Assembly: GCF_013912065.1 (NCBI RefSeq)
Contig: NZ_JACESA010000004.1
Coordinates: 1-64,000 of the forward strand
Length of the DNA stretch: 64,000 nucleotides
Direction: 5' to 3'
DNA from: Brevundimonas sp.
GTDB lineage: Bacteria > Pseudomonadota > Alphaproteobacteria > Caulobacterales > Caulobacteraceae
In this document: positions 1-64,000 of the stretch, piece by piece
Layout of the letters: each line of letters opens with the position of its first letter
Position numbering within the stretch: position 1 is the stretch's first letter
Translations under genes and position numbers: made by a program
The notes under the pieces: generated by a model
Databases searched by the model: none
Told to the model about the DNA's origin: nothing
The model's input: the letters and a program-made list of their open reading frames with translations, nothing else

Positions 1-86
1 GCCATGAAGGCCTCCTTGAATGATCGTGACTGAGGGCGCCCCTCGCGGCGCCCTCAGTCACGATCATTCAAGGAGGCCTTCATGGC
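1..86. repeat. Perfect 40-bp inverted repeat with 6-base loop
   Basis: Bases 1-40 are the exact reverse complement of bases 47-86, with a loop cctcgc at 41-46. The inner part (about 31-56) alone would be a plausible GC-rich hairpin terminator, but the perfect pairing continues outward through the AAGGAGG ribosome binding site (70-76) and the ATG (82-84) of the first gene. The left arm ends exactly at base 1, so its true extent is unknown. This could be a real palindrome or a fold-back at a contig or assembly end. Confidence 0.9.
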
Positions 87-1401
87 TCCCCGCATCCTCG
101 TCGGCGCCTGCGCCGGCGTCTCCCTGCTCGCCCCGAACCTCGTCCTAGCCCAGGCCGCCTCAGCGCAGGACCACTCCCACCACCAGACAGCCGATCCACA
201 CGCCGGCCATGACATGCCTGCCACTCCGCACGCTATGACCAGCCCCTACGGCCCCTGGCCCATGAGCCGGGACGCCTCGGGCACCAGCTGGCAGCCCGAC
301 TCGGGCGAACACGCCGGCATCCACACCGTCCGGGGCGACTGGACCGTCATGACCCACGCCCTGCTCAACCTGACTTACGACAGTCAGTCCGGCCCCCGCG
401 GCGGCGACAAGACCTTCGTCTCGGGCATGCTGATGACCACCGCCCGCCGCGACTTCGACGACGGCTCGACCCTGAACCTGCGGGCCATGCTCAGCCCCGA
501 CCCGCTGATGGGCAAGTCCGGCTATCCCCTGCTGCTGGCGGCGGGCGAGACGGCGAACGGCGTCGATCCCCTGGTCGATCGCCAGCATCCGCACGACTTT
601 TTCATGGAGCTATCGGCCAGCTATTCGAAGCGCCTGTCCGAAAAAGACAGCCTCTACGGCTACATCGGCCTGCCCGGCGAGCCTGCCTTCGGCCCGCCCG
701 CCTTCATGCACCGGATGAGCGCCATGGACAGTCCCGAGGCGCCGATCACCCACCACTGGCTCGACTCGACCCATATCGTCTTCGGCGTCACCACCCTGGG
801 CTGGGCCCACGACCGGTTCAAGATCGAGGCCTCGGCCTTCAAGGGCCGGGAACCGGACGAGGAACGCTGGAACATCGATCAGCCCCGTCTGGACAGCTGG
901 TCGGTGCGCGGGGCCTGGAACCCGACCGCCGACTGGTCCCTTCAGGTCTCCTACGCCGATGTCTCGGCCCCGGAACAGCTCGAACCGGACGAGGACGAGA
1001 CCAAATGGTCGGCCAGCGCCATCCACACCCGACGCCTGGGCGATGCCGGCTGGTGGTCGTCGACCCTGGCCTGGGGCCGCAAGACCAATGATCACGACGA
1101 ATCCAAGGACGGCTGGCTGCTGGAATCCGCCGTCCATCCGAACGACCGCTGGACTGTCTTCGCCCGCGCCGAACGGATCGAGACGGACGAACTGGCCCCC
1201 GGCGTCGGCGGCGGGCACGGAGAACTCCATACGGTCAGCAAGGCCTCGGTCGGGGCGGTGCGCGACTGGCGGCTGGCTGAACACGTGAGGTTCGGCCTAG
1301 GCGCCCTTTATGCGATGAACCGCGTGCCGGACGCGCTGGAGTCCCTGTACGGCGGGGATCCGGACGGCGGGATGATCTTCATCCGCCTGAAGATCGACTG
1401 A
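82..1401 (+). CDS. Exported outer-membrane beta-barrel-like protein, His-rich N-terminus
   Basis: The 439-residue product begins with a signal peptide (hydrophobic residues about 5-23, possible cleavage after an AxA near residue 25-28). A His/Met-rich segment follows (residues about 30-52, including DHSHHQ and HAGHDMP). The rest has many Trp/Tyr residues and alternating hydrophobic strands, such as DWSLQVSYADV and WWSSTLAWGR, ending GGMIFIRLKID, as in an outer-membrane barrel. The motif DRQHPHDFFMEL is conspicuous. My recollection, not checked, is that such proteins often occur in copper-resistance loci; no other copper gene is visible here. The start is set by AAGGAGG six bases upstream of ATG, inside the palindrome. 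Its function is not established. Confidence 0.75.
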   Translation: MAPRILVGACAGVSLLAPNLVLAQAASAQDHSHHQTADPHAGHDMPATPHAMTSPYGPWPMSRDASGTSWQPDSGEHAGIHTVRGDWTVMTHALLNLTYDSQSGPRGGDKTFVSGMLMTTARRDFDDGSTLNLRAMLSPDPLMGKSGYPLLLAAGETANGVDPLVDRQHPHDFFMELSASYSKRLSEKDSLYGYIGLPGEPAFGPPAFMHRMSAMDSPEAPITHHWLDSTHIVFGVTTLGWAHDRFKIEASAFKGREPDEERWNIDQPRLDSWSVRGAWNPTADWSLQVSYADVSAPEQLEPDEDETKWSASAIHTRRLGDAGWWSSTLAWGRKTNDHDESKDGWLLESAVHPNDRWTVFARAERIETDELAPGVGGGHGELHTVSKASVGAVRDWRLAEHVRFGLGALYAMNRVPDALESLYGGDPDGGMIFIRLKID

Positions 1402-1405
1402 AGCC

Positions 1406-1564
1406 TCAGGCCCGCCCGGTTTCGGCCGGGTGGGCCGACGGGGCGTCCATGCCGCGGGCGACCCCGTAGCCGAGCGCCGCCATGCCGAACACGAGCCCCA
1501 GGCCGCCGGCGATGAGCACCACGCGAAAATGCCGGTGCAAGTGATAGAGCAGCTCGCCGATCAT
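1406..1564 (-). CDS. Small single-pass membrane protein
   Basis: This is a 52-residue product with one clear transmembrane segment (about residues 14-36, rich in Val, Leu, Ala and Gly) after a basic His/Arg stretch LYHLHRHFR. The tail is short and polar. The frame is open up to 1612, but the start at 1564 has an AGGA about 11 bases upstream while the outer ATG at 1612 has no ribosome binding site. It converges with the preceding gene, leaving four bases between the stops. I do not recognise the family; it may be an accessory partner of the neighbouring exported protein or may not be expressed. Confidence 0.5.
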   Translation of the reverse strand: MIGELLYHLHRHFRVVLIAGGLGLVFGMAALGYGVARGMDAPSAHPAETGRA

Positions 1565-1665
1565 CGACGGTCCATCCTGTCGGATCGTCCCATTTCGATC
1601 CGTTCCAGGCATTTTACTGCAAAACCGACGCCTGACGGAATCGCAGGTCCGTGAACGCGGTTTGA

Positions 1666-3381
<1,716 letters not shown>

Positions 3382-3383
3382 TC

Positions 3384-3416
3384 AAAAGAAGAAAGCGCGC
3401 CCTGCGGCGCGCTTTC
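3384..3416 (-). terminator. Rho-independent terminator after secG
   Basis: Arms at 3391-3401 and 3406-3416 form a perfect 11-bp GC-rich stem with a CTGC loop. Read on the minus strand the stem is followed by TTCTTTT, so it should stop transcripts coming from secG (and tpiA) before pyrG. Confidence 0.85.
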
Positions 3417-3440
3417 GGAAGTCGGTCGTGTCGCCCGCCG

Positions 3441-3863
3441 TTACTGGGCGGGCTGCTGGGCCGGCGCCGGCGCGGCGGTCACACTGGCCTCGAGGTCGTC
3501 CAGCGAAGGCGCCGCCGGCTGGGCCGGAGCGGCCGGCTGCTGCTGGGCCGGTTGCTGCTGCTGGGTCTGCGGCGTGGTGGCCAGCGAACCCACGGCGTCG
3601 GCGTCGATTATCGACACCGAGGCGCGGTCCATATTGCCGACGACCGTCAGGACGATGGTCAGGCCGAACAGCAGAGCCGCCAGGACCCAGGTCACCTTGG
3701 TCAAAAGATTGCCGGCGCCCCGCGCCGTCATGAAGCCCGAAGGTCCGCCGCCCATGCCAAGGGCGCCGCCCTCGGACCGCTGCAGCAGCACGACGCCCGT
3801 CAGGGAGACGGCGACCAGGATGATGGCGACGAGCAGGATGGTCTGGAGCATGGCGTCATTCAT
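3441..3863 (-). CDS. secG: Preprotein translocase subunit SecG
   Basis: SecG is the small inner-membrane subunit of the SecYEG channel and assists SecA-driven export. The 140-residue product has two transmembrane helices (about residues 7-26 and 53-75) joined by the typical cytoplasmic loop LLQRSEGGALGMGGGPSGF. A long Pro/Gln/Ala-rich C-terminal tail makes it longer than the roughly 75-110 residues usual for the family; such tails occur in alphaproteobacterial SecG. ATG at 3863 is used; an internal Met lies four codons later. It sits 78 bases downstream of tpiA, a pairing common in bacteria. Confidence 0.95.
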   Translation of the reverse strand: MNDAMLQTILLVAIILVAVSLTGVVLLQRSEGGALGMGGGPSGFMTARGAGNLLTKVTWVLAALLFGLTIVLTVVGNMDRASVSIIDADAVGSLATTPQTQQQQPAQQQPAAPAQPAAPSLDDLEASVTAAPAPAQQPAQ

Positions 3864-3941
3864 GTGGGCGCGGAGCTGCGCCGATCAAGCGGGGGCGTCT
3901 ATCACCGAAGCGGCCGGGGGGCAAACCTCAAGCCGCGCCGG

Positions 3942-4688
3942 TCAGGCGGCGCGAATGATCTTCAGAAAATCCTCGGCCAACAGCGAGGCGCCGCCGACCA
4001 GGGCCCCGCCCACTTCCGGCGTGGTCAGAATCTCGGCCGCATTGTCCGGCTTGACCGAGCCGCCGTACAGGATCGGCGCGCGCCGGGCGGCCTCGCCCAG
4101 CCGTTTGACGATGGCGGCGCGCACGGCGGCGTGGACCTCGGCGATCTGTTCCAGGGTCGGCGTCAGACCGGTGCCGATGGCCCAGACCGGCTCATAGGCG
4201 ACGGCGAAGGGCCGTTCGGACAAGCCGTCCGGCAGAGAACCCTCGACCTGGGCGCTGACCACGCTGACGGCCTGGCCCGCCTCGCGCTGCTCCAAGGTTT
4301 CGCCGACGCAAATGATCGGTTCGAGGCCGGCCGCGATCGCGGCCTCGGCCTTGGCCGCCACCAGGGCGTCGGTTTCGCCAAAGGCCGCCCGCCGCTCCGA
4401 ATGGCCCAGGATCACCAAGGTGGCGCCGGCGTCGGCCAGCATTTCCGCCGACACCGAACCGGTGAAGGCGCCGGACGCCTTTTCGTGACAATCCTGCCCG
4501 CCCAGTTCGACCCTGCCCCCCGCCAGGGCCGCCCGCATACGGTCCGTCAGGGTCGCGGGAGGACAAAGGGCGATGCGGCACATGGGCGATGCGTCCACCG
4601 CTTCCTTCAGGGCCAGGGCCTCCGACACGGCGGCTGAAACGCCGTGCATTTTCCAATTGCCGACAATGAACTTCACGGATTGTTTCAT
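3942..4688 (-). CDS. tpiA: Triosephosphate isomerase
   Basis: This glycolytic enzyme interconverts dihydroxyacetone phosphate and glyceraldehyde 3-phosphate in the cytosol. The 248-residue TIM barrel has the N-terminal VGNWKMHG with the catalytic Lys, the electrophilic His in ILGHSERR and the catalytic Glu in AYEPVWAIGTG, plus the phosphate-binding LYGGSVKPDNA near the C-terminus. It is divergent from the foldase gene at 4828, leaving 139 bases that must hold both promoters, and it leads into secG. Confidence 0.98.
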   Translation of the reverse strand: MKQSVKFIVGNWKMHGVSAAVSEALALKEAVDASPMCRIALCPPATLTDRMRAALAGGRVELGGQDCHEKASGAFTGSVSAEMLADAGATLVILGHSERRAAFGETDALVAAKAEAAIAAGLEPIICVGETLEQREAGQAVSVVSAQVEGSLPDGLSERPFAVAYEPVWAIGTGLTPTLEQIAEVHAAVRAAIVKRLGEAARRAPILYGGSVKPDNAAEILTTPEVGGALVGGASLLAEDFLKIIRAA

Positions 4689-4827
4689 CGGGCCTGTCTA
4701 GGGGCCAGAAACCGTCAAGCCAAGGGGGGCGCCGCAATCTGGACATCAAGCCGTCCTTGCGGGAGCGCGCCTGCCCCGACTATACGCCGCTGATACGCCG
4801 ACGTCGGCGCCTATACCGGGTTCTCGA

Positions 4828-6735
4828 ATGATCACCGCCTTTCGCGCCTTCTCGCGTTCCAAGTGGGCCGCCGGCCTCCTCGTCCTGATCGCGATCAGCT
4901 TCGTGGTCGTCGGCGCGCGCATGGACGTGTTCGCCAACCTGGGCCCCAGGCACGTGATCGACGCCGGCGATCGTTCGATGAACGAGGCCGAGTTCAGCGC
5001 CGCCTTCGGCCGTGTGCGCGAGAACATCCAGCAACAGGCCGGCCGTCCCGTCACCAACGAAGATCTGATCGCCGAGAACATCCACACCCGTTTCCTGGAC
5101 AGCCAGACCGAACAGCTGGGCTTCGTGAACTGGGCCTGGAAGGCCGGCATCCGCCCCGGCAAGGAGCTGATCGTCAAGCAGATCCGCCAGGTCCCGGCCT
5201 TCTTCAACTCGGTCACCCGCGAGTTCGACCAGCAGGCCTATGAAAGCGCCCTGGCCCAGCAGAGCCTGACCCCCGCCATGCTGGAGCAGGACCTGCGAGA
5301 CCAATACACGACCGAACATTTCGGCTCCGCCATCTTCGCCGGCGCCCGCGCGCCGCGCATCTACGGCGCCCTGCTCGCCGGCGCCGCTTTCGAAACCCGC
5401 GACGGCCGCTGGTTCGAGGTCACGCCGGCCATGGTCGGCGAGGTCCCGGCGCCGACGGACGCCCAGTTGAACGCCTTCATCCAGGAGAACGCGGAGCGTC
5501 TGCGCGCCCCCGAGTTCCGCATGGTCTCGGTCGTTCTCTTCAGCCCCGATCCGAGCGCGGTCCCCACCGTCTCCGAGGACCAGATCCGTGAGCGTTTCGA
5601 GTTCAAGAAGGACAGCCTGGGCCGCCCCGAGACCCGCACCTTCGTCACCCTGACGGCGCCCAGCCGCGACGTCGCCCAGAAGATCGCCGCCGCCCTGCGC
5701 GCCGGTCAGTCGCCGGCCGACGTGGGCCGCGCCAACAGCATCCAGCCCGCCAACTTCGACGCCACGCCGCGCAGCGCCATCGGCGACGCCGCCACCGCCG
5801 CGGCCGTCTTCGGCCTGCAGGCCAACCAGGTGTCGGACCCGATCCAGGCCGGCGTCGGCTTCGCCGTCGCCAAGGTCACCGCCATCCAGCCGGCCCAACC
5901 GGCCACGCTCGAGGCCGCCCGCGATCAGATCGTCCAGGAGCTTCGGGCCGAGGACGTGAAGGGCCAGACCTACGCCAAGGTCGAGAAGTACGAAGCCGCC
6001 CGCACGGCTGGCAAGAATCTGGCGGACGCCGCACGCGAGGCCGGCGGCCGCGTCGTCGATCTGCCGCCCTTCACCCAAGACGGCAAACTGCCGAACGGCC
6101 AGGCCCTGAACGCCCCGCCCCAGGTCTTCGAAACGGCCTGGAGCCTGACCAAGGGCGGCGAAAGCGACGTGATCGACGCCGGCCAGGGCCAGTATTTCGC
6201 GGTCCGCGTGAACGACATCCGTCCGTCGGCCCTGCCGAACCTCGCCGAGGTGCGCGCGCCCCTGACCGCCCAGTGGACCCAGCGCGAAATCTCGCGCCGC
6301 CTATCCGCCAAGGCCGAGGAACTGGCCGGCCGCGTCCGCCAGGGCGAGGACATCGCCGCCGTGGCCCGTTCGGTCAACGCGCCCCTGACGGTTCGCACCG
6401 GCGTCGTCCGCGACCAGGCCACCCAACAGTCGCTGGGCGACGGCGTGCTCCAGGGCCTGTTCGGCCAGGGCAAGGGCCAGGTCTTCTCCCAGCCCGGCGA
6501 GGGCGGCTTCCTGGTGGGACGGGTCGACAATATCCACGCCGCCAACCCGACGGTCGCCGGGCCGCTGGCTGAGCAGGCTCGCCCGCGCATCACCCAGGAA
6601 CTGGTTCAGGCCATGGTCCAGGCTGAAATGACGGCCGGCGCCCAACGCTCCAAGGCCAAGAACGACGTGGGTCTGGCGCGTCAGGCCCTGGGCCTGTCCG
6701 CCGAGCCGACGGCGCCCGCCGCCCCGGCCCAATGA
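4828..6735 (+). CDS. Peptidylprolyl isomerase, PpiD/SurA-type periplasmic foldase
   Basis: The 635-residue protein has an N-terminal membrane anchor (about residues 13-30, hydrophobic after SRSKWA) and a large periplasmic part. The region after the anchor resembles the SurA/PpiD chaperone N-domain, and a parvulin (PpiC-type) domain lies in the middle (about residues 225-360, with GRPETRTFVTL and GVGFAVAKVTAI). A second PPIase-like segment follows. This is the PpiD architecture: an inner-membrane chaperone acting on newly exported outer-membrane and periplasmic proteins. Its stop overlaps the start of trpE (ATGA), so translation of the trp genes appears coupled to it, an arrangement I recall from other alphaproteobacteria. 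Confidence 0.88.
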   Translation: MITAFRAFSRSKWAAGLLVLIAISFVVVGARMDVFANLGPRHVIDAGDRSMNEAEFSAAFGRVRENIQQQAGRPVTNEDLIAENIHTRFLDSQTEQLGFVNWAWKAGIRPGKELIVKQIRQVPAFFNSVTREFDQQAYESALAQQSLTPAMLEQDLRDQYTTEHFGSAIFAGARAPRIYGALLAGAAFETRDGRWFEVTPAMVGEVPAPTDAQLNAFIQENAERLRAPEFRMVSVVLFSPDPSAVPTVSEDQIRERFEFKKDSLGRPETRTFVTLTAPSRDVAQKIAAALRAGQSPADVGRANSIQPANFDATPRSAIGDAATAAAVFGLQANQVSDPIQAGVGFAVAKVTAIQPAQPATLEAARDQIVQELRAEDVKGQTYAKVEKYEAARTAGKNLADAAREAGGRVVDLPPFTQDGKLPNGQALNAPPQVFETAWSLTKGGESDVIDAGQGQYFAVRVNDIRPSALPNLAEVRAPLTAQWTQREISRRLSAKAEELAGRVRQGEDIAAVARSVNAPLTVRTGVVRDQATQQSLGDGVLQGLFGQGKGQVFSQPGEGGFLVGRVDNIHAANPTVAGPLAEQARPRITQELVQAMVQAEMTAGAQRSKAKNDVGLARQALGLSAEPTAPAAPAQ

Positions 6736-8249
6736 CCCTGACGGACGATCTCGCGCCCGATTTCGACGCCTTCGCCGCCGGCCTTTCGGCCGGTCGGCCG
6801 CAGGTCGTGGTGCGCCGCCTGATCGACGACCTGGAGACGCCGGTCTCGGCCTATCTGAAACTGGGTCGCGACCGTCCCTACGCCTGCCTGCTGGAGTCCG
6901 TCGAAGGCGGCGCCGTCAAGGGCCGCTATTCGATCCTGACGCTGGATCCTGACGTCGTCTGGCGCTGTCGCTCGAATACAGCAGAGCTGGCGCGCGGTCC
7001 GGCCCTGGCCGAGGGGCGGTTCACGCCCGAGACCCTGCCCACGCTCCAGTCGCTTCGCGCCCTGATCGCCGCGTCCAAGTTTGACCTGCCCGACGGTCTG
7101 CCGCCTATGGCCGCCGGACTGTTCGGCGTGTTCGGCTATGACATGGTGCGTCTGCTGGAGCCGCTGGGCGAGCCCAATCCGGATCCGCTGGACCTGCCGG
7201 ATGCGGTCCTGACGCGACCGTCGTTGGTCGCCATCTTCGATTCGGTGCGTCACGAGATCGTGCTGGTGGCCGCCGCCTATCCGGACGCGGGCGCCGCGCC
7301 GCGCGAGGCCTTCGACGCCGCCGTGGCCCGACTGGATGCGTTCGAAACCGCACTGCGCGAGCCCCTGCCGACGCGCCCGGCCCCTCGCCCGACCCCGGCG
7401 CCGGAGTTCGTCTCTCCGGTGGACGAGGCCGGCTTCGGCGACATGGTCGCCCGGGCCAAGGACTATATTTCGGCCGGCGACATCTTCCAGGTCGTGCTCA
7501 GCCACCGCTTCTCCGCGCCCTGGACCGAAGACCCCTTCGCCTTCTACAGGTCGCTGCGTCGCCAGAACCCGTCGCCCTACCTGTTCTATCTGAACTTCGA
7601 GGGCTTCCAGCTGGCCGGGTCCAGCCCGGAAATCCTGGTCCGGCTCAAGGACGGCGAAGTCACCATCCGCCCGCTGGCGGGAACCCGGATGCGCGGCGCC
7701 ACGCCCGAGGCGGACAGGGCGCTGGAAGTCGAACTTCTGGCCGATCCCAAGGAACGGGCCGAACATCTGATGCTGCTGGACCTGGGCCGCAACGACGTCG
7801 GCCGTGTCGCCGCGCCGGGGACGGTCGAAGTCACGGAAAGCTTCGTCGTCGAACGCTACAGCCAGGTCATGCACATCGTCTCCAATGTGCGCGGCAAGGC
7901 CGACCCGAAACTGGACGCCGTCGACACCCTGCTGGCCGCCCTTCCCGCCGGCACCCTGTCGGGCGCGCCCAAGGTGCGGGCCATGGAAGTGATCGACGAA
8001 CTGGAGACCGAAAAGCGCGGCGTCGGCTACGGCGGCGGCGTCGGCTATATTTCGGCCGGGGGCGAGGCGGACATCTGCATCACCCTGCGCACCGCCCTGT
8101 TCGCGGACGATAAGATCTTCGTCCAGGCCGGCGCCGGCGTGGTGGCCGACAGCGACCCGGCAGCCGAATACGCCGAAACCCGGCACAAGGCGCGCGCCCC
8201 CATGCGGGCCGCCGACGACGCCTGGCGCTTCCGCACCGGCAATCGCTAG
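6732..8249 (+). CDS. trpE: Anthranilate synthase component I
   Basis: TrpE makes anthranilate from chorismate using ammonia delivered by TrpG, the first committed step of tryptophan synthesis. The 505-residue protein carries the feedback site LLES near residue 55 (YACLLESVEGG), and the chorismate-binding domain shows FQVVLSHRF, GSSPEIL, RPLAGTRMRG, DLGRNDVGRV, LPAGTLSGAPK and the C-terminal GAGVVADSDPAAEY. The ATG overlaps the preceding stop by four bases, so there is no room for a Trp leader peptide immediately upstream; any tryptophan control must act elsewhere or through feedback inhibition. Confidence 0.98.
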   Translation: MTLTDDLAPDFDAFAAGLSAGRPQVVVRRLIDDLETPVSAYLKLGRDRPYACLLESVEGGAVKGRYSILTLDPDVVWRCRSNTAELARGPALAEGRFTPETLPTLQSLRALIAASKFDLPDGLPPMAAGLFGVFGYDMVRLLEPLGEPNPDPLDLPDAVLTRPSLVAIFDSVRHEIVLVAAAYPDAGAAPREAFDAAVARLDAFETALREPLPTRPAPRPTPAPEFVSPVDEAGFGDMVARAKDYISAGDIFQVVLSHRFSAPWTEDPFAFYRSLRRQNPSPYLFYLNFEGFQLAGSSPEILVRLKDGEVTIRPLAGTRMRGATPEADRALEVELLADPKERAEHLMLLDLGRNDVGRVAAPGTVEVTESFVVERYSQVMHIVSNVRGKADPKLDAVDTLLAALPAGTLSGAPKVRAMEVIDELETEKRGVGYGGGVGYISAGGEADICITLRTALFADDKIFVQAGAGVVADSDPAAEYAETRHKARAPMRAADDAWRFRTGNR

Positions 8250-8257
8250 CCAAAAGC

Positions 8258-8464
8258 CTAAGGCAGGCGCGTCACGGCCGGTTCGTCGAACTGGACACCC
8301 GGCCCGATCACCACGACCCCGGCCATGATCACCGCCGCCGTCGCCGCCAGGGCGGCGGCGCCCAGGGCCGCGAACGGACTGATGGGCTGCGGCTCGACCA
8401 CGACCAGCTTCGCCTTGGCGGCGGCGATCTTGTCGGCGATGTCTTTTTCAGCGGCGAGTTTCAC
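8258..8464 (-). CDS. Small single-pass membrane protein, antisense within the trp operon
   Basis: The 68-residue product starts with GTG at 8464, three bases after a GGAGG run. Its N-terminal half is charged (KLAAEKDIADKIAAAKAKL, probably helical), followed by one Ala/Val-rich transmembrane segment (about residues 30-56) and a short tail. It lies on the opposite strand in the gap between trpE and trpG. An open frame continues upstream, but only as an antisense shadow of trpG. I do not recognise the family. Codon use fits a real gene but the evidence is limited to start signal, composition and hydrophobicity. Confidence 0.55.
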   Translation of the reverse strand: MKLAAEKDIADKIAAAKAKLVVVEPQPISPFAALGAAALAATAAVIMAGVVVIGPGVQFDEPAVTRLP

Positions 8465-8551
8465 GCCCCTCCATGCCCCCGGCAGTGTTAAGATGCGCTT
8501 TAGCGACGCAGATGCTTGGCGCGGCCGTCGGTCGCGCCTAGAAGCCGAGAC

Positions 8552-9142
8552 ATGATACTCGTCGTCGATAACTACGACAGCTTTACCTATAACCTCGTCC
8601 ACTACCTCGCGGAGTTGGGCGCGCCGACCCATGTGGTGCGCAACGACGACCTGACGGCGGACGAGGCCTGGGCGCTGAACCCCGCCGCGGTCCTGCTGTC
8701 GCCGGGCCCATGCGCCCCCGACCAGGCCGGCGTCTGCCTGCCCCTGATCCAGACCGCCCCGGCCTCCATGCCGATTCTCGGCGTCTGCCTGGGCCACCAG
8801 GCGATCGGCCAGGCCTTCGGCGGCGAGGTGATCCGCGCCAAGACCCTGATGCACGGCAAGACCTCGCCGATCCTGCACGAGGGCCACAGCGTCTTCGCGG
8901 GCCTGCCCTCGCCCTTCACCGCCACCCGCTATCATTCGCTGGCCGTGAAGCGCGAAACCCTGCCCGATTGCCTGGAGGTCACGTCCTGGACCGCCGACGG
9001 CGAGATCATGGGTCTGCGGCACCGCGACCGCCCGATCCACGGCGTCCAGTTCCACCCGGAATCCATCGCCACCGAACACGGCCACGACATGCTGGCCAAC
9101 TTCCTCGAGATCGCCGGCGTGAAGCGCCTCGCGGCCGCCTGA
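8552..9142 (+). CDS. trpG: Anthranilate synthase component II (glutamine amidotransferase)
   Basis: TrpG hydrolyses glutamine and channels ammonia to TrpE. The 196-residue class I amidotransferase starts [15 protein letters not shown]; an upstream in-frame extension of 12 codons lacks family similarity, so ATG at 8552 is chosen. The oxyanion segment [13 protein letters not shown], the nucleophile Cys in [15 protein letters not shown] and the His/Glu pair in [12 protein letters not shown] are intact. It is separated from trpE by about 300 bases holding a small antisense gene, and trpD starts two bases after its stop. Confidence 0.97.
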
Positions 9143-9144
9143 TC

Positions 9145-10182
9145 GTGGCAGACGGATTCAAGCCGATCCTCGCCCGGCTGGTCGAGGGCCATCCGCTGAC
9201 GTCCGAACAGGCGCACGACTTCTTCGCCGCCTGTCTGCGTGGCGAGCCGGCCCCGTCCCAGGTCGCCGCCGCCGTCACCGCCCTGCGCATGCGGGGCGAG
9301 ACGGTCGACGAGATCGCCGCCTTCGCCCAGGCCATGCGCGAGGCCGCCCTGACGCTGGACCATCCGTACGAGGTAATCGACACCTGCGGCACCGGCGGCG
9401 ACGGCCAGCACACCTATAATATCTCCACCGCCGCCGCCCTGGTCCTGGCCGGCGCGGGGGTGAAGGTCGCCAAACACGGCAATCGGGCCATGTCGTCGCG
9501 ATCCGGCTCGTCCGACGTCCTGTCGATCCTGGGCGTCAATCTGGCGGCTTCCCCGGCTCAGCAGCGCAAGGCGCTGGACGAAGCCGGTATCTGCTTCCTG
9601 TTCGCCCCCGCCTATCACGCGGCCATGCGCCACGTCGGGCCGGTGCGGGCCGAGATCGGTTTCCGTACGGTTTTCAACCTGCTGGGGCCGCTTTCGAACC
9701 CCGCCTCGGCGAAGCGTCAGGTGATGGGCGTCTATGATCCCCGCCTGCTGGAGCCGCTGGTCGAGGTGCTGGGGCGTCTGGGCGCCACCCGGGCCTGGAC
9801 CGTGCACGGCCAGGGCCTGGACGAACTGGCCACCTCCGGCCCCACCGAGGTCGCGGAATGGAAGGACGGCGCCGTCCGCCGCTTCCAGGTCATGCCAGAA
9901 GACGCCGGTCTGGACCGCGCGCCGATCGAGGCCATTCGAGGCGGAGACGCCGAGGACAACGCCGTCGCCCTGCGCGCCCTGCTGGAGGGCCAGGCCGGCC
10001 CCTACCGCGACATCGTCGTGCTGAACGCCGCCGCGGCCCTGGTGGTGTCGGATCGGGCGGCGGACCTGGCCGAGGGCGCCCGCCTCGCCGCCGCCGCCAT
10101 CGACGACGGGCGGGCCGCCCAGGCGCTGGCGCGCCTGGCCCGCATCACCTCCACGCCGCTGGACATGGAAGACGACGCATGA
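9145..10182 (+). CDS. trpD: Anthranilate phosphoribosyltransferase
   Basis: TrpD transfers phosphoribosyl from PRPP to anthranilate, the second step specific to tryptophan synthesis. The 345-residue product has the diagnostic [17 protein letters not shown] near residue 80, [17 protein letters not shown] and the PRPP-site segment GPLSNPA. The start is taken as GTG at 9145, two bases after the trpG stop, which gives the normal family length; the open frame upstream only overlaps trpG. The stop overlaps the trpC start (ATGA). Confidence 0.96.
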
Positions 10183-10985
10183 CCGACGTTCTGGACCGTA
10201 TCGCCGCCTACAAGCGCGAGGACGTCGCCGCACGCAAGGCCGCGACGTCTCAGGACGCCGTTGAAGCCCTGGCGCGGACGGCCTCGGCCCCGCGCGGCTT
10301 CCGCGCCGCCCTGGATCGCACCGTCGAGGAGACCGGCCGCCCCGCCCTGATCGCCGAGATCAAGAAGGCCAGCCCGTCCAAGGGCCTGATCCGCGCCGAC
10401 TTCGACCCGACCGCCCTGGCCCTGGCCTATCAGGCCGGGGGCGCATCCTGTCTGTCGGTCCTGACCGACGGCCCCAGCTTCCAGGGCGACGACGCCTATC
10501 TGGGCCAGGCCCGCAACGCGGTCGCCCTGCCCTGCCTGCGCAAGGACTTCCTGGTCGATCCCTGGCAGGTGGCCGAGAGCCGGGCACTGGGCGCCGACTG
10601 CATCCTGATCATCCTGGCCATGATCGACGATCGACTGGCCGCCGAACTGCTGTCCGAGGCCGAGCGGTTCGGCATGGACACCTTGATCGAAACCCATGAC
10701 GAGGCCGAGATGGCCCGCGCCTGCGCGCTGGTCTCGGACCGGGGCGACGCCCTGGTAGGCATCAACAACCGGTCCCTGCGCACCTTCGAGGTCGATCTGG
10801 AGGTCACCGAACGGCTGGCGATGCTCAGCCCCGTCCGCGCCCTGCTGGTGGCCGAAAGCGGCATATTCACGCCCGAGGACGTCGCCCGCGTCTCCGCCGC
10901 CCATGCCCAGGCCATACTGGTCGGCGAGAGCCTGATGCGTCAGCCCGATGTCGAGGCCGCCACCCGCGCCCTTCTGGCGGTCTGA
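10179..10985 (+). CDS. trpC: Indole-3-glycerol phosphate synthase
   Basis: TrpC closes the indole ring, converting carboxyphenylaminodeoxyribulose phosphate to indoleglycerol phosphate. The 268-residue TIM barrel shows the family signature [29 protein letters not shown], the catalytic-loop region and [14 protein letters not shown], ending with the phosphate site [12 protein letters not shown] and ILVGESLM. It starts at an ATGA overlap with trpD. The TrpF activity is not fused to it and trpF, trpB and trpA are not in the window, so the tryptophan pathway is split in this genome. Confidence 0.97.
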
Positions 10986-11014
10986 TCTCGTATTCCGACA
11001 CGGAAGCGACGCCG

Positions 11015-11029
11015 TTAAGTTGACATTAG
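11015..11029 (+). promoter_or_regulatory. lexA promoter region: TTGACA and CtrA-like half sites
   Basis: TTGACA at 11020-11025 is a good -35 element for lexA; I do not see an equally convincing -10. It overlaps TTAA-N7-TTAG (11015-11029), one base away from the TTAA-N7-TTAA box of the cell-cycle regulator CtrA. A GATTC (GANTC, the CcrM methylation site) lies at 11074-11078. The CtrA reading is speculative. Confidence 0.35.
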
Positions 11030-11057
11030 GAAGGAACACTTACAGAACATCGTCAAT

Positions 11058-11072
11058 GTTCACGGCCCGTTC
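11058..11072 (+). promoter_or_regulatory. LexA operator (SOS box) of lexA
   Basis: GTTC at 11058-11061 and GTTC at 11069-11072 are separated by seven bases, exactly the alphaproteobacterial LexA binding direct repeat. It ends 33 bases before the lexA ATG, which fits autorepression. GAACAT at 11045-11050 also mirrors the first half site as a wider palindrome. Confidence 0.85.
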
Positions 11073-11105
11073 CGATTCGAGGAAGGGGCTTACGAGGGCC
11101 TGGCG

Positions 11106-11801
11106 ATGCTCACGCGCAAGCAGCACGAACTGCTGATGTTCATCCACGAACGGATTCAGGAGACCGGCGTCTCCCCGTCCTTCGACGAGATGAAGGAGGC
11201 GCTGGATCTGGCGTCCAAGTCGGGCATTCACCGGCTGATCACGGCGCTGGAGGAACGGGGCTTTATCCGCCGCCTCGCCCACCGCGCCCGGGCGCTGGAA
11301 GTGACCAAACTGCCCGAACAGGCGACGGCGGGCGCGCCGCGCGGCCGGGCCGGCTTCAAGCCTGACGTGATCGAGGGCGGGGGCGTCCCGCGCGCCTCGG
11401 TTTCCGCCGCCAACGACACCCGCGAGCTGCCCCTGCTGGGCAAGATCGCCGCCGGCACCCCCATCGCCGCCATCCAGCACGAGCAGGACCGACTGTCGGT
11501 GCCGGAATCCATGCTGGGCAAGGGCGACCACTATGTCCTCGAGATCGAGGGCGATTCCATGATCGAAGCCGGCATTCTGAACGGCGACCTGGTGGTGATC
11601 CGCCGGGGCGACACGGCGACCAACGGCGAGATCGTCGTCGCCCTGGTCGAGGGCGAGGAAGCCACGCTGAAACGGCTGCGCCGCAAGGGCGGCTCCATCG
11701 CCCTGGAGCCTGCCAACCGCAACTACGAGACCCGCATCTTCGGCCCCGACCAGGTCGAGGTCCAGGGCAAGCTGGTCGGCCTCATGCGCCGCTATCACTG
11801 A
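11106..11801 (+). CDS. lexA: SOS response repressor LexA
   Basis: LexA represses DNA-damage genes and self-cleaves when RecA filaments form. The 231-residue protein has an N-terminal winged helix-turn-helix ([19 protein letters not shown], then the recognition region [20 protein letters not shown]). A linker leads to the C-terminal S24 peptidase domain with the Ala-Gly cleavage site in [10 protein letters not shown], the catalytic Ser in [10 protein letters not shown] and the catalytic Lys in EEATLKRL. It is preceded by its own SOS box and lies 120 bases after trpC. It is longer than E. coli LexA (202) because of an extended linker, normal for alphaproteobacteria. It overlaps comEC tail to tail by 20 bases. 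Confidence 0.98.
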
Positions 11802-13968
11802 CGTCCGGGTCCGACTGGCGCGTCCAAGGCCGGTCCCCCCGCACGTCGCTCGTCCAGACCGCGCGCCATCGGTCTTCCTCGGCCGAGGCGTCGCGCCACA
11901 GCTCCACCGCCCCGCCCCGCGCGAAATCGACGCCGTCGAGGACCAGCCGTCCGTCGCATGACGGGGGCAGATTCCCGACGACGGCCCTCACGCTGACGAC
12001 CGGGGCAGCCCGGCACAGCGTCTCCATCTGATCGGGGTTCGGCGCGCGCCTGCCCCACCAAAGGGCGACCGGGCCTGCGTCATGGCTTTCAGGACGGCAC
12101 GAGAACCGGTCGCACAGCCAGCCGGCCTCGGTTCGATCCGTCATCGCCAATCCCCTTCGTCGCGACCACAGATCGACGGCGAACTCGCGCACGCCGGGCC
12201 GGACCACCACCGCCGTCGCCTCGCGGTGAAAGGCGGCGTTGGTCCCCTCGTCCCCGATCCACAGATCGGGCGTCGGCGCGCGAGGCCAGATCAGCACCGC
12301 CGCCGCCAGAGGGACGCCCAGCCAGCGCAGGCGCCCCCGCCACAGGCAGACGAACAGAATCCCTAGAAAGGCGATGGGCAGGACATGGTCGGGCGCGCTG
12401 GCGACCGTCCGCACGGCGCCCGGCAGGCCGGCGGTCCATCCGCCGATGGCCAGCATCAGATCGACGCCCCAGCCCGCCACCGCCAGAAACGGCCCGCCCA
12501 GCCCCAGCGGCTCCAGCGCCGCTCCCAGGGCCAGGGCCGGCATCAGGATGAAGTCCGCGACCGGCGCCGTGCCCAGATTGGCCAGCAGACCGTACATGGC
12601 GGTGCGATTGAAATGCTGCATGGCGAACGGCCCCGTCGCCAGTCCGGCGACGACGCTGGCTGCCACCGCCGCCGTCAGCCAGCCGCCGAATCTCTGAACC
12701 GCCACGATGGGCCAGGGCGCCGAGATTTCGCGTATCCGCCGAGGCCAGGCTTCCACCAGGGCGACCAGGGCCGCCGTGGCGGCGAACGACATCTGGAAAC
12801 CGGGCGTGACGATGGCCTCGGGCTGGATCAACAGGACGACGAAGGCCGCGACCGCCAGGCCGTGCATGGTCACCGCCTGTCGGTCCAGCAGTATGGCCAG
12901 AAAGGCGATGGAGGCGGTGATGGCCGCCCGCTCGGCCGGAGGCGGCGCGCCAGACACGACCAGATAGACGCCGATCGCCGTCAAGCCCGCCAGAGCGGCG
13001 ACCTTCTTTCCCGGAACCCGCAGGGCCAACCAGGGCCAGGCCGCGACGCCCAGCCGGACCGCGAAGAAGACGAATCCCCCGACGATGGCCATGTGCAGGC
13101 CGGACACCGACAGGATGTGCGCCAGACCGGAATCGCGCATCAGGTCCATGTCCGTCGGGCTGATCCAGGTCTCGTGGCTGGTGGTCATGGCCGCCGCGAT
13201 CCCGCCGGTCCGCTCCCCCAGCCGCGCCACGATCCGTTCGGCCAGAGCATAGCGGGCGCTGTTCACCGCCATCGCCAACCGCAGCCGCCAGGGCGCGGGC
13301 GGCAAGTCGATCCGTCGCGTCTCCCCCAGGGCGAAGGCCACCCCGCCCAGCCCCTGGAAATAGGCGTTCCGTCCGAAATCATAGGCGCCGGGGCTGGCCG
13401 GGGCGGGCGGCGGATTCTGGATGGCGAACAGGCGGATCGCCTCGCCGGGCCTCGGCGGTTCGCCCCGCACCGTGGCCCTGAGCCGCACCGGCGTCTGTGC
13501 CGGCGCGAGACCCCGGATCCAGACCGGGGCGACGACGACCCGCGCGCCTCTTTGGCCCGGTCCGTCCACATCCTCGACCCAGGCCTCGATCACCGTCGGT
13601 TCGCCGAGGGCCGGCGCGATTGGGGCGGCGATCATCTCGGTGCGCAGCTTGGCCGCCGCCAGACCACTGGCCAGACAGGCCAGCATCATCAGAGGCCAGG
13701 TCAGGGAACGTCGCCCGCCCCGTCGCCTCGCCGCCAGCCAGACCGCCACGCAGGCGACCGCCGCCAGCAGCAGCGGCCACAGGGCCGGTTCGGACCGCAG
13801 CGAGAAATAGACCGCCCCGCACGCGCCGAAAGCGACCGGCGCCCACAGTCGCCATCGCAGGCCTTGGGCGGCCGCCTCCTCGACCAACCAGGCGCTCAAT
13901 CGTGCGCCGGGGGTAGGTTTTGCCGTGTCGGGGCGTATAAGGGCCTCGCTTACGGACCCCTCCCCCAT
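11782..13968 (-). CDS. comEC: ComEC/Rec2-family DNA-uptake channel protein
   Basis: This is a polytopic inner-membrane protein of the family that moves single-stranded DNA into the cytosol during transformation. The 728-residue product has an N-terminal membrane and OB-like part (DUF4131, about 20-200) and the Competence domain (about 240-530) with [19 protein letters not shown], typical of ComEC. The C-terminal soluble part is in the position of the metallo-beta-lactamase domain, but I see no HxHxDH metal motif. ATG at 13968 overlaps the gltX start on the other strand; an earlier ATG at 14016 is possible but lies inside gltX. Competence in this organism is not shown by this gene alone. Confidence 0.9.
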
Positions 13969-15382
13969 GACCTTGCCTTCTTCGACTGTCGTCACCCGCT
14001 TCGCCCCCTCGCCCACAGGCTATCTGCATATCGGCGGGGCGAGAACCGCCTTGTTCAACTGGCTATACGCCAAGAGACACGCGGGGCGTTTCCTGATCCG
14101 GGTCGAGGACACCGACCGCGAACGCTCCACCGACGAGGCGGTCAAGGCCATCTTCGACGGTCTGAGCTGGCTGGAGTTGTTCGCCGACGAGGAACCGGTC
14201 TTCCAGTTCAGCCGCGCCGACCGCCATCGCGAGGTGGTCGATCAGTTGCTTGAGACAGGCCACGCCTACCGCGACTTCACCTCCGCCGAGGAGACCGGCC
14301 GTCTGCGCGACGAGGCCAAGGCCGAAAAACGCGCCTTCGAATCGCCGTGGCGCGACCGGACCCCGACCGTCGACGACCTGGCCCTGCCCCACGTCGTCCG
14401 CTTCCGTCGTCCGCATTCGACCACAGTCACCGTCGCGGACGAGGTCCAGGGATCGGTCAGTTGGTCGACCGACGACCTGGACGACCTGGTCCTGCTGCGT
14501 TCGGACGGGGCGCCGACCTATAATCTGGCCGTGGTCGTCGACGACCACGACATGGGCGTGACCCATGTCATTCGGGGTGACGATCACCTGAACAACGCCG
14601 CCCGACAGAGCCTGATCTATGACGCCCTGGGCTGGACCCGGCCGACCTTCGCCCACATCCCGCTGATCCACGGCCCCGACGGCGCCAAGCTGTCGAAGCG
14701 GCACGGCGCCCAGGCCGTGCACGAATACGCCGAGATGGGCTATCTGGCCGAGGCCATGCGCAACTATCTGGCGCGTCTGGGCTGGGCCCACGGCGACGAC
14801 GAACTGTTCAGCGACGCCCAGGCCGTCGAATGGTTCGACCTGTCCGGCATCGGCAAGGCGCCCGCCCGGCTGGACTTCGACAAACTGGCCCATGTCAATT
14901 CGCACTGGCTGCGCCTCGCCGACGACGAACGCCTCGCCAAACTGACCCTGGACGTCCACCTGTCGCGGGGCCGCGCTATCGAAGAGGCGGACGAGGCGAA
15001 ACTTCAGCGCGCCATGCCCTTCGTCAAGGACCGGGCCAAGACCGTGCTGGACCTCGCCGATCAGACTGAATTCGTCCTGAAGTCCCGCCCTCTCGCCCTG
15101 GACGACAAGGCGCGCGGCCTGCTGTCCGGCGAGACCCTGGACCGCCTGGGCCGGCTGCGCGACCGTCTGAGCCTGTTCCAGTCCTGGGACGTCTTCGCCC
15201 TCGAAGCCGAACTCAAAAGCTTCGCCGAATCCGAAGAGGTCGGGTTCGGCAAGATCGGGCCGCCTATGCGCGCGGCCCTTACCGCAGGGTCAAGTTCACC
15301 CGATATCGCACGAACTTTGTCCGCACTTGGCCCCGACGAAAGTCTCGGGCGCTTGGATGATGCGCTGCAACAGACTAAGTGA
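13967..15382 (+). CDS. gltX: Glutamyl-tRNA synthetase
   Basis: This class I aminoacyl-tRNA synthetase charges tRNA-Glu. The 471-residue product carries the HIGH-type motif in FAPSPTGYLHIGGARTALFNW and the KMSKS-type loop AKLSKRHGA, followed by the anticodon-binding helical domain. The start MTLPSS at 13967 gives the normal N-terminus directly before TVVTRFAPSPTG; an in-frame ATG 14 codons upstream would only add unrelated sequence. Many alphaproteobacteria charge tRNA-Gln indirectly, so this enzyme may also serve tRNA-Gln together with GatCAB; that is inference. Confidence 0.97.
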   Translation: MTLPSSTVVTRFAPSPTGYLHIGGARTALFNWLYAKRHAGRFLIRVEDTDRERSTDEAVKAIFDGLSWLELFADEEPVFQFSRADRHREVVDQLLETGHAYRDFTSAEETGRLRDEAKAEKRAFESPWRDRTPTVDDLALPHVVRFRRPHSTTVTVADEVQGSVSWSTDDLDDLVLLRSDGAPTYNLAVVVDDHDMGVTHVIRGDDHLNNAARQSLIYDALGWTRPTFAHIPLIHGPDGAKLSKRHGAQAVHEYAEMGYLAEAMRNYLARLGWAHGDDELFSDAQAVEWFDLSGIGKAPARLDFDKLAHVNSHWLRLADDERLAKLTLDVHLSRGRAIEEADEAKLQRAMPFVKDRAKTVLDLADQTEFVLKSRPLALDDKARGLLSGETLDRLGRLRDRLSLFQSWDVFALEAELKSFAESEEVGFGKIGPPMRAALTAGSSSPDIARTLSALGPDESLGRLDDALQQTK

Positions 15383-15448
15383 TCTCCCACAAACCAAAAA
15401 GCGGCCGACGCCTCCCCGCGCCTGGACGTGTGATGCAAAGGGGCATTC

Positions 15449-16750
<1,302 letters not shown>

Positions 16751-16778
16751 TCGACGGCCTCAAGGCTGAGAAATGCAG

Positions 16779-16811
16779 AACGCCGGGGCGCAATCCCCGG
16801 CGTTTTTGTTT
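16779..16811 (+). terminator. Rho-independent terminator after gltA
   Basis: A perfect 8-bp stem (16781-16788 with 16795-16802, CGCCGGGG/CCCCGGCG) with loop CGCAAT is followed by TTTTTGTTTG. It begins 28 bases after the gltA stop and separates it from the convergent FUSC gene. Confidence 0.92.
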
Positions 16812-16815
16812 GGGC

Positions 16816-17808
16816 TCAGATCAGTTTCAGATCGGCGAACCGCTCGGCCAGATCGTCCAGGTCGCGGTGCATGTGGGCCAGGCCTATGGCGGCGGCCCCC
16901 AGGGCCATGTCGTCGTCCTCGACGGCCATCGACAGGGCCAGGGTCTGATCGACAGGTCCCATCGGCTCCACCGCCCGCCCCTGCGACAGGGCTTCCAGCC
17001 TTTCGACCGCGCGCGCGGCGTCCTTCGACCAGGGGCCTAGACGGGGGCCGGCGCCCTCGGACTGAAAGCCGCGTCCCAGGATGACGATGTCGCTGCGCAC
17101 CCGCCAGAAGGCGCGGGCCAGGGCGGCCCGATCCGCCGTCTCGCGCTGGGGTCCCGCCAGGTCGATGACGTTCTTGGCCGCCTGTCCCAGGGCGTCCAGC
17201 CGACGTTTCAGATCGGCGTGCCAGCGGCTGATCTCCGTCGCGTCGGCGGGATCGCCCCGCGACACCAGGGCCAGCAGTACGGCCGCCTCCCCGGCCGCTT
17301 CGCGGGCCTGTATCTGGAACGCCTGGCGGGCGTGGCGTGGGAACAGGGCCAGGATGGCGACCACGCCCACGCCGCTGCCGACCAGGATCTCCATCACCCG
17401 GTCCAGGGCCAGCGAGGCCGGCCCCTCGGTTCCCGTGCCGCCGGCGATGACGATGGTCGCCGTCACCGGCGCGACCTTCAGCCACGGGCGGCCGGTTCCA
17501 AGGAAGGCCAGGGCCGCCGTCGAGATGGCGATGCCCAGGGCCATGCTCTCCATGCCGGGCGGGCGCACGAAGGCCACGACCGCGCCGACCAGGGCTCCGC
17601 TCACCGTGCCTATGGCCCGATCACGCGCCACGTTCAGCACGCCGCCGCCGACGCTGGCCTGGATGACCACGATGGCGGAGATCACGCTCCAATAGGGGTG
17701 CGGCAGTCCCAAGATCGTCGCCAGATAAAGGGCGGCCATGGCCCCGGCCGCCATCTGGAGCGCGGCCCGGACTTCGGCGGCCCGCCGGGGACTGAGCGCC
17801 CGCGCCAC
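16816..17808 (-). CDS. FUSC-family inner-membrane protein (putative aromatic acid exporter)
   Basis: The 330-residue product begins with several transmembrane helices (about residues 15-165), including the family-typical LPHPYWSVISAIVVIQASVGG, RAIGTVSGALVGAVVAF and a Gly/Val-rich last helix followed by FPRHARQAF. A soluble helical C-terminal domain follows. FUSC proteins (AaeB, fusaric acid resistance) are linked to export of aromatic acids; this half-length form has no known substrate. The start is placed at GTG 17808, two bases after the hydrolase stop; the open frame further upstream only overlaps the hydrolase. It is the last gene of the lpx-linked run. Confidence 0.8.
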   Translation of the reverse strand: MARALSPRRAAEVRAALQMAAGAMAALYLATILGLPHPYWSVISAIVVIQASVGGGVLNVARDRAIGTVSGALVGAVVAFVRPPGMESMALGIAISTAALAFLGTGRPWLKVAPVTATIVIAGGTGTEGPASLALDRVMEILVGSGVGVVAILALFPRHARQAFQIQAREAAGEAAVLLALVSRGDPADATEISRWHADLKRRLDALGQAAKNVIDLAGPQRETADRAALARAFWRVRSDIVILGRGFQSEGAGPRLGPWSKDAARAVERLEALSQGRAVEPMGPVDQTLALSMAVEDDDMALGAAAIGLAHMHRDLDDLAERFADLKLI

Positions 17809-17810
17809 CG

Positions 17811-18509
17811 TCAGGTTCGCCGCATCCAGCGGTCCAGCGCCGCGCTGACCAGCTCCGGCGCCTCTATGGGCGTCAGATGGCCGCAACCGGGCGCCACGAC
17901 CAGTTCGGCGTCCCACGCCAGATCCGCCATCTCGCGATGACCGGCCAGGGGCGTGATCCCGTCGAGCTCGCCGCACAGCACCAGGACGGGCCGGGTGAAG
18001 GCGCGCAACGCCGCCTCGCCGTCCGTGCGCGCCAATCCGTTCTGACGCAGGAAGACCTCCAGACCCAAACGCTGGGTCATGGCGCGAACCCGTCCGGTCA
18101 TTTCGGGATCCCGCGCATGGTCGGGGCTCATATAGGCCCGCATCATCCGGTCGCCCATGCCGTGGAACCGGCCCGGCGCATGGGCCAGCTGATTCAGAGC
18201 CGAACGCTCGGCCGCCTTCTGAGGCGTGTCCGCATGGATCGACGTATCCAGCAGGGCCAGGCGTTCGACGCGATCCGGCGCCTGTCTCAACATCTCCTGG
18301 GCCACATAGCCGCCCATCGAAAAACCGGCGAGCGAGAAGCGCTCCGGCGCGAGGGCGAAGACGGTCTCGGCCAGAACCGCCATGGTCTCGCCCTGGGTGA
18401 TGTCGGCGACGCGGACGTCATAGACGGGCGACAGGGCCGCCGCCTGATCGCGCCACAGGTCGGCGTCGTTGAGCAGCCCCGGGATCAGAACCAGACAGGG
18501 GCGTTCCAT
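17811..18509 (-). CDS. Alpha/beta hydrolase
   Basis: The 232-residue protein has the alpha/beta-hydrolase fold. It starts LVLIPGLLNDADLWRDQ (oxyanion region), has the nucleophile elbow GFSMGGYVAQEM with Ser near residue 83, the acid in LCGELDGITP and the catalytic His in GCGHLTPIEAPE. The substrate is unknown; the fold covers esterases, thioesterases and C-C hydrolases. There is no signal peptide, so it is cytosolic. It starts three bases after the lpxB stop and ends two bases before the FUSC gene, so it probably shares their transcript. Confidence 0.85.
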   Translation of the reverse strand: MERPCLVLIPGLLNDADLWRDQAAALSPVYDVRVADITQGETMAVLAETVFALAPERFSLAGFSMGGYVAQEMLRQAPDRVERLALLDTSIHADTPQKAAERSALNQLAHAPGRFHGMGDRMMRAYMSPDHARDPEMTGRVRAMTQRLGLEVFLRQNGLARTDGEAALRAFTRPVLVLCGELDGITPLAGHREMADLAWDAELVVAPGCGHLTPIEAPELVSAALDRWMRRT

Positions 18510-18512
18510 GGA

Positions 18513-19694
18513 TCAGCCCCTCGCCCCGTCCTGCGTCTTGGCGGCGATCACCCGCAACACGGCGTCGGCGGCAAGCTCCGACGGGTCCGGCCCGCCGCGC
18601 CCCATCAGGTCCAGCGCCGCCGTCTGACGCCGCGCCTGTTCGGCGGCGGCCTGCGGATCGTTCAGCAACCGCCCGACCGTCTGGGCCAGAACCTCTGGGG
18701 ACGCCGCGTCCTGGATGAACTCGGGCGCGATCCGCTCGTCGGCGGCGATGTTGAACAGGGTGATGTGCTTGGCCGTCACCACCCGCTTCATCAACTGATA
18801 GCTGAGGGCGCCGATCCGGTAGGCGATGACCATGGGCGTCCCGGCCAGGGCCAATTCGGTCGAGACCGTGCCGCTGGTGGCCAGGGCGGCGGTGGCGGCG
18901 CGCATGGCGTCGTATTTCTCGGCCTCGTCGACCAGATGAACCCGGAAGGGCCAGGCCGCGACCCGGCCCGCGACGTCCTGAGCCACGGTGCCGGCGGCCG
19001 CCACGGCCACCTCTAGCGTCGGGTCCTCGTTCTTCAGCCGTCGAACCGCCGCCTCATAGACCGGCGTCATCCGCGCGATCTCGGCGGGGCGGCTGCCCGG
19101 CAGGACCAGCAGCAGTTTCGCGTCGGCGGCGATGCCGCGCCGCGCGCGGAAGGCCGCGCCGTCCGCGCCCTCCATGTCCACATGCAGGGCCGAGGACCCG
19201 ACGACGGTCGTCGGCAGGCCCGCGCGCTCGAACCAGGGCGCATCGAAGGCGTAGAGGGCCAGCAGATGATCCACCGCCCGCGCCAGGGTCCTGGCGCGGC
19301 TGGGCCTCGACGCCCAGACCTGCGGCCCGACATATTTGATCAGGGGCAGGCCCGGCCTGGCGGCGCGGATCGCCTCCGCCACCCGGATTGTGAAGCCCCA
19401 GCTGTCGATCAGGACGACGGCGTCCGGCTGTTCCCGCGCGGCCAGGGCCGCAGTCTCCGCGACGCGTCGCTTGACCATGCCATAGGCGCGCAGGCCCTCG
19501 ATCCAGCCCAGGATCGACAGTTCGGCGATGTCGAACGGACTGACCACTCCCTCGGCCGCCATGCGGGGGCCGCCGATCCCGACAAAGATCACCGCCTCGC
19601 CCAGCCGTTTTCGCAGGGCCTGCGCCAGGCCGGCGCCCAGGGCGTCGCCCGACGCCTCGGCTGCGATCAGCATGATCTTCAACGGACGGCTCAT
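18513..19694 (-). CDS. lpxB: Lipid-A-disaccharide synthase
   Basis: LpxB joins UDP-2,3-diacylglucosamine and lipid X to form the lipid A disaccharide at the inner face of the cytoplasmic membrane. The 393-residue glycosyltransferase (family 19) opens LKIMLIAAEASGDALGAGL and has FVGIGGPRM, KYVGPQVWASRPSRA, LLVLPGSRPAEI and the C-terminal nucleotide-sugar region SGTVSTELALAGTPMVIAYR. ATG at 19694 overlaps the lpxI stop (ATGA); the longer open frame upstream is a shadow of lpxI. Confidence 0.97.
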   Translation of the reverse strand: MSRPLKIMLIAAEASGDALGAGLAQALRKRLGEAVIFVGIGGPRMAAEGVVSPFDIAELSILGWIEGLRAYGMVKRRVAETAALAAREQPDAVVLIDSWGFTIRVAEAIRAARPGLPLIKYVGPQVWASRPSRARTLARAVDHLLALYAFDAPWFERAGLPTTVVGSSALHVDMEGADGAAFRARRGIAADAKLLLVLPGSRPAEIARMTPVYEAAVRRLKNEDPTLEVAVAAAGTVAQDVAGRVAAWPFRVHLVDEAEKYDAMRAATAALATSGTVSTELALAGTPMVIAYRIGALSYQLMKRVVTAKHITLFNIAADERIAPEFIQDAASPEVLAQTVGRLLNDPQAAAEQARRQTAALDLMGRGGPDPSELAADAVLRVIAAKTQDGARG

Positions 19695-20542
19695 CGGTCT
19701 TCGCCCCAGACGAACAGACCCAGACGGTCCGCGGCCGCCACTATAGCCGGCCGGTCGATCAGGATCAGCCGTCCCGTCACCCCGCCTATGCCGGCCAGCC
19801 CGGCCGCCGCCGCCAGTTCGACGGTGCGGGGTCCGATCACCGGCATGTCGACCCGCAGATCCTGAATCGGCTTGGGCGCCTTGCCTAGGGCGCCCTTGCG
19901 GGAGGCGGCGGAGCCACGCAGGTCGGCGGGCAGGCTCGCCACCCGGCTCAACATGGCGTCGGTGCCCTCCTGGGCCTCGACCGCGAGGACCAGGCCGTCG
20001 CAAACCACAGCGCCCTGGCCGATATCCAGTTCACCCGATTTTTCCGCGACGTGTAGCGCCTTCTTGAGGTCGGACACCTGCTCCGGCGTCGGCCACACGG
20101 CGCCCAGGGCGCCCTGCGGCAGGGTCTCTCCACCCAGAATATCGTCGGCTCCCTCGACGGCGAACCCCTCGGCTTCGAACACCGCCAGAATCTTGCGCAA
20201 CAGGGCGTCGTCGCCCTTGGCCGCCGCCGCCACAATGCCGGGCAGCAGGGTCGCGCCCTTCAGGTCGGGCTTCAAAGTCTTGAAGTCGGGCCGATTGACG
20301 ATTCCCGCCAGACAGACGGTCGTGCAGGCCTCGGTCTTCAGCGCCTTCAATATGGCCCCGATCTGAGCCATGCCGAACTCCGCGCCGGGCCAGCGGATCA
20401 GATGCGGGTCGGCGAAGCCCGCCAGCCGCACCACGAAGATCGGACGCCCCTCGGCGTCACACCGCGCCGCCACCGCCGCCGGCAGGTCGCCGCCGCCGGC
20501 GATCAGACCCAGCTTGCCAACAGATCCGCCAGCGCCGGTCAT
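19691..20542 (-). CDS. lpxI: UDP-2,3-diacylglucosamine pyrophosphatase LpxI
   Basis: LpxI (formerly DUF1009) hydrolyses UDP-2,3-diacylglucosamine to lipid X and UMP; it replaces LpxH in many alphaproteobacteria, and a Caulobacter enzyme is the studied example. The 283-residue product starts KLGLIAGGGDLPAAVA, has LAGIVNRPDFKTLKPD and the C-terminal catalytic segment with EAQEGTDAML and VDMPVIGPRTVE. It is coupled by ATGA overlaps to lpxA upstream and lpxB downstream, which is strong context for its role. Confidence 0.96.
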   Translation of the reverse strand: MTGAGGSVGKLGLIAGGGDLPAAVAARCDAEGRPIFVVRLAGFADPHLIRWPGAEFGMAQIGAILKALKTEACTTVCLAGIVNRPDFKTLKPDLKGATLLPGIVAAAAKGDDALLRKILAVFEAEGFAVEGADDILGGETLPQGALGAVWPTPEQVSDLKKALHVAEKSGELDIGQGAVVCDGLVLAVEAQEGTDAMLSRVASLPADLRGSAASRKGALGKAPKPIQDLRVDMPVIGPRTVELAAAAGLAGIGGVTGRLILIDRPAIVAAADRLGLFVWGEDR

Positions 20543-21327
20543 TCCGCGTTCGGCAGACACAGCGGGCGCCGTCCGCCGTCGCGGATGAAGGCGATGATCT
20601 CCATGATCTCGGGCAGGTCGGCATAGCGTTCGGCGACGCCGTCGATCCGCCCGGCGAACTCGCCCTCGCCCTCGAACAGGTCGCGATAGGCGGCCAGCAG
20701 CCGCCGCACCTGGTCCTTGCCGTACCCCTTGCGCTTCAGCCCGATCAGGTTCAGCCCGCGCAGCCGCGCGTGATTGCCCCAGGCCGAACCATAGGGGATG
20801 ACGTCGCGGGTCACGGCCGCCAGCCCGCCGATGATCGCGCCCTGGCCCACCCGGCCGTTCTGGTGCACGGCGCACAGCCCGCCCAGGAAGACCTTGTCGC
20901 CGACCTGGGCATGGCCGCCCAGGGTGGCGTTATTGGCCATGACGACATTGTTGCCGACCACGCAGTCGTGGCCCACATGGGCGCCGGTCATGAACAGGTT
21001 GTTGGACCCAATCACCGTCACGCCCACGCCCTGCGGCGTGCCCCGGTTGAAGGTGCAGTGCTCGCGGATCAGATTGTTCTCGCCAATCTCCAGCCGCACC
21101 GGCTCGCCCTTGTAGCCGTTGTGCTGCGGGTCGCCGCCGATGACGGCGAACGGATGGATGACCGTCCCGGCGCCGACCGTCGTGTCCTGCTGAACCACCA
21201 CATGGCTGACCAGGCGTACGCCCTGGGCCAGAACCACGTTTGGACCGACGACGCACCAGGGCCCGACCTCGACCCCGTCGGCCAGGGTGGCGGAGGCGTC
21301 GACGAGGGCGGTCGGGTGAACGGTCAT
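20539..21327 (-). CDS. lpxA: UDP-N-acetylglucosamine acyltransferase
   Basis: LpxA adds a hydroxyacyl chain from acyl-ACP to UDP-GlcNAc, the first step of lipid A synthesis. The 262-residue product is a left-handed beta-helix of hexapeptide repeats (VDASATLADGVEVGPWCVVG and onward) with the catalytic His in MTGAHVGHDCVVG and the C-terminal helical domain. The start ATG shares one base with the fabZ stop (TGATG). The open frame extends upstream only as a shadow of fabZ. Confidence 0.97.
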   Translation of the reverse strand: MTVHPTALVDASATLADGVEVGPWCVVGPNVVLAQGVRLVSHVVVQQDTTVGAGTVIHPFAVIGGDPQHNGYKGEPVRLEIGENNLIREHCTFNRGTPQGVGVTVIGSNNLFMTGAHVGHDCVVGNNVVMANNATLGGHAQVGDKVFLGGLCAVHQNGRVGQGAIIGGLAAVTRDVIPYGSAWGNHARLRGLNLIGLKRKGYGKDQVRRLLAAYRDLFEGEGEFAGRIDGVAERYADLPEIMEIIAFIRDGGRRPLCLPNAE

Positions 21328-21791
21328 CAGGCTGCGGGCTCCGGTACGGTGACGACCATGGCCATGAATTCGGCCTCGGCGGCCAGCTTGCCGTCGATGA
21401 AGGTCTCGCCGCGGAACTTGTAGGCGTCGCCCCGGGCCTTGATCACCTTGACCTCCATGCGCAACTGGTCGCCCGGCCGCGCGGGCTTTCTGAAGCGCAC
21501 GCCGTCGATCGACATGAACATGATGACCTTGTCGGCCACGGCGACGTCCAGGGTCTTGGACATCAGGAGAGCGCCCGTCTGGGCCATGGCCTCGACGATC
21601 AGCACGCCCGGCATCACCGGATCGATCGGGAAGTGACCGGGGAAGAAGGGCTCGTTGTGACTGACGTTCTTGATGCCGACGATGGAGGTCCGGGGCACGA
21701 AGTCCTCGGCCTTGTCCACCAGCAGGAAGGGATAACGGTGCGGCAGCCGCCGCATCACCTCGGCGTAGTCGATCTTGCCGTCTTCGTTCAT
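21327..21791 (-). CDS. fabZ: 3-hydroxyacyl-ACP dehydratase
   Basis: FabZ dehydrates 3-hydroxyacyl-ACP in fatty acid elongation, competing with LpxA and LpxD for the same substrate pool. The 154-residue hot-dog fold has LPHRYPFLLVDKAEDF, the catalytic His in PGHFPIDPVMPGV and the Glu in LIVEAMAQTGALL. It lies between lpxD and lpxA, as in many Gram-negatives. It starts two bases after the lpxD stop and overlaps lpxA by one base. Confidence 0.98.
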   Translation of the reverse strand: MNEDGKIDYAEVMRRLPHRYPFLLVDKAEDFVPRTSIVGIKNVSHNEPFFPGHFPIDPVMPGVLIVEAMAQTGALLMSKTLDVAVADKVIMFMSIDGVRFRKPARPGDQLRMEVKVIKARGDAYKFRGETFIDGKLAAEAEFMAMVVTVPEPAA

Positions 21792-21793
21792 CC

Positions 21794-22807
21794 CTATGAT
21801 TCCTTCGGGGCCTTCTTTGAAGAGGCCTGTTTGGCGAGCCAGATGGTCTCGCGCAAGAACTGTCGGATCGGACGGGCCGGATAACCGGACCAGGTCTCGC
21901 CCGCCGGAATATTCGCCAGCACCCCGGCGCCGGCCGCGACCCGCGCGCCCTCGCCGATGGTGATGTGATCGCCGACGCCGGCCTTGCCGCCAAAGATGAC
22001 ATTGTCCCCGACCGTGACGGATCCCGAGATTCCGGTATTGGCCACCAGCAGGCAGTTGCGGCCGATGACGCAGTTGTGGCCCACCATGACCAGATTATCG
22101 ATCTTGGTGTTCTCACCGATCAGCGTATCGCCGTAAGCGCCGCGATCGATGCAGCTGTTGGCGCCGACCGTGACCCCGTCCTGCAAGATGACGCGGCCTA
22201 ACTGAGGGATGTCCATGATCCCGCCGGATGCGCCGGTGGCGCCGAAGCCCGCCTCGCCGATCCGAGCTCCCGCATACAGTTTCACCCGGTCGCCAATCAG
22301 GGCGAAACCGACGGTGACATTGGAGCCGATCACGCAGTCGCGGCCGATCTGGACGCCCGGACCGATGACGGTGTTGGCGCAGATCCGCGTGCCCCGTCCG
22401 ATACGGACGCCCTGGCCCAGCACCACGCCTGGCTCTACGACGACGCTGTCGTCCTCGGCCGCCTCGGACGCGGAAATGGCGTGGTCCAGCGTGACGGGTC
22501 GGTGCAGCAGCAGGGAAGCCATCGCCCAGGCGGCCTGGGGCGTCCGCGATATGATGACAGCGGCGTCGGCGGGAGCGGATGCAGCCGCCTCGGCCGGAAC
22601 GATCACGCAGCCGGCCTGGGTCTCCGCTAGGGCGGCGGCGAACTTGCGGTCGCCCAAAAACGCGATCGCGCCCCGGTCCGCGGAGGACAGGGGCGCGACG
22701 GAGGCGATGATCCGATCCCCGCCCCTCTCGACCTCGCCTCCGATCTTGGCCGCCAGATCGGCGACGGACAGGGGCGCGAGGGTTTCGAAGAAGCGGGGAT
22801 CGGGCAT
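21794..22807 (-). CDS. lpxD: UDP-3-O-(3-hydroxyacyl)glucosamine N-acyltransferase
   Basis: LpxD adds the N-linked hydroxyacyl chain in lipid A synthesis. The 337-residue protein has the N-terminal uridine-binding domain (about 1-105, with GAIAFLGDRKFAAAL) and a long left-handed beta-helix of hexapeptide repeats with IDRGAYGDTLIGENTKIDNLVMVGHNC, where the catalytic His is expected, then a C-terminal helix. It follows the OmpH chaperone gene by seven bases. Confidence 0.97.
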   Translation of the reverse strand: MPDPRFFETLAPLSVADLAAKIGGEVERGGDRIIASVAPLSSADRGAIAFLGDRKFAAALAETQAGCVIVPAEAAASAPADAAVIISRTPQAAWAMASLLLHRPVTLDHAISASEAAEDDSVVVEPGVVLGQGVRIGRGTRICANTVIGPGVQIGRDCVIGSNVTVGFALIGDRVKLYAGARIGEAGFGATGASGGIMDIPQLGRVILQDGVTVGANSCIDRGAYGDTLIGENTKIDNLVMVGHNCVIGRNCLLVANTGISGSVTVGDNVIFGGKAGVGDHITIGEGARVAAGAGVLANIPAGETWSGYPARPIRQFLRETIWLAKQASSKKAPKES

Positions 22808-22814
22808 GTGGACC

Positions 22815-23420
22815 TTAGTTGGCGGCGGCCGGCTGTTGCGACTGCTGGGCCGGAACCGCCATGCGGTTGAACGACAGGGTCGGCAGAGCCGTGTTCAGGC
22901 GCTGAATCGCGGCGTCCGTCAGGTCCATGGCTGGGTTCATCATGAAGACGCTTTCGCGGTCCAGCAGCAGGCCGCAGCCCCGCTCCTGATACAGCGCAGT
23001 CAGGATCGGCGACACGGCTTCGGTGATGGCCTGACGCTGCATGGCCAGGGTGTAGCGCAGTTCGTTCTCGCGCGTGGCTTCCAACTGCTGGGCCTCCTGG
23101 GCGCGCTGCTGCAGGGCCTGGCGGCGCTGTTGCAGATCGGCGGCCGGCAGGCTGGCGCCCGAGGTCTGGAGCTGCTGGGCTTCGGCTTGCAACGACGTGG
23201 CGTAGGGTTGCAGTTCACCCTGAACTTCCTGGGCGAGTTGCTGCATGCGCGTCTCGACGGCCTGGCCGGCGGCCGACTGGGCCAGCAGGCGGGCGTTGTA
23301 ATAGACGCAGACGCCCGGAATGACCGGACCCGGATTTTGCGGCGCTGCGGCCTGCTGGGCCGATGCAGCGGTGGCGACCAACGAGGCGGCGGCCGTGGCG
23401 GCGATGATCAGAGCTTTCAT
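22815..23420 (-). CDS. OmpH/Skp-family periplasmic chaperone
   Basis: The 201-residue product has a signal peptide (residues 1-21, ending ATAASAQQ) followed by a long Gln/Ala/Leu-rich region (about 60-145) that should form the coiled-coil tentacles of a Skp trimer. A Gln-rich tail follows. Skp holds unfolded outer-membrane proteins on the way to BamA. The position between bamA and lpxD is the conserved bamA-skp-lpxD order. Two Cys residues (about 38 and 154), one at each end of the coiled coil, are unusual for Skp and may be structural. Confidence 0.88.
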   Translation of the reverse strand: MKALIIAATAAASLVATAASAQQAAAPQNPGPVIPGVCVYYNARLLAQSAAGQAVETRMQQLAQEVQGELQPYATSLQAEAQQLQTSGASLPAADLQQRRQALQQRAQEAQQLEATRENELRYTLAMQRQAITEAVSPILTALYQERGCGLLLDRESVFMMNPAMDLTDAAIQRLNTALPTLSFNRMAVPAQQSQQPAAAN

Positions 23421-23456
23421 GGGTATTCCTCGTGCGAGCGCTTTTGCGTCGCTTCC

Positions 23457-25874
23457 TTAGAACTGGGTGGAGGTCGAGAAGCGGAAGGATTCCGTCTTGT
23501 CGTAGTCTTCCTTGGACAGGACCTTTGAGATGTCGAACCGGATCGGACCCATCGGCGACTTCCAGTGAATGCTGACGCCCGCTGAAGCCCGCAGCGACAA
23601 CTCGTCGGCGATGCTCGTGTCCTCGGTGCCGGTGGAGGTCAGCTTATACCGATCATCCAGCACGCCCAAGGTGCCGACGTCGGCGAACAGCGAGGTCTTG
23701 ATGCCGTACTGCTCGGGCAGATAGTTCGGCACGGTCAGTTCAACTGTGCCGATGGCGTAGAAATTGCCGCCCAGGGAGTCGGTCGTATCCAGATCGCGCG
23801 GCCCCATGCCGGCGGTCTCGAAGCCGCGGAAGCTGTTGCCGCCCTTGAAGAAGCGGTCGTTGATCCGGATCGGATCGCCGTTCCAGCCGCTGATATAGCC
23901 GGTGGACCCCTGGACGCTGACGACCCAGCGCGGCGTGAGACCATAATACCAGGCCGCGTCGGCCTCGGTCTTCGCATAGTTCACGTCGCCGCCGACGCCC
24001 GCGAAGTCCTGGCGCAACGAACCGGACCAGCCGCGCGTCGGCCGGATCGGATCGTTGGTGTAGTTCATCTGCAGCGTATAGCCGACCGACGAGTTCAGAT
24101 AGCTGCCGACCTGATCGCACAGCGCCGAAGACCCGCTGCCGGTGGTGCTGCAGTAGCCGTCCGGAACGATGATCTCGTCCGACTTGAGGAAGTAGCGGGT
24201 GCTGAGCAGCATATTGCCGTTCAGCGGATAGGACAGGCGCAGCCCGCCGCCGGTCGAACGGTAGTCGTAGGACGAATAATCGCTCAGATCATAGCGCGAG
24301 TGGAACAGGTCCCAGCCCGCGCGCAGGTCGCGGCCCAGGAACTTCGGCTCGGTGAAGCGGAAATCGACCTGCTGGCGCAGCGAACCCCATTCCATCCGCG
24401 CCACCACATTCTGGCCCCGACCGCGGAAGTTCCTTTCGGAAATCCCCAGGTTGACGGTGAAGGAATCGACGGAGCTGAAGCCGGCGCCGACCGAAAGTTC
24501 GCCGGTCGGTTGTTCCTCGACATTGACGTTGATGACCGAGCGATCCGGCGCGCTGCCGCGCGTTTCCTCGATCTTGACGTCCTTGAAGAAGCCAAGGGCG
24601 CGGAGGTTGTTGCGCGACCGTTCCATCAGGGCGCGATTGAAGGCGTCGCCTTCCGTCAGCATCAGTTCGCGGCGGATGACCGGATCGACTGTGCGGGTAT
24701 TGCCGATCACATTGATGCGGTCGATGTAGACCCGCTGCCCTTCCGAGACGTTGAAGGTCACGTCGACCGTGTCGGTCTCCGGGTTGGCGCGATAGGTTGG
24801 ATTGATCTCGACGAAGGCGTAGCCGGCCGAACCGGCCGCGAAGGTCAGGGCGTCGACCGCCTGTTCGATCTTGTCGCTCTCATAGAGCTGGCCTTCGCGG
24901 ATCGGCACCAGAGCCTTCAGGAACTGGGCGTTTAGCCGGTCATTCTCGGTGATGACGTCGACCTTGCCGAAATTGTACTTGTCCCCTTCGTTCAGGGTCA
25001 AGGTCAGCTGGAAGGCCTGATCGTCGGGCTGGAGTTCGGCCACCGACGAGATGATGCGGAAGTCATAATAGCCGCGGTTCGTATAGAATTTGCGCAACTG
25101 CTCCTGGTCGTAATCCAGGCGATTGGGATCATAGTTGTCGTTGCTGGAAAAGAACTTCCACCACTGCGACCGCTCGGTCACCATGACGTCCCGGACGTCG
25201 CCGTCCGAGAAGGCCTGGTTGCCCAGGATGTTGATCGCGCTGATCCCGGTCTGGGGCCCTTCGTTGATCTCGAAGATCACGTCGACGCGGTTCTGCTCCA
25301 GCTGAACCAGTTTCGGGGTCACGGTGGCCGAGATACGGCCCTGGAGGCGATACAGTTCGACGATGGAGCCGACGTCTTCCTGGACCTTGGCGCGGGTGTA
25401 GATGCCGCGCGGCTGCAAGGTGACCTCCTTGGTCAGCTTGTCCATCGTCATGGCCTTGTTGCCCTCGAACACCACCTGGTTGATGATCGGGTTCTCGACG
25501 ATCTGAACGATCAGATCGCCGTTCTGGACGCCCAATTGCACGTCGGCGAACAGGCCGGTGCGGGACAGGGTGCGGACCGCGACGTCCAGCACCGCCGCGT
25601 CGACCGTGTCGCCGGGGCGGATCGGCAGATAGGACAGCACTGTCGTCTGGTCGATCCGCTGAGCGCCCTGCACCAGGATGCGGTTGATCGTCAGGGACTG
25701 AGCCGGAGCCACCTCGACGCGCGGCGGTTCTTCGCCGGCCGCCTCGGGAGCCGGCGCCGTCTGCGCCAGGGCGGGTGCGCCGAGACCGGCGGCGACGACC
25801 AGCGCCAGGAGGCTGGAACGGGCGCTCAGTCGGACGGCGGCGCGAGAATTCATGTCGTTCATTCTGAAAACCAT
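23457..25874 (-). CDS. bamA: Outer-membrane protein assembly factor BamA
   Basis: BamA is the central insertase for beta-barrel proteins in the outer membrane. The 805-residue precursor has a signal peptide (about residues 10-38), five POTRA repeats (about 55-430, beginning INRILVQGAQRIDQTTVLSYL) and a 16-stranded barrel ending in the required terminal Phe (RFSTSTQF). Barrel motifs such as RGFETAGMGPRDL are present. Three in-frame ATGs lie close together (25874, 25862, 25853) and none has a strong ribosome binding site; the outermost is annotated. The gene sits 17 bases after rseP. Confidence 0.96.
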   Translation of the reverse strand: MVFRMNDMNSRAAVRLSARSSLLALVVAAGLGAPALAQTAPAPEAAGEEPPRVEVAPAQSLTINRILVQGAQRIDQTTVLSYLPIRPGDTVDAAVLDVAVRTLSRTGLFADVQLGVQNGDLIVQIVENPIINQVVFEGNKAMTMDKLTKEVTLQPRGIYTRAKVQEDVGSIVELYRLQGRISATVTPKLVQLEQNRVDVIFEINEGPQTGISAINILGNQAFSDGDVRDVMVTERSQWWKFFSSNDNYDPNRLDYDQEQLRKFYTNRGYYDFRIISSVAELQPDDQAFQLTLTLNEGDKYNFGKVDVITENDRLNAQFLKALVPIREGQLYESDKIEQAVDALTFAAGSAGYAFVEINPTYRANPETDTVDVTFNVSEGQRVYIDRINVIGNTRTVDPVIRRELMLTEGDAFNRALMERSRNNLRALGFFKDVKIEETRGSAPDRSVINVNVEEQPTGELSVGAGFSSVDSFTVNLGISERNFRGRGQNVVARMEWGSLRQQVDFRFTEPKFLGRDLRAGWDLFHSRYDLSDYSSYDYRSTGGGLRLSYPLNGNMLLSTRYFLKSDEIIVPDGYCSTTGSGSSALCDQVGSYLNSSVGYTLQMNYTNDPIRPTRGWSGSLRQDFAGVGGDVNYAKTEADAAWYYGLTPRWVVSVQGSTGYISGWNGDPIRINDRFFKGGNSFRGFETAGMGPRDLDTTDSLGGNFYAIGTVELTVPNYLPEQYGIKTSLFADVGTLGVLDDRYKLTSTGTEDTSIADELSLRASAGVSIHWKSPMGPIRFDISKVLSKEDYDKTESFRFSTSTQF

Positions 25875-25891
25875 CGGGGGCTGGCGTCGGC

Positions 25892-27109
25892 TCACGAGAC
25901 GAGCCCGCCGAGGAATTGGAAGAGGTTGAGCTTCTGTAGGTCGTTCCACGTCGCGAACAACATAAATCCCGCCAGAAGCGCAAGACCTGCGCGATAGCCC
26001 ATCTCCTGATACCGCGCCGCAACGGGCCGCCGCGCCACGGCTTCGTAGCCGTAGAAAAGCAGATGGCCGCCGTCCAGCACAGGAATGGGCAGCAGATTTA
26101 GAAAGCCGATTCCGATCGAAAGTATGGCGGCGAAGCTTGTGAGCGTGAGCAGAAGATTGATCGCAATGGCCTGAGGCGCCGGATTGGCCTCCACCGCCGC
26201 GGTGGTCAGGGACCCGGTCGCCTTGGCGATGCCGAGGGGGCCGCTGAACTGATCGCCGGACTCGCGCCCGGTGATCAACCGGCCGAGATAGGTCAGGGTC
26301 GAACCGATGACATTGCCCGTCTGGCGTACGCTTTCCACCACGGCGTCGACCGGGCCGTAACGAACATGGCGCACGTCCGCGGCCGTCGAACCAAGGGCCA
26401 GGCCGATCCGACCGACCTTCACGCGGCCGGCGATGGGATCGTTTTCCTCCCGGCGCTCCGGCGTCGCGACCAGTTCGACGACCCGGCTTCCGCGTTCGAC
26501 GGTGAAACGAACGGGATCGCCGGTGGACAGCATGACGGTCTGGGTCACCTCCCCGCCGTCGTCGATGGTCTTGCCGTTGACGCCCGTAATCAGGTCGCCG
26601 ACCTGGAATCCTGCAGCGGCCGCAGGGGAACCGGCCTGGACCTGGGCCACGCGGGCCGGTCGGATCTGCTGCCCGACGGCCATGAAGAGGATCGAGAAGA
26701 TGGTGATCGCCAGGATGAAGTTGGCGACGGGTCCGGCGGCGACGATCAACGCCCGCTGCCACACCGGCTTGAAGTGGAAATAATCGCGTTCGGCCCCGGG
26801 TCCGCCTTCGGCGATCACCCTCTGGCGCAGTTCGGCCAGGCCCGCCTGATCCGGCACGCTGGAGGCGTCGAGATCACCCGAGAATTTGACATAGCCGCCC
26901 AGCGGCATCCAGCCGAACCGCCATTCGATGCCGTGCCGGTCGGTCTTGCTGAAGATGGCTTTGCCGAAGCCGATGGCGAACCGGTCCACCTTCACGCCAA
27001 AGGCGCGGGCGACCAGGAAGTGACCCAGCTCATGGATGGTGACGATGAAGGTCAGCACCAGCAGGAACGGCACGATATAGATCAGGATCTGACCCAGGGC
27101 GCCCAGCAT
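25892..27109 (-). CDS. rseP: Site-2 zinc metalloprotease RseP
   Basis: RseP is a multi-pass inner-membrane protease that cleaves anti-sigma factors and remnant signal peptides inside the membrane. The 405-residue product has the zinc motif HELGH in the first helix (IVTIHELGHFLVARAFG), a PDZ domain (GSPAAAAGFQVGDLITGVNGK) and the conserved LDGGHLLF in a late helix. ATG at 27109 is preceded by AGGGGAG and preferred over a TTG two codons upstream. It lies between dxr and bamA, the usual order in Gram-negative bacteria. Confidence 0.95.
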   Translation of the reverse strand: MLGALGQILIYIVPFLLVLTFIVTIHELGHFLVARAFGVKVDRFAIGFGKAIFSKTDRHGIEWRFGWMPLGGYVKFSGDLDASSVPDQAGLAELRQRVIAEGGPGAERDYFHFKPVWQRALIVAAGPVANFILAITIFSILFMAVGQQIRPARVAQVQAGSPAAAAGFQVGDLITGVNGKTIDDGGEVTQTVMLSTGDPVRFTVERGSRVVELVATPERREENDPIAGRVKVGRIGLALGSTAADVRHVRYGPVDAVVESVRQTGNVIGSTLTYLGRLITGRESGDQFSGPLGIAKATGSLTTAAVEANPAPQAIAINLLLTLTSFAAILSIGIGFLNLLPIPVLDGGHLLFYGYEAVARRPVAARYQEMGYRAGLALLAGFMLFATWNDLQKLNLFQFLGGLVS

Positions 27110-27132
27110 GTTCAATCGTCTCCCCTGGCCGA

Positions 27133-28329
27133 TCAGGCCGCGTTCGCCAGTCCGGCGATAATGGATCCGGCTATCCTTCGCGCCTCCGCATCGACCTCGA
27201 GGGCCGCGCCACAGGCGTCTCCAGAGCCGAAAGCCGTCCCCGCTTTCGTCGCACGCTCAAGGGTTTCGGCGACGACTGCGGCAATATTGAGAAAGCCCAG
27301 CTTGCGGTCAAGAAATGCGAAGGCCGCGACCTCGTTCGCGGCGTTGAACACGGCCGGCGCCGCGCCCCCCATCTTCAGCGCCTGACGCGCCAGTTCCAGC
27401 GCCGGGAAGCGCGCCAGATCTGGCGCCTCGAACGTCAGCCGGCCCAGGGCCGCCAGGTCCAGTTTCGGCGCGGGCCAGGCGATCCGTTCGGGCCAGGCCA
27501 GTGCGCAGGCGATCGGGGTGCGCATGTCGGGCGGCCCCATCTGGGCCAGGGTCGAACCATCCACATATTCCACCAGGCTGTGGATGATCGATTCCGGATG
27601 GACCACCACATCGATCTGATCGACGGGCATGGCGAACAGATAGGCCGCCTCGATCATCTCCAGGCCCTTGTTGGCCATGGTGGCGCTGTCGACTGATATC
27701 TTGGCGCCCATGCTCCAGTTCGGGTGGGCCACGGCCTGTTCCGGCGTGATGGCGGTCATCTGCTCGCGCGGGGTCTGCCGGAACGGGCCGCCCGACGCGG
27801 TCAGCACCAGTTTAGACACCTGTTCCGGCGCCTTTGCCGGAAAGACCTGGAAGATGGCGGAATGTTCGGAATCGACGGGGATCAGCCGACCCCCTGCCCG
27901 CCCGACCCGATCGATCAGGGCGGCGCCGCAGCAGACCAGGCTCTCCTTGTTGGCCAGGGCCAGGATGGCGCCGGTGTCGGCGGCCGCCCAGGCCGACTTC
28001 AAACCCGCCGCCCCGACGATGGAGGCCATGATCCAGTCGGTCGGTCGCGTCGCCGCCTCGACAATGGCGTTCTCGCCCGCCGCGGCCTCGACGCCGGTGC
28101 CGGCCAGGGCGTCGCGCAGGTCGTCCAGCCTGTTGGGGTCGGCGGTCACGGCCAGCCGGGGCTTCCAGCGTCGCGCCTGTTCCGCCAGTTTCGCGATATT
28201 GGCGCCCCCCGTCAGGGCTTCGACCTCGAAGGCGCCCGTGCCCGACGCGGTCGCCTGATCCATCAGGTCCAGGGTCGAGGAGCCGACCGAACCGGTCGAG
28301 CCCAGAACCGTGACGCGACGACGGATCAA
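27133..28329 (-). CDS. dxr: 1-deoxy-D-xylulose 5-phosphate reductoisomerase
   Basis: Dxr makes methylerythritol phosphate, the committed step of the non-mevalonate isoprenoid pathway, using NADPH and a divalent metal. The 398-residue product opens with the nucleotide-binding [16 protein letters not shown] and has [10 protein letters not shown], the metal and substrate site [11 protein letters not shown], and [17 protein letters not shown]. The start is taken as TTG at 28329, which overlaps the cdsA stop as TTGA; no ATG or GTG gives a normal N-terminus. It supplies precursors for undecaprenyl phosphate made by uppS three genes upstream. Confidence 0.95.
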
Positions 28330-29146
28330 GACACACCCCGTTCGAGCAGGACCACCAACAGACGGCCCGCCGCCACCACCACGACCGCGAACATCAGACC
28401 GTCTACCCGATCCAGCAGGCCGCCGTGGCCGGGAATCGTGTTGCCGGCGTCCTTGACCCCGAACCGTCGTTTCAGGCCCGACTCCCACAGATCCCCGCCC
28501 ATGGTCGCCAGGGCCGCAGCCAGCCCCAGGAAGGCGCCCCAGAAGACGGTCAGAGGCCCCATGTCGAACCAGGCGGTCATCGCGGCGCCGGCGATGGCCC
28601 CCGCCACGATGCCGCCGATGAAGCCGGACCAGGTCTTGTTGGGCGAATAGCTGGGCCACAGCTTGGGTCCGCCGAAGGTCGAACCGGCCAGATAGGCCAG
28701 GATGTCGGCCGACCAGGTCACGGCGAAGACCAGGGCCGTCCAATGCAGTCCTACCGTGCTGTCCACGTCGCGCAGCCAGATCAGCAGCACCGACGGCCAG
28801 CCCAGATAGAGCACTCCATAGGCCGCATCCACGGCCTGCTGTCCCCGGCTGCGGGCGAACAGCGCCGCCCCGGCGGCCCCGAACACCAGCATGACGAAAG
28901 CCACCGACATCGCGCCGAAATAGGCGCTGACGACCGCCGCCACGACGGCCAGACTGACGGCCCCGCCGATCAGGCGCGGCGCGCGCGGCGCGCTCATCGC
29001 CCCCCATTCGAAAGCCAGGACGACGCTCGCGGCGACGATCAGCCCCAAGAACCAGACGCCGCCGATCCAGGTCGCGGCGACCGCCGCCGGCGCCAGTACG
29101 GCGGCCGAAGCCGCCCTCAGCGCGATGTCACGTCCCTTGACCGCCA

Positions 29147-29147
<1 letters not shown>
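28326..29147 (-). CDS. cdsA: Phosphatidate cytidylyltransferase
   Basis: CdsA makes CDP-diacylglycerol from CTP and phosphatidic acid in the inner membrane, the branch point of phospholipid synthesis. The 273-residue protein has about seven to eight transmembrane helices and the C-terminal family signature [20 protein letters not shown] followed by GGLLDRVD. The start ATG shares one base with the uppS stop. The frame is open far upstream, but only as a shadow of uppS. Confidence 0.96.
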
Positions 29148-29923
<776 letters not shown>

Positions 29924-29943
29924 CAGGCCCTAGCCGATCCGCC

Positions 29944-30501
29944 TCAGACCTGCATGATCTCTTGTTCCTTGGTCTTCAAGGTCTCGTCGATACGCTTGAT
30001 GGCCGCGTCCGTTTCTTTCTGGACCTCGGTTTCCATCTTCTTCTGTTCGTCCTGGCTGATCTCGCCCGCCTTCTCGGCCTTCTTCAGGTCGTCGTTGGCG
30101 TCGCGGCGGACGTTGCGCACGGCGATCTTCTGCTGTTCGGCGTATTTGCCGGCCAGCTTGACCAGATCCTTGCGGCGCTCCTCGGTCAGCGGCGGGACTG
30201 GGATGCGCAGCATCTGTCCATCGACGATCGGGTTCAGGCCCAGGTTGGCGTTGCGAATGGCTTTCTCGACCGCAATCACCATGGCCTTGTCCCAGACGCT
30301 GACGGTGATCATGCGCGGCTCGGGCACGCTGATGGCCGCCACCGCAGTCAGGGGCGATGCCGAGCCGTAAGCCTCGACCCGCACGGGCTCCAGCAGGCCG
30401 GCGTTGGCCCGTCCGGTGCGCAGGCCGCTGAATTCTTCCTTCAGGGCGGCGACCGACTTCTCCATGCGGTCGCGATAGGTCTTAACGTCAGGCTTGGCCA
30501 T
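29944..30501 (-). CDS. frr: Ribosome recycling factor
   Basis: RRF splits the post-termination ribosome together with EF-G. The 185-residue protein has exactly the family length and shows the conserved [23 protein letters not shown] near residue 25-47, [38 protein letters not shown] and [14 protein letters not shown]. It follows pyrH by 40 bases in the conserved order rpsB-tsf-pyrH-frr. Confidence 0.98.
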
Positions 30502-30541
30502 GGGCTTGGTCTCTCTCGTCTTTTACTGGTCGTCCGAACAA

Positions 30542-31276
30542 TCAGCCGCGATCCTGGATGATCGTGCAGGTGCCTTCGCCCGTCAGGGCCCGGCGCAGCG
30601 AATCGTCTTCCCGGATCGAGAAGACGACGATGGGAATGCCGGTGTCGCGCATCATGGCGATGGCGGAGGCGTCCATGACCCGTAGGTCCTTGGCCAGGAC
30701 TTCCTGGTAGGTCAGGGTGTCATAACGGGTGGCGTCCGGGTCCTTCTTGGGGTCGGCGGTATAGACGCCGTCCACGCTGGTGCCCTTCAGCAGGGCGTCG
30801 CAGCCCATTTCGGCGGCGCGCAGGGCGGCGCCCGAATCCGTGGTGAAGAAGGGCGCGCCGACGCCGGCGGCGAAGATCACCACACGGCCCTTCTCGAGGT
30901 GACGCAGGGCGCGGCGGCGGATGTAGGGTTCGGCGATGGCCGCCATCGGAATGGCGCTCTGCACCCGGGTCGAGACGCCGATCTTCTCCAGCGCCGACTG
31001 CATGGCCAATGCGTTCATGATGGTGGCCAGCATGCCCATATAGTCGGCCTGGGCGCGTTCCATGCCCGCCGCCGCCTTGGACAGGCCGCGGAAGATGTTG
31101 CCGCCGCCGATGACCAGGCAGATCTCGACGCCCTCGGCGGCGACCTGGGCCACGGCCTTGGCGACGGTGTCGACGGTCTTCATGTCGACGCCGAAGGACT
31201 GATCGCCCATCAGCACCTCGCCGGAAACCTTCAGCAGAACGCGTTTATAGCGGAAATTCGAGGGGGCGTCGGGCAT
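30542..31276 (-). CDS. pyrH: UMP kinase
   Basis: PyrH phosphorylates UMP to UDP and so supplies substrate for CTP synthase (pyrG at the left of the window). The 244-residue amino-acid-kinase-fold protein opens [15 protein letters not shown] and has [28 protein letters not shown], the [11 protein letters not shown]-type loop (here [17 protein letters not shown]) and [10 protein letters not shown]. It is hexameric and allosteric in other bacteria. It is separated from tsf by 125 bases that include a possible hairpin. Confidence 0.98.
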
Positions 31277-31329
31277 GCGGGAGGGTCCGTTGTCTGCGGC
31301 GCCGTTGAATCAGGCGACTTCTTATAGAC

Positions 31330-31367
31330 GAAGGGCGCGCCAGCCATCAAAGCCGAACGCGCCCTTC
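31330..31367 (-). terminator. Possible hairpin between tsf and pyrH
   Basis: GAAGGGCGCG at 31330-31339 is complementary to CGCGCCCTTC at 31358-31367 across an 18-base loop. It lies just downstream of the tsf stop. There is no clear T-run on the minus strand, so it may be an attenuator or RNA-processing element rather than a full terminator. Confidence 0.45.
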
Positions 31368-31401
31368 TGATAGAAAACCCTCACGAATGAGGGGATGAGG
31401 C

Positions 31402-32343
31402 TTAGTTTCCGCCCATCATCGAGGCGACTTCGGCCGCGAAATCGGGGCCTTCGACCTTCTCGACGCCTTCACCCAGGGCCAGGCGCACGAAGCCGGCCAG
31501 GTGCAGGTTGGAGGAGCCCAGTTCCTTGGCCGAGTTGGCGACCAGCTGTTCGATGGTCACGTCCGGGTCCATGACGAACGGTTGCTTCGACAGCACCACG
31601 TCCTTCTGGAACTTGTTGATCTGGCCTTCCACGATCTTGGCGATCATGGCTTCCGGACGGCCTTCTTCCTTGGCCTTTTCGGTCAGGACGGTGCGTTCCT
31701 TCTCGATGGCGGCCGGGTCCAGGTCGTCGGTGTTCAGCGACAGCGGGGCGGTCGCGGCGACGTGCATGGCGATCTTGCGGCCCAGTTCGCGCAGAGCGGT
31801 CTTGTCGCCCTCGCCTTCCAGGGCGACCAGCACGCCGATACGGCCCACGCCCGGCGACACCGCGTTGTGGACATAGGTCGAGACGACGCCTTCCGACACC
31901 GACAGGCGGGCGGCGCGACGCAGCTGCATGTTCTCGCCGATGGTGGCGATCATGTTCGTCACTTCGTCCTGGACCGTCTTGCCGGCTTCCAGTTCTGCGC
32001 CGTGCAGGGCATCGACCGAATGGTGGTCCAGACCCAGCTGGGCGAACGACTTGGCGGCGTTCTGGAACAGTTCGTTACGGGCGACGAAGTCGGTTTCGGC
32101 GTTGAACTCGATGGCGGCGGCGACTTCGCCCTTGCCGTCTTCCTTGGACGCCACGGCGACCAGGCCTTCGGCGGCGACGCGGTCAGCCTTCTTAGCGGCC
32201 TTGGACAGGCCCTTGGCGCGCAGCCAGTCGATCGCTGCTTCGATATTGCCGTCGTTTTCGACCAGCGCCTTCTTGCAGTCCATCATGCCGACGCCCGAAC
32301 GCTCGCGAAGTTCCTTCACGAGGGCGGCAGTGATCTCGGCCAT
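31402..32343 (-). CDS. tsf: Translation elongation factor Ts
   Basis: EF-Ts is the nucleotide exchange factor of EF-Tu. The 313-residue product has the N-terminal UBA-like domain with [21 protein letters not shown] and the core domain with the EF-Tu contact [14 protein letters not shown] (the TDF motif) near residue 82. A second subdomain follows and the C-terminus is [18 protein letters not shown]. The ATG is preceded by an AAGGAG-type site. It lies 148 bases downstream of rpsB with a hairpin between. Confidence 0.98.
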
Positions 32344-32375
32344 GTTATTCTCCTTGGGGGATTTCGTATGTGGGA

Positions 32376-32402
32376 ACGGCCGGGCTGATTTAGCCCGGCC
32401 GT
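32376..32402 (-). terminator. Strong hairpin between rpsB and tsf
   Basis: Arms at 32376-32386 and 32392-32402 form a perfect 11-bp GC-rich stem (ACGGCCGGGCT) with the five-base loop GATTT. No T-run follows on either strand, so partial attenuation or transcript processing between rpsB and tsf is more likely than complete termination. Confidence 0.65.
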
Positions 32403-32491
32403 GTGTCAGTTCAAAGCACGGCCTTCAGAATGACGCTCAAGTCACGAGCCGCCGCGCGGCAAGCCTAGCGTCAAGGAATGGCCGGCAGGCG

Positions 32492-33376
32492 TTAGCCTGC
32501 AGCCTGTTCGGTCTCGACCGCATCCAGAGCTTCGGTGTTGGCCGAGGTGTCGTCCGAGGCCAGCAGTTCGGCAGCGACTTCTTCCGTGCCGGCCGGAGCG
32601 GCGTCAGCTTCGACCGGGGTCGAGGCTTCACGCAGCATCGGCTCGATCGGAGCTTCCGAAGCGCCCAGGTCGATGCCCGAGGCCGAGGCGCCGGCGGCCA
32701 GGCCGTCCAGGACGGCGTCGGCGATCAGGTCGCAGTAGGTCTGGATGGCGCGGGCGGCGTCGTCGTTGCCCGGGACCGGATAGGTGATGCCGTCCGGGTC
32801 CGAGTTGGTGTCCAGGATGGCGATGATCGGGATATTCAGCTTGCGGGCTTCCTGGATCGCGATCGCTTCCTTGTTGGTGTCGATCACGAACATGATGTCC
32901 GGAATCGAACCCATGTCCTTGATGCCGCCCAGCGACAGCTCCAGCTTGTCCTTCTCGCGCTGCAGGTTCAGCAGTTCCTTCTTGACGCGGCCTTCGCCGC
33001 CGTTCTCCAGGATGCCTTCCAGTTCGCGCAGGCGGGCGATCGAACCCGAGACGGTGCGCCAGTTGGTCAGGGTGCCGCCCAGCCAGCGATTGTTCATATA
33101 GTATTGGGCGCAGCGCTTGGCGGCTTCGGCGACCGGGTCGGCGGCCTGACGCTTGGTGCCGACGAACAGGACGCGACCGCCTTTGGCGGCGACTTCGCGC
33201 ACGGCCACCAGAGCCTGGTGGAACAGCGGCATCGTCTGCGACAGGTCGATGATGTGGATGTTCGAGCGCGAGCCGAAGATGTAGCGGTCCATCTTCGGGT
33301 TCCAGCGGTGCGTCTGGTGGCCGAAGTGGGCGCCCGCTTCCAGCAGGGTGCGCATAGAGAATTCAGGCAGAGCCAT
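32492..33376 (-). CDS. rpsB: 30S ribosomal protein S2
   Basis: S2 binds late on the 30S head and back. The 294-residue product starts [20 protein letters not shown] and carries the family blocks [46 protein letters not shown] and [22 protein letters not shown] at 33376 has AGGA ten bases upstream. The last 55 residues are an Ala/Glu/Asp/Thr-rich acidic extension absent from E. coli S2 (241 residues). The 5' gap of about 225 bases leaves room for a long leader, the place where S2 autoregulation acts in other bacteria. Confidence 0.97.
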
Positions 33377-33547
33377 GATCGTTAAGTCCTTTTTCCGATC
33401 GAACGTGGCGCGGGGATTAAAGGTCTGACGACCCTCGGAATGGAGCGGATCGGGATGTCTCCCCGAAACGCGCCTCGCCCGCGTTGCGAAGTGCGCGGGC
33501 CGTTTAGGCGGGATCGGCCGCAATAGCAAGCGTCGCGTCGGAAATGA

Positions 33548-33579
33548 CGAAGGGCGGCCCCTCTCGGGACCGCCCTTCG
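33548..33579 (-). terminator. Hairpin downstream of the DUF4142 gene
   Basis: CGAAGGGCGG at 33548-33557 pairs with CCGCCCTTCG at 33570-33579, with further pairing inside around a TCTC loop. It lies 22 bases after the stop of the DUF4142 gene and should separate it from rpsB; the run of T after it on the minus strand is weak (TCATTT). Confidence 0.65.
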
Positions 33580-33601
33580 CCGACCAGATGACCGACCGGT
33601 C

Positions 33602-34195
33602 TTACATCGCATTGACCAGGGCCTGGGCCCGATCACGGTGGGTGGTGATGGTCGGGATCAGTTCCCGCGCCAGGCCCGCCAGGGCCGGAGCGTCCGAGTT
33701 GTCCGAGAAACCGTTGAGCAGGGTCAGGGTCTCGTTATGGGCCGCGACCTGCTGGTCCAGATAGACCTTGTTGAAGTCGCCCGGCGTGGCGGCGTTCAGA
33801 TTGTCGATCATGCCCTTGCGACGTTCGTCCAGCATGGTGGGAACGGTCACGTCAGGCGCGGCCGTCGAAACGGTCGACTTCAGCTTTTCGCCAGCGGCGG
33901 TGTGGTCCTTTTCGATCATGGCCGCCAAAGCCTTGACGTCGGCGTTGTTCGACCTGGTGGACGCGATCCGCGCCGCCTCGATCTCATACATGTTGCCAAT
34001 CGCCAGGTTGGTGACGAAGCCTTCGACGGTGTTGGCGCCCAGCGTCATGGCCGAGGTCTGACCGACGACGCCCGACGCGGCGTCCTGGGTCGCGTTGACG
34101 GCTTCGCTCGCGTTCTGTCCAGCCGTATCGTCGCCCTGGTTACAGGCGGCCAGAAGGGCCAGCGACGCGGCGCCGGCGATGAGGATGTTTTTCAT
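33602..34195 (-). CDS. DUF4142 domain lipoprotein
   Basis: The 197-residue product has a lipoprotein signal: MKNILIAGAASLALLAAC with the acylated Cys at residue 18. The mature part is helical, with EIEAARIASTRSNNADVKALAAMIEKDH and THRDRAQALVNAM. This is the DUF4142 pattern, a ferritin-like four-helix fold of unknown function. GGGAGA lies about nine bases before ATG 34195; the open frame to 34348 is discounted for lack of start signal. The upstream region holds a GGAAC...GTT element resembling the alphaproteobacterial general-stress sigma promoter, so stress induction is a reasonable guess. Confidence 0.88.
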   Translation of the reverse strand: MKNILIAGAASLALLAACNQGDDTAGQNASEAVNATQDAASGVVGQTSAMTLGANTVEGFVTNLAIGNMYEIEAARIASTRSNNADVKALAAMIEKDHTAAGEKLKSTVSTAAPDVTVPTMLDERRKGMIDNLNAATPGDFNKVYLDQQVAAHNETLTLLNGFSDNSDAPALAGLARELIPTITTHRDRAQALVNAM

Positions 34196-34222
34196 TGGAA
34201 CAGTCTCCCTGTGGACTGCCAG

Positions 34223-34248
34223 AACCCATCGCGGAACCGTGAGGTTCC
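34223..34248 (-). promoter_or_regulatory. EcfG-type (general stress sigma) promoter candidate
   Basis: On the minus strand GGAAC (34248-34244) is followed after 18 bases by GTT (34225-34223), equivalent to GGAAC-N17-GGTT against the consensus GGAAC-N16/17-CGTT. It ends 28 bases upstream of the DUF4142 start codon. GGAACC at 34233-34238 and GGTTCC at 34243-34248 also form a small palindrome that could be coincidental. Confidence 0.45.
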
Positions 34249-34346
34249 GAAAAATCATAAGCTTAGCCTTAAGCGGCCCAGACGGTGATCGGCCCTCGGA
34301 ATTCGACGACCGTTGATATATATTAAGATAAACGGGGGACAGGGGC

Positions 34347-35051
34347 ATGGCGTGGAAAGCCGGACTTGGCGCGATCGTAGCGGCTGCGGCCGTGGGCGCG
34401 GGCGTGGCCTGGACCCAGGTTCAGCCTCAGCAGACGCCGTCCGCGGCCCCGATCGGCCCTACGCCTTCTGAGATCCCCCTCGCGCCTAGCCGCGCGAGCC
34501 AGGCCGCCCTCGCCCAGGCGCGCCAGGATCCCCTGGCCGCCCGCCTTCGCGGCGTCCTTCGTCAGGATCGCGCGACGGCGTCGATCCTGACGCAGATCGA
34601 GGCCTCCCCCGTTCCCGTGCTCGGTCCCGCCGATCCCGCGCTGCTGCGGACCGCCCGCTACTATCCCGGCGACCGCCAGTATACGCTGGTGGTCCGCCGA
34701 GACGGCCTGATCATCGAAATTTTCGGATCGACCCGGGCGCTACGATCCCCGACCGGGGCCTCGCCCCCGACGTCTTCACCGACCTCGGCGACGCGGGCCA
34801 CGGCGACGCCGAGAACACTCGCGCGCGCAGTCGCCCCCGTCGAGGCCGCCCGCGCCCAGGCAGCCGAGCGCGGTCTGTCGCAGATCCTGGTGGAACAGAC
34901 GGAATATGGCGTCGATGTCGCCTTCGTCCGTTTTGGCGCGGCCTACAACCTGACCCTGGTCTGCGACGCCATGGGGCCGCCGAACTGTACGGAAGCCGCC
35001 GCCGTCGGCCTCGCCGCCTCGCTGCAACTGCTCGGCGGAGGGGGACAGTGA
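34347..35051 (+). CDS. Exported protein of unknown function, probable double frameshift
   Basis: The 234-residue reading has an N-terminal membrane or signal segment (about residues 4-22). Residues about 95-125 (RYYPGDRQYTLVVRRDGLII) and the end (QTEYGVDVAFVRFGAAYNLTLVCD) look like folded protein. Between them the frame uses rare codons (CTA, CGA, TCA, AGA, ACA) and gives Ser/Thr/Pro-rich sequence. Another frame over 34729-34830 has almost pure G/C third positions and reads like protein (PDVFTDLGDAGHGDAENT). One missing T in 34720-34723 and one extra C in 34834-34838 would reconcile everything. I do not recognise the family. GTGA overlap couples it to the peptidase gene. Confidence 0.65.
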   Translation: MAWKAGLGAIVAAAAVGAGVAWTQVQPQQTPSAAPIGPTPSEIPLAPSRASQAALAQARQDPLAARLRGVLRQDRATASILTQIEASPVPVLGPADPALLRTARYYPGDRQYTLVVRRDGLIIEIFGSTRALRSPTGASPPTSSPTSATRATATPRTLARAVAPVEAARAQAAERGLSQILVEQTEYGVDVAFVRFGAAYNLTLVCDAMGPPNCTEAAAVGLAASLQLLGGGGQ

Positions 35052-35866
35052 AACACTTCGCCCTGCCCGCCCTTTTGCTTCTGGCGGCCTGTTCCCCGAC
35101 CGGATGCGGCCAGACGCCCTCGACGCCGCCCCCGCCTCAGCCGGCCGATCCCGCCCAGCCGGGCGCACCGGCCCCGGTTCCCGAGCCCGAAGCTCCGCCG
35201 ACGCCGCCCGTGCCCGAACCCGTGACCTGGCCGCATGAGCCGGGCGGCGCCCTCTATCCCGGCTCAGGCTCCGGCGCGACCGACCTGACCGTGTGGGCGC
35301 CCGGCATGCGCTTCCCCATGGAGGCGGCTCCGGCCTTCGCCAACTCGCAGGTCTACGGCTATGGCGGCTATCAGGCGCCGGGGCCTGGCGGGCAGTGCGA
35401 CAGCCGCAACTACGACTACCCGTGGCGCGATAACTTCTGCGAAACCCGGTCCTGGACCAACGGCATGTGTCCCAGCGGCAAGGGGCATCAGGGTCAGGAC
35501 ATCCGCCCCGCGACCTGCGTGAAGAAGGTCCACTGGGTCGTCGCCGCCGAGTCCGGCACGGTGACCTCGATCGGCAGCTATACGGTCTTCATCCAGGGGG
35601 CCAGCGGGCGGATCTATCGCTATCTGCACATGGACATGCCGGGGGTCCGCGCCCTGATCCACGAAGGTCAGGCGGTCACCCGGGGCCAGCACATCGGCAA
35701 GGTCTCGGCCGATTTCGGGGGCAATGCGACGACGATCCATCTGCATTTCGAGATGAAGGCCCCGGTGACGTCCGGCGGGTCGACGGCGGTGATCTTCGTG
35801 CCGGTCTATTCAAGTCTGGTCGACAGCTACGGCAGGCTGCTGAACGCCCCGCCCGGCGACGCCTGA
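35048..35866 (+). CDS. M23-family metallopeptidase lipoprotein
   Basis: The 272-residue product has a lipobox (ALLLLAAC, Cys about 15), a Pro-rich linker (about 24-62) and a LytM/M23 domain. The zinc ligands are visible in GHQGQDIRP (His, Asp) and HLHFEM (HxH) near residue 233-235. Several Cys residues (for example CDSRNYDYPW, NFCETRSW) may form disulphides. Intact motifs suggest active peptidoglycan endopeptidase in the periplasm, tethered by lipid. The start GTG at 35048 overlaps the stop of the previous gene, so the two are likely made together. Confidence 0.9.
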   Translation: MKHFALPALLLLAACSPTGCGQTPSTPPPPQPADPAQPGAPAPVPEPEAPPTPPVPEPVTWPHEPGGALYPGSGSGATDLTVWAPGMRFPMEAAPAFANSQVYGYGGYQAPGPGGQCDSRNYDYPWRDNFCETRSWTNGMCPSGKGHQGQDIRPATCVKKVHWVVAAESGTVTSIGSYTVFIQGASGRIYRYLHMDMPGVRALIHEGQAVTRGQHIGKVSADFGGNATTIHLHFEMKAPVTSGGSTAVIFVPVYSSLVDSYGRLLNAPPGDA

Positions 35867-35876
35867 CCGGGCGGCG

Positions 35877-36391
35877 TCACGCTTCCGGCAGGCTGTATTC
35901 GAGGTCGTAGCGGTGTTCGCCGTCCGCGATGGTCAGGTGGAAGACCCCGCTGATCCCCGCCAGTTCGCCCTCGCCCGAGCCGGGGACGATGGTGATCAGC
36001 AGCTCCTGCGCGCCCGCATCCATGATCCCGCGATGGACCAGGGAGAAGGCGCCGTGACGTCCGCCCAGCGTCCCCGTCACCCGCTCCATGGCGACATAGG
36101 CGCCGTCCGAGCCGGTCCGGAGCGCCAGCATTTCGCCGAGACCGCGTCCTTCGAGCCCGCCCTGGAAGGTCTTGCTGAGCTGCATCCGGCCGTGGGCGTC
36201 GGCGGGGGCGTCGGTGGCGGGCGGGACCGGGGTGATCTGGACCTCGAAGGTTCCGACGGCGTGGGACATGAAGGAGCTCCGGTTCGGGACGGACTGGCCC
36301 GCAGCAGATTGGGTTGCAGCCGATTGGGCTGCGGCTTGAGAGACGTCGAACGGCGACATCAGCAGAATGCCGGACAGCAGAGCGCCGATCA

Positions 36392-36392
<1 letters not shown>
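35877..36392 (-). CDS. DUF3224 domain protein with signal-like N-terminus
   Basis: The 171-residue product has a hydrophobic start (MIGALLSGILLMSPFDVSQAAAQ) and an Ala/Ser/Gln spacer, then about 130 residues of the DUF3224 type: GTFEVQITPVPP, RMQLSKTFQGGLEGRGLGEML, AYVAMERVTGTLGGRHGAFSLVHRG and a final VFHLTIADGEHRYDLEYSLPE. DUF3224 proteins are small beta-barrels of unknown function and are usually not exported; an inner ATG at MSHAVG (about residue 42) would give the cytosolic form. ATG 36392 shares one base with the dnaE stop, so it is probably translated with dnaE. Confidence 0.82.
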
Positions 36393-39850
<3,458 letters not shown>

Positions 39851-39978
39851 CCGTCCACTCCTTCAGCTTGACTGCAGATTAGACCCCGACTCGGTCAGCG
39901 CACCAATGGCGCCCAGCGCCTTGGCGCTAAAACAGGGTGACAAGGCGCCAAACGTGCCAAAGGCGCCGAACCTGCTTG

Positions 39979-40074
39979 TCAGACCGAGGTGACCATCAGG
40001 GCCGCCTGCCAGGCCATCCAGACGAAGCCGCCGCACGATGCAAGCGACAGCAGATCTCTCATCAAACGCGGCAT
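39979..40074 (-). CDS. sidA: SidA-like SOS-induced single-pass membrane peptide (candidate division inhibitor)
   Basis: A 31-codon ORF (ATG 40074, TGA 39981-39979) encodes a basic N-terminus (MPRLMRD) and one hydrophobic helix (about residues 8-28, including GGFVWMAWQAALMV). Upstream is a promoter TTGACG-N17-TAGAAC overlapped by two LexA boxes. In Caulobacter crescentus the SOS response induces SidA, a 29-residue inner-membrane protein that blocks division by acting on FtsW/FtsN. Size, topology and LexA control match, but I cannot align the two sequences here, so the symbol is an inference. Ribosome binding (GGGGA about 8 bases upstream) is modest. Confidence 0.72.
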   Translation of the reverse strand: MPRLMRDLLSLASCGGFVWMAWQAALMVTSV

Positions 40075-40098
40075 GGTCTTATCCCCAGGTCGATCAAT

Positions 40099-40113
40099 GT
40101 TCCTGACTTGTTC
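40099..40113. promoter_or_regulatory. LexA operator 1 (SOS box) at the sidA-like/msrA divergent region
   Basis: GTTC at 40099-40102 and GTTC at 40110-40113 are separated by exactly seven bases (CTGACTT). Its right half site overlaps the putative -10 of the minus-strand sidA-like gene, so LexA bound here would block that promoter. Confidence 0.88.
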
Positions 40114-40138
40114 TATGTTCCCTCATTGTTCTCGTCAA
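40110..40138 (-). promoter_or_regulatory. Promoter of the sidA-like gene
   Basis: On the minus strand TTGACG (40138-40133) and TAGAAC (40115-40110) are separated by 17 bases, a good sigma-70 pair for alphaproteobacteria. One LexA box fills most of the spacer and the other covers the -10. The distance from the -10 to the ATG is about 35 bases. Confidence 0.6.
40117..40131. promoter_or_regulatory. LexA operator 2 (SOS box) at the sidA-like/msrA divergent region
   Basis: GTTC at 40117-40120 and GTTC at 40128-40131 are again separated by seven bases (CCTCATT). Its start lies 18 bases from the start of operator 1, so both boxes have the same orientation and nearly two helical turns spacing. The chance of two such boxes in 33 bases is low. 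Confidence 0.88.
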
Positions 40139-40222
40139 CCCCCGTTGTTAGCCCCAGGCGGGGCAGGCTTGAAACCAATCGATCCGCCCCATCGTATGGC
40201 CTTGGAGAAAGGGAGATGTCCC

Positions 40223-40840
40223 ATGTCAAAGACCCGCACCTTCGCCACCGCCCTGGCCCTGTCGTTGATCGCCGGCCTGTCGCCGCTAGGCAGCGCCGGC
40301 GCGCAGAACCAACCCGCTACCCAGACCGCGATCTTCGCCGGCGGCTGTTTCTGGTCCGAGGAGAAGGCTTTCGACGGCCTGCCCGGCGTCTATTCGGCGG
40401 TGTCGGGCTTCGTCGGCGGCCATACGGCCAATCCGACCTATTATCAGGTGGTGCGCGGCGGAACCGGCCATATGGAGGCGGTTCAGGTGACCTTCGACCC
40501 GACCGTGGTCAGCTATCGCGCCCTGGTGGACCGCTACTGGCGCACCATCGATCCGACCGACCCGGACGGGCAGTTCTGCGACCAGGGGCCGTCGTACCGG
40601 ACGGCGGTCTTCGCCACGGCGGATCAGCGTGCGGCCGCTGTGGCCTCGCGCGACGCGGCGATGCGGGTCCTGCGCAAGAGCTTCACCACCCCGGTCGTCG
40701 GCGTCCAGCGCTTCTGGCCTGCCGGTCAGGAACACCAGGACTACGCCCGCCGCAACCACGCCCATTACGAAGCCTATCGTCAGGGCTGCCGCCGACCGCA
40801 AAGCCTGCGCGCCATCTGGGGCGACGCCGCAGTCAGCTGA
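40223..40840 (+). CDS. msrA: Exported peptide-methionine (S)-S-oxide reductase
   Basis: MsrA reduces S-methionine sulfoxide in proteins. The 205-residue product starts with a signal peptide (MSKTRTFATALALSLIAGL, cleavage probably after SAGA near residue 31), so the enzyme should work in the periplasm. The catalytic motif IFAGGCFWSEEKAF is intact, as are GFVGGHTANPTYYQV, GHMEAVQV, DPTDPDGQFCDQGPSYR and the C-terminal GQEHQDY. Later Cys residues (QFCDQG, YRQGCRRP) could serve as resolving cysteines. The start has GGGAGA upstream. Its 5' region of about 90 bases separates it from the LexA boxes. Confidence 0.95.
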   Translation: MSKTRTFATALALSLIAGLSPLGSAGAQNQPATQTAIFAGGCFWSEEKAFDGLPGVYSAVSGFVGGHTANPTYYQVVRGGTGHMEAVQVTFDPTVVSYRALVDRYWRTIDPTDPDGQFCDQGPSYRTAVFATADQRAAAVASRDAAMRVLRKSFTTPVVGVQRFWPAGQEHQDYARRNHAHYEAYRQGCRRPQSLRAIWGDAAVS

Positions 40841-40877
40841 GGCGAGTATTCAGCAGGCCTGACTCAATAAGCCTGGC

Positions 40878-41579
40878 TCAATACGCTTGGCTTTCGGCCG
40901 CCCGTTCTTCCAGATGACCGTCCTTCAGGGCGAAGACGCGGTCCATGTGGCCGGCCAGCTCCATGTTGTGGGTGGCGATCAGGGCGGCGACGCCCGTGGT
41001 CTTGGCCAGGTCGCGCAGGGATTCGAACACCGACTGGCTGGTCGTCGGGTCGAGGTTTCCGGTCGGTTCGTCGGCCAGCAGCAGGCGCGGGCGATTGGCC
41101 AGGGCGCGGGCGATGGCGACCCGCTGCTTCTCGCCGCCGGACAGTTGCGCCGGCTGGTGGGTCAGGCGCTCGCCCAGGCCAAGGGCGGTCAGGGTCTCCT
41201 CCGCCTGGGCGCGGGCCTTGGCGAGGCTGAGGCCCGCGATGCGCATCGGCAGGGCGACATTGTCGCGGGCGTCGAACTCGGCCAGCAGATGGTGAAACTG
41301 ATAGACGAAGCCGATGCGCGACAGGCGCAGACGGGTGCGGGCGCGCTCGTCCAGATCCCCCACCATCTCGCCGTCGATGGCGACCGTGCCTTCGGTCGGC
41401 TTTTCCAGCAGGCCGGCGGCGTGCAGCAGGCTGGACTTGCCCGAGCCGGACGGACCGATCAGGCCGACAATCTCGCCCGGCATGACGTCCAGATCGACGC
41501 CCTTCAGCACGGTCAGGCCGCCGTTGGCGGTGTCATAGGTGCGGGTCAGGCCGCGCACCGACAGGATGGGACTACTCAT
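40878..41579 (-). CDS. lolD: Lipoprotein-releasing ABC transporter ATPase LolD
   Basis: LolD powers release of outer-membrane lipoproteins from the inner membrane. The 233-residue ATPase has Walker A GPSGSGKSS, the Q-loop region FVYQFHHLL typical of the LolD/MacB group, the signature LSGGEKQRVAIARAL, Walker B LLLADEPTGNLD and the switch His in ATHNMEL. Its start (41579) overlaps the end of the permease gene by eight bases, a strong sign of coupled synthesis. An upstream extension is a shadow of lolC. Confidence 0.95.
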   Translation of the reverse strand: MSSPILSVRGLTRTYDTANGGLTVLKGVDLDVMPGEIVGLIGPSGSGKSSLLHAAGLLEKPTEGTVAIDGEMVGDLDERARTRLRLSRIGFVYQFHHLLAEFDARDNVALPMRIAGLSLAKARAQAEETLTALGLGERLTHQPAQLSGGEKQRVAIARALANRPRLLLADEPTGNLDPTTSQSVFESLRDLAKTTGVAALIATHNMELAGHMDRVFALKDGHLEERAAESQAY

Positions 41580-42858
41580 AGCGGAGCGCCTCCACCGGAT
41601 CGATGCGAGAGGCCGTCCAGGACGGCGGCAGGCTGGCGACACAGCTCATGCCGAACGACAGCAAGGCCACCCAGGTCACGTCCATGGGATCGACCAGGGC
41701 CGGGATGGCGTCCAGCTGATAGACGTCGGCATTGAACAGCTGGACCCCCAGCACCGCCTCGATGGCGTGCTGGATGGCGCCGATGTTCCAGCAAAACAGC
41801 AGGCCCAGGGCCAGGCCCGCCAGAGTGCCCGCCACGCCGATCATGGCGCCGGACATGAAGAAGATGCGCAGGATGGCCGAGGGGCTAGCGCCGACGGTGC
41901 GCAGGATGGCGATGTCGCGCGTCTTGTTCTTCACCAGCATGACGATGCCGGAGATGATGTTCATGGCGGCGATGGCGACGACCAGGCCCAGGATGATGCT
42001 CATGGCCACCCGCTCGACCCGCAGGGCGCCGTAGAAGGCGGCGAGCCGCTCGCGCCAGTCGCTGACGATCGCGCCCGGTCCAGCGGCGTCGTGGATGGCC
42101 GGGGTCAGTTCGCCGACCTGGTCGGGATCGTCGACCTTGATCTCGATGGCGTCCCAGACCCCCTCCTTGCCGAAGAACAGCTGCTGCTGCTCCAGCGGCA
42201 TGAACAGGAAGGCGCGGTCGAAGTCGGCGGTGCCAGAACGGAACAGGCCGCCGACGAAATAGGTTTTCTCCAGCCCGCCCAGATTGCCGAAGGCGCTATC
42301 GGCGCCCGTCGGGGAATAGAGGGTGACGGGGTCGCCCACCCGCAGGCCGAGGGAGTTGGCCAGGGCCGCGCCCATCAGGATGCGGTCGCCGCCGTAGTCG
42401 CCCTGGCCGAAATTGGCCCGTTCCTGCGGCGTCAGGCTGTCGAACACGTATTTGGTGGTGGCCAGGTCCTGAGGCCGTACGCCGCGGACCATGGCGCCCG
42501 TGGTGAAGTTGCCGACCCGGACCAGGCTCTGGCTCTCATTCAGGGGGGTGACGCTGACCACCCCGGGCACGTCGGCGATCCGCTTCAGGGCGGCGTCGCG
42601 GCCTTCCGAGGTCAGGACCGGGCCCTGCACGTACATGTGGCCGTTGAACGACAGCATCCGGCCCAGCAGTTCGGAGCGGAAGCCGGCCATGATGCTCATC
42701 ACGCTGATCAGGACGGCAACGGCCAGCATGATGCCGATGAAGCTGATCACGGCGATGGTGGCGACCCCGCCCTCCTTGCGCTTGGCGCGCAGGTAGCGGA
42801 GGGCCAGGCCGATCTCCCACGCGGAGAAGGCGCCGGAAGGACGGGACGGCAGGTTCAA
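41572..42858 (-). CDS. lolC: Lipoprotein-releasing ABC transporter permease LolC/E
   Basis: The 428-residue inner-membrane protein has the FtsX/MacB layout: one transmembrane helix near residue 28-52 after [20 protein letters not shown], a large periplasmic domain (about 55-270) and three C-terminal helices, with the helix pair around [25 protein letters not shown] single permease suggests a homodimeric LolC/E rather than separate LolC and LolE. The start is a TTG at 42858 overlapping the proS stop as TTGA. Confidence 0.93.
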
Positions 42859-44171
42859 GCAGTCAACCTTTCGATGGCTTCGGCCAGGGGCACGGAGACC
42901 TTCTCGCCGGTGGCGCGGCGCTTCAGCTCGACAACGCCGTCGGCCAGGCCCTTGGGACCGATGGTCAGCTGCCAGGGCACGCCGATCAGGTCGGCGGTGG
43001 CGAACTTGCCGCCCGGCCGTTCGTCGGTGTCGTCATACAGCACGTCCTTGCCCAGTTTTTCCAGCTGGGCCACCGCGTCCTCGCAGGCGGCGGAGACGGC
43101 TTCGTCATTGGCGCGCAGATTGATCACGACCACGTCGAACGGGGCCACAGCGTCGGGCCAGATGATGCCGCCCTCGTCGTGGCTGGCCTCGATGATGGCG
43201 CCCAGGAGGCGCGACACGCCGACGCCATAGCTGCCCATGTGGACATTGGCGTCCTGACCGTCCGGCCCGGCGACCTTGGCCTTCATCGGGGCCGAGTATT
43301 TCTCGCCGAAATAGAAGATGTGGCCGACCTCGATGCCGCGCGCCGACAGGCGGTCGCCCTCGGCGGTCTCGGCCTCGAAGCGGGCTTCGTCGTGCATTTC
43401 CTCGGTCGCGGCGTAGAGCGCGGTTCGCTGATCAACGATTGACTGAAGATCGTCCCAGTCCACGTCCGCGCCCGGCGCCGGCATTTCCACCAGGGCCTTG
43501 TCGCAGAAGACGGCGCTTTCACCCGTTTCGGCCAGGACGATGAATTCGTGGCTCAGGTCGCCGCCGATGGGGCCGGTGTCGGCGCGCATCGGCACGGCCT
43601 TCAGACCCATGCGGGCGAAGGTGTTCAGATAGGCCACGAACATCCGATTATAGGCCTTGCGGGCCGAGGCCTCGTCGACGTCGAACGAATAGGCGTCCTT
43701 CATCAGGAACTCGCGGCCGCGCATGACGCCGAACCTGGGGCGGCGCTCGTCGCGGAACTTCCACTGGATGTGAAACAGGTTCAGCGGCAGCGACTTGTAG
43801 GACTTCACATAGGCGCGGAAGATGTCGGTGATCATCTCCTCGTTGGTCGGGCCGTACAGCAGTTCGCGCTCGTGCCGGTCGGTGATGCGCAGCATCTCGG
43901 GGCCGTAGGCGTCGTAACGGCCGCTCTCGCGCCACAGGTCCGCCAGTTGCAGGGTCGGCATCAGCAGTTCGATCGCGCCGGCCCGCTGCTGCTCTTCCCG
44001 GACGATCTGCTCGATCTTGCGCAGCACCCGCAGGCCCAGCGGCAGCCAGGCGTAGATGCCGGCGGCCTCCTGCTTGATCATGCCGGCGCGCAGCATCAGC
44101 TGGTGCGAAACGATCTGGGCGTCCGAAGGGGCTTCCTTCAGCGTGGGCAGGAAAAAGCGCGACAGGCGCAT
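42855..44171 (-). CDS. proS: Prolyl-tRNA synthetase, short alphaproteobacterial form
   Basis: ProRS charges tRNA-Pro. The 438-residue class II synthetase opens [19 protein letters not shown] and shows motif 2 around [37 protein letters not shown], and the C-terminal anticodon-binding domain with [21 protein letters not shown]. It is about 130 residues shorter than E. coli ProRS because the editing insertion between motifs 2 and 3 is missing, as in other alphaproteobacteria, which use separate Ala-tRNA-Pro deacylases. It is coupled to lolC. Confidence 0.96.
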
Positions 44172-44247
44172 GATGGGGAATCCTAGGCGTAGAGACAGAC
44201 CAAGGCTTTAGCCGCTGGACCGGGGCGAAAGCTAGGCCGGATCGGGA

Positions 44248-44514
44248 TTAGACGGCGGGCGCGCGCGAGAAGTCCGGCAGGGGCAGCCAGCCGGTGAAGA
44301 TCAGCACCATGACGAAGGCCCAGACGATGGCCGCGACCCAGGTGGTGGTGATGAATTTGCGCTTCAGGTTCGGCGTGGTCGGCGCCCCCCACTGGGCGCC
44401 GTCGGTCGGCGGCTCGTGGGTCTCGCGCGAGGTTCCCAGCGGCAAAACGCCGAACAGCACCGTCCACCAGACGATGATATAGATGCCGACCATGGTGGCG
44501 GGGCCGATGGGCAT
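44248..44514 (-). CDS. DUF1467 family two-helix membrane protein
   Basis: The 88-residue product starts MPIGPATMVGIYIIVWWTVLFGVLPLG (first helix), then a polar loop with HEPPTDGAQWGAPTTPNLKRK and a second helix (TTTWVAAIVWAFVMVLIFTGW). This is the DUF1467 pattern, a family of unknown function almost confined to alphaproteobacteria and commonly found upstream of proS. AGGAGGT lies seven bases before ATG 44514, fixing the start. It probably begins the proS-lolC-lolD transcript. Confidence 0.9.
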   Translation of the reverse strand: MPIGPATMVGIYIIVWWTVLFGVLPLGTSRETHEPPTDGAQWGAPTTPNLKRKFITTTWVAAIVWAFVMVLIFTGWLPLPDFSRAPAV

Positions 44515-44590
44515 GAGACCTCCTGTCCGAACTTTGGCGTCCGGTTGAAACCGGTCTAGAGGATCATCCTCCCCTCGACGAGTCCACGCC

Positions 44591-44944
44591 ATGCCGCAGA
44601 TCACCCTGGAATACACCCGTCACCTGGCCGACGCCGACTGGAAGGCTGTCGCCCTGGATATCCATGCGGCGGCTGTCGAAATCGCCGGCGCCGCCCTGTC
44701 GGCCTGCAAGACCCGGCTGATCGCCCTGGACCATGTCGTCATCGCCGACGATACGCCCCAGACCGCGATGCTGGCCTGCCGCATCGGCCTGATGCCGGGA
44801 CGCACGTCGGAGCAGAAGATCGCGCTCAGCGAAAAGGTGCTCGAAATCCTGACCGCCGCCCTGCCCGGCACGACCGGCAAGGTCGAGGTGTCGGCCGAGG
44901 TGTTCGAACTGAACGAGACCTATCGCAAGGCCACGCTCGGCTGA
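44591..44944 (+). CDS. 5-carboxymethyl-2-hydroxymuconate isomerase family protein
   Basis: The 117-residue product starts MPQITLEYTRHL; the Pro after Met is the catalytic base of the tautomerase superfamily, and the layout matches the CHMI family (HpaF-type), which isomerises an intermediate of homoprotocatechuate breakdown. No other gene of that pathway is nearby, so the in vivo substrate is uncertain. It is divergent from the DUF1467 gene and converges with the DUF3088 gene. Confidence 0.85.
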   Translation: MPQITLEYTRHLADADWKAVALDIHAAAVEIAGAALSACKTRLIALDHVVIADDTPQTAMLACRIGLMPGRTSEQKIALSEKVLEILTAALPGTTGKVEVSAEVFELNETYRKATLG

Positions 44945-44969
44945 ACGCGACATCGGGGATGACCGCGCT

Positions 44970-45308
44970 TCAGGGATGCGGGCGACCGACGCCGTAGCGG
45001 GCCGCCAGATAGGGGGCGATGGCGTGGTCCTGGAGGAAGCGCCGACCGGTCGTTTCGCTGATCTTGGCCTCGGGCCAGTCCAGTTCGCCGTCGAGGATCA
45101 GGATGGGGCAGCTTTGATACGCCTCGCCCACCTCGGCGATGACCGACGGGCGCGGCCGGGGGTGGTCCAGATAGATCACCTCAAGGGCGTCCCGTAGCTG
45201 CGGATAGAAGGCCAGCACGCCCTCCACATAGGCCCCGGCGGGGCAGAACCACGGTCCGCCCTGGTCGTCGCGCCAGTCGGGATTCAGCAGGAAGAGTCGT
45301 TCGGTCAT
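44970..45308 (-). CDS. DUF3088 family protein
   Basis: The 112-residue product starts MTERLFLLNPDWRDDQGGPWFCP and has AYVEGVLAFYPQLRDALEVIYLDHPRPRP, then a C-terminal region CPILILDGELDWPE. It resembles DUF3088, a small thioredoxin-like family of unknown function. Single Cys residues are seen in PWFCP and QSCPIL. The start at 45308 is the first ATG; the open frame upstream runs into the palindrome and rnj. It lies downstream of rnj, separated by a palindromic repeat. Confidence 0.75.
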   Translation of the reverse strand: MTERLFLLNPDWRDDQGGPWFCPAGAYVEGVLAFYPQLRDALEVIYLDHPRPRPSVIAEVGEAYQSCPILILDGELDWPEAKISETTGRRFLQDHAIAPYLAARYGVGRPHP

Positions 45309-45370
45309 GGACGAGATATAGCCGAACTCGGACAGGGGTCGCGACCAATCCAATTTCGGCGCCCCTCCCA

Positions 45371-45409
45371 ATCCCGTCACCCTCGGGACAAGCCCGAGGG
45401 TGACGGGAT
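45371..45409. repeat. Palindromic intergenic element, 17-bp arms
   Basis: Bases 45371-45387 and 45393-45409 are perfectly complementary around the loop ACAAG. The core CACCCTCGGG...CCCGAGGGTG resembles palindromic units scattered between genes in alphaproteobacterial genomes. It lies nine bases after the rnj stop and can also act as a transcript end or RNA stabiliser. I did not notice a second copy in this window. Confidence 0.8.
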
Positions 45410-45418
45410 GGGTACACC

Positions 45419-47092
45419 TTAAACCCGTAGGACGACCGTCTCGACGATCGGGCGGCGGTCCCAGATCTGCTGGCTGGCCTTCTTCAGCACGCGGGCGACG
45501 GCCTGTTCGATGACCATTTCGTCGTCCAGCGCCTCGCCCTTCAAGCTCTTGACCACCTGTTCGACGCGCTCGGCCAGATTGTCCAGGGCGTCGCCCAGCG
45601 GCGTCGAGATGTCGCCGGGCAGGCCGACGCTGCGGATGTCGATGTCGCTGGCGATGAGGCCGCGCTTGTCCAGGGCGAAGCTGACGATCAGCACGCCGTT
45701 GGTCGAGGCGTGGCGACGCTCCTTCAGGGCTTCGCCCTGTTCCGTCACCAGCATGCCGCCGTCGACATAGAGACGGCCGTTCGGCACCTCGTCGATGATC
45801 TTGGCCGGTCCGGGGGCCAGGCGCACCATGTCGCCGTTGCGCGGGGTGACGGTTTCCTTGACGCCGACGTCCTTGGCCAGGTTGGCGTGTTCCAGCAGGA
45901 AGCGGCGCACGCCGTGGGTCGGCACCGCGATCTGCGGCCGGGCCCATTCGTACATCTGCTTCAGTTCGTCACGGCAAGGGTGGCCCGAGACGTGGATGCC
46001 GGGATGGTCCTTCTCGGTATAGAGGCGCACGCCCCGATCCGCGAGCCGGTCCTGCAGATTGCCGATAGCCAGTTCGTTGCCGGGGATCTGGCGCGACGAG
46101 AAGATGCAGTGGTCGCCCAGGCCCAGTTTGACGACCGGATGGGTGCCGTCGGCGACGCGCGACAGGGCCGCGCGCGCCTCGCCCTGGCTGCCGGTGCACA
46201 GATAAAGGATCTGGTCGGCGGGCCAGACGCGGGCTTCTTCGTCCGACAGGAAGGGTTTCACGTCCTGCAGCATGCCGACGTGTTTGGCCGCCGCCGTGAT
46301 CCGGTGCATCGACCGGCCGGCCAGGCAGACGCGACGTCCGCAGGCCTCGGCGGCGCGGATGACGCTGTCCATGCGCGCGACGTTGGAGGCGAAACAGCCG
46401 ACGGCGACCCGGCCCTTCAGGCTGGCGATCAGTTTGGCGATGGCCACGGCGACATCGCCCTCGGACCCGGCCACGCCCGGCACGAAGACATTGGTCGAAT
46501 CGCAGACCATGGCCAGCACGCCCTCGTCGCCCAGGGCGCGGATGGCGGGGGCGTCGGTCTTGGTCCCGATCACCGGCTGGTCGTCGATCTTCCAGTCGCC
46601 GGTGTGGAACACCAGGCCCAGGGGGGTGTCGATGGCCAGGCCGCTGGGCTCGGCGATCGAGTGGGTCATGTTGACGAAGGTGACGCCGAACGAGCCGATG
46701 TCGACCGTCCCGCCCAGCGGAACCTCGATCAGTTCGACCTCGTCCAGAATGCCGCGTTCGCGCAGCTTGTCGCGGATCAGATAGGCGGTGAAGGGGGTCG
46801 CATAGACCGGCGCCTTCAGGCGCGGCCACAGCCAGCCCAGCGCACCGATATGGTCCTCGTGCGCATGGGTCAGGACGATGCCCTTGATGGTCTCGCCCTC
46901 CAGATAGGAGGGGTCGGGCACGATCACGTCCACGCCGGGCGTCGACAGGTCGCCGAAGGTGACGCCGACATCGACGATCAGCCATTCACGATTAGCCTCA
47001 GGTCCGAAACCATAGGCGTTCAGGTTCATACCGACCTCGTCCGAGCCGCCCAGCGGCAGGAAAACGAGTTCGTCTTGGTTTTGCTTTTTCAT
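45419..47092 (-). CDS. rnj: Ribonuclease J
   Basis: RNase J is a metallo-beta-lactamase-fold 5'-3' exonuclease and endonuclease that matures rRNA and mRNA in bacteria such as Caulobacterales. The 557-residue product has the metal motif LTHAHEDHIGALGW, HTGDWKID, CDSTNVFVPG and the beta-CASP region (SSRQIPGNE), plus VSGHPCRDELKQMYEW and the C-terminal domain. Its start follows the coaX stop with no gap. It is the last gene of the nuo-linked run before the palindrome. Confidence 0.96.
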   Translation of the reverse strand: MKKQNQDELVFLPLGGSDEVGMNLNAYGFGPEANREWLIVDVGVTFGDLSTPGVDVIVPDPSYLEGETIKGIVLTHAHEDHIGALGWLWPRLKAPVYATPFTAYLIRDKLRERGILDEVELIEVPLGGTVDIGSFGVTFVNMTHSIAEPSGLAIDTPLGLVFHTGDWKIDDQPVIGTKTDAPAIRALGDEGVLAMVCDSTNVFVPGVAGSEGDVAVAIAKLIASLKGRVAVGCFASNVARMDSVIRAAEACGRRVCLAGRSMHRITAAAKHVGMLQDVKPFLSDEEARVWPADQILYLCTGSQGEARAALSRVADGTHPVVKLGLGDHCIFSSRQIPGNELAIGNLQDRLADRGVRLYTEKDHPGIHVSGHPCRDELKQMYEWARPQIAVPTHGVRRFLLEHANLAKDVGVKETVTPRNGDMVRLAPGPAKIIDEVPNGRLYVDGGMLVTEQGEALKERRHASTNGVLIVSFALDKRGLIASDIDIRSVGLPGDISTPLGDALDNLAERVEQVVKSLKGEALDDEMVIEQAVARVLKKASQQIWDRRPIVETVVLRV

Positions 47093-47869
47093 TCAGTCAG
47101 TCAAATGGGCGTTACGACGCCAGATTTCGAGGAGGCCGCGGATAGTTAAATCGGGATCGAAGTGATCGATGCTGTCGGTCGCGCCTTCGAACAGGCTGGC
47201 GACGCCGCCGGTGCCGATGACGGTCATGGGCCGCGCCCACTCCGCCTTGATGCGCCCGACCAGGCCTTCGATCAATGAGATATAGCCCCAGAAGACGCCG
47301 GACTGCATCGCCTCGACCGTGCCCCGGCCGATGACGTGTTCCGGGCGCTGAATGGCGATGCGCGGCAGTTTGGCCGCCGCCTCGTGCAGGGCCTGAAGCG
47401 ACAGATTGATGCCGGGCGCGATCAGGCCGCCCTCGAAGGCGCCGTCTTCGGCGACGATGTCGAAGGTGGTCGCCGTGCCGCTGTCGATGACGATCAGGTC
47501 GCCGGGATAGACCAGCTTGGCCCCGATGGCGTTGACCAGACGGTCGGCCCCCGCCTCGCTGGGCTTGGCGATGCGGACGTCGATGCCCAGTTCGGCGTTC
47601 TCGCCGATCACCAGGGGTTCGATGTTCAGATAGCGCCGCGCCAGATTGCGCAGGTTGAAGATCGACTGGGGCACGACGCTGGAGATGATGCAGCCGGTCA
47701 GGGCGGCGAACTCCAGCCCCTTCATCGACAGCAACTGGTTCAGCCAGACGGCGTATTCGTCGGCGGTGCGGCTGGCCTCGGTGGCGGCGCGCCATTGGGC
47801 GATCCATTCGGACCCGTCATGGACCGCGAACAGCGTATTGGTGTTGCCCTGTTCGATCGCCAGCAGCAT
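47093..47869 (-). CDS. coaX: Type III pantothenate kinase
   Basis: CoaX phosphorylates pantothenate, the first step of coenzyme A synthesis. The 258-residue ASKHA-fold protein starts [19 protein letters not shown], has [37 protein letters not shown] and the C-terminal [11 protein letters not shown]. The first phosphate motif has Glu where most CoaX proteins have Asp (DxGNTNT), a conservative change in a metal-contact position. Start and stop are directly coupled to birA upstream (one-base overlap) and rnj downstream. Confidence 0.95.
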
Positions 47870-48633
47870 CAGACGGCCCTGCCCTGTGCGCCTTGGCCGA
47901 AGAAGACGTCGCCGGCCGAGATCAGCCGTACCGAACCATCGGCCAGACGCAGGCGCAGCGCGCCGTCGGGCTCCACGCCCTCGGCCATGCCTTCCAGGGT
48001 CTCGTTGTCCAGACGCGCGACGCAGGGGCCGTTCAGCCCGGTCAGGCGGCTGGTCCAGGCGTCCAGCACGGGCTCGAAGCCGAGCGTCTGCCAACGACCC
48101 CACCAGACGGCGAAGGTCTCGGCCAGGATCTCGGCGGCGGCCTCGATGGGGGGCACATAGGCCAGGTCGGCCCGCAAGCGGGCGGAGACCGAGGTGGCGC
48201 CGCTCTCGGTGTCGTCAGGGGCATGGGCCAGGTTCACGCCGATGCCGACGGCCAGCCACAGGTCGCCGTTCGCATGGGCGCCGGACTCGACCAGGATGCC
48301 CGACACCTTGACCCCGTCCAGCAGGACGTCGTTGGGCCATTTGATCGTCACCAGGGCCGGCGAGACGAAGACATCCAGCAGGTCGGCGACCGCCAGAGCC
48401 GCGACGAAAGTGGCCTGGGCCGCCTCGGCCGCCAACTTGGGCGTGGTGATCAGCAGGGTAGCCGCCAGGTTGCCCTGTTCGGTGTCCCACTTGCGGCCCC
48501 GCCGCCCGCGCCCGGCGGTCTGGCGCCGCGCCACGATCCAGCGCGGGCCGGCCTCCCCGGCCTCGGCGAGACGACGGGCCTCGGCGTTGGTCGAGTCGAT
48601 CTCGTCGAGAATGACCAGGGGGACAGGCGTCAA
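47869..48633 (-). CDS. birA: Biotin--[acetyl-CoA-carboxylase] ligase
   Basis: This enzyme attaches biotin to the carboxyl carrier protein of acetyl-CoA carboxylase. The 254-residue product has [16 protein letters not shown], the ATP and biotin loop [39 protein letters not shown] and a small C-terminal SH3-like domain. There is no N-terminal DNA-binding domain, so it is a plain ligase without the repressor function of E. coli BirA. The start is a TTG: 48633, four bases after the nuoN stop, is preferred to 48666, which overlaps nuoN. Confidence 0.92.
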
Positions 48634-48637
48634 AGCC

Positions 48638-50080
48638 CTAACCGTTCCCGAAGCCGGCGCTCGCAACCTTGGTCAGCGGCTCCAGCCAGGTCAGACCCAC
48701 GATCACCAGCGGGAAGGCGAAGGCGGCCGAGGCCCAGCCGATCAGGCTGGTTTCCGGCGAGGCCTTGTCGGTCTTGATCTCGTCGGCCGACGCGTCGAAC
48801 CACATCAGCTTGATGATCCGCAGATAATAGAAGGCGGCGACGACCGAGGCGACCAGACCGGCGGCGGCGACCGGCCACAGGCCGGCGTCCGCGGCGGCGC
48901 CGAAGACATAATACTTGCCCCAGAAGCCCGAGAACGGGGGCATGCCCAGGACCGACAGCGACAGGATGGTCAGGGCGATGGCCGTAACCGGACGGTCCTT
49001 CTTCAGCCCCGCCAGATCGGCGATGCGACGGATCGGGCGGCCCGACTTGGACAGGGACAGCAGGATGGCGAAGAAGCCCAGCTGGTCGACGACATACAGG
49101 GTCATGAACATCAGCATGGCCTGCAGGCCCTCGCTGGTGCCGGCGGCGATGCCCAGCAGGGCGTAGCCGATGTTGGCGATCGACGAATAGGCCAGCAGGC
49201 GCTGGATGTCCTTCTGCACCAGACCGCCGAAGGCGCCGACGACGAAGCTGAGCAACGAGATGGCGACCAGGACCTGGGACCACTGGGCGTGGGCCTGGCC
49301 GAAGCCGCCCTCGAGAGCGCGGGCGATCAGGACCATGGCGGCGACCTTGGGAGCCGTGGCGAACAGGGCCACGACCGGGGTCGGGGCGCCCTCATAGACA
49401 TCGGGCGTCCACATGTGGAAGGGCGCAGCCGAGACCTTGAACGCCAGGCCGCAGATCAGGAAGACCAGGCCGAAGATCAGGCCCGGACTCGGATGGTCGG
49501 CGGCGAAGGCGGCGATGTCCTCGAACCGCATCGAGCCGGCGAAACCGTAGATCAGGCTGGCGCCGTACAGCAGCAGGCCCGAAGACAGGGCGCCGAGGAC
49601 GAAATACTTCAGGCCCGCTTCCGACGCCTTGACGTCGTCGCGGTGGAAGGCGGCGAGGACATACAGGGCCAGCGAATGCAGCTCGATCCCGACATACATG
49701 GAGATCAGGTCGCCCGAGGACGCCATCATCCCCATCCCGACCGAAGCCAGGACGATCAGGACCGGATATTCGAACTTGGCGATATGGGTCCGCTTCATCC
49801 AGCCGTCGCCGAGGATGATGGCCACGGCGGCGGACAGATAGATGACGCTCTTGCCGTAGATGGCCAGGGGATCGGCCACATAGGCGCCGTTGAAGGCGAC
49901 GCCCCACGGGCCGGTGAAGGCGATGACGGCGGCAGCGATCAGCAGCAGGACCGACAGGATGGACACCAGCCGGGCGCTCTTGTCGCCGATGAAGGCGCCG
50001 ACCATCAGCAGGACCAGGGCGCCGCCCGCGAGGGTCAGCTCCGAGGCGGCGAGATGCAGGGCGGAGGACAGATCAGGCAT
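48638..50080 (-). CDS. nuoN: NADH-quinone oxidoreductase subunit N
   Basis: NuoN is one of the three antiporter-like proton-pumping subunits in the membrane arm of complex I. The 480-residue product has about 14 transmembrane helices and the conserved proton-channel Lys/Glu helices (GIELHSLALYVLAAFHRDDVKA, AKAxxx-like FKVSAAPFHMWTPDVYEGAP, KDIQRLLAYSSIANIGYAL). ATG 50080 is annotated; a GTG four codons upstream overlaps the nuoM stop as GTGA and could be the real start. It is followed directly by birA. Confidence 0.96.
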   Translation of the reverse strand: MPDLSSALHLAASELTLAGGALVLLMVGAFIGDKSARLVSILSVLLLIAAAVIAFTGPWGVAFNGAYVADPLAIYGKSVIYLSAAVAIILGDGWMKRTHIAKFEYPVLIVLASVGMGMMASSGDLISMYVGIELHSLALYVLAAFHRDDVKASEAGLKYFVLGALSSGLLLYGASLIYGFAGSMRFEDIAAFAADHPSPGLIFGLVFLICGLAFKVSAAPFHMWTPDVYEGAPTPVVALFATAPKVAAMVLIARALEGGFGQAHAQWSQVLVAISLLSFVVGAFGGLVQKDIQRLLAYSSIANIGYALLGIAAGTSEGLQAMLMFMTLYVVDQLGFFAILLSLSKSGRPIRRIADLAGLKKDRPVTAIALTILSLSVLGMPPFSGFWGKYYVFGAAADAGLWPVAAAGLVASVVAAFYYLRIIKLMWFDASADEIKTDKASPETSLIGWASAAFAFPLVIVGLTWLEPLTKVASAGFGNG

Positions 50081-50088
50081 GCTTGGTC

Positions 50089-51573
50089 TCACCCGCCGAT
50101 CGCGGCGCGATAGGCGCTGGTCAGGGCCTCGACGGCGGGCCCGGTGTAATCGAGGACGGCGGCCGGATAGACCCCCAGCCAGATGGTGCCGATGATCAGG
50201 GGCACGAACAGAAGCAGTTCGCGCTTGTCGATATCGGCGATGGTCTGAAGCTTCGGATTGGTGATCTCGCCGAACATGACCGCGCGGTACAGGGTCAGGG
50301 CGTAGACCGCCGAGAAGATCACGCCCGAAGCCGCCACCAGGGCCGCCCAGGTCGAGGCCTGATAGGCGCCGGTCATGGTCAGGACCTCGCCGATGAAGCC
50401 CGAGGTGCCCGGCAGGCCGACGTTGGCCATGGTGAACATCAGGAAGATGGCGGCGTACCAGGGCATCCGCGACGTCAGGCCGCCGTAGAAGGCGATCTCA
50501 CGCGTGTGCATCCGGTCGTAGACGACGCCGACACACAGGAACAGCGCGCCCGAGATCAGGCCGTGGCTGATCATCTGGAACACCGCGCCCTGCATGCCCT
50601 GGTCGTTGCCCGAGAAGATGCCCAGGGTCACGAAGCCCATGTGGGCGACCGACGAATAGGCGATCAGCTTCTTGATGTCCGTCTGACGCCAGGCGACCAG
50701 CGACGTATAGACGATGGCGATCACCGACAGGGTGAAGACCAGCGGGCGGAACATTTCGGACGCGACCGGGAACATGGGCACGTTGAACAGGATGAAGCCG
50801 TAACCGCCCAGCTTCAGCAGGATGCCGGCCAGGATGACCGAGCCCGCCGTCGGCGCCTGGACGTGGGCGTCGGGCAGCCAGGTGTGGACCGGCCACATCG
50901 GCATCTTCACCGCGAAGGAGGCGAAGAAGGCCAGCCACAGCAGGGGCTGAACGCTCGGGCTGAAGGCGTATTGCTTCAGCTCGGGGATGCTGGTGGTGCC
51001 GGCGGTGTGCGACATCCACAGCATGGCCAGCAGCATCAGCACCGACCCGAGCAGGGTGTAGAGGAAGAACTTGTAGGCGGCGTAGATCCGGTTGGCGCCG
51101 CCCCAGATGCCGATGATCAGGAACATAGGCACCAGGGTGCCTTCGAAGAAGATGTAGAAGAGATACAGGTCCAGCGCCGTGAAGACGCCGATGACCAGGG
51201 TCTCCAGCACCAGGAAGGCGATCATATATTCGACGACGCGCGTCTCGATCGACTTCCAGCTGGCCAGGATGCAGATCGGCATCAGGAGGGCCGTCAGCAC
51301 GACGAACAGGATCGAGATCCCGTCGACGCCCAGATGATAGCTGGCCCCGGCGAACCAGGGGACCATTTCGACGAACTGATAGGCCGGGCTCGACGGATCG
51401 AAGCCGGCGACCAGCGCGACCGACACGCCCAGCACCGCCAGGGTGGTGATCAGGGCGATCCAGCGCGCGGCCGGTGCGGCGGCGTCCTGGCTCTTGGACG
51501 CCAGCCGGACGAGCAGGATCGCCAGGGCGCCGACCAGCGGCAGGAATGTAACGAGGCTCAGAATGTAGGGCAC
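50089..51573 (-). CDS. nuoM: NADH-quinone oxidoreductase subunit M
   Basis: NuoM is the second antiporter-like proton-pumping subunit. The 494-residue product shows [19 protein letters not shown], the channel helices ([24 protein letters not shown] with the conserved Glu, [20 protein letters not shown] with the Lys) and [18 protein letters not shown]. The start is GTG at 51573, four bases after the nuoL stop. Confidence 0.97.
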
Positions 51574-51577
51574 GGGC

Positions 51578-53704
51578 TCAGGCTCCCCACGCGAGGATGG
51601 CGAAGGTGAGCAGACCGGCCACCCCGAGCAGCATCACGAAGGCATAATGATAGACATAGCCGGACTGGAGCTTGCCCAGTCGCGCGGCCGATTTCAGCGA
51701 CGCCCAGGCGGCGCCGTTCGGGCCGAGGCCGTCGATGATCTTGACGTCGACGATCTTCCAGAAGGCGTCGCCGATGGCCTTGAAGCCGCGGACGAAGACG
51801 AAGTCGTACAGCTCGTCGAAATACCACTTGTTATACAGGAAGCGGTAGATCGCCCCGTCCCGCTCGGCCATGCGGCGGCCCATGCCTTCGCGGGCGACGT
51901 AGATCCAGTAGGCGAAGGCCGTGCCGATCAGCGTCAGGATCAGCGGCGACCATTTCACCCAGGTCGGGACGTCATGGCTTTCATGCAGCACATGGTTGTG
52001 CGCGCCGGTGAAGATGGCTCCGCGCCAGAACTCGCCCTCGTGGTGGCCGATGAAGTGCGGCGCGAAGATGAAGCCGGCGGCGACGGCGCCGATCGACAGC
52101 AGGATCAGCGGGATCAGCATGACCAGCGGGCTCTCGTGCGGATGCAGCGGACCGTGGTGGCCATGATCGTCGTGCGCGTGATCGTCATGGGCGTGAGCAG
52201 CATGAGCGGGGGCGGCGTGGCCGTCGTCATGCGCGTCCGGCAGCGGTTCGGAATGGGTTTCCAGCTGGGCGTCGGTGGCGTGATCGTCGACGTGGTGCGC
52301 GCCCTCTTCCTTCCACACGGGCTTGTTGTGGAAGGTCATGAAGACCAGACGCCAGGAATAATAGGCGGTCAGGCCGGCGGCGATGATGCCCACGAAGAAG
52401 GCGAACAGGCCGATCGCGCTGTGGCCGCTGGCGGCCGAGGCATAGGCGCTCTCGATGATCGAGTCCTTGGAGTAGAAGCCGGCGAAGCCGCCGACGCCGG
52501 GGATGCCCAGGCCGGTTATGGCGATGGTGCCGATGGTCATGACCGCATAGGTGACCGGCAGCAGCTTCCACAGGCCGCCCATCTTCCGCATGTCCTGCTC
52601 GTGATGCATGCCATGGATCACCGAACCGGCGCCCAGGAACAGCAGGGCCTTGAAGAAGGCGTGGGTGAACAAGTGGAACATGGCCGCCTGATAGGCGCCG
52701 ACGCCCGCCGCGAAGAACATATAGCCCAGCTGCGAACAGGTCGAATAGGCGATGACCCGTTTGATGTCGTTCTGGGTCAGGCCGATCGTGGCGGCGAACA
52801 GGGCCGTGATCGCGCCGATGATGGCGATGATCTGCGACGCGCCCGGCGCGTATTCATAGATCGGCGACAGCAGGCAGACCATATAGACGCCCGCGGTCAC
52901 CATGGTGGCGGCGTGGATCAGGGCCGAGACCGGGGTCGGGCCTTCCATCGCGTCGGGCAGCCAGGTGTGGAGGAAGAACTGGGCCGACTTGCCCATGGCG
53001 CCGATGAACAGCAGGAAGCCGGCCAGGTCGAGCGCGGACCACTGGACGCCCAGGAACTCCCACGTCGTGCCGGCCCGCTCGCCGATTATCGGGAACAGTT
53101 CGGCGAACTCGATCGTGCCGTACATCCAGAAGATGGTGATGATGCCCAGGACGAAGCCGAAGTCGCCGACGCGGTTCACGACGAAGGCCTTGATGGCGGC
53201 GGCGCTGGCGGTCGGCTTCTTGAACCAGAAGCCGATCAGCAGATAGGAGGCCAGACCCACGCCTTCCCAGCCAAAGAAGATCTGCATGAAGTCGGCGGCC
53301 GTCACCAGCGCCAGCATCATGAAGGTGAACAGGGACAGATAGGAGAAGAAGCGCGGCCGGCTGTCGTCCTCGGACATATAGCCCCAGGAATACAGGTGAA
53401 CCAGCGACGAGACGCTGGTGACCACGATCAGCATGGTCGCCGACAGGGCGTCGATGCGGATCGACCAGGCCGACTGGAAGTCGCCCACATTGATGAAGGG
53501 CGCCAGACGGATGGTGAAGGGCTCAAGATGGCCCCAGGTCCATTGTCCGAACACGGTCCAGGCGACGGCGCACGAGAAGAACAGCAGGCCGGTCGTGACG
53601 GTCTGCGACGGAATATCGCCGATCCGGCGTCCGAAGAAGCCGGCGACGGCCGCGCCCAGCAGCGGGGCGAAGATCCCGAGAATGATCAGGGTGTGGAAAG
53701 TCAC
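51578..53704 (-). CDS. nuoL: NADH-quinone oxidoreductase subunit L
   Basis: NuoL is the distal proton-pumping subunit with the long lateral helix. The 708-residue product has the N-terminal antiporter core ([54 protein letters not shown]) and the C-terminal lateral helix and anchor (about 580-708). Between late helices, residues about 469-525 form a His/Asp-rich loop with 16 His. GTG 53704 has AAGGG eight bases upstream and follows the nuoK stop by two bases. Confidence 0.97.
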
Positions 53705-53706
53705 GC

Positions 53707-54015
53707 TCAGCCCTTCATCACGGAGGCGTCGTCGACCGCGATGTCGCCGCGGTTACGGAAGAAGGTCACCAGGATGGCCAGGCCGACGGCGGCCTCGGCC
53801 GCCGCGACGGTCAGGACGAACATGGCCATGATCTGCCCCGACACCTCGTTCAGGTAGGTCGAGAAGGCGACGAAGTTGATGTTCACGGCCAGCAGGATCA
53901 GCTCGATCGACATCAGGATGATGATGACGTTCTTGCGGTTCACGAAGATGCCGAAGACGCCGATCGTGAACAGGATCGCCGCCACGCTCAGATAATGGAT
54001 GAGACCGATGTCCAT
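53707..54015 (-). CDS. nuoK: NADH-quinone oxidoreductase subunit K
   Basis: NuoK is a three-helix membrane subunit of complex I with proton-path glutamates. The 102-residue product starts [22 protein letters not shown] and has [25 protein letters not shown], carrying the conserved Glu in the second helix, and [20 protein letters not shown] with the third-helix Glu. Its ATG shares one base with the nuoJ stop. Confidence 0.97.
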
Positions 54016-54641
54016 CAGAGAAGCTCCTCGGGCGAGACGCCCTGCCCGGTCTGGACCGACTTGATCTCCATCGCCTTGGCGGCAGAGCGGTTGACCTGGT
54101 CGGTGATGTTCTGGCGCTTGATGTGCGGCTTGTGGCGCAGGGTCAGGGTGATGGCCCCGATCATGGCGATCAGCAGCACGATCCCGGCGGCCTGGAAGAA
54201 GTAGATATAGTCGGTGTAGAGCACCCGGCCGATCGCCTCGATATTGCTCATGTCGGCGTCGGGCGCGCCCGGCGCGGCCAGACCGGCGGTCGCGCCGCCC
54301 TGGATCACCGCGCTGGAGACCACGATCATCTCGACCAGCAGGACCGCCGCGATGACCGCCCCGATCGGCAGGTAGCGGGCGTAACCCTCGCGCAGCTTCA
54401 GGAAGTCGACGTCCAGCATCATGACGACGAACAGGAACAGCACCGCCACCGCGCCGACGTAGACGACGACCAGCAGCATGGCGAGGAACTCCGCGCCGAG
54501 CAGGACAAACAGACCCGCCGCCGAGAAGAAGGCCAGGATCAACCACAGCACGCTGTGCACCGGATTGCGCGCGGTCACGACCAGGAGGCCGGACACCACA
54601 GCGGTCGCCGCCAGCAGATAGAAGGCTATGCCTTGCAGCAT
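54015..54641 (-). CDS. nuoJ: NADH-quinone oxidoreductase subunit J
   Basis: NuoJ is a five-helix membrane subunit near the quinone-binding junction. The 208-residue product has [51 protein letters not shown], the family core with its pi-bulge helix, and later helices around ADYxx-like regions, ending in a polar tail. It starts 74 bases after the nuoI stop, the only real gap among the genes from nuoE to nuoK apart from the one before nuoF. Confidence 0.96.
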
Positions 54642-54715
54642 GTCGGGACGAAGCCCCTTTCGTATCGGCCGCGACCCCGTTTGGGAATCGCCGACCCGTT
54701 CAAGCGAGAAGCGCC

Positions 54716-55207
54716 TTAGCGGTAAGGCGCGTCGAGTTCCAGATTCTTGGCGATCTGCCGTTCCCAGCGATCCCCGTTGTCGAGCAGTCGGGCCTTGTCA
54801 AACAGCAGCTCCTCGCGCGTTTCCACGGCGAATTCGGAGTTGGGGCCTTCGACGATGGCGTCCACCGGGCAGGCCTCCTGGCACAGGCCGCAGTAGATAC
54901 ATTTGACCATGTCGATGTCGTACCGGGTCGTGCGGCGGCTGCCGTCGGCGCGCGGTTCGGCCTCGATGGTGATGGCCTGGGCCGGGCAGATGGCCTCACA
55001 CAGCTTGCAGGCGATGCAGCGTTCCTCGCCGTTCGCATAGCGACGCAGCACATGCTCGCCGCGGAAACGGGGCGACTGCGGGTTCCGCTCGAACGGATAG
55101 TTCACGGTCGCCTTGGGGCGGGCCATGTACTTCAGGGTCAGGCCGATGGCGCCGATGGCGTCTAGCATCATCGCGCCCTTGGCGGCCTGGGCGATACGAG
55201 TGAACAT
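54716..55207 (-). CDS. nuoI: NADH-quinone oxidoreductase subunit I
   Basis: NuoI carries two [4Fe-4S] clusters (N6a and N6b) that pass electrons toward NuoB and quinone. The 163-residue product has an amphipathic N-terminal helix, [17 protein letters not shown], and the two ferredoxin motifs [16 protein letters not shown] and [16 protein letters not shown], each with four Cys. This is the mitochondrial-type (TYKY) length. Its start shares one base with the stop of the small lipoprotein gene upstream. Confidence 0.98.
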
Positions 55208-55419
55208 CAGAAGCGATCCTCTGGCGCCGGGGCGCCGTTGGTTGAAGTCTGGGCGGGCGCGGTCGCCGACGGGGCCTGTTGGGCCTGGTCGTCACGCCAT
55301 TCGCGCTCGATGCGCGCCTGACGCCGTTCCCACTGATAGGTGGACTCGGGCATGCGGGTGTCGGGCGCGCAGGCGCCCAGCATCACCATCAGACCCAGCC
55401 CGGCGACGACGGCCTTCAT
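55207..55419 (-). CDS. Small lipoprotein between nuoH and nuoI
   Basis: The 70-residue product has a lipoprotein signal ([16 protein letters not shown], Cys about 17) and a short mature part with a charged stretch [21 protein letters not shown] and a Ser/Thr/Pro/Ala tail. ATG 55419 shares one base with the nuoH stop and its own stop overlaps the nuoI start, so it is co-translated with complex I subunits. It is not a known complex I subunit. It may be an assembly or membrane-tether factor, or simply a hitchhiker; function unknown. Confidence 0.72.
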
Positions 55420-56498
55420 CACGCGCCCACCATGAAGACGCGCCAGCCGGCGGTGATGACCACGGCGACCAGCGAGGCCGGCAGGAAGATCTTCCAGCCC
55501 AGGCGCATCAGCTGGTCATAGCGATAGCGGGGCACGAAGGCCTTCACCAGGGCGATGGCCAGGAACCAGAACACCGTCTTGGTGATGAAGGTCAGCAGAT
55601 AGATCGTATAGGCGATCCAGGCCGGCAGGCCGTCCAGCGTCTCCTGCGACAGGAAGCCGGGGTTCCAGCCGCCAAAGAACAGGATGCTGACCATCGCCGA
55701 CATGAAGACGATGTTGACGTACTCGCCCATCATGAACAGCAGATAGGTGGTCGAGCTGTATTCGACCTGATAGCCGGCGACGAGTTCGGATTCGGCTTCC
55801 GGCAGGTCGAACGGCGGGCGGTTGGTTTCCGCCAGGGCCGAGATGAAGAAGACCATAGACATCGGGAACATGACGAGGATCAGGGGCCAGGTGCCCTGCC
55901 CGCCGCCGAAGGCGTACCAGTTCCAGAAAAAGCCGCTCTGGCTCTCGACGATCTGTGACAGATTCATCGTCCCGGCCAGCAGGATGACATTGATGATGAT
56001 CAGGCCCAGCGAGACCTCATAGGACACCATCTGCGCCGCCGACCGCAGCGAACCCAGGAACGGATACTTCGAGTTCGAAGCCCAGCCGCCCATGATGATG
56101 CCGTACACGCCCAGCGACGAGATCGCGAAGACATAGAGGATGCCGACGTTCAGGTCGGACACCACCCAGCCGGGCGCGAACGGGATAACGGCCCAGGCCA
56201 TGAAGGCCAGGATGACGGTGATGATCGGCGCCAGGATGAAGACCGCCTTGTCGGCGCCGGAGGGGATGACCACCTCCTTCAGCACGAACTTCAGCATGTC
56301 GGCGAACGACTGCAGCAGGCCGAAGGGACCGACGACGTTCGGTCCCTTGCGCATCTGCACCGAGGCCCAGACCTTGCGGTCGGCCAGCAGCAGGAAGGCG
56401 ACGGCGAGCAGCACGCAGACGGTGATCAGCAGGACCTGACCGAGGGTGATCAGCGTCCAGCCGCCGGGGGTGGCCCAGAAAGAAACAGCAGCGTCCAT
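55419..56498 (-). CDS. nuoH: NADH-quinone oxidoreductase subunit H
   Basis: NuoH forms the quinone access channel and links the hydrophilic and membrane arms. The 359-residue product has eight helices and the diagnostic [49 protein letters not shown] and [31 protein letters not shown], with the conserved acidic residues at the quinone site. Its start follows the nuoG stop by three bases. Confidence 0.98.
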
Positions 56499-56501
56499 GA
56501 C

Positions 56502-58547
56502 TTACTCCGCCGCCATCGCGACCGGGGCGATCCGCAGGGCGGACAGCTCGGCCATGGTCGCGCTGGCGCGCGCGATCGGGTTGGAAAGATAGGGGTCGGT
56601 CACGACCGAGGCGAAGACCCGGTCGCCCAGGTCGCCCTTGGCGCCCAGTTTCGACGGATCGAACGCGGTCGGGGCCGGCAGATAGTCGATCCGGCCGAAG
56701 GTCGGATGATCGGCCATCAGCCTGGTCCGCAACTGGTCCAGGGTGTCGTAAGCCAGGGTCTGGTCGACGCGGGCCGACAGGGCGCGAATGATGGCCCAGT
56801 CTTCCTTGGCCTCGCCCTTCGGGAAGACCACGCGTTCGGCCATCTGCACCCGGCCTTCGGTATTGACGTACAGGCCGGCCTTCTCGGTATAGGCGGCGCC
56901 GGGCAGGATGACGTCAGCGCCGTGCGCGCCCCGGTCGCCGTGGCTGCCCAGATAGACGCGGAAGGCGTTGGAGCCGGTCGGATCGACCTCGTCGGCGCCC
57001 AGCAGGAACAGAACGTCCAGAGCGCCCGGCCTCAGCATCTCCGACACCGTCAGACCGCCCTCGGCAGGCACGAAGCCCATGTCCAGACCGGCGACGCGCG
57101 CGGCGGCGTGGTGCAGGACGTTGAAACCGTTCCAACCGTCGGCGATCACGCCGACCTTCTTGGCCAGGGCGCCCAGGGCGTTCAGGACGGCCGGGCCGTC
57201 CTCGCCGATCAAGGCGCCGGAGCCGACGATGATCGCCGGGCGCTCGGCCTTGGTCAGGAAGTCCAGCGCCGACTTGGGCAGCTTGGCCAGGGTCTTCGAA
57301 CCGGCGCCCAGATAGGCGTAGTCGAAGGTCAGGTCGATCTGTTCGCCGATGACGCCGATCTCGACCCCGCCCTTGATCCAGCTCTTGCGCAGGCGGGCGT
57401 TCAGCAGCGGCGCCTCGACGCGCGGGTTGGCGCCCACGATCAGGATGGCGTCAGCCTTTTCAATACCTTCCAGGCCGGAGTTGAACAGCCAGCTCTCACG
57501 CGGGCCATAGCCCAGAGCGGCGCCGTCCTGGCGGCAGTCGGTGTTCTTGGAGCCCAGGGCGCGGAACAGGTCCAGCGTCGCCTTCATCGACTCGGCGTCC
57601 TGCAGGTCGCCGGCGATGACGCCGATGCGATCGGCGGGCGCGGCCTTCAGCTTGGCGGCGACGGCGTCCAGCGCCTCGTTCCAGGTCGCCGCGCGCAGCT
57701 TGCCGTTCTCGCGGATCCACGGGCGATCCAGGCGGCGCGCGGTCAGGCCGTCGACGACATAGCGGCTCTTGTCGGACAGCCACTCCTCGTTGATGCCTTC
57801 GTTCACGCGCGGCAGAACCCGCATGACCTCGGAGCCGCGGAAGTCGGCGCGGATGTTCGAGCCCAGGGCGTCCATGACGTCGATGGTCTCGGTCTTCTTC
57901 AGTTCCCACGGACGATAGTGGTACTGCCAGGGACGGTGCGTCAGGGCGCCGACCGGGCACAGGTCGTTGACATTGCCCGACAGTTCCGAGGCGACCGACT
58001 TCTCGAGATAGGTGGTGATCTCGGCGTCCTCGCCGCGCGAGATCATGCCGATGTCCGGCACGCCGGCGACCTCGGTGATGAAGCGGACGCAGCGCGTGCA
58101 CTGGATGCAGCGCGTCATGAAGGTCTTGATGGTCGGCCCCATGGCCTTTTCCTCGACCGCGCGCTTGTTCTCGGCATAGCGAGAGCCGTCGCGGCCGTAA
58201 CCCATCGACTGGTCCTGCAGGTCGCACTCGCCGCCCTGGTCGCAGATCGGGCAATCCAGCGGGTGGTTGATGAGCAGGAACTCCATCACGCCTTCGCGGG
58301 CCTTACGGACCATCGGCGTGTCGGTGAAAATCTCTTGACCTTCGGCGGCCGGAAGCGCGCACGAGGCCTGGGGCTTCGGCGGTCCGGGCTTCACCTCGAC
58401 CAGGCACATCCGGCAGTTGCCGGCGATGGACAGGCGTTCGTGGTAGCAGAAGCGTGGAATTTCCTGTCCGGCGCGCTCGGCGACCTGGAGCACGGTCATC
58501 CCGGGCTCGAACTCGGTTTCAACGCCGTTGACCTTGGCGATAGGCAT
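56502..58547 (-). CDS. nuoG: NADH-quinone oxidoreductase subunit G
   Basis: NuoG is the largest peripheral-arm subunit and carries several Fe-S clusters. The 681-residue product has the [2Fe-2S] motif CYHERLSIAGNCRMC, the His-Cys [4Fe-4S] region LDCPICDQGGECDLQ and the second [4Fe-4S] site CIQCTRCVRF with a downstream Cys (NDLCPVGALT). A degenerate molybdopterin-oxidoreductase domain follows. It lacks the extra CxxC cluster region of E. coli NuoG (908 residues) and matches the mitochondrial NDUFS1 length. Confidence 0.98.
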   Translation of the reverse strand: MPIAKVNGVETEFEPGMTVLQVAERAGQEIPRFCYHERLSIAGNCRMCLVEVKPGPPKPQASCALPAAEGQEIFTDTPMVRKAREGVMEFLLINHPLDCPICDQGGECDLQDQSMGYGRDGSRYAENKRAVEEKAMGPTIKTFMTRCIQCTRCVRFITEVAGVPDIGMISRGEDAEITTYLEKSVASELSGNVNDLCPVGALTHRPWQYHYRPWELKKTETIDVMDALGSNIRADFRGSEVMRVLPRVNEGINEEWLSDKSRYVVDGLTARRLDRPWIRENGKLRAATWNEALDAVAAKLKAAPADRIGVIAGDLQDAESMKATLDLFRALGSKNTDCRQDGAALGYGPRESWLFNSGLEGIEKADAILIVGANPRVEAPLLNARLRKSWIKGGVEIGVIGEQIDLTFDYAYLGAGSKTLAKLPKSALDFLTKAERPAIIVGSGALIGEDGPAVLNALGALAKKVGVIADGWNGFNVLHHAAARVAGLDMGFVPAEGGLTVSEMLRPGALDVLFLLGADEVDPTGSNAFRVYLGSHGDRGAHGADVILPGAAYTEKAGLYVNTEGRVQMAERVVFPKGEAKEDWAIIRALSARVDQTLAYDTLDQLRTRLMADHPTFGRIDYLPAPTAFDPSKLGAKGDLGDRVFASVVTDPYLSNPIARASATMAELSALRIAPVAMAAE

Positions 58548-59041
58548 CAGCGGGCCTCTTCTTCAGCGGGAACGGCCAGTTCGGCCTGTTCCGTCGTCCC
58601 ATCCGGGAGCGTCTGGGTGATGGTGATCGCCTGACCGTCCATGACGTAGCGGATCACCGGATCGTCCGACTGGTTCATCCAGCGAACGAGGCTTTCATCG
58701 GGCAGATCGAGCGGTTTCCACACGATCAGATCTTTCTCGACGCGGCAGTCGGCGCGCATCCGGCCGCCGTCGACCGGGGCGCGCCACGAGGCGTGGACCA
58801 CGCCGCCCTCGACGCCGTCGACGTCGATCGCCATCGGCGGCTGGCCGTGGATCGCGGCCAGACCGGCGCGGCAGACGCGACGCAGGTCGGCGGGGGTCAG
58901 AACCTCGGGCGCCGTCTTGACCGCGTCGGAGGTCTTGACCTCGGTCGCCGCGATCTCCACCGGACGCGGCGCAGCCTCACGCTCGCCGCAGGCGGCGAGA
59001 GCGAAGGCTCCGATCACGATGGCGGACGACAGGCGCATCAT
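58547..59041 (-). CDS. Lipoprotein between nuoF and nuoG
   Basis: The 164-residue product starts [18 protein letters not shown], a lipobox with Cys at about 18. The mature part has VLTPADLRRVCRAGLAAIHGQPP, VVHASWRAPVDGGRMRADCRVEKDLIVW and DPVIRYVMDGQAITITQTLPDG. The two Cys could pair in the periplasm. Start (TAATG with the nuoF stop) and stop (TGATG with nuoG) overlap subunit genes, so it is fully embedded in the operon. It is not a canonical complex I subunit and I do not recognise the family. Confidence 0.82.
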   Translation of the reverse strand: MMRLSSAIVIGAFALAACGEREAAPRPVEIAATEVKTSDAVKTAPEVLTPADLRRVCRAGLAAIHGQPPMAIDVDGVEGGVVHASWRAPVDGGRMRADCRVEKDLIVWKPLDLPDESLVRWMNQSDDPVIRYVMDGQAITITQTLPDGTTEQAELAVPAEEEAR

Positions 59042-60354
59042 TACTCCGCGGCGATGGCGTGGCCGGCGAAGTTCGCGCGGCGGCTGCGGTAGTTGGCGAT
59101 ACGCTCTTCGATCTCGTGGCGGAAGTGACGGATCAGGCCCTGAACCGGCCAGGCGGCCGCGTCGCCCAGGGCGCAGATGGTGTGGCCCTCGACCTGACCG
59201 GCGACGTCCAGCAGCAGGTCGATCTCCGACGGATCGGCCTCGCCCACCGACATCCGCTCCAGCACGCGCCACATCCAGCCGGTGCCTTCACGGCACGGCG
59301 TACACTGGCCGCAGCTCTCATGCTTGTAGAAATAGCTGATGCGGGCGATGGCCTTCACCAGGTCGGTGGAGTTGTCCATCACGATGACGGCGGCGGTGCC
59401 GAGGCCCGAGCGCATGTCGCGCAGGCTGTCGAAGTCCATCAGCGCCGTCTCGGACATCTCGCGGGTGATCAGCGGCACGGACGAACCGCCGGGGATCACG
59501 GCCTTGAGGTTGTCCCAACCGCCGCGCACGCCGCCGCAATGTTCTTCCAGCAGCTGACGCAGCGGGATCGACATGGCCTCTTCGACCACGCAGGGCGCGT
59601 TCACATGGCCGGAGATAGCCATCAGCTTGGTGCCGGTGTTGTTCGGCCGACCGAAGCCCGCGAACCAGTCGGCGCCGCGACGCAGGATCGTGCCGACGAC
59701 GGCGATGGACTCGACGTTGTTCACCGTGGTGGGGCAGCCGTACAGGCCCGCGCCGGCCGGGAACGGCGGCTTCAGGCGGGGCTGGCCCTTCTTGCCTTCC
59801 AGCGATTCCAGCAGGGCGGTCTCTTCGCCGCAGATATAGGCGCCGGCGCCGTGGTGGATATAGACGTCGAAGTCCCAGCCGTGGACGTTGTCCTTGCCGA
59901 TCAGACGGGCCTCATAGGCCTGTTTGACCGCCGCCTCCATCCGCTCGCGTTCCAGCACATATTCGCCGCGCAGATAGATGTAGCAGGCGTGGGCCTGCAT
60001 GGCGAAGGAGGCGATCAGGCAGCCTTCGATCAGCAGTTGGGGATCATGACGCATGATCTCCCGGTCCTTGCAGGTGCCGGGTTCGGATTCGTCGGCGTTG
60101 ACGACCAGGTAGTGAGGGCGATCCTTCACTTCCTTGGGCATGAACGACCATTTCAGACCGGTCGAGAAGCCGGCGCCGCCGCGGCCGCGCAGACCCGAGG
60201 CCTTGACGTTGTTGATGATCCAGTCGCGACCAAGGTCCAGCATGTCCTTGGTGGCGTTCCAGGCGCCGCGCTTCTTCGCCCCGTCCAGCGTCCAGTCCTG
60301 GAAGCCGTACAGATTGGTGAAGATCCGGTCCTTGTCTTCGAGAATACCGACCAT
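59041..60354 (-). CDS. nuoF: NADH-quinone oxidoreductase subunit F
   Basis: NuoF binds NADH and FMN and holds the N3 [4Fe-4S] cluster, where electrons enter complex I. The 437-residue product starts [21 protein letters not shown] and has the FMN/NADH loops [17 protein letters not shown] and [20 protein letters not shown], and the cluster motif [18 protein letters not shown] 60354 with AGGAG seven bases upstream fixes the start. The frame stays open for 118 more codons upstream, into a segment that cannot belong to NuoF. Confidence 0.97.
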
Positions 60355-60481
60355 CAGGCTGCTCCTGCGTCTGCGCCGACGGGGGGGACCGAGAGCGGAC
60401 TGGCGTTCGAGGCCGAGATCGCGCTGGCCGGGTGGCGGCTGACGAGGTTCAGGGCTGGGGGAGTTACGCGTTTCGGAAGCA

Positions 60482-60693
60482 TCAGCGGGACCGGGTGAAG
60501 GCGTAGAAGAGGCGGTCGCGGGGGCGACCGAAGGCGAGGTTCGTGGCGTTTCCGCCGAGACGGGACCGGCGCTCAGCGACAGGCTGGCGGCGCCGGCCAG
60601 ATTGACCAGCAATCGGCCCGTGCCGGAGGGGCTCCACCCTCCCCGGCCGCGTTTGGGCGACCCGCGCCCCTTGCGTCTGCGATCCATCGACAT
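60482..60693 (-). pseudogene. Possible frameshifted small exported protein upstream of nuoF
   Basis: The gap 60355-60747 (393 bases) has no clean gene. From ATG 60693 or 60687 one frame encodes a very basic N-terminus ([16 protein letters not shown]) and a signal-like segment ([20 protein letters not shown]) with G/C-ending codons. Beyond about 60555 a different frame becomes the one with almost pure G/C third positions, reading [19 protein letters not shown] and a stop at 60482. A one-base deletion near 60550-60565 would join them into a roughly 70-residue protein. The original frame instead runs on into nuoF. This is a composition argument only. Confidence 0.3.
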
Positions 60694-60747
60694 GGCGCCC
60701 CCCGGCACGCTGCATCGAATTCATGGAACCATAATAGATCGACGGCG

Positions 60748-61029
60748 TCATGACGACGCGCCCTGCAACTCGCGCATCCGGCGTTTGTGGTGCCGATTGC
60801 GGGTGTAGATGGCGCCGAGGACGCAGGCCCAGCCGAAACCGAGCATGACGTAGGAGACGGTGAAGGCCCATTCGCCCAGGCCTGCCGTCCCCTGGCGGGT
60901 CAGCAGGATCAGCATGGCGGCGCCGACCACGAGCGCGAGCCCGCCCGCGCGCAGGGGGCGCGCGACCATGCGCAGCTCCTTGCGGTACGCGGCGCGGCCT
61001 TCGTCGGTCTCCAGGTCGGGTGCGGACAT
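60748..61029 (-). CDS. Two-helix membrane protein between nuoE and nuoF
   Basis: The 93-residue product has a charged N-terminus (ETDEGRAAYRKELR), two transmembrane helices (about 26-44, RAGGLALVVGAAMLILL, and 55-75, FTVSYVMLGFGWACVLGAIY) and a basic C-terminus (RNRHHKRRMREL). Its ATG shares one base with the nuoE stop. It is not a known complex I subunit; a conserved membrane gene at this position in related genomes would suggest an accessory or assembly role. Family not recognised. Confidence 0.8.
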   Translation of the reverse strand: MSAPDLETDEGRAAYRKELRMVARPLRAGGLALVVGAAMLILLTRQGTAGLGEWAFTVSYVMLGFGWACVLGAIYTRNRHHKRRMRELQGASS

Positions 61030-61706
61030 CAGGCCGGAGCCTTCTCGACCGGCGCCGGATCGCTGTTGGGCAGTTTGGCGATCGGCTGGGCGGCCGAGCC
61101 GTCGTAGAGTTTCGGATCCAGCAGGGTCTTGGCCCCGCCGGCCGGCTCCGACGTCGCCCGGCCCTGATAGGAACCAGCCTTCGGCGACTTGCCGGCGGCG
61201 AAGTCGTCGATGATCTGGCCGATGGTCTCAGGCGTCAGGTCTTCGAAATAATAGTCGTTGATCTGGGCCATCGGCGCATTGGAGCAGGCGCCCAGGCATT
61301 CGACTTCCTGCCAGGTGAAGCGGCCGTCGGCGGACAAATGGTCCTTGGGACCAATCTTCTCCTTGCAGACCTTCATCAGCTCATTGGCGCCGCGCAGCAT
61401 GCACGGGGTGGTGCCGCAGACCTGGATCAGGGCGGTCTTGCCGACCGGTTCCAGCATGAACATGGTGTAGAAGGTCGCGACCTCCAGCACCCGGATGAAG
61501 GGCATGCCCAGCAGTTCGCCGATGGCGCGGATGGCGGGCTCCGAGACCCAACCCTCCTGCTTCTGGACCAGCCACAGAATCGGGATCACCGCCGACTGAC
61601 GGCGGGCCTCGGGATACTTCTTGATCCACCACTCGGCCTTGGCCGTGGTGTCGGCCGAAAAGGCGAAGGAGGCCGGTTGTTCCTTGGCGAGACGACGAAC
61701 GCTCAT
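61029..61706 (-). CDS. nuoE: NADH-quinone oxidoreductase subunit E
   Basis: NuoE carries the N1a [2Fe-2S] cluster next to the flavin. The 225-residue thioredoxin-like protein has the cluster ligands in [14 protein letters not shown] and [10 protein letters not shown], after the helical N-domain with [25 protein letters not shown] Pro/Ala/Lys-rich C-terminal tail (about 45 residues) is typical of alphaproteobacterial homologues. The start overlaps the nuoD stop by four bases. Confidence 0.97.
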
Positions 61707-62980
61707 CGGTCCACTTCTCCGAAAACGATGTCGAGCGAGCCCAGGATGGCGGAGACGTCGGCCAGCTGGTGGCCGCGGTTCATCCAGTCCATCGCCTGCA
61801 GGTGACGGAAGCCCGGCGCCGAGATCTTGACGCGATAGGGTTTGTTGGTGCCGTCAGACACCAGATAGACGCCGAACTCGCCCTTGGGCGCTTCGACCGC
61901 CGCATAGACCTCGCCCTCGGGCGTCCGGAAGCCTTCGGTATAGAGCTTGAAGTGGTGGATCAGGGATTCCATCGACCGCTTCATCTCGCCGCGACGCGGC
62001 GGAACGATCTTGTTGTCCTCGATCATGACCGGCTCGCCGGGACAGTTGCGCAGCTTGTGGATGCACTGCTCCATGATCCGCACCGACTGCTTCATCTCCT
62101 CGATGCGGCAGAGATAACGATCCCAGCAGTCGCCGTTCTTGCCGACCGGAACGTCGAACTCCAGCTCGGCGTAGCATTCATAGGGCTGCGACTTGCGCAG
62201 ATCCCAGGCGATGTCCGAGCCGCGCAGCATGACGCCGGTGAAGGCCCAGGCCAGGGCCTGTTCCTTGGACACCACGCCGATGTCGACGTTGCGCTGCTTG
62301 AAGATGCGGTTCTCGGTGACCAGGTTCTCGATATCGGTCAGAATCCTCGGGAACTCCTGGCACCAGCGGCCGATGTCGTCGATCAGGTCCATCGGCAGGT
62401 CCTGGTGGACGCCGCCGGGCCGGAAATAGTTGGCGTGCAGACGCGCGCCGCAGGCCCGCTCGTAGAAGACCATCAGCTTCTCGCGCTCTTCATGGCCCCA
62501 CAGCGGGGGCGTCAGGGCGCCGACGTCCATGGCCTGCATGGTCGCGTTCAGCAGGTGGTTCCCGATCCGGCCGATTTCCGAATAGAGGACGCGGATCAGC
62601 TGGGCCCGATACGGGACCTCGACGCCGAGCAGCTTCTCGATGGCCAGGCAGAAGGCGTGTTCCTGGTTCATCGGCGAGACGTAGTCGAGGCGATCCAGAT
62701 AGGGCACGTTCTGCAGATAGGTGCGCGCCTCCATCAGCTTCTCGGTGCCGCGGTGCAGCAGGCCGATATGCGGATCGACGCGTTCGACGATCTCGCCGTC
62801 CAGTTCCAGCACCAGGCGCAGCACGCCGTGCGCGGCCGGGTGTTGCGGACCGAAGTTGATGGTGAACTTGCGGTCGTCCATGTCCTTGGCGTGGTCGGTG
62901 CGATGATCGACCGGCATGTCCTCGAACGGATCGACGCCGCCGCCGTTAGCGGGCGCGGGAATGCGGACTGCGTCGGCCAT
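61703..62980 (-). CDS. nuoD: NADH-quinone oxidoreductase subunit D
   Basis: NuoD is the 49-kDa-type subunit lining the quinone site. The 425-residue product has an about 40-residue N-terminal extension before the conserved [24 protein letters not shown], then [34 protein letters not shown] and the C-terminal [11 protein letters not shown]. The quinone-contact His in GPQHPAAHG is present. It is not fused to NuoC. It shares one base with the nuoC stop. Confidence 0.98.
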
Positions 62981-63609
62981 CAGCCCTTAACTCCAGCCTT
63001 TTCGTCGCCGGGAAGCACGGGCGCCGGGTAGTCGGCGCCTTCCCAGGGCGACAGGAAGTCGAACGTGCGGAATTCCTGCGTCAGCTTGACCGGCTCATAG
63101 ACCACCCGCTTCTGCTCTTCGTCGTAGCGGACCTCGACGTAGCCCGTCATCGGGAAGTCCTTGCGGAGGGGGTGCCCCTCGAAACCATAGTCGGTCAGCA
63201 GCCGGCGCATGTCCGGGTGGCCCGAAAAGATCACGCCGTACATGTCGTAGGCTTCGCGCTCGAACCAGCCGGCGGACGGATAGACCTCCGACACGGTGGC
63301 GACGGGCTGGATTTCATCGGTCACGACCTTGACGCGGACGCGGGCGTTCCGGGTCAGCGACAGCAGATGATAGACGACCTCGAACCGCTCCTCGCGATCC
63401 GGATAGTCGGCGCCGCAGACGTCCAGCAGCTGCTGGAAGCCGAAACGGTCGCGCAGCGCGGTCATCACCTCGACGATCCGCTCGCGCGGCGCCAGCAGGG
63501 TCAGTTCGCCGAACGCGACCTGCGCCTCGACACCGAGCGCGCCGACCAGTTCGGCGCCCATGGGCGTCAGCGCGGCCTCGAACTGGGCCTGAACAGCCAG
63601 AGAGCTCAT
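62980..63609 (-). CDS. nuoC: NADH-quinone oxidoreductase subunit C
   Basis: NuoC is the 30-kDa peripheral-arm subunit without cofactor. The 209-residue product has [24 protein letters not shown] and the signature [42 protein letters not shown], then a short tail. ATG 63609 overlaps the nuoB stop as ATGA. The open frame upstream is a shadow of nuoB. Confidence 0.97.
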
Positions 63610-64000
63610 CGGTCGATGGTCCCCGTGCGACGGATCTTCTTCTGCAACTGCAGCAGCCCGTACAGCAGGGCCTCCGCCGTCGGCGGGCAGCCCGGCACAT
63701 AAACGTCCACCGGCACCACGCGATCGCAACCGCGAACGACGCTGTAGCTGTAATGATAATAGCCGCCGCCGTTGGCGCAGCTGCCCATCGACAGGACGTA
63801 GCGGGGATCCGGCATCTGGTCGTAGACCTTGCGGAGGGCCGGAGCCATCTTGTTGGTCAGGGTGCCGGCGACGATCATCAGGTCCGAGTGACGCGGGCTG
63901 CCGCGCGGGGCCATGCCGAAGCGTTCGACATCGAAGCGGGGCATCGACATCTGGATCATCTCGACGGCGCAACAGGCCAGGCCGAAGGTCATCCACATCA
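63606..64000 (-). CDS. nuoB: NADH-quinone oxidoreductase subunit B (5' end outside the window)
   Basis: NuoB holds the terminal N2 [4Fe-4S] cluster that reduces quinone. The visible C-terminal about 130 residues contain [12 protein letters not shown] with the tandem Cys, [20 protein letters not shown] and [20 protein letters not shown] with the other two cluster Cys. The start codon and roughly the first 40-60 residues lie beyond base 64000, as must nuoA and the operon promoter. Confidence 0.97.

Follow-up and report, generated by a model that had tools for sequence, protein, structure and literature searches.

The DNA upstream of dnaE in this Brevundimonas genome raises the question of whether a very short reading frame, set behind two apparent LexA operators, encodes the SOS-induced division inhibitor SidA. 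The frame lies at 39979..40074 on the minus strand of the window (the whole 64,000-nucleotide stretch analysed); it starts with ATG, runs for 31 codons, and ends in a stop codon included in these coordinates. Its product is the 31-residue peptide MPRLMRDLLSLASCGGFVWMAWQAALMVTSV. Caulobacter SidA is described in PMC4211646 as a 29-residue SOS inner-membrane protein that blocks division via FtsW; the same account reports two-hybrid contact with FtsN and suppressor mutations in FtsW, such as A31K or F145L, and in FtsI. Judged from its sequence and surroundings, the ORF is very probably the Brevundimonas orthologue of this protein, under the control of LexA and inhibiting the septal FtsW/FtsI/FtsN complex.

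SidA proteins have about 29 residues and a single helix. The window peptide, with 31 residues, is predicted to have one transmembrane helix by both hydropathy and an AlphaFold2 model, which bears out the preliminary description of a 31-residue, one-helix ORF on the minus strand. The model, made from the single sequence without a membrane, consists of one helix at residues 2-29 (mean pLDDT 93.2, pTM 0.45). The best 19-residue Kyte-Doolittle mean is 1.37, against a median of 1.63 for the 121 distinct peptides of the family; the peptide is hydrophobic, not strongly so, and lies below that median. Its first ten residues have a net charge of +1 and there are no charged residues beyond them; a charge inside the hydrophobic stretch occurs in just one of the 121 distinct peptides. 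The predicted topology is a single inner-membrane helix with the N terminus in the cytoplasm. A Pfam search with the window peptide returned no matches.

The NCBIfam model of SidA, NF033228, aligns with residues 1-28 of the peptide (E 3e-6, 27.1 bits), short of the curated cut-off of 35 bits. This cut-off was treated as a naming threshold, orthology being argued from chromosomal place and conservation, and the peptide is filed as a member of the SidA lineage outside the curated bounds of the model. In the family as a whole, 153 of 249 genomes pass the cut-off, and among the 150 passing places listed (three others stand outside the list) none comes from the window's genus, which contributed 56 genomes to the set. 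At E <= 1 the model finds something in 240 of the 249 genomes, a count that was set aside because 7 of 14 control genomes match as well, one of them above the cut-off. The best 30 places in the family survey all belong to one genus, g22, which is taken to be Caulobacter on the basis of its scores with the SidA model.

Since short hydrophobic peptides can match by composition, a profile was built from only the 14 distinct g22 peptides and set against shuffled sequences. With this profile the window peptide scores 20.3 bits and the best of 5000 shuffles 12.7; when 1251 stop-to-stop segments of the window are searched, sidA ranks first at 18.6 bits and the next segment scores 5.9. Alignment with three g22 peptides, however, gives identities of only 41-45%. 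Across 46 diverse members, 45 of which match NF033228 at E <= 1, M1 is invariant and R6, L11, S13, F17, V18, and W19 nearly so. Besides this low identity, the score under the NF033228 cut-off, and the below-median hydropathy, two features of the Brevundimonas protein speak against the assignment: position 22 is as a rule occupied by Trp, where the other genera have Cys, and the C-terminal end often extends two residues further. Chromosomal place agrees as well: the ORF lies upstream of dnaE, as do the sidA genes of g22, the highest-scoring genus. Sequence, length, and a dnaE neighborhood matching the loci that score best with the model all support the SidA-like identity first proposed.

These features also weigh against a different kind of SOS-induced toxic membrane peptide happening to lie here, such as a pore-former resembling TisB of E. 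coli. Toxins of this type depolarize the membrane and are controlled by antisense RNA. The size class is the same, and a single predicted membrane helix and an SOS operator would be expected of either, but the sequence and the chromosomal place point to SidA, making a TisB-like toxin very unlikely.

SidA is widespread in the genus. A search of 131 Brevundimonas genomes, including the window's own, found the peptide in 129 at E <= 1, with 126 of these at E <= 4.6e-4 and 3 weak. In 398 genomes of the order, 94 match at E <= 0.01; 92 are in the window's own family, and the 2 outside it are weak. For detailed comparison 177 loci were assembled, comprising 127 from the genus (the window copy, L032, included; L053 and L133 both come from one incomplete assembly, G267), the best 30 from g22, and 20 from other genera, the last two groups having been chosen from the family survey. 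One locus without a dnaE match, L144, was dropped from analyses of 176 rows. Each of the 176 ORFs scored begins with ATG where expected and reaches a local alignment score of at least 80 against the window peptide or a g22 peptide. A second, named set consists of the best 80 of 101 confirmed loci from Brevundimonas-titled, unassigned, or otherwise named relatives; it covers largely the same genomes, and its loci were found by the core pattern LxSxxxFVW, which favors conserved copies. Pairwise dN/dS has medians of 0.28 and 0.42 for the two main Brevundimonas length classes and of 0.24 for g22, a signal of purifying selection, although the short gene and overlapping pairs make these values rough.

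Of the 5 genus genomes without a strong match to the peptide, four (G310, G312, G277, and G282) also lack a match to the DnaE N terminus, and so absence of sidA there is not separable from gaps in the assemblies. The fifth, G265 (L181), has dnaE and a LexA box but no more than a degenerate-looking sidA reading frame. A diverged SidA lies upstream of dnaE in genus g14, of which 10 genomes were inspected (L183-L192), where a His-Asn motif replaces the N-terminal Arg pattern; an exact LexA box is present at 1 of these 10 loci. Upstream of dnaE in g17 (2 genomes) and g16 (1 genome) nothing convincing was seen, and G043, G105, and G001 gave no DnaE matches at all. A metagenome assembly titled Bordetella (L211) carries a Brevundimonas-type sidA, and its title is probably wrong.

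The gene downstream on the same strand, at 36392..39850 (minus strand), we take to be dnaE, for the alpha subunit of DNA polymerase III; in C. crescentus dnaE is given as CC1926 (PMC1839093). The dnaE start codons are estimates, and therefore so are the lengths of the gaps that precede them. dnaE is the next gene downstream on the same strand at 176 of the 177 loci, with the window copy counted, and at 79 of 80 in the named set. The exception in both sets is Brevundimonas bacteroides (L144/L270, apparently one organism), in which contig C9 carries sidA together with the promoter and both boxes, and contig C10 carries dnaE, none being present in the 3-kb flanks of sidA. Elsewhere the two genes are separated by 19-47 bp (the 30 g22 loci) or by 19-62 bp (19 of the 20 loci from other genera; 135 bp in the remaining one).

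Such close linkage could mean that the ORF serves dnaE, as a leader peptide or an upstream ORF, and is conserved for the sake of dnaE expression rather than as a membrane protein. However, B. bacteroides keeps the gene and its whole control region away from dnaE; in 121 genus rows the FVHL motif of DnaE lies anywhere between 49 and 475 bp beyond the sidA stop; and dN/dS under 1 indicates that the amino acids are conserved beyond the DNA. In addition, Caulobacter SidA is reported in PMC4211646 to act as a protein. For these reasons a dnaE leader, which we consider highly improbable, was rejected in favor of SidA.

The control region fits an SOS gene. A promoter, TTGACG-N17-TAGAAC, can be read directly from the sequence at 40138-40110, with its -35 hexamer TTGACG at 40133..40138 and its -10 hexamer TAGAAC at 40110..40115, both on the minus strand and both kept across the genus. 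Two LexA boxes of the form GAAC-N7-GAAC on the sidA strand overlap it. The distal box (40117..40131, minus strand; GAACAATGAGGGAAC as read on the sidA strand) fills the spacer between the hexamers. The proximal box (40099..40113, minus strand; GAACAAGTCAGGAAC on the same strand) starts within the -10 hexamer, with which it shares GAAC, and spans the expected transcript start, near 40103. The hexamers and both exact boxes, written GTTC-N7-GTTC in the preliminary description, were found as it had placed them. A stock σ70 promoter and terminator scan of 39700-40300 reported nothing; it missed the TAGAAC promoter because its rule wants T as the last base of the -10, and so the promoter call rests on hexamers conserved across the genus.

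A lone LexA box means little, since single exact boxes are common genome-wide (138, whereas the reversed pattern occurs 36 times) and the window contains no more one-mismatch boxes than chance would give (50, with 40.9 expected). Of exact boxes it has 6, compared with 1.23 expected by shuffling, and none of 100 shuffles reaches 6. Two of them, at 32059-32073 and 63580-63594, fall within ORFs of coding size and look like chance occurrences. The exact pair at 18-bp spacing occurs once in the entire 3.54-Mb genome, and the reversed pattern does not occur at all.

This tandem arrangement is conserved. Among the 126 Brevundimonas rows with dnaE, 117 carry the two boxes exactly 18 bp apart, neither with more than one mismatch, and both boxes are frequently exact (52 rows); the proximal box was picked as the best-matching site between 24 and 47 bp before the start codon, a choice that favors it, and the distal box was left unchosen. 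The other 9 rows have an exact proximal box and lack a distal box at 18 bp; one of them, L147, ends at a contig end only 42 bp upstream. When spacings from -5 to +39 are scanned, +18 yields 53 exact matches and 117 with at most one mismatch, and no other spacing yields more than 3 and 8, respectively. The hexamers TTGACG and TAGAAC are conserved alongside the boxes in the genus; in the distal box, CAAC often forms the inner half. An unselected search for boxes with at most one mismatch each finds 18-bp pairs in all 30 g22 loci and in 117 of the 126 Brevundimonas rows; of the 20 rows from other genera, 15 have such a pair with a spacing of 17 or 18 bp; in mononucleotide shuffles of the upstream DNA, the frequency of such pairs is 0.0000 to four places. 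The tandem plan therefore looks older than the genus. The g22 loci differ in detail from the window, where both boxes are exact: in all 30, each box of the 18-bp pair has one mismatch, and in 14 of the 30 a further exact box lies 64-65 bp upstream of the start. For Caulobacter, PMC12700426 puts the share of SOS promoters with a single LexA box at about 97%.

That the ORF is a chance one and the boxes belong to the divergent msrA, which starts at 40223, some 90 bp away from the distal box, has almost no probability and was rejected, being already contradicted by hexamers that face sidA, by a peptide found in 126 of 131 genus genomes behind boxes that hold their place before its start codon, and by the presence of msrA within the fetched flanks (up to 3 kb) of only 20 of the 80 named loci, so that msrA cannot be what keeps the boxes in place. 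The refuting condition set in the preliminary description, a peptide lost from relatives with boxes retained for msrA only, thus does not hold.

The boxes also fit those of the known SOS genes in this genome, two preceding lexA and one preceding recA. lexA, whose product is the predicted repressor of sidA, is at 11106..11801 on the plus strand, with its own boxes at 11034-11048 and 11058-11072. It shares the window with sidA and has a TTGACA-type promoter, its two exact boxes being 24 bp apart (11034-11072). recA, on another contig, has one exact LexA box upstream; its promoter region (L327, about 2438-2480) contains several GTTC/GAAC half-sites besides this box. The genome has two genes of the FtsW/RodA family.

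From these sequence features we infer LexA binding, induction, translation, membrane topology, and arrest of division, as follows. In an undamaged cell, LexA dimers on the two adjacent operators would cover the spacer and the -10 hexamer and silence the near-consensus promoter; a double operator would be expected to repress tightly. Upon DNA damage, RecA would trigger self-cleavage of LexA, the strong promoter would open, and the 31-residue peptide would be made; a near-consensus promoter fits strong expression once free. The peptide would then enter the inner membrane as a single helix, its basic N terminus on the cytoplasmic side, and would keep the FtsW/FtsI/FtsN septal-wall complex inactive, as SidA does in Caulobacter, until LexA returns. 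Shared action with Caulobacter SidA is suggested by a common plan: a short basic N terminus, an uncharged hydrophobic stretch, and one helix. In Caulobacter, PMC12700426 presents the sidA promoter as an early, stronger example compared with uvrA, and loss of LexA as leading to filamentation through SidA.

Linkage to dnaE raises a further point. A second dnaE promoter must exist, unless transcription reads through from further upstream, because dnaE needs to be expressed while sidA is shut. In g22, barring transcription from further upstream, this promoter would have to sit inside sidA or at its end. It is possible that SOS transcription reaches dnaE and that a dnaE promoter lies inside sidA. 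The larger proposal, that throughout the Caulobacteraceae the two genes respond to damage as one unit, with the everyday dnaE promoter inside or just after sidA, is made only tentatively, and we consider it rather unlikely. The hints toward it are the dnaE linkage itself, the 19-47 bp gaps of g22, a gap in the window without a terminator-like site, a T at codon 11, and a GANTC methylation site within sidA in g22.

The third base of codon 11 is T at 97 of 104 loci with a short distance to dnaE and at 16 of 66 with a long one (n = 170; 7 short and 50 long loci lack it), six of the 176 rows, which lacked a clear DnaE motif, having been left out of both the distance and codon-11 counts. A tree-based test of this association has 5 independent pairs on supported branches, with 1.7 going the same way and 0.0 the opposite way on average, and is not significant (median p 0.5). 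In all 30 g22 genes (L002-L031) codon 11 is CTT. CTT is a rare codon choice in GC-rich DNA. GANTC at sidA nucleotides 19-23 occurs in 30 of 30 g22 loci, 11 of 20 from other genera, and 7 of 126 from Brevundimonas, against a background of 10 in 180 g22 dnaE tiles; it is partly forced, since Glu or Asp followed by a TCN Ser is encoded there. Its rarity in Brevundimonas and the outcome of the tree test count against a dnaE promoter embedded in sidA. Synonymous-site constraint relative to dnaE gives a mixed picture, with mean percentiles of 0.37 in g22 (19 codons), 0.39 in 29-residue Brevundimonas genes (16 codons), 0.54 in 31-residue Brevundimonas genes (14 codons), and 0.68 in other genera (8 codons).

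In the window, the 128-bp gap between sidA and dnaE (39851..39978, minus strand) has no terminator-like site by the scan and a GANTC site common to close relatives. Read by eye, this gap and those of the close relatives (L032-L038) contain a conserved GA(G/T)TC followed by GTCT-ATC. This conserved stretch is a possible dnaE promoter dependent on CcrM/GcrA. At 32 of 126 Brevundimonas loci a GANTC site is present no more than 40 bp from the sidA stop. The fold of the gap is barely better than that of shuffled sequences (z -1.20; 26 of 200 shuffles are as good). If the unit is real, opening of the tandem-LexA promoter would yield a division brake and also raise the replicative polymerase, and sidA would be both a protein and a promoter. 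A literature search found no discussion of a sidA-dnaE unit; as the original 2011 description of SidA was outside that search, no priority is claimed.

Set beside known systems, the window peptide shares with the Caulobacter SidA of NF033228 a length of 29-31 residues, a basic N terminus, an S/A-L-x-S core followed by FVWM, and a single helix, and its gene shares tandem LexA-type boxes upstream and, as in the top-scoring genus g22, dnaE directly downstream. It differs from the g22 proteins in identity and in scoring below the curated cut-off. As far as their descriptions go, YneA of Bacillus and SosA of Staphylococcus, whose hosts belong to another phylum, are similar in being SOS-induced division inhibitors. 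DidA of Caulobacter, likened by its description in PMC4211646, is also a small, damage-induced membrane inhibitor of division directed at the same divisome complex; unlike SidA, it is SOS-independent, driven by DriD, and binds FtsN.

The sidA gene of Brevundimonas looks like a real gene of an already-known kind, one easily missed in annotation; a literature search turned up no paper on the Brevundimonas gene with transcript, ribosome, or phenotype data. The new details are its linkage to dnaE throughout the family and the conserved tandem operator. On sequence evidence, the FtsW-directed SOS checkpoint of Caulobacter is extended to Brevundimonas and to the greater part of the family; in Brevundimonas the gene scores under the naming cut-off now in use. 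The 121 distinct natural variants of a 29-31 residue inhibitor may provide material for mapping its contact, and the putative tandem operator, spaced at 18 bp in two genera and at 17-18 bp in most of the remaining ones sampled, would serve as a test case for how a lethal SOS gene is held tight.
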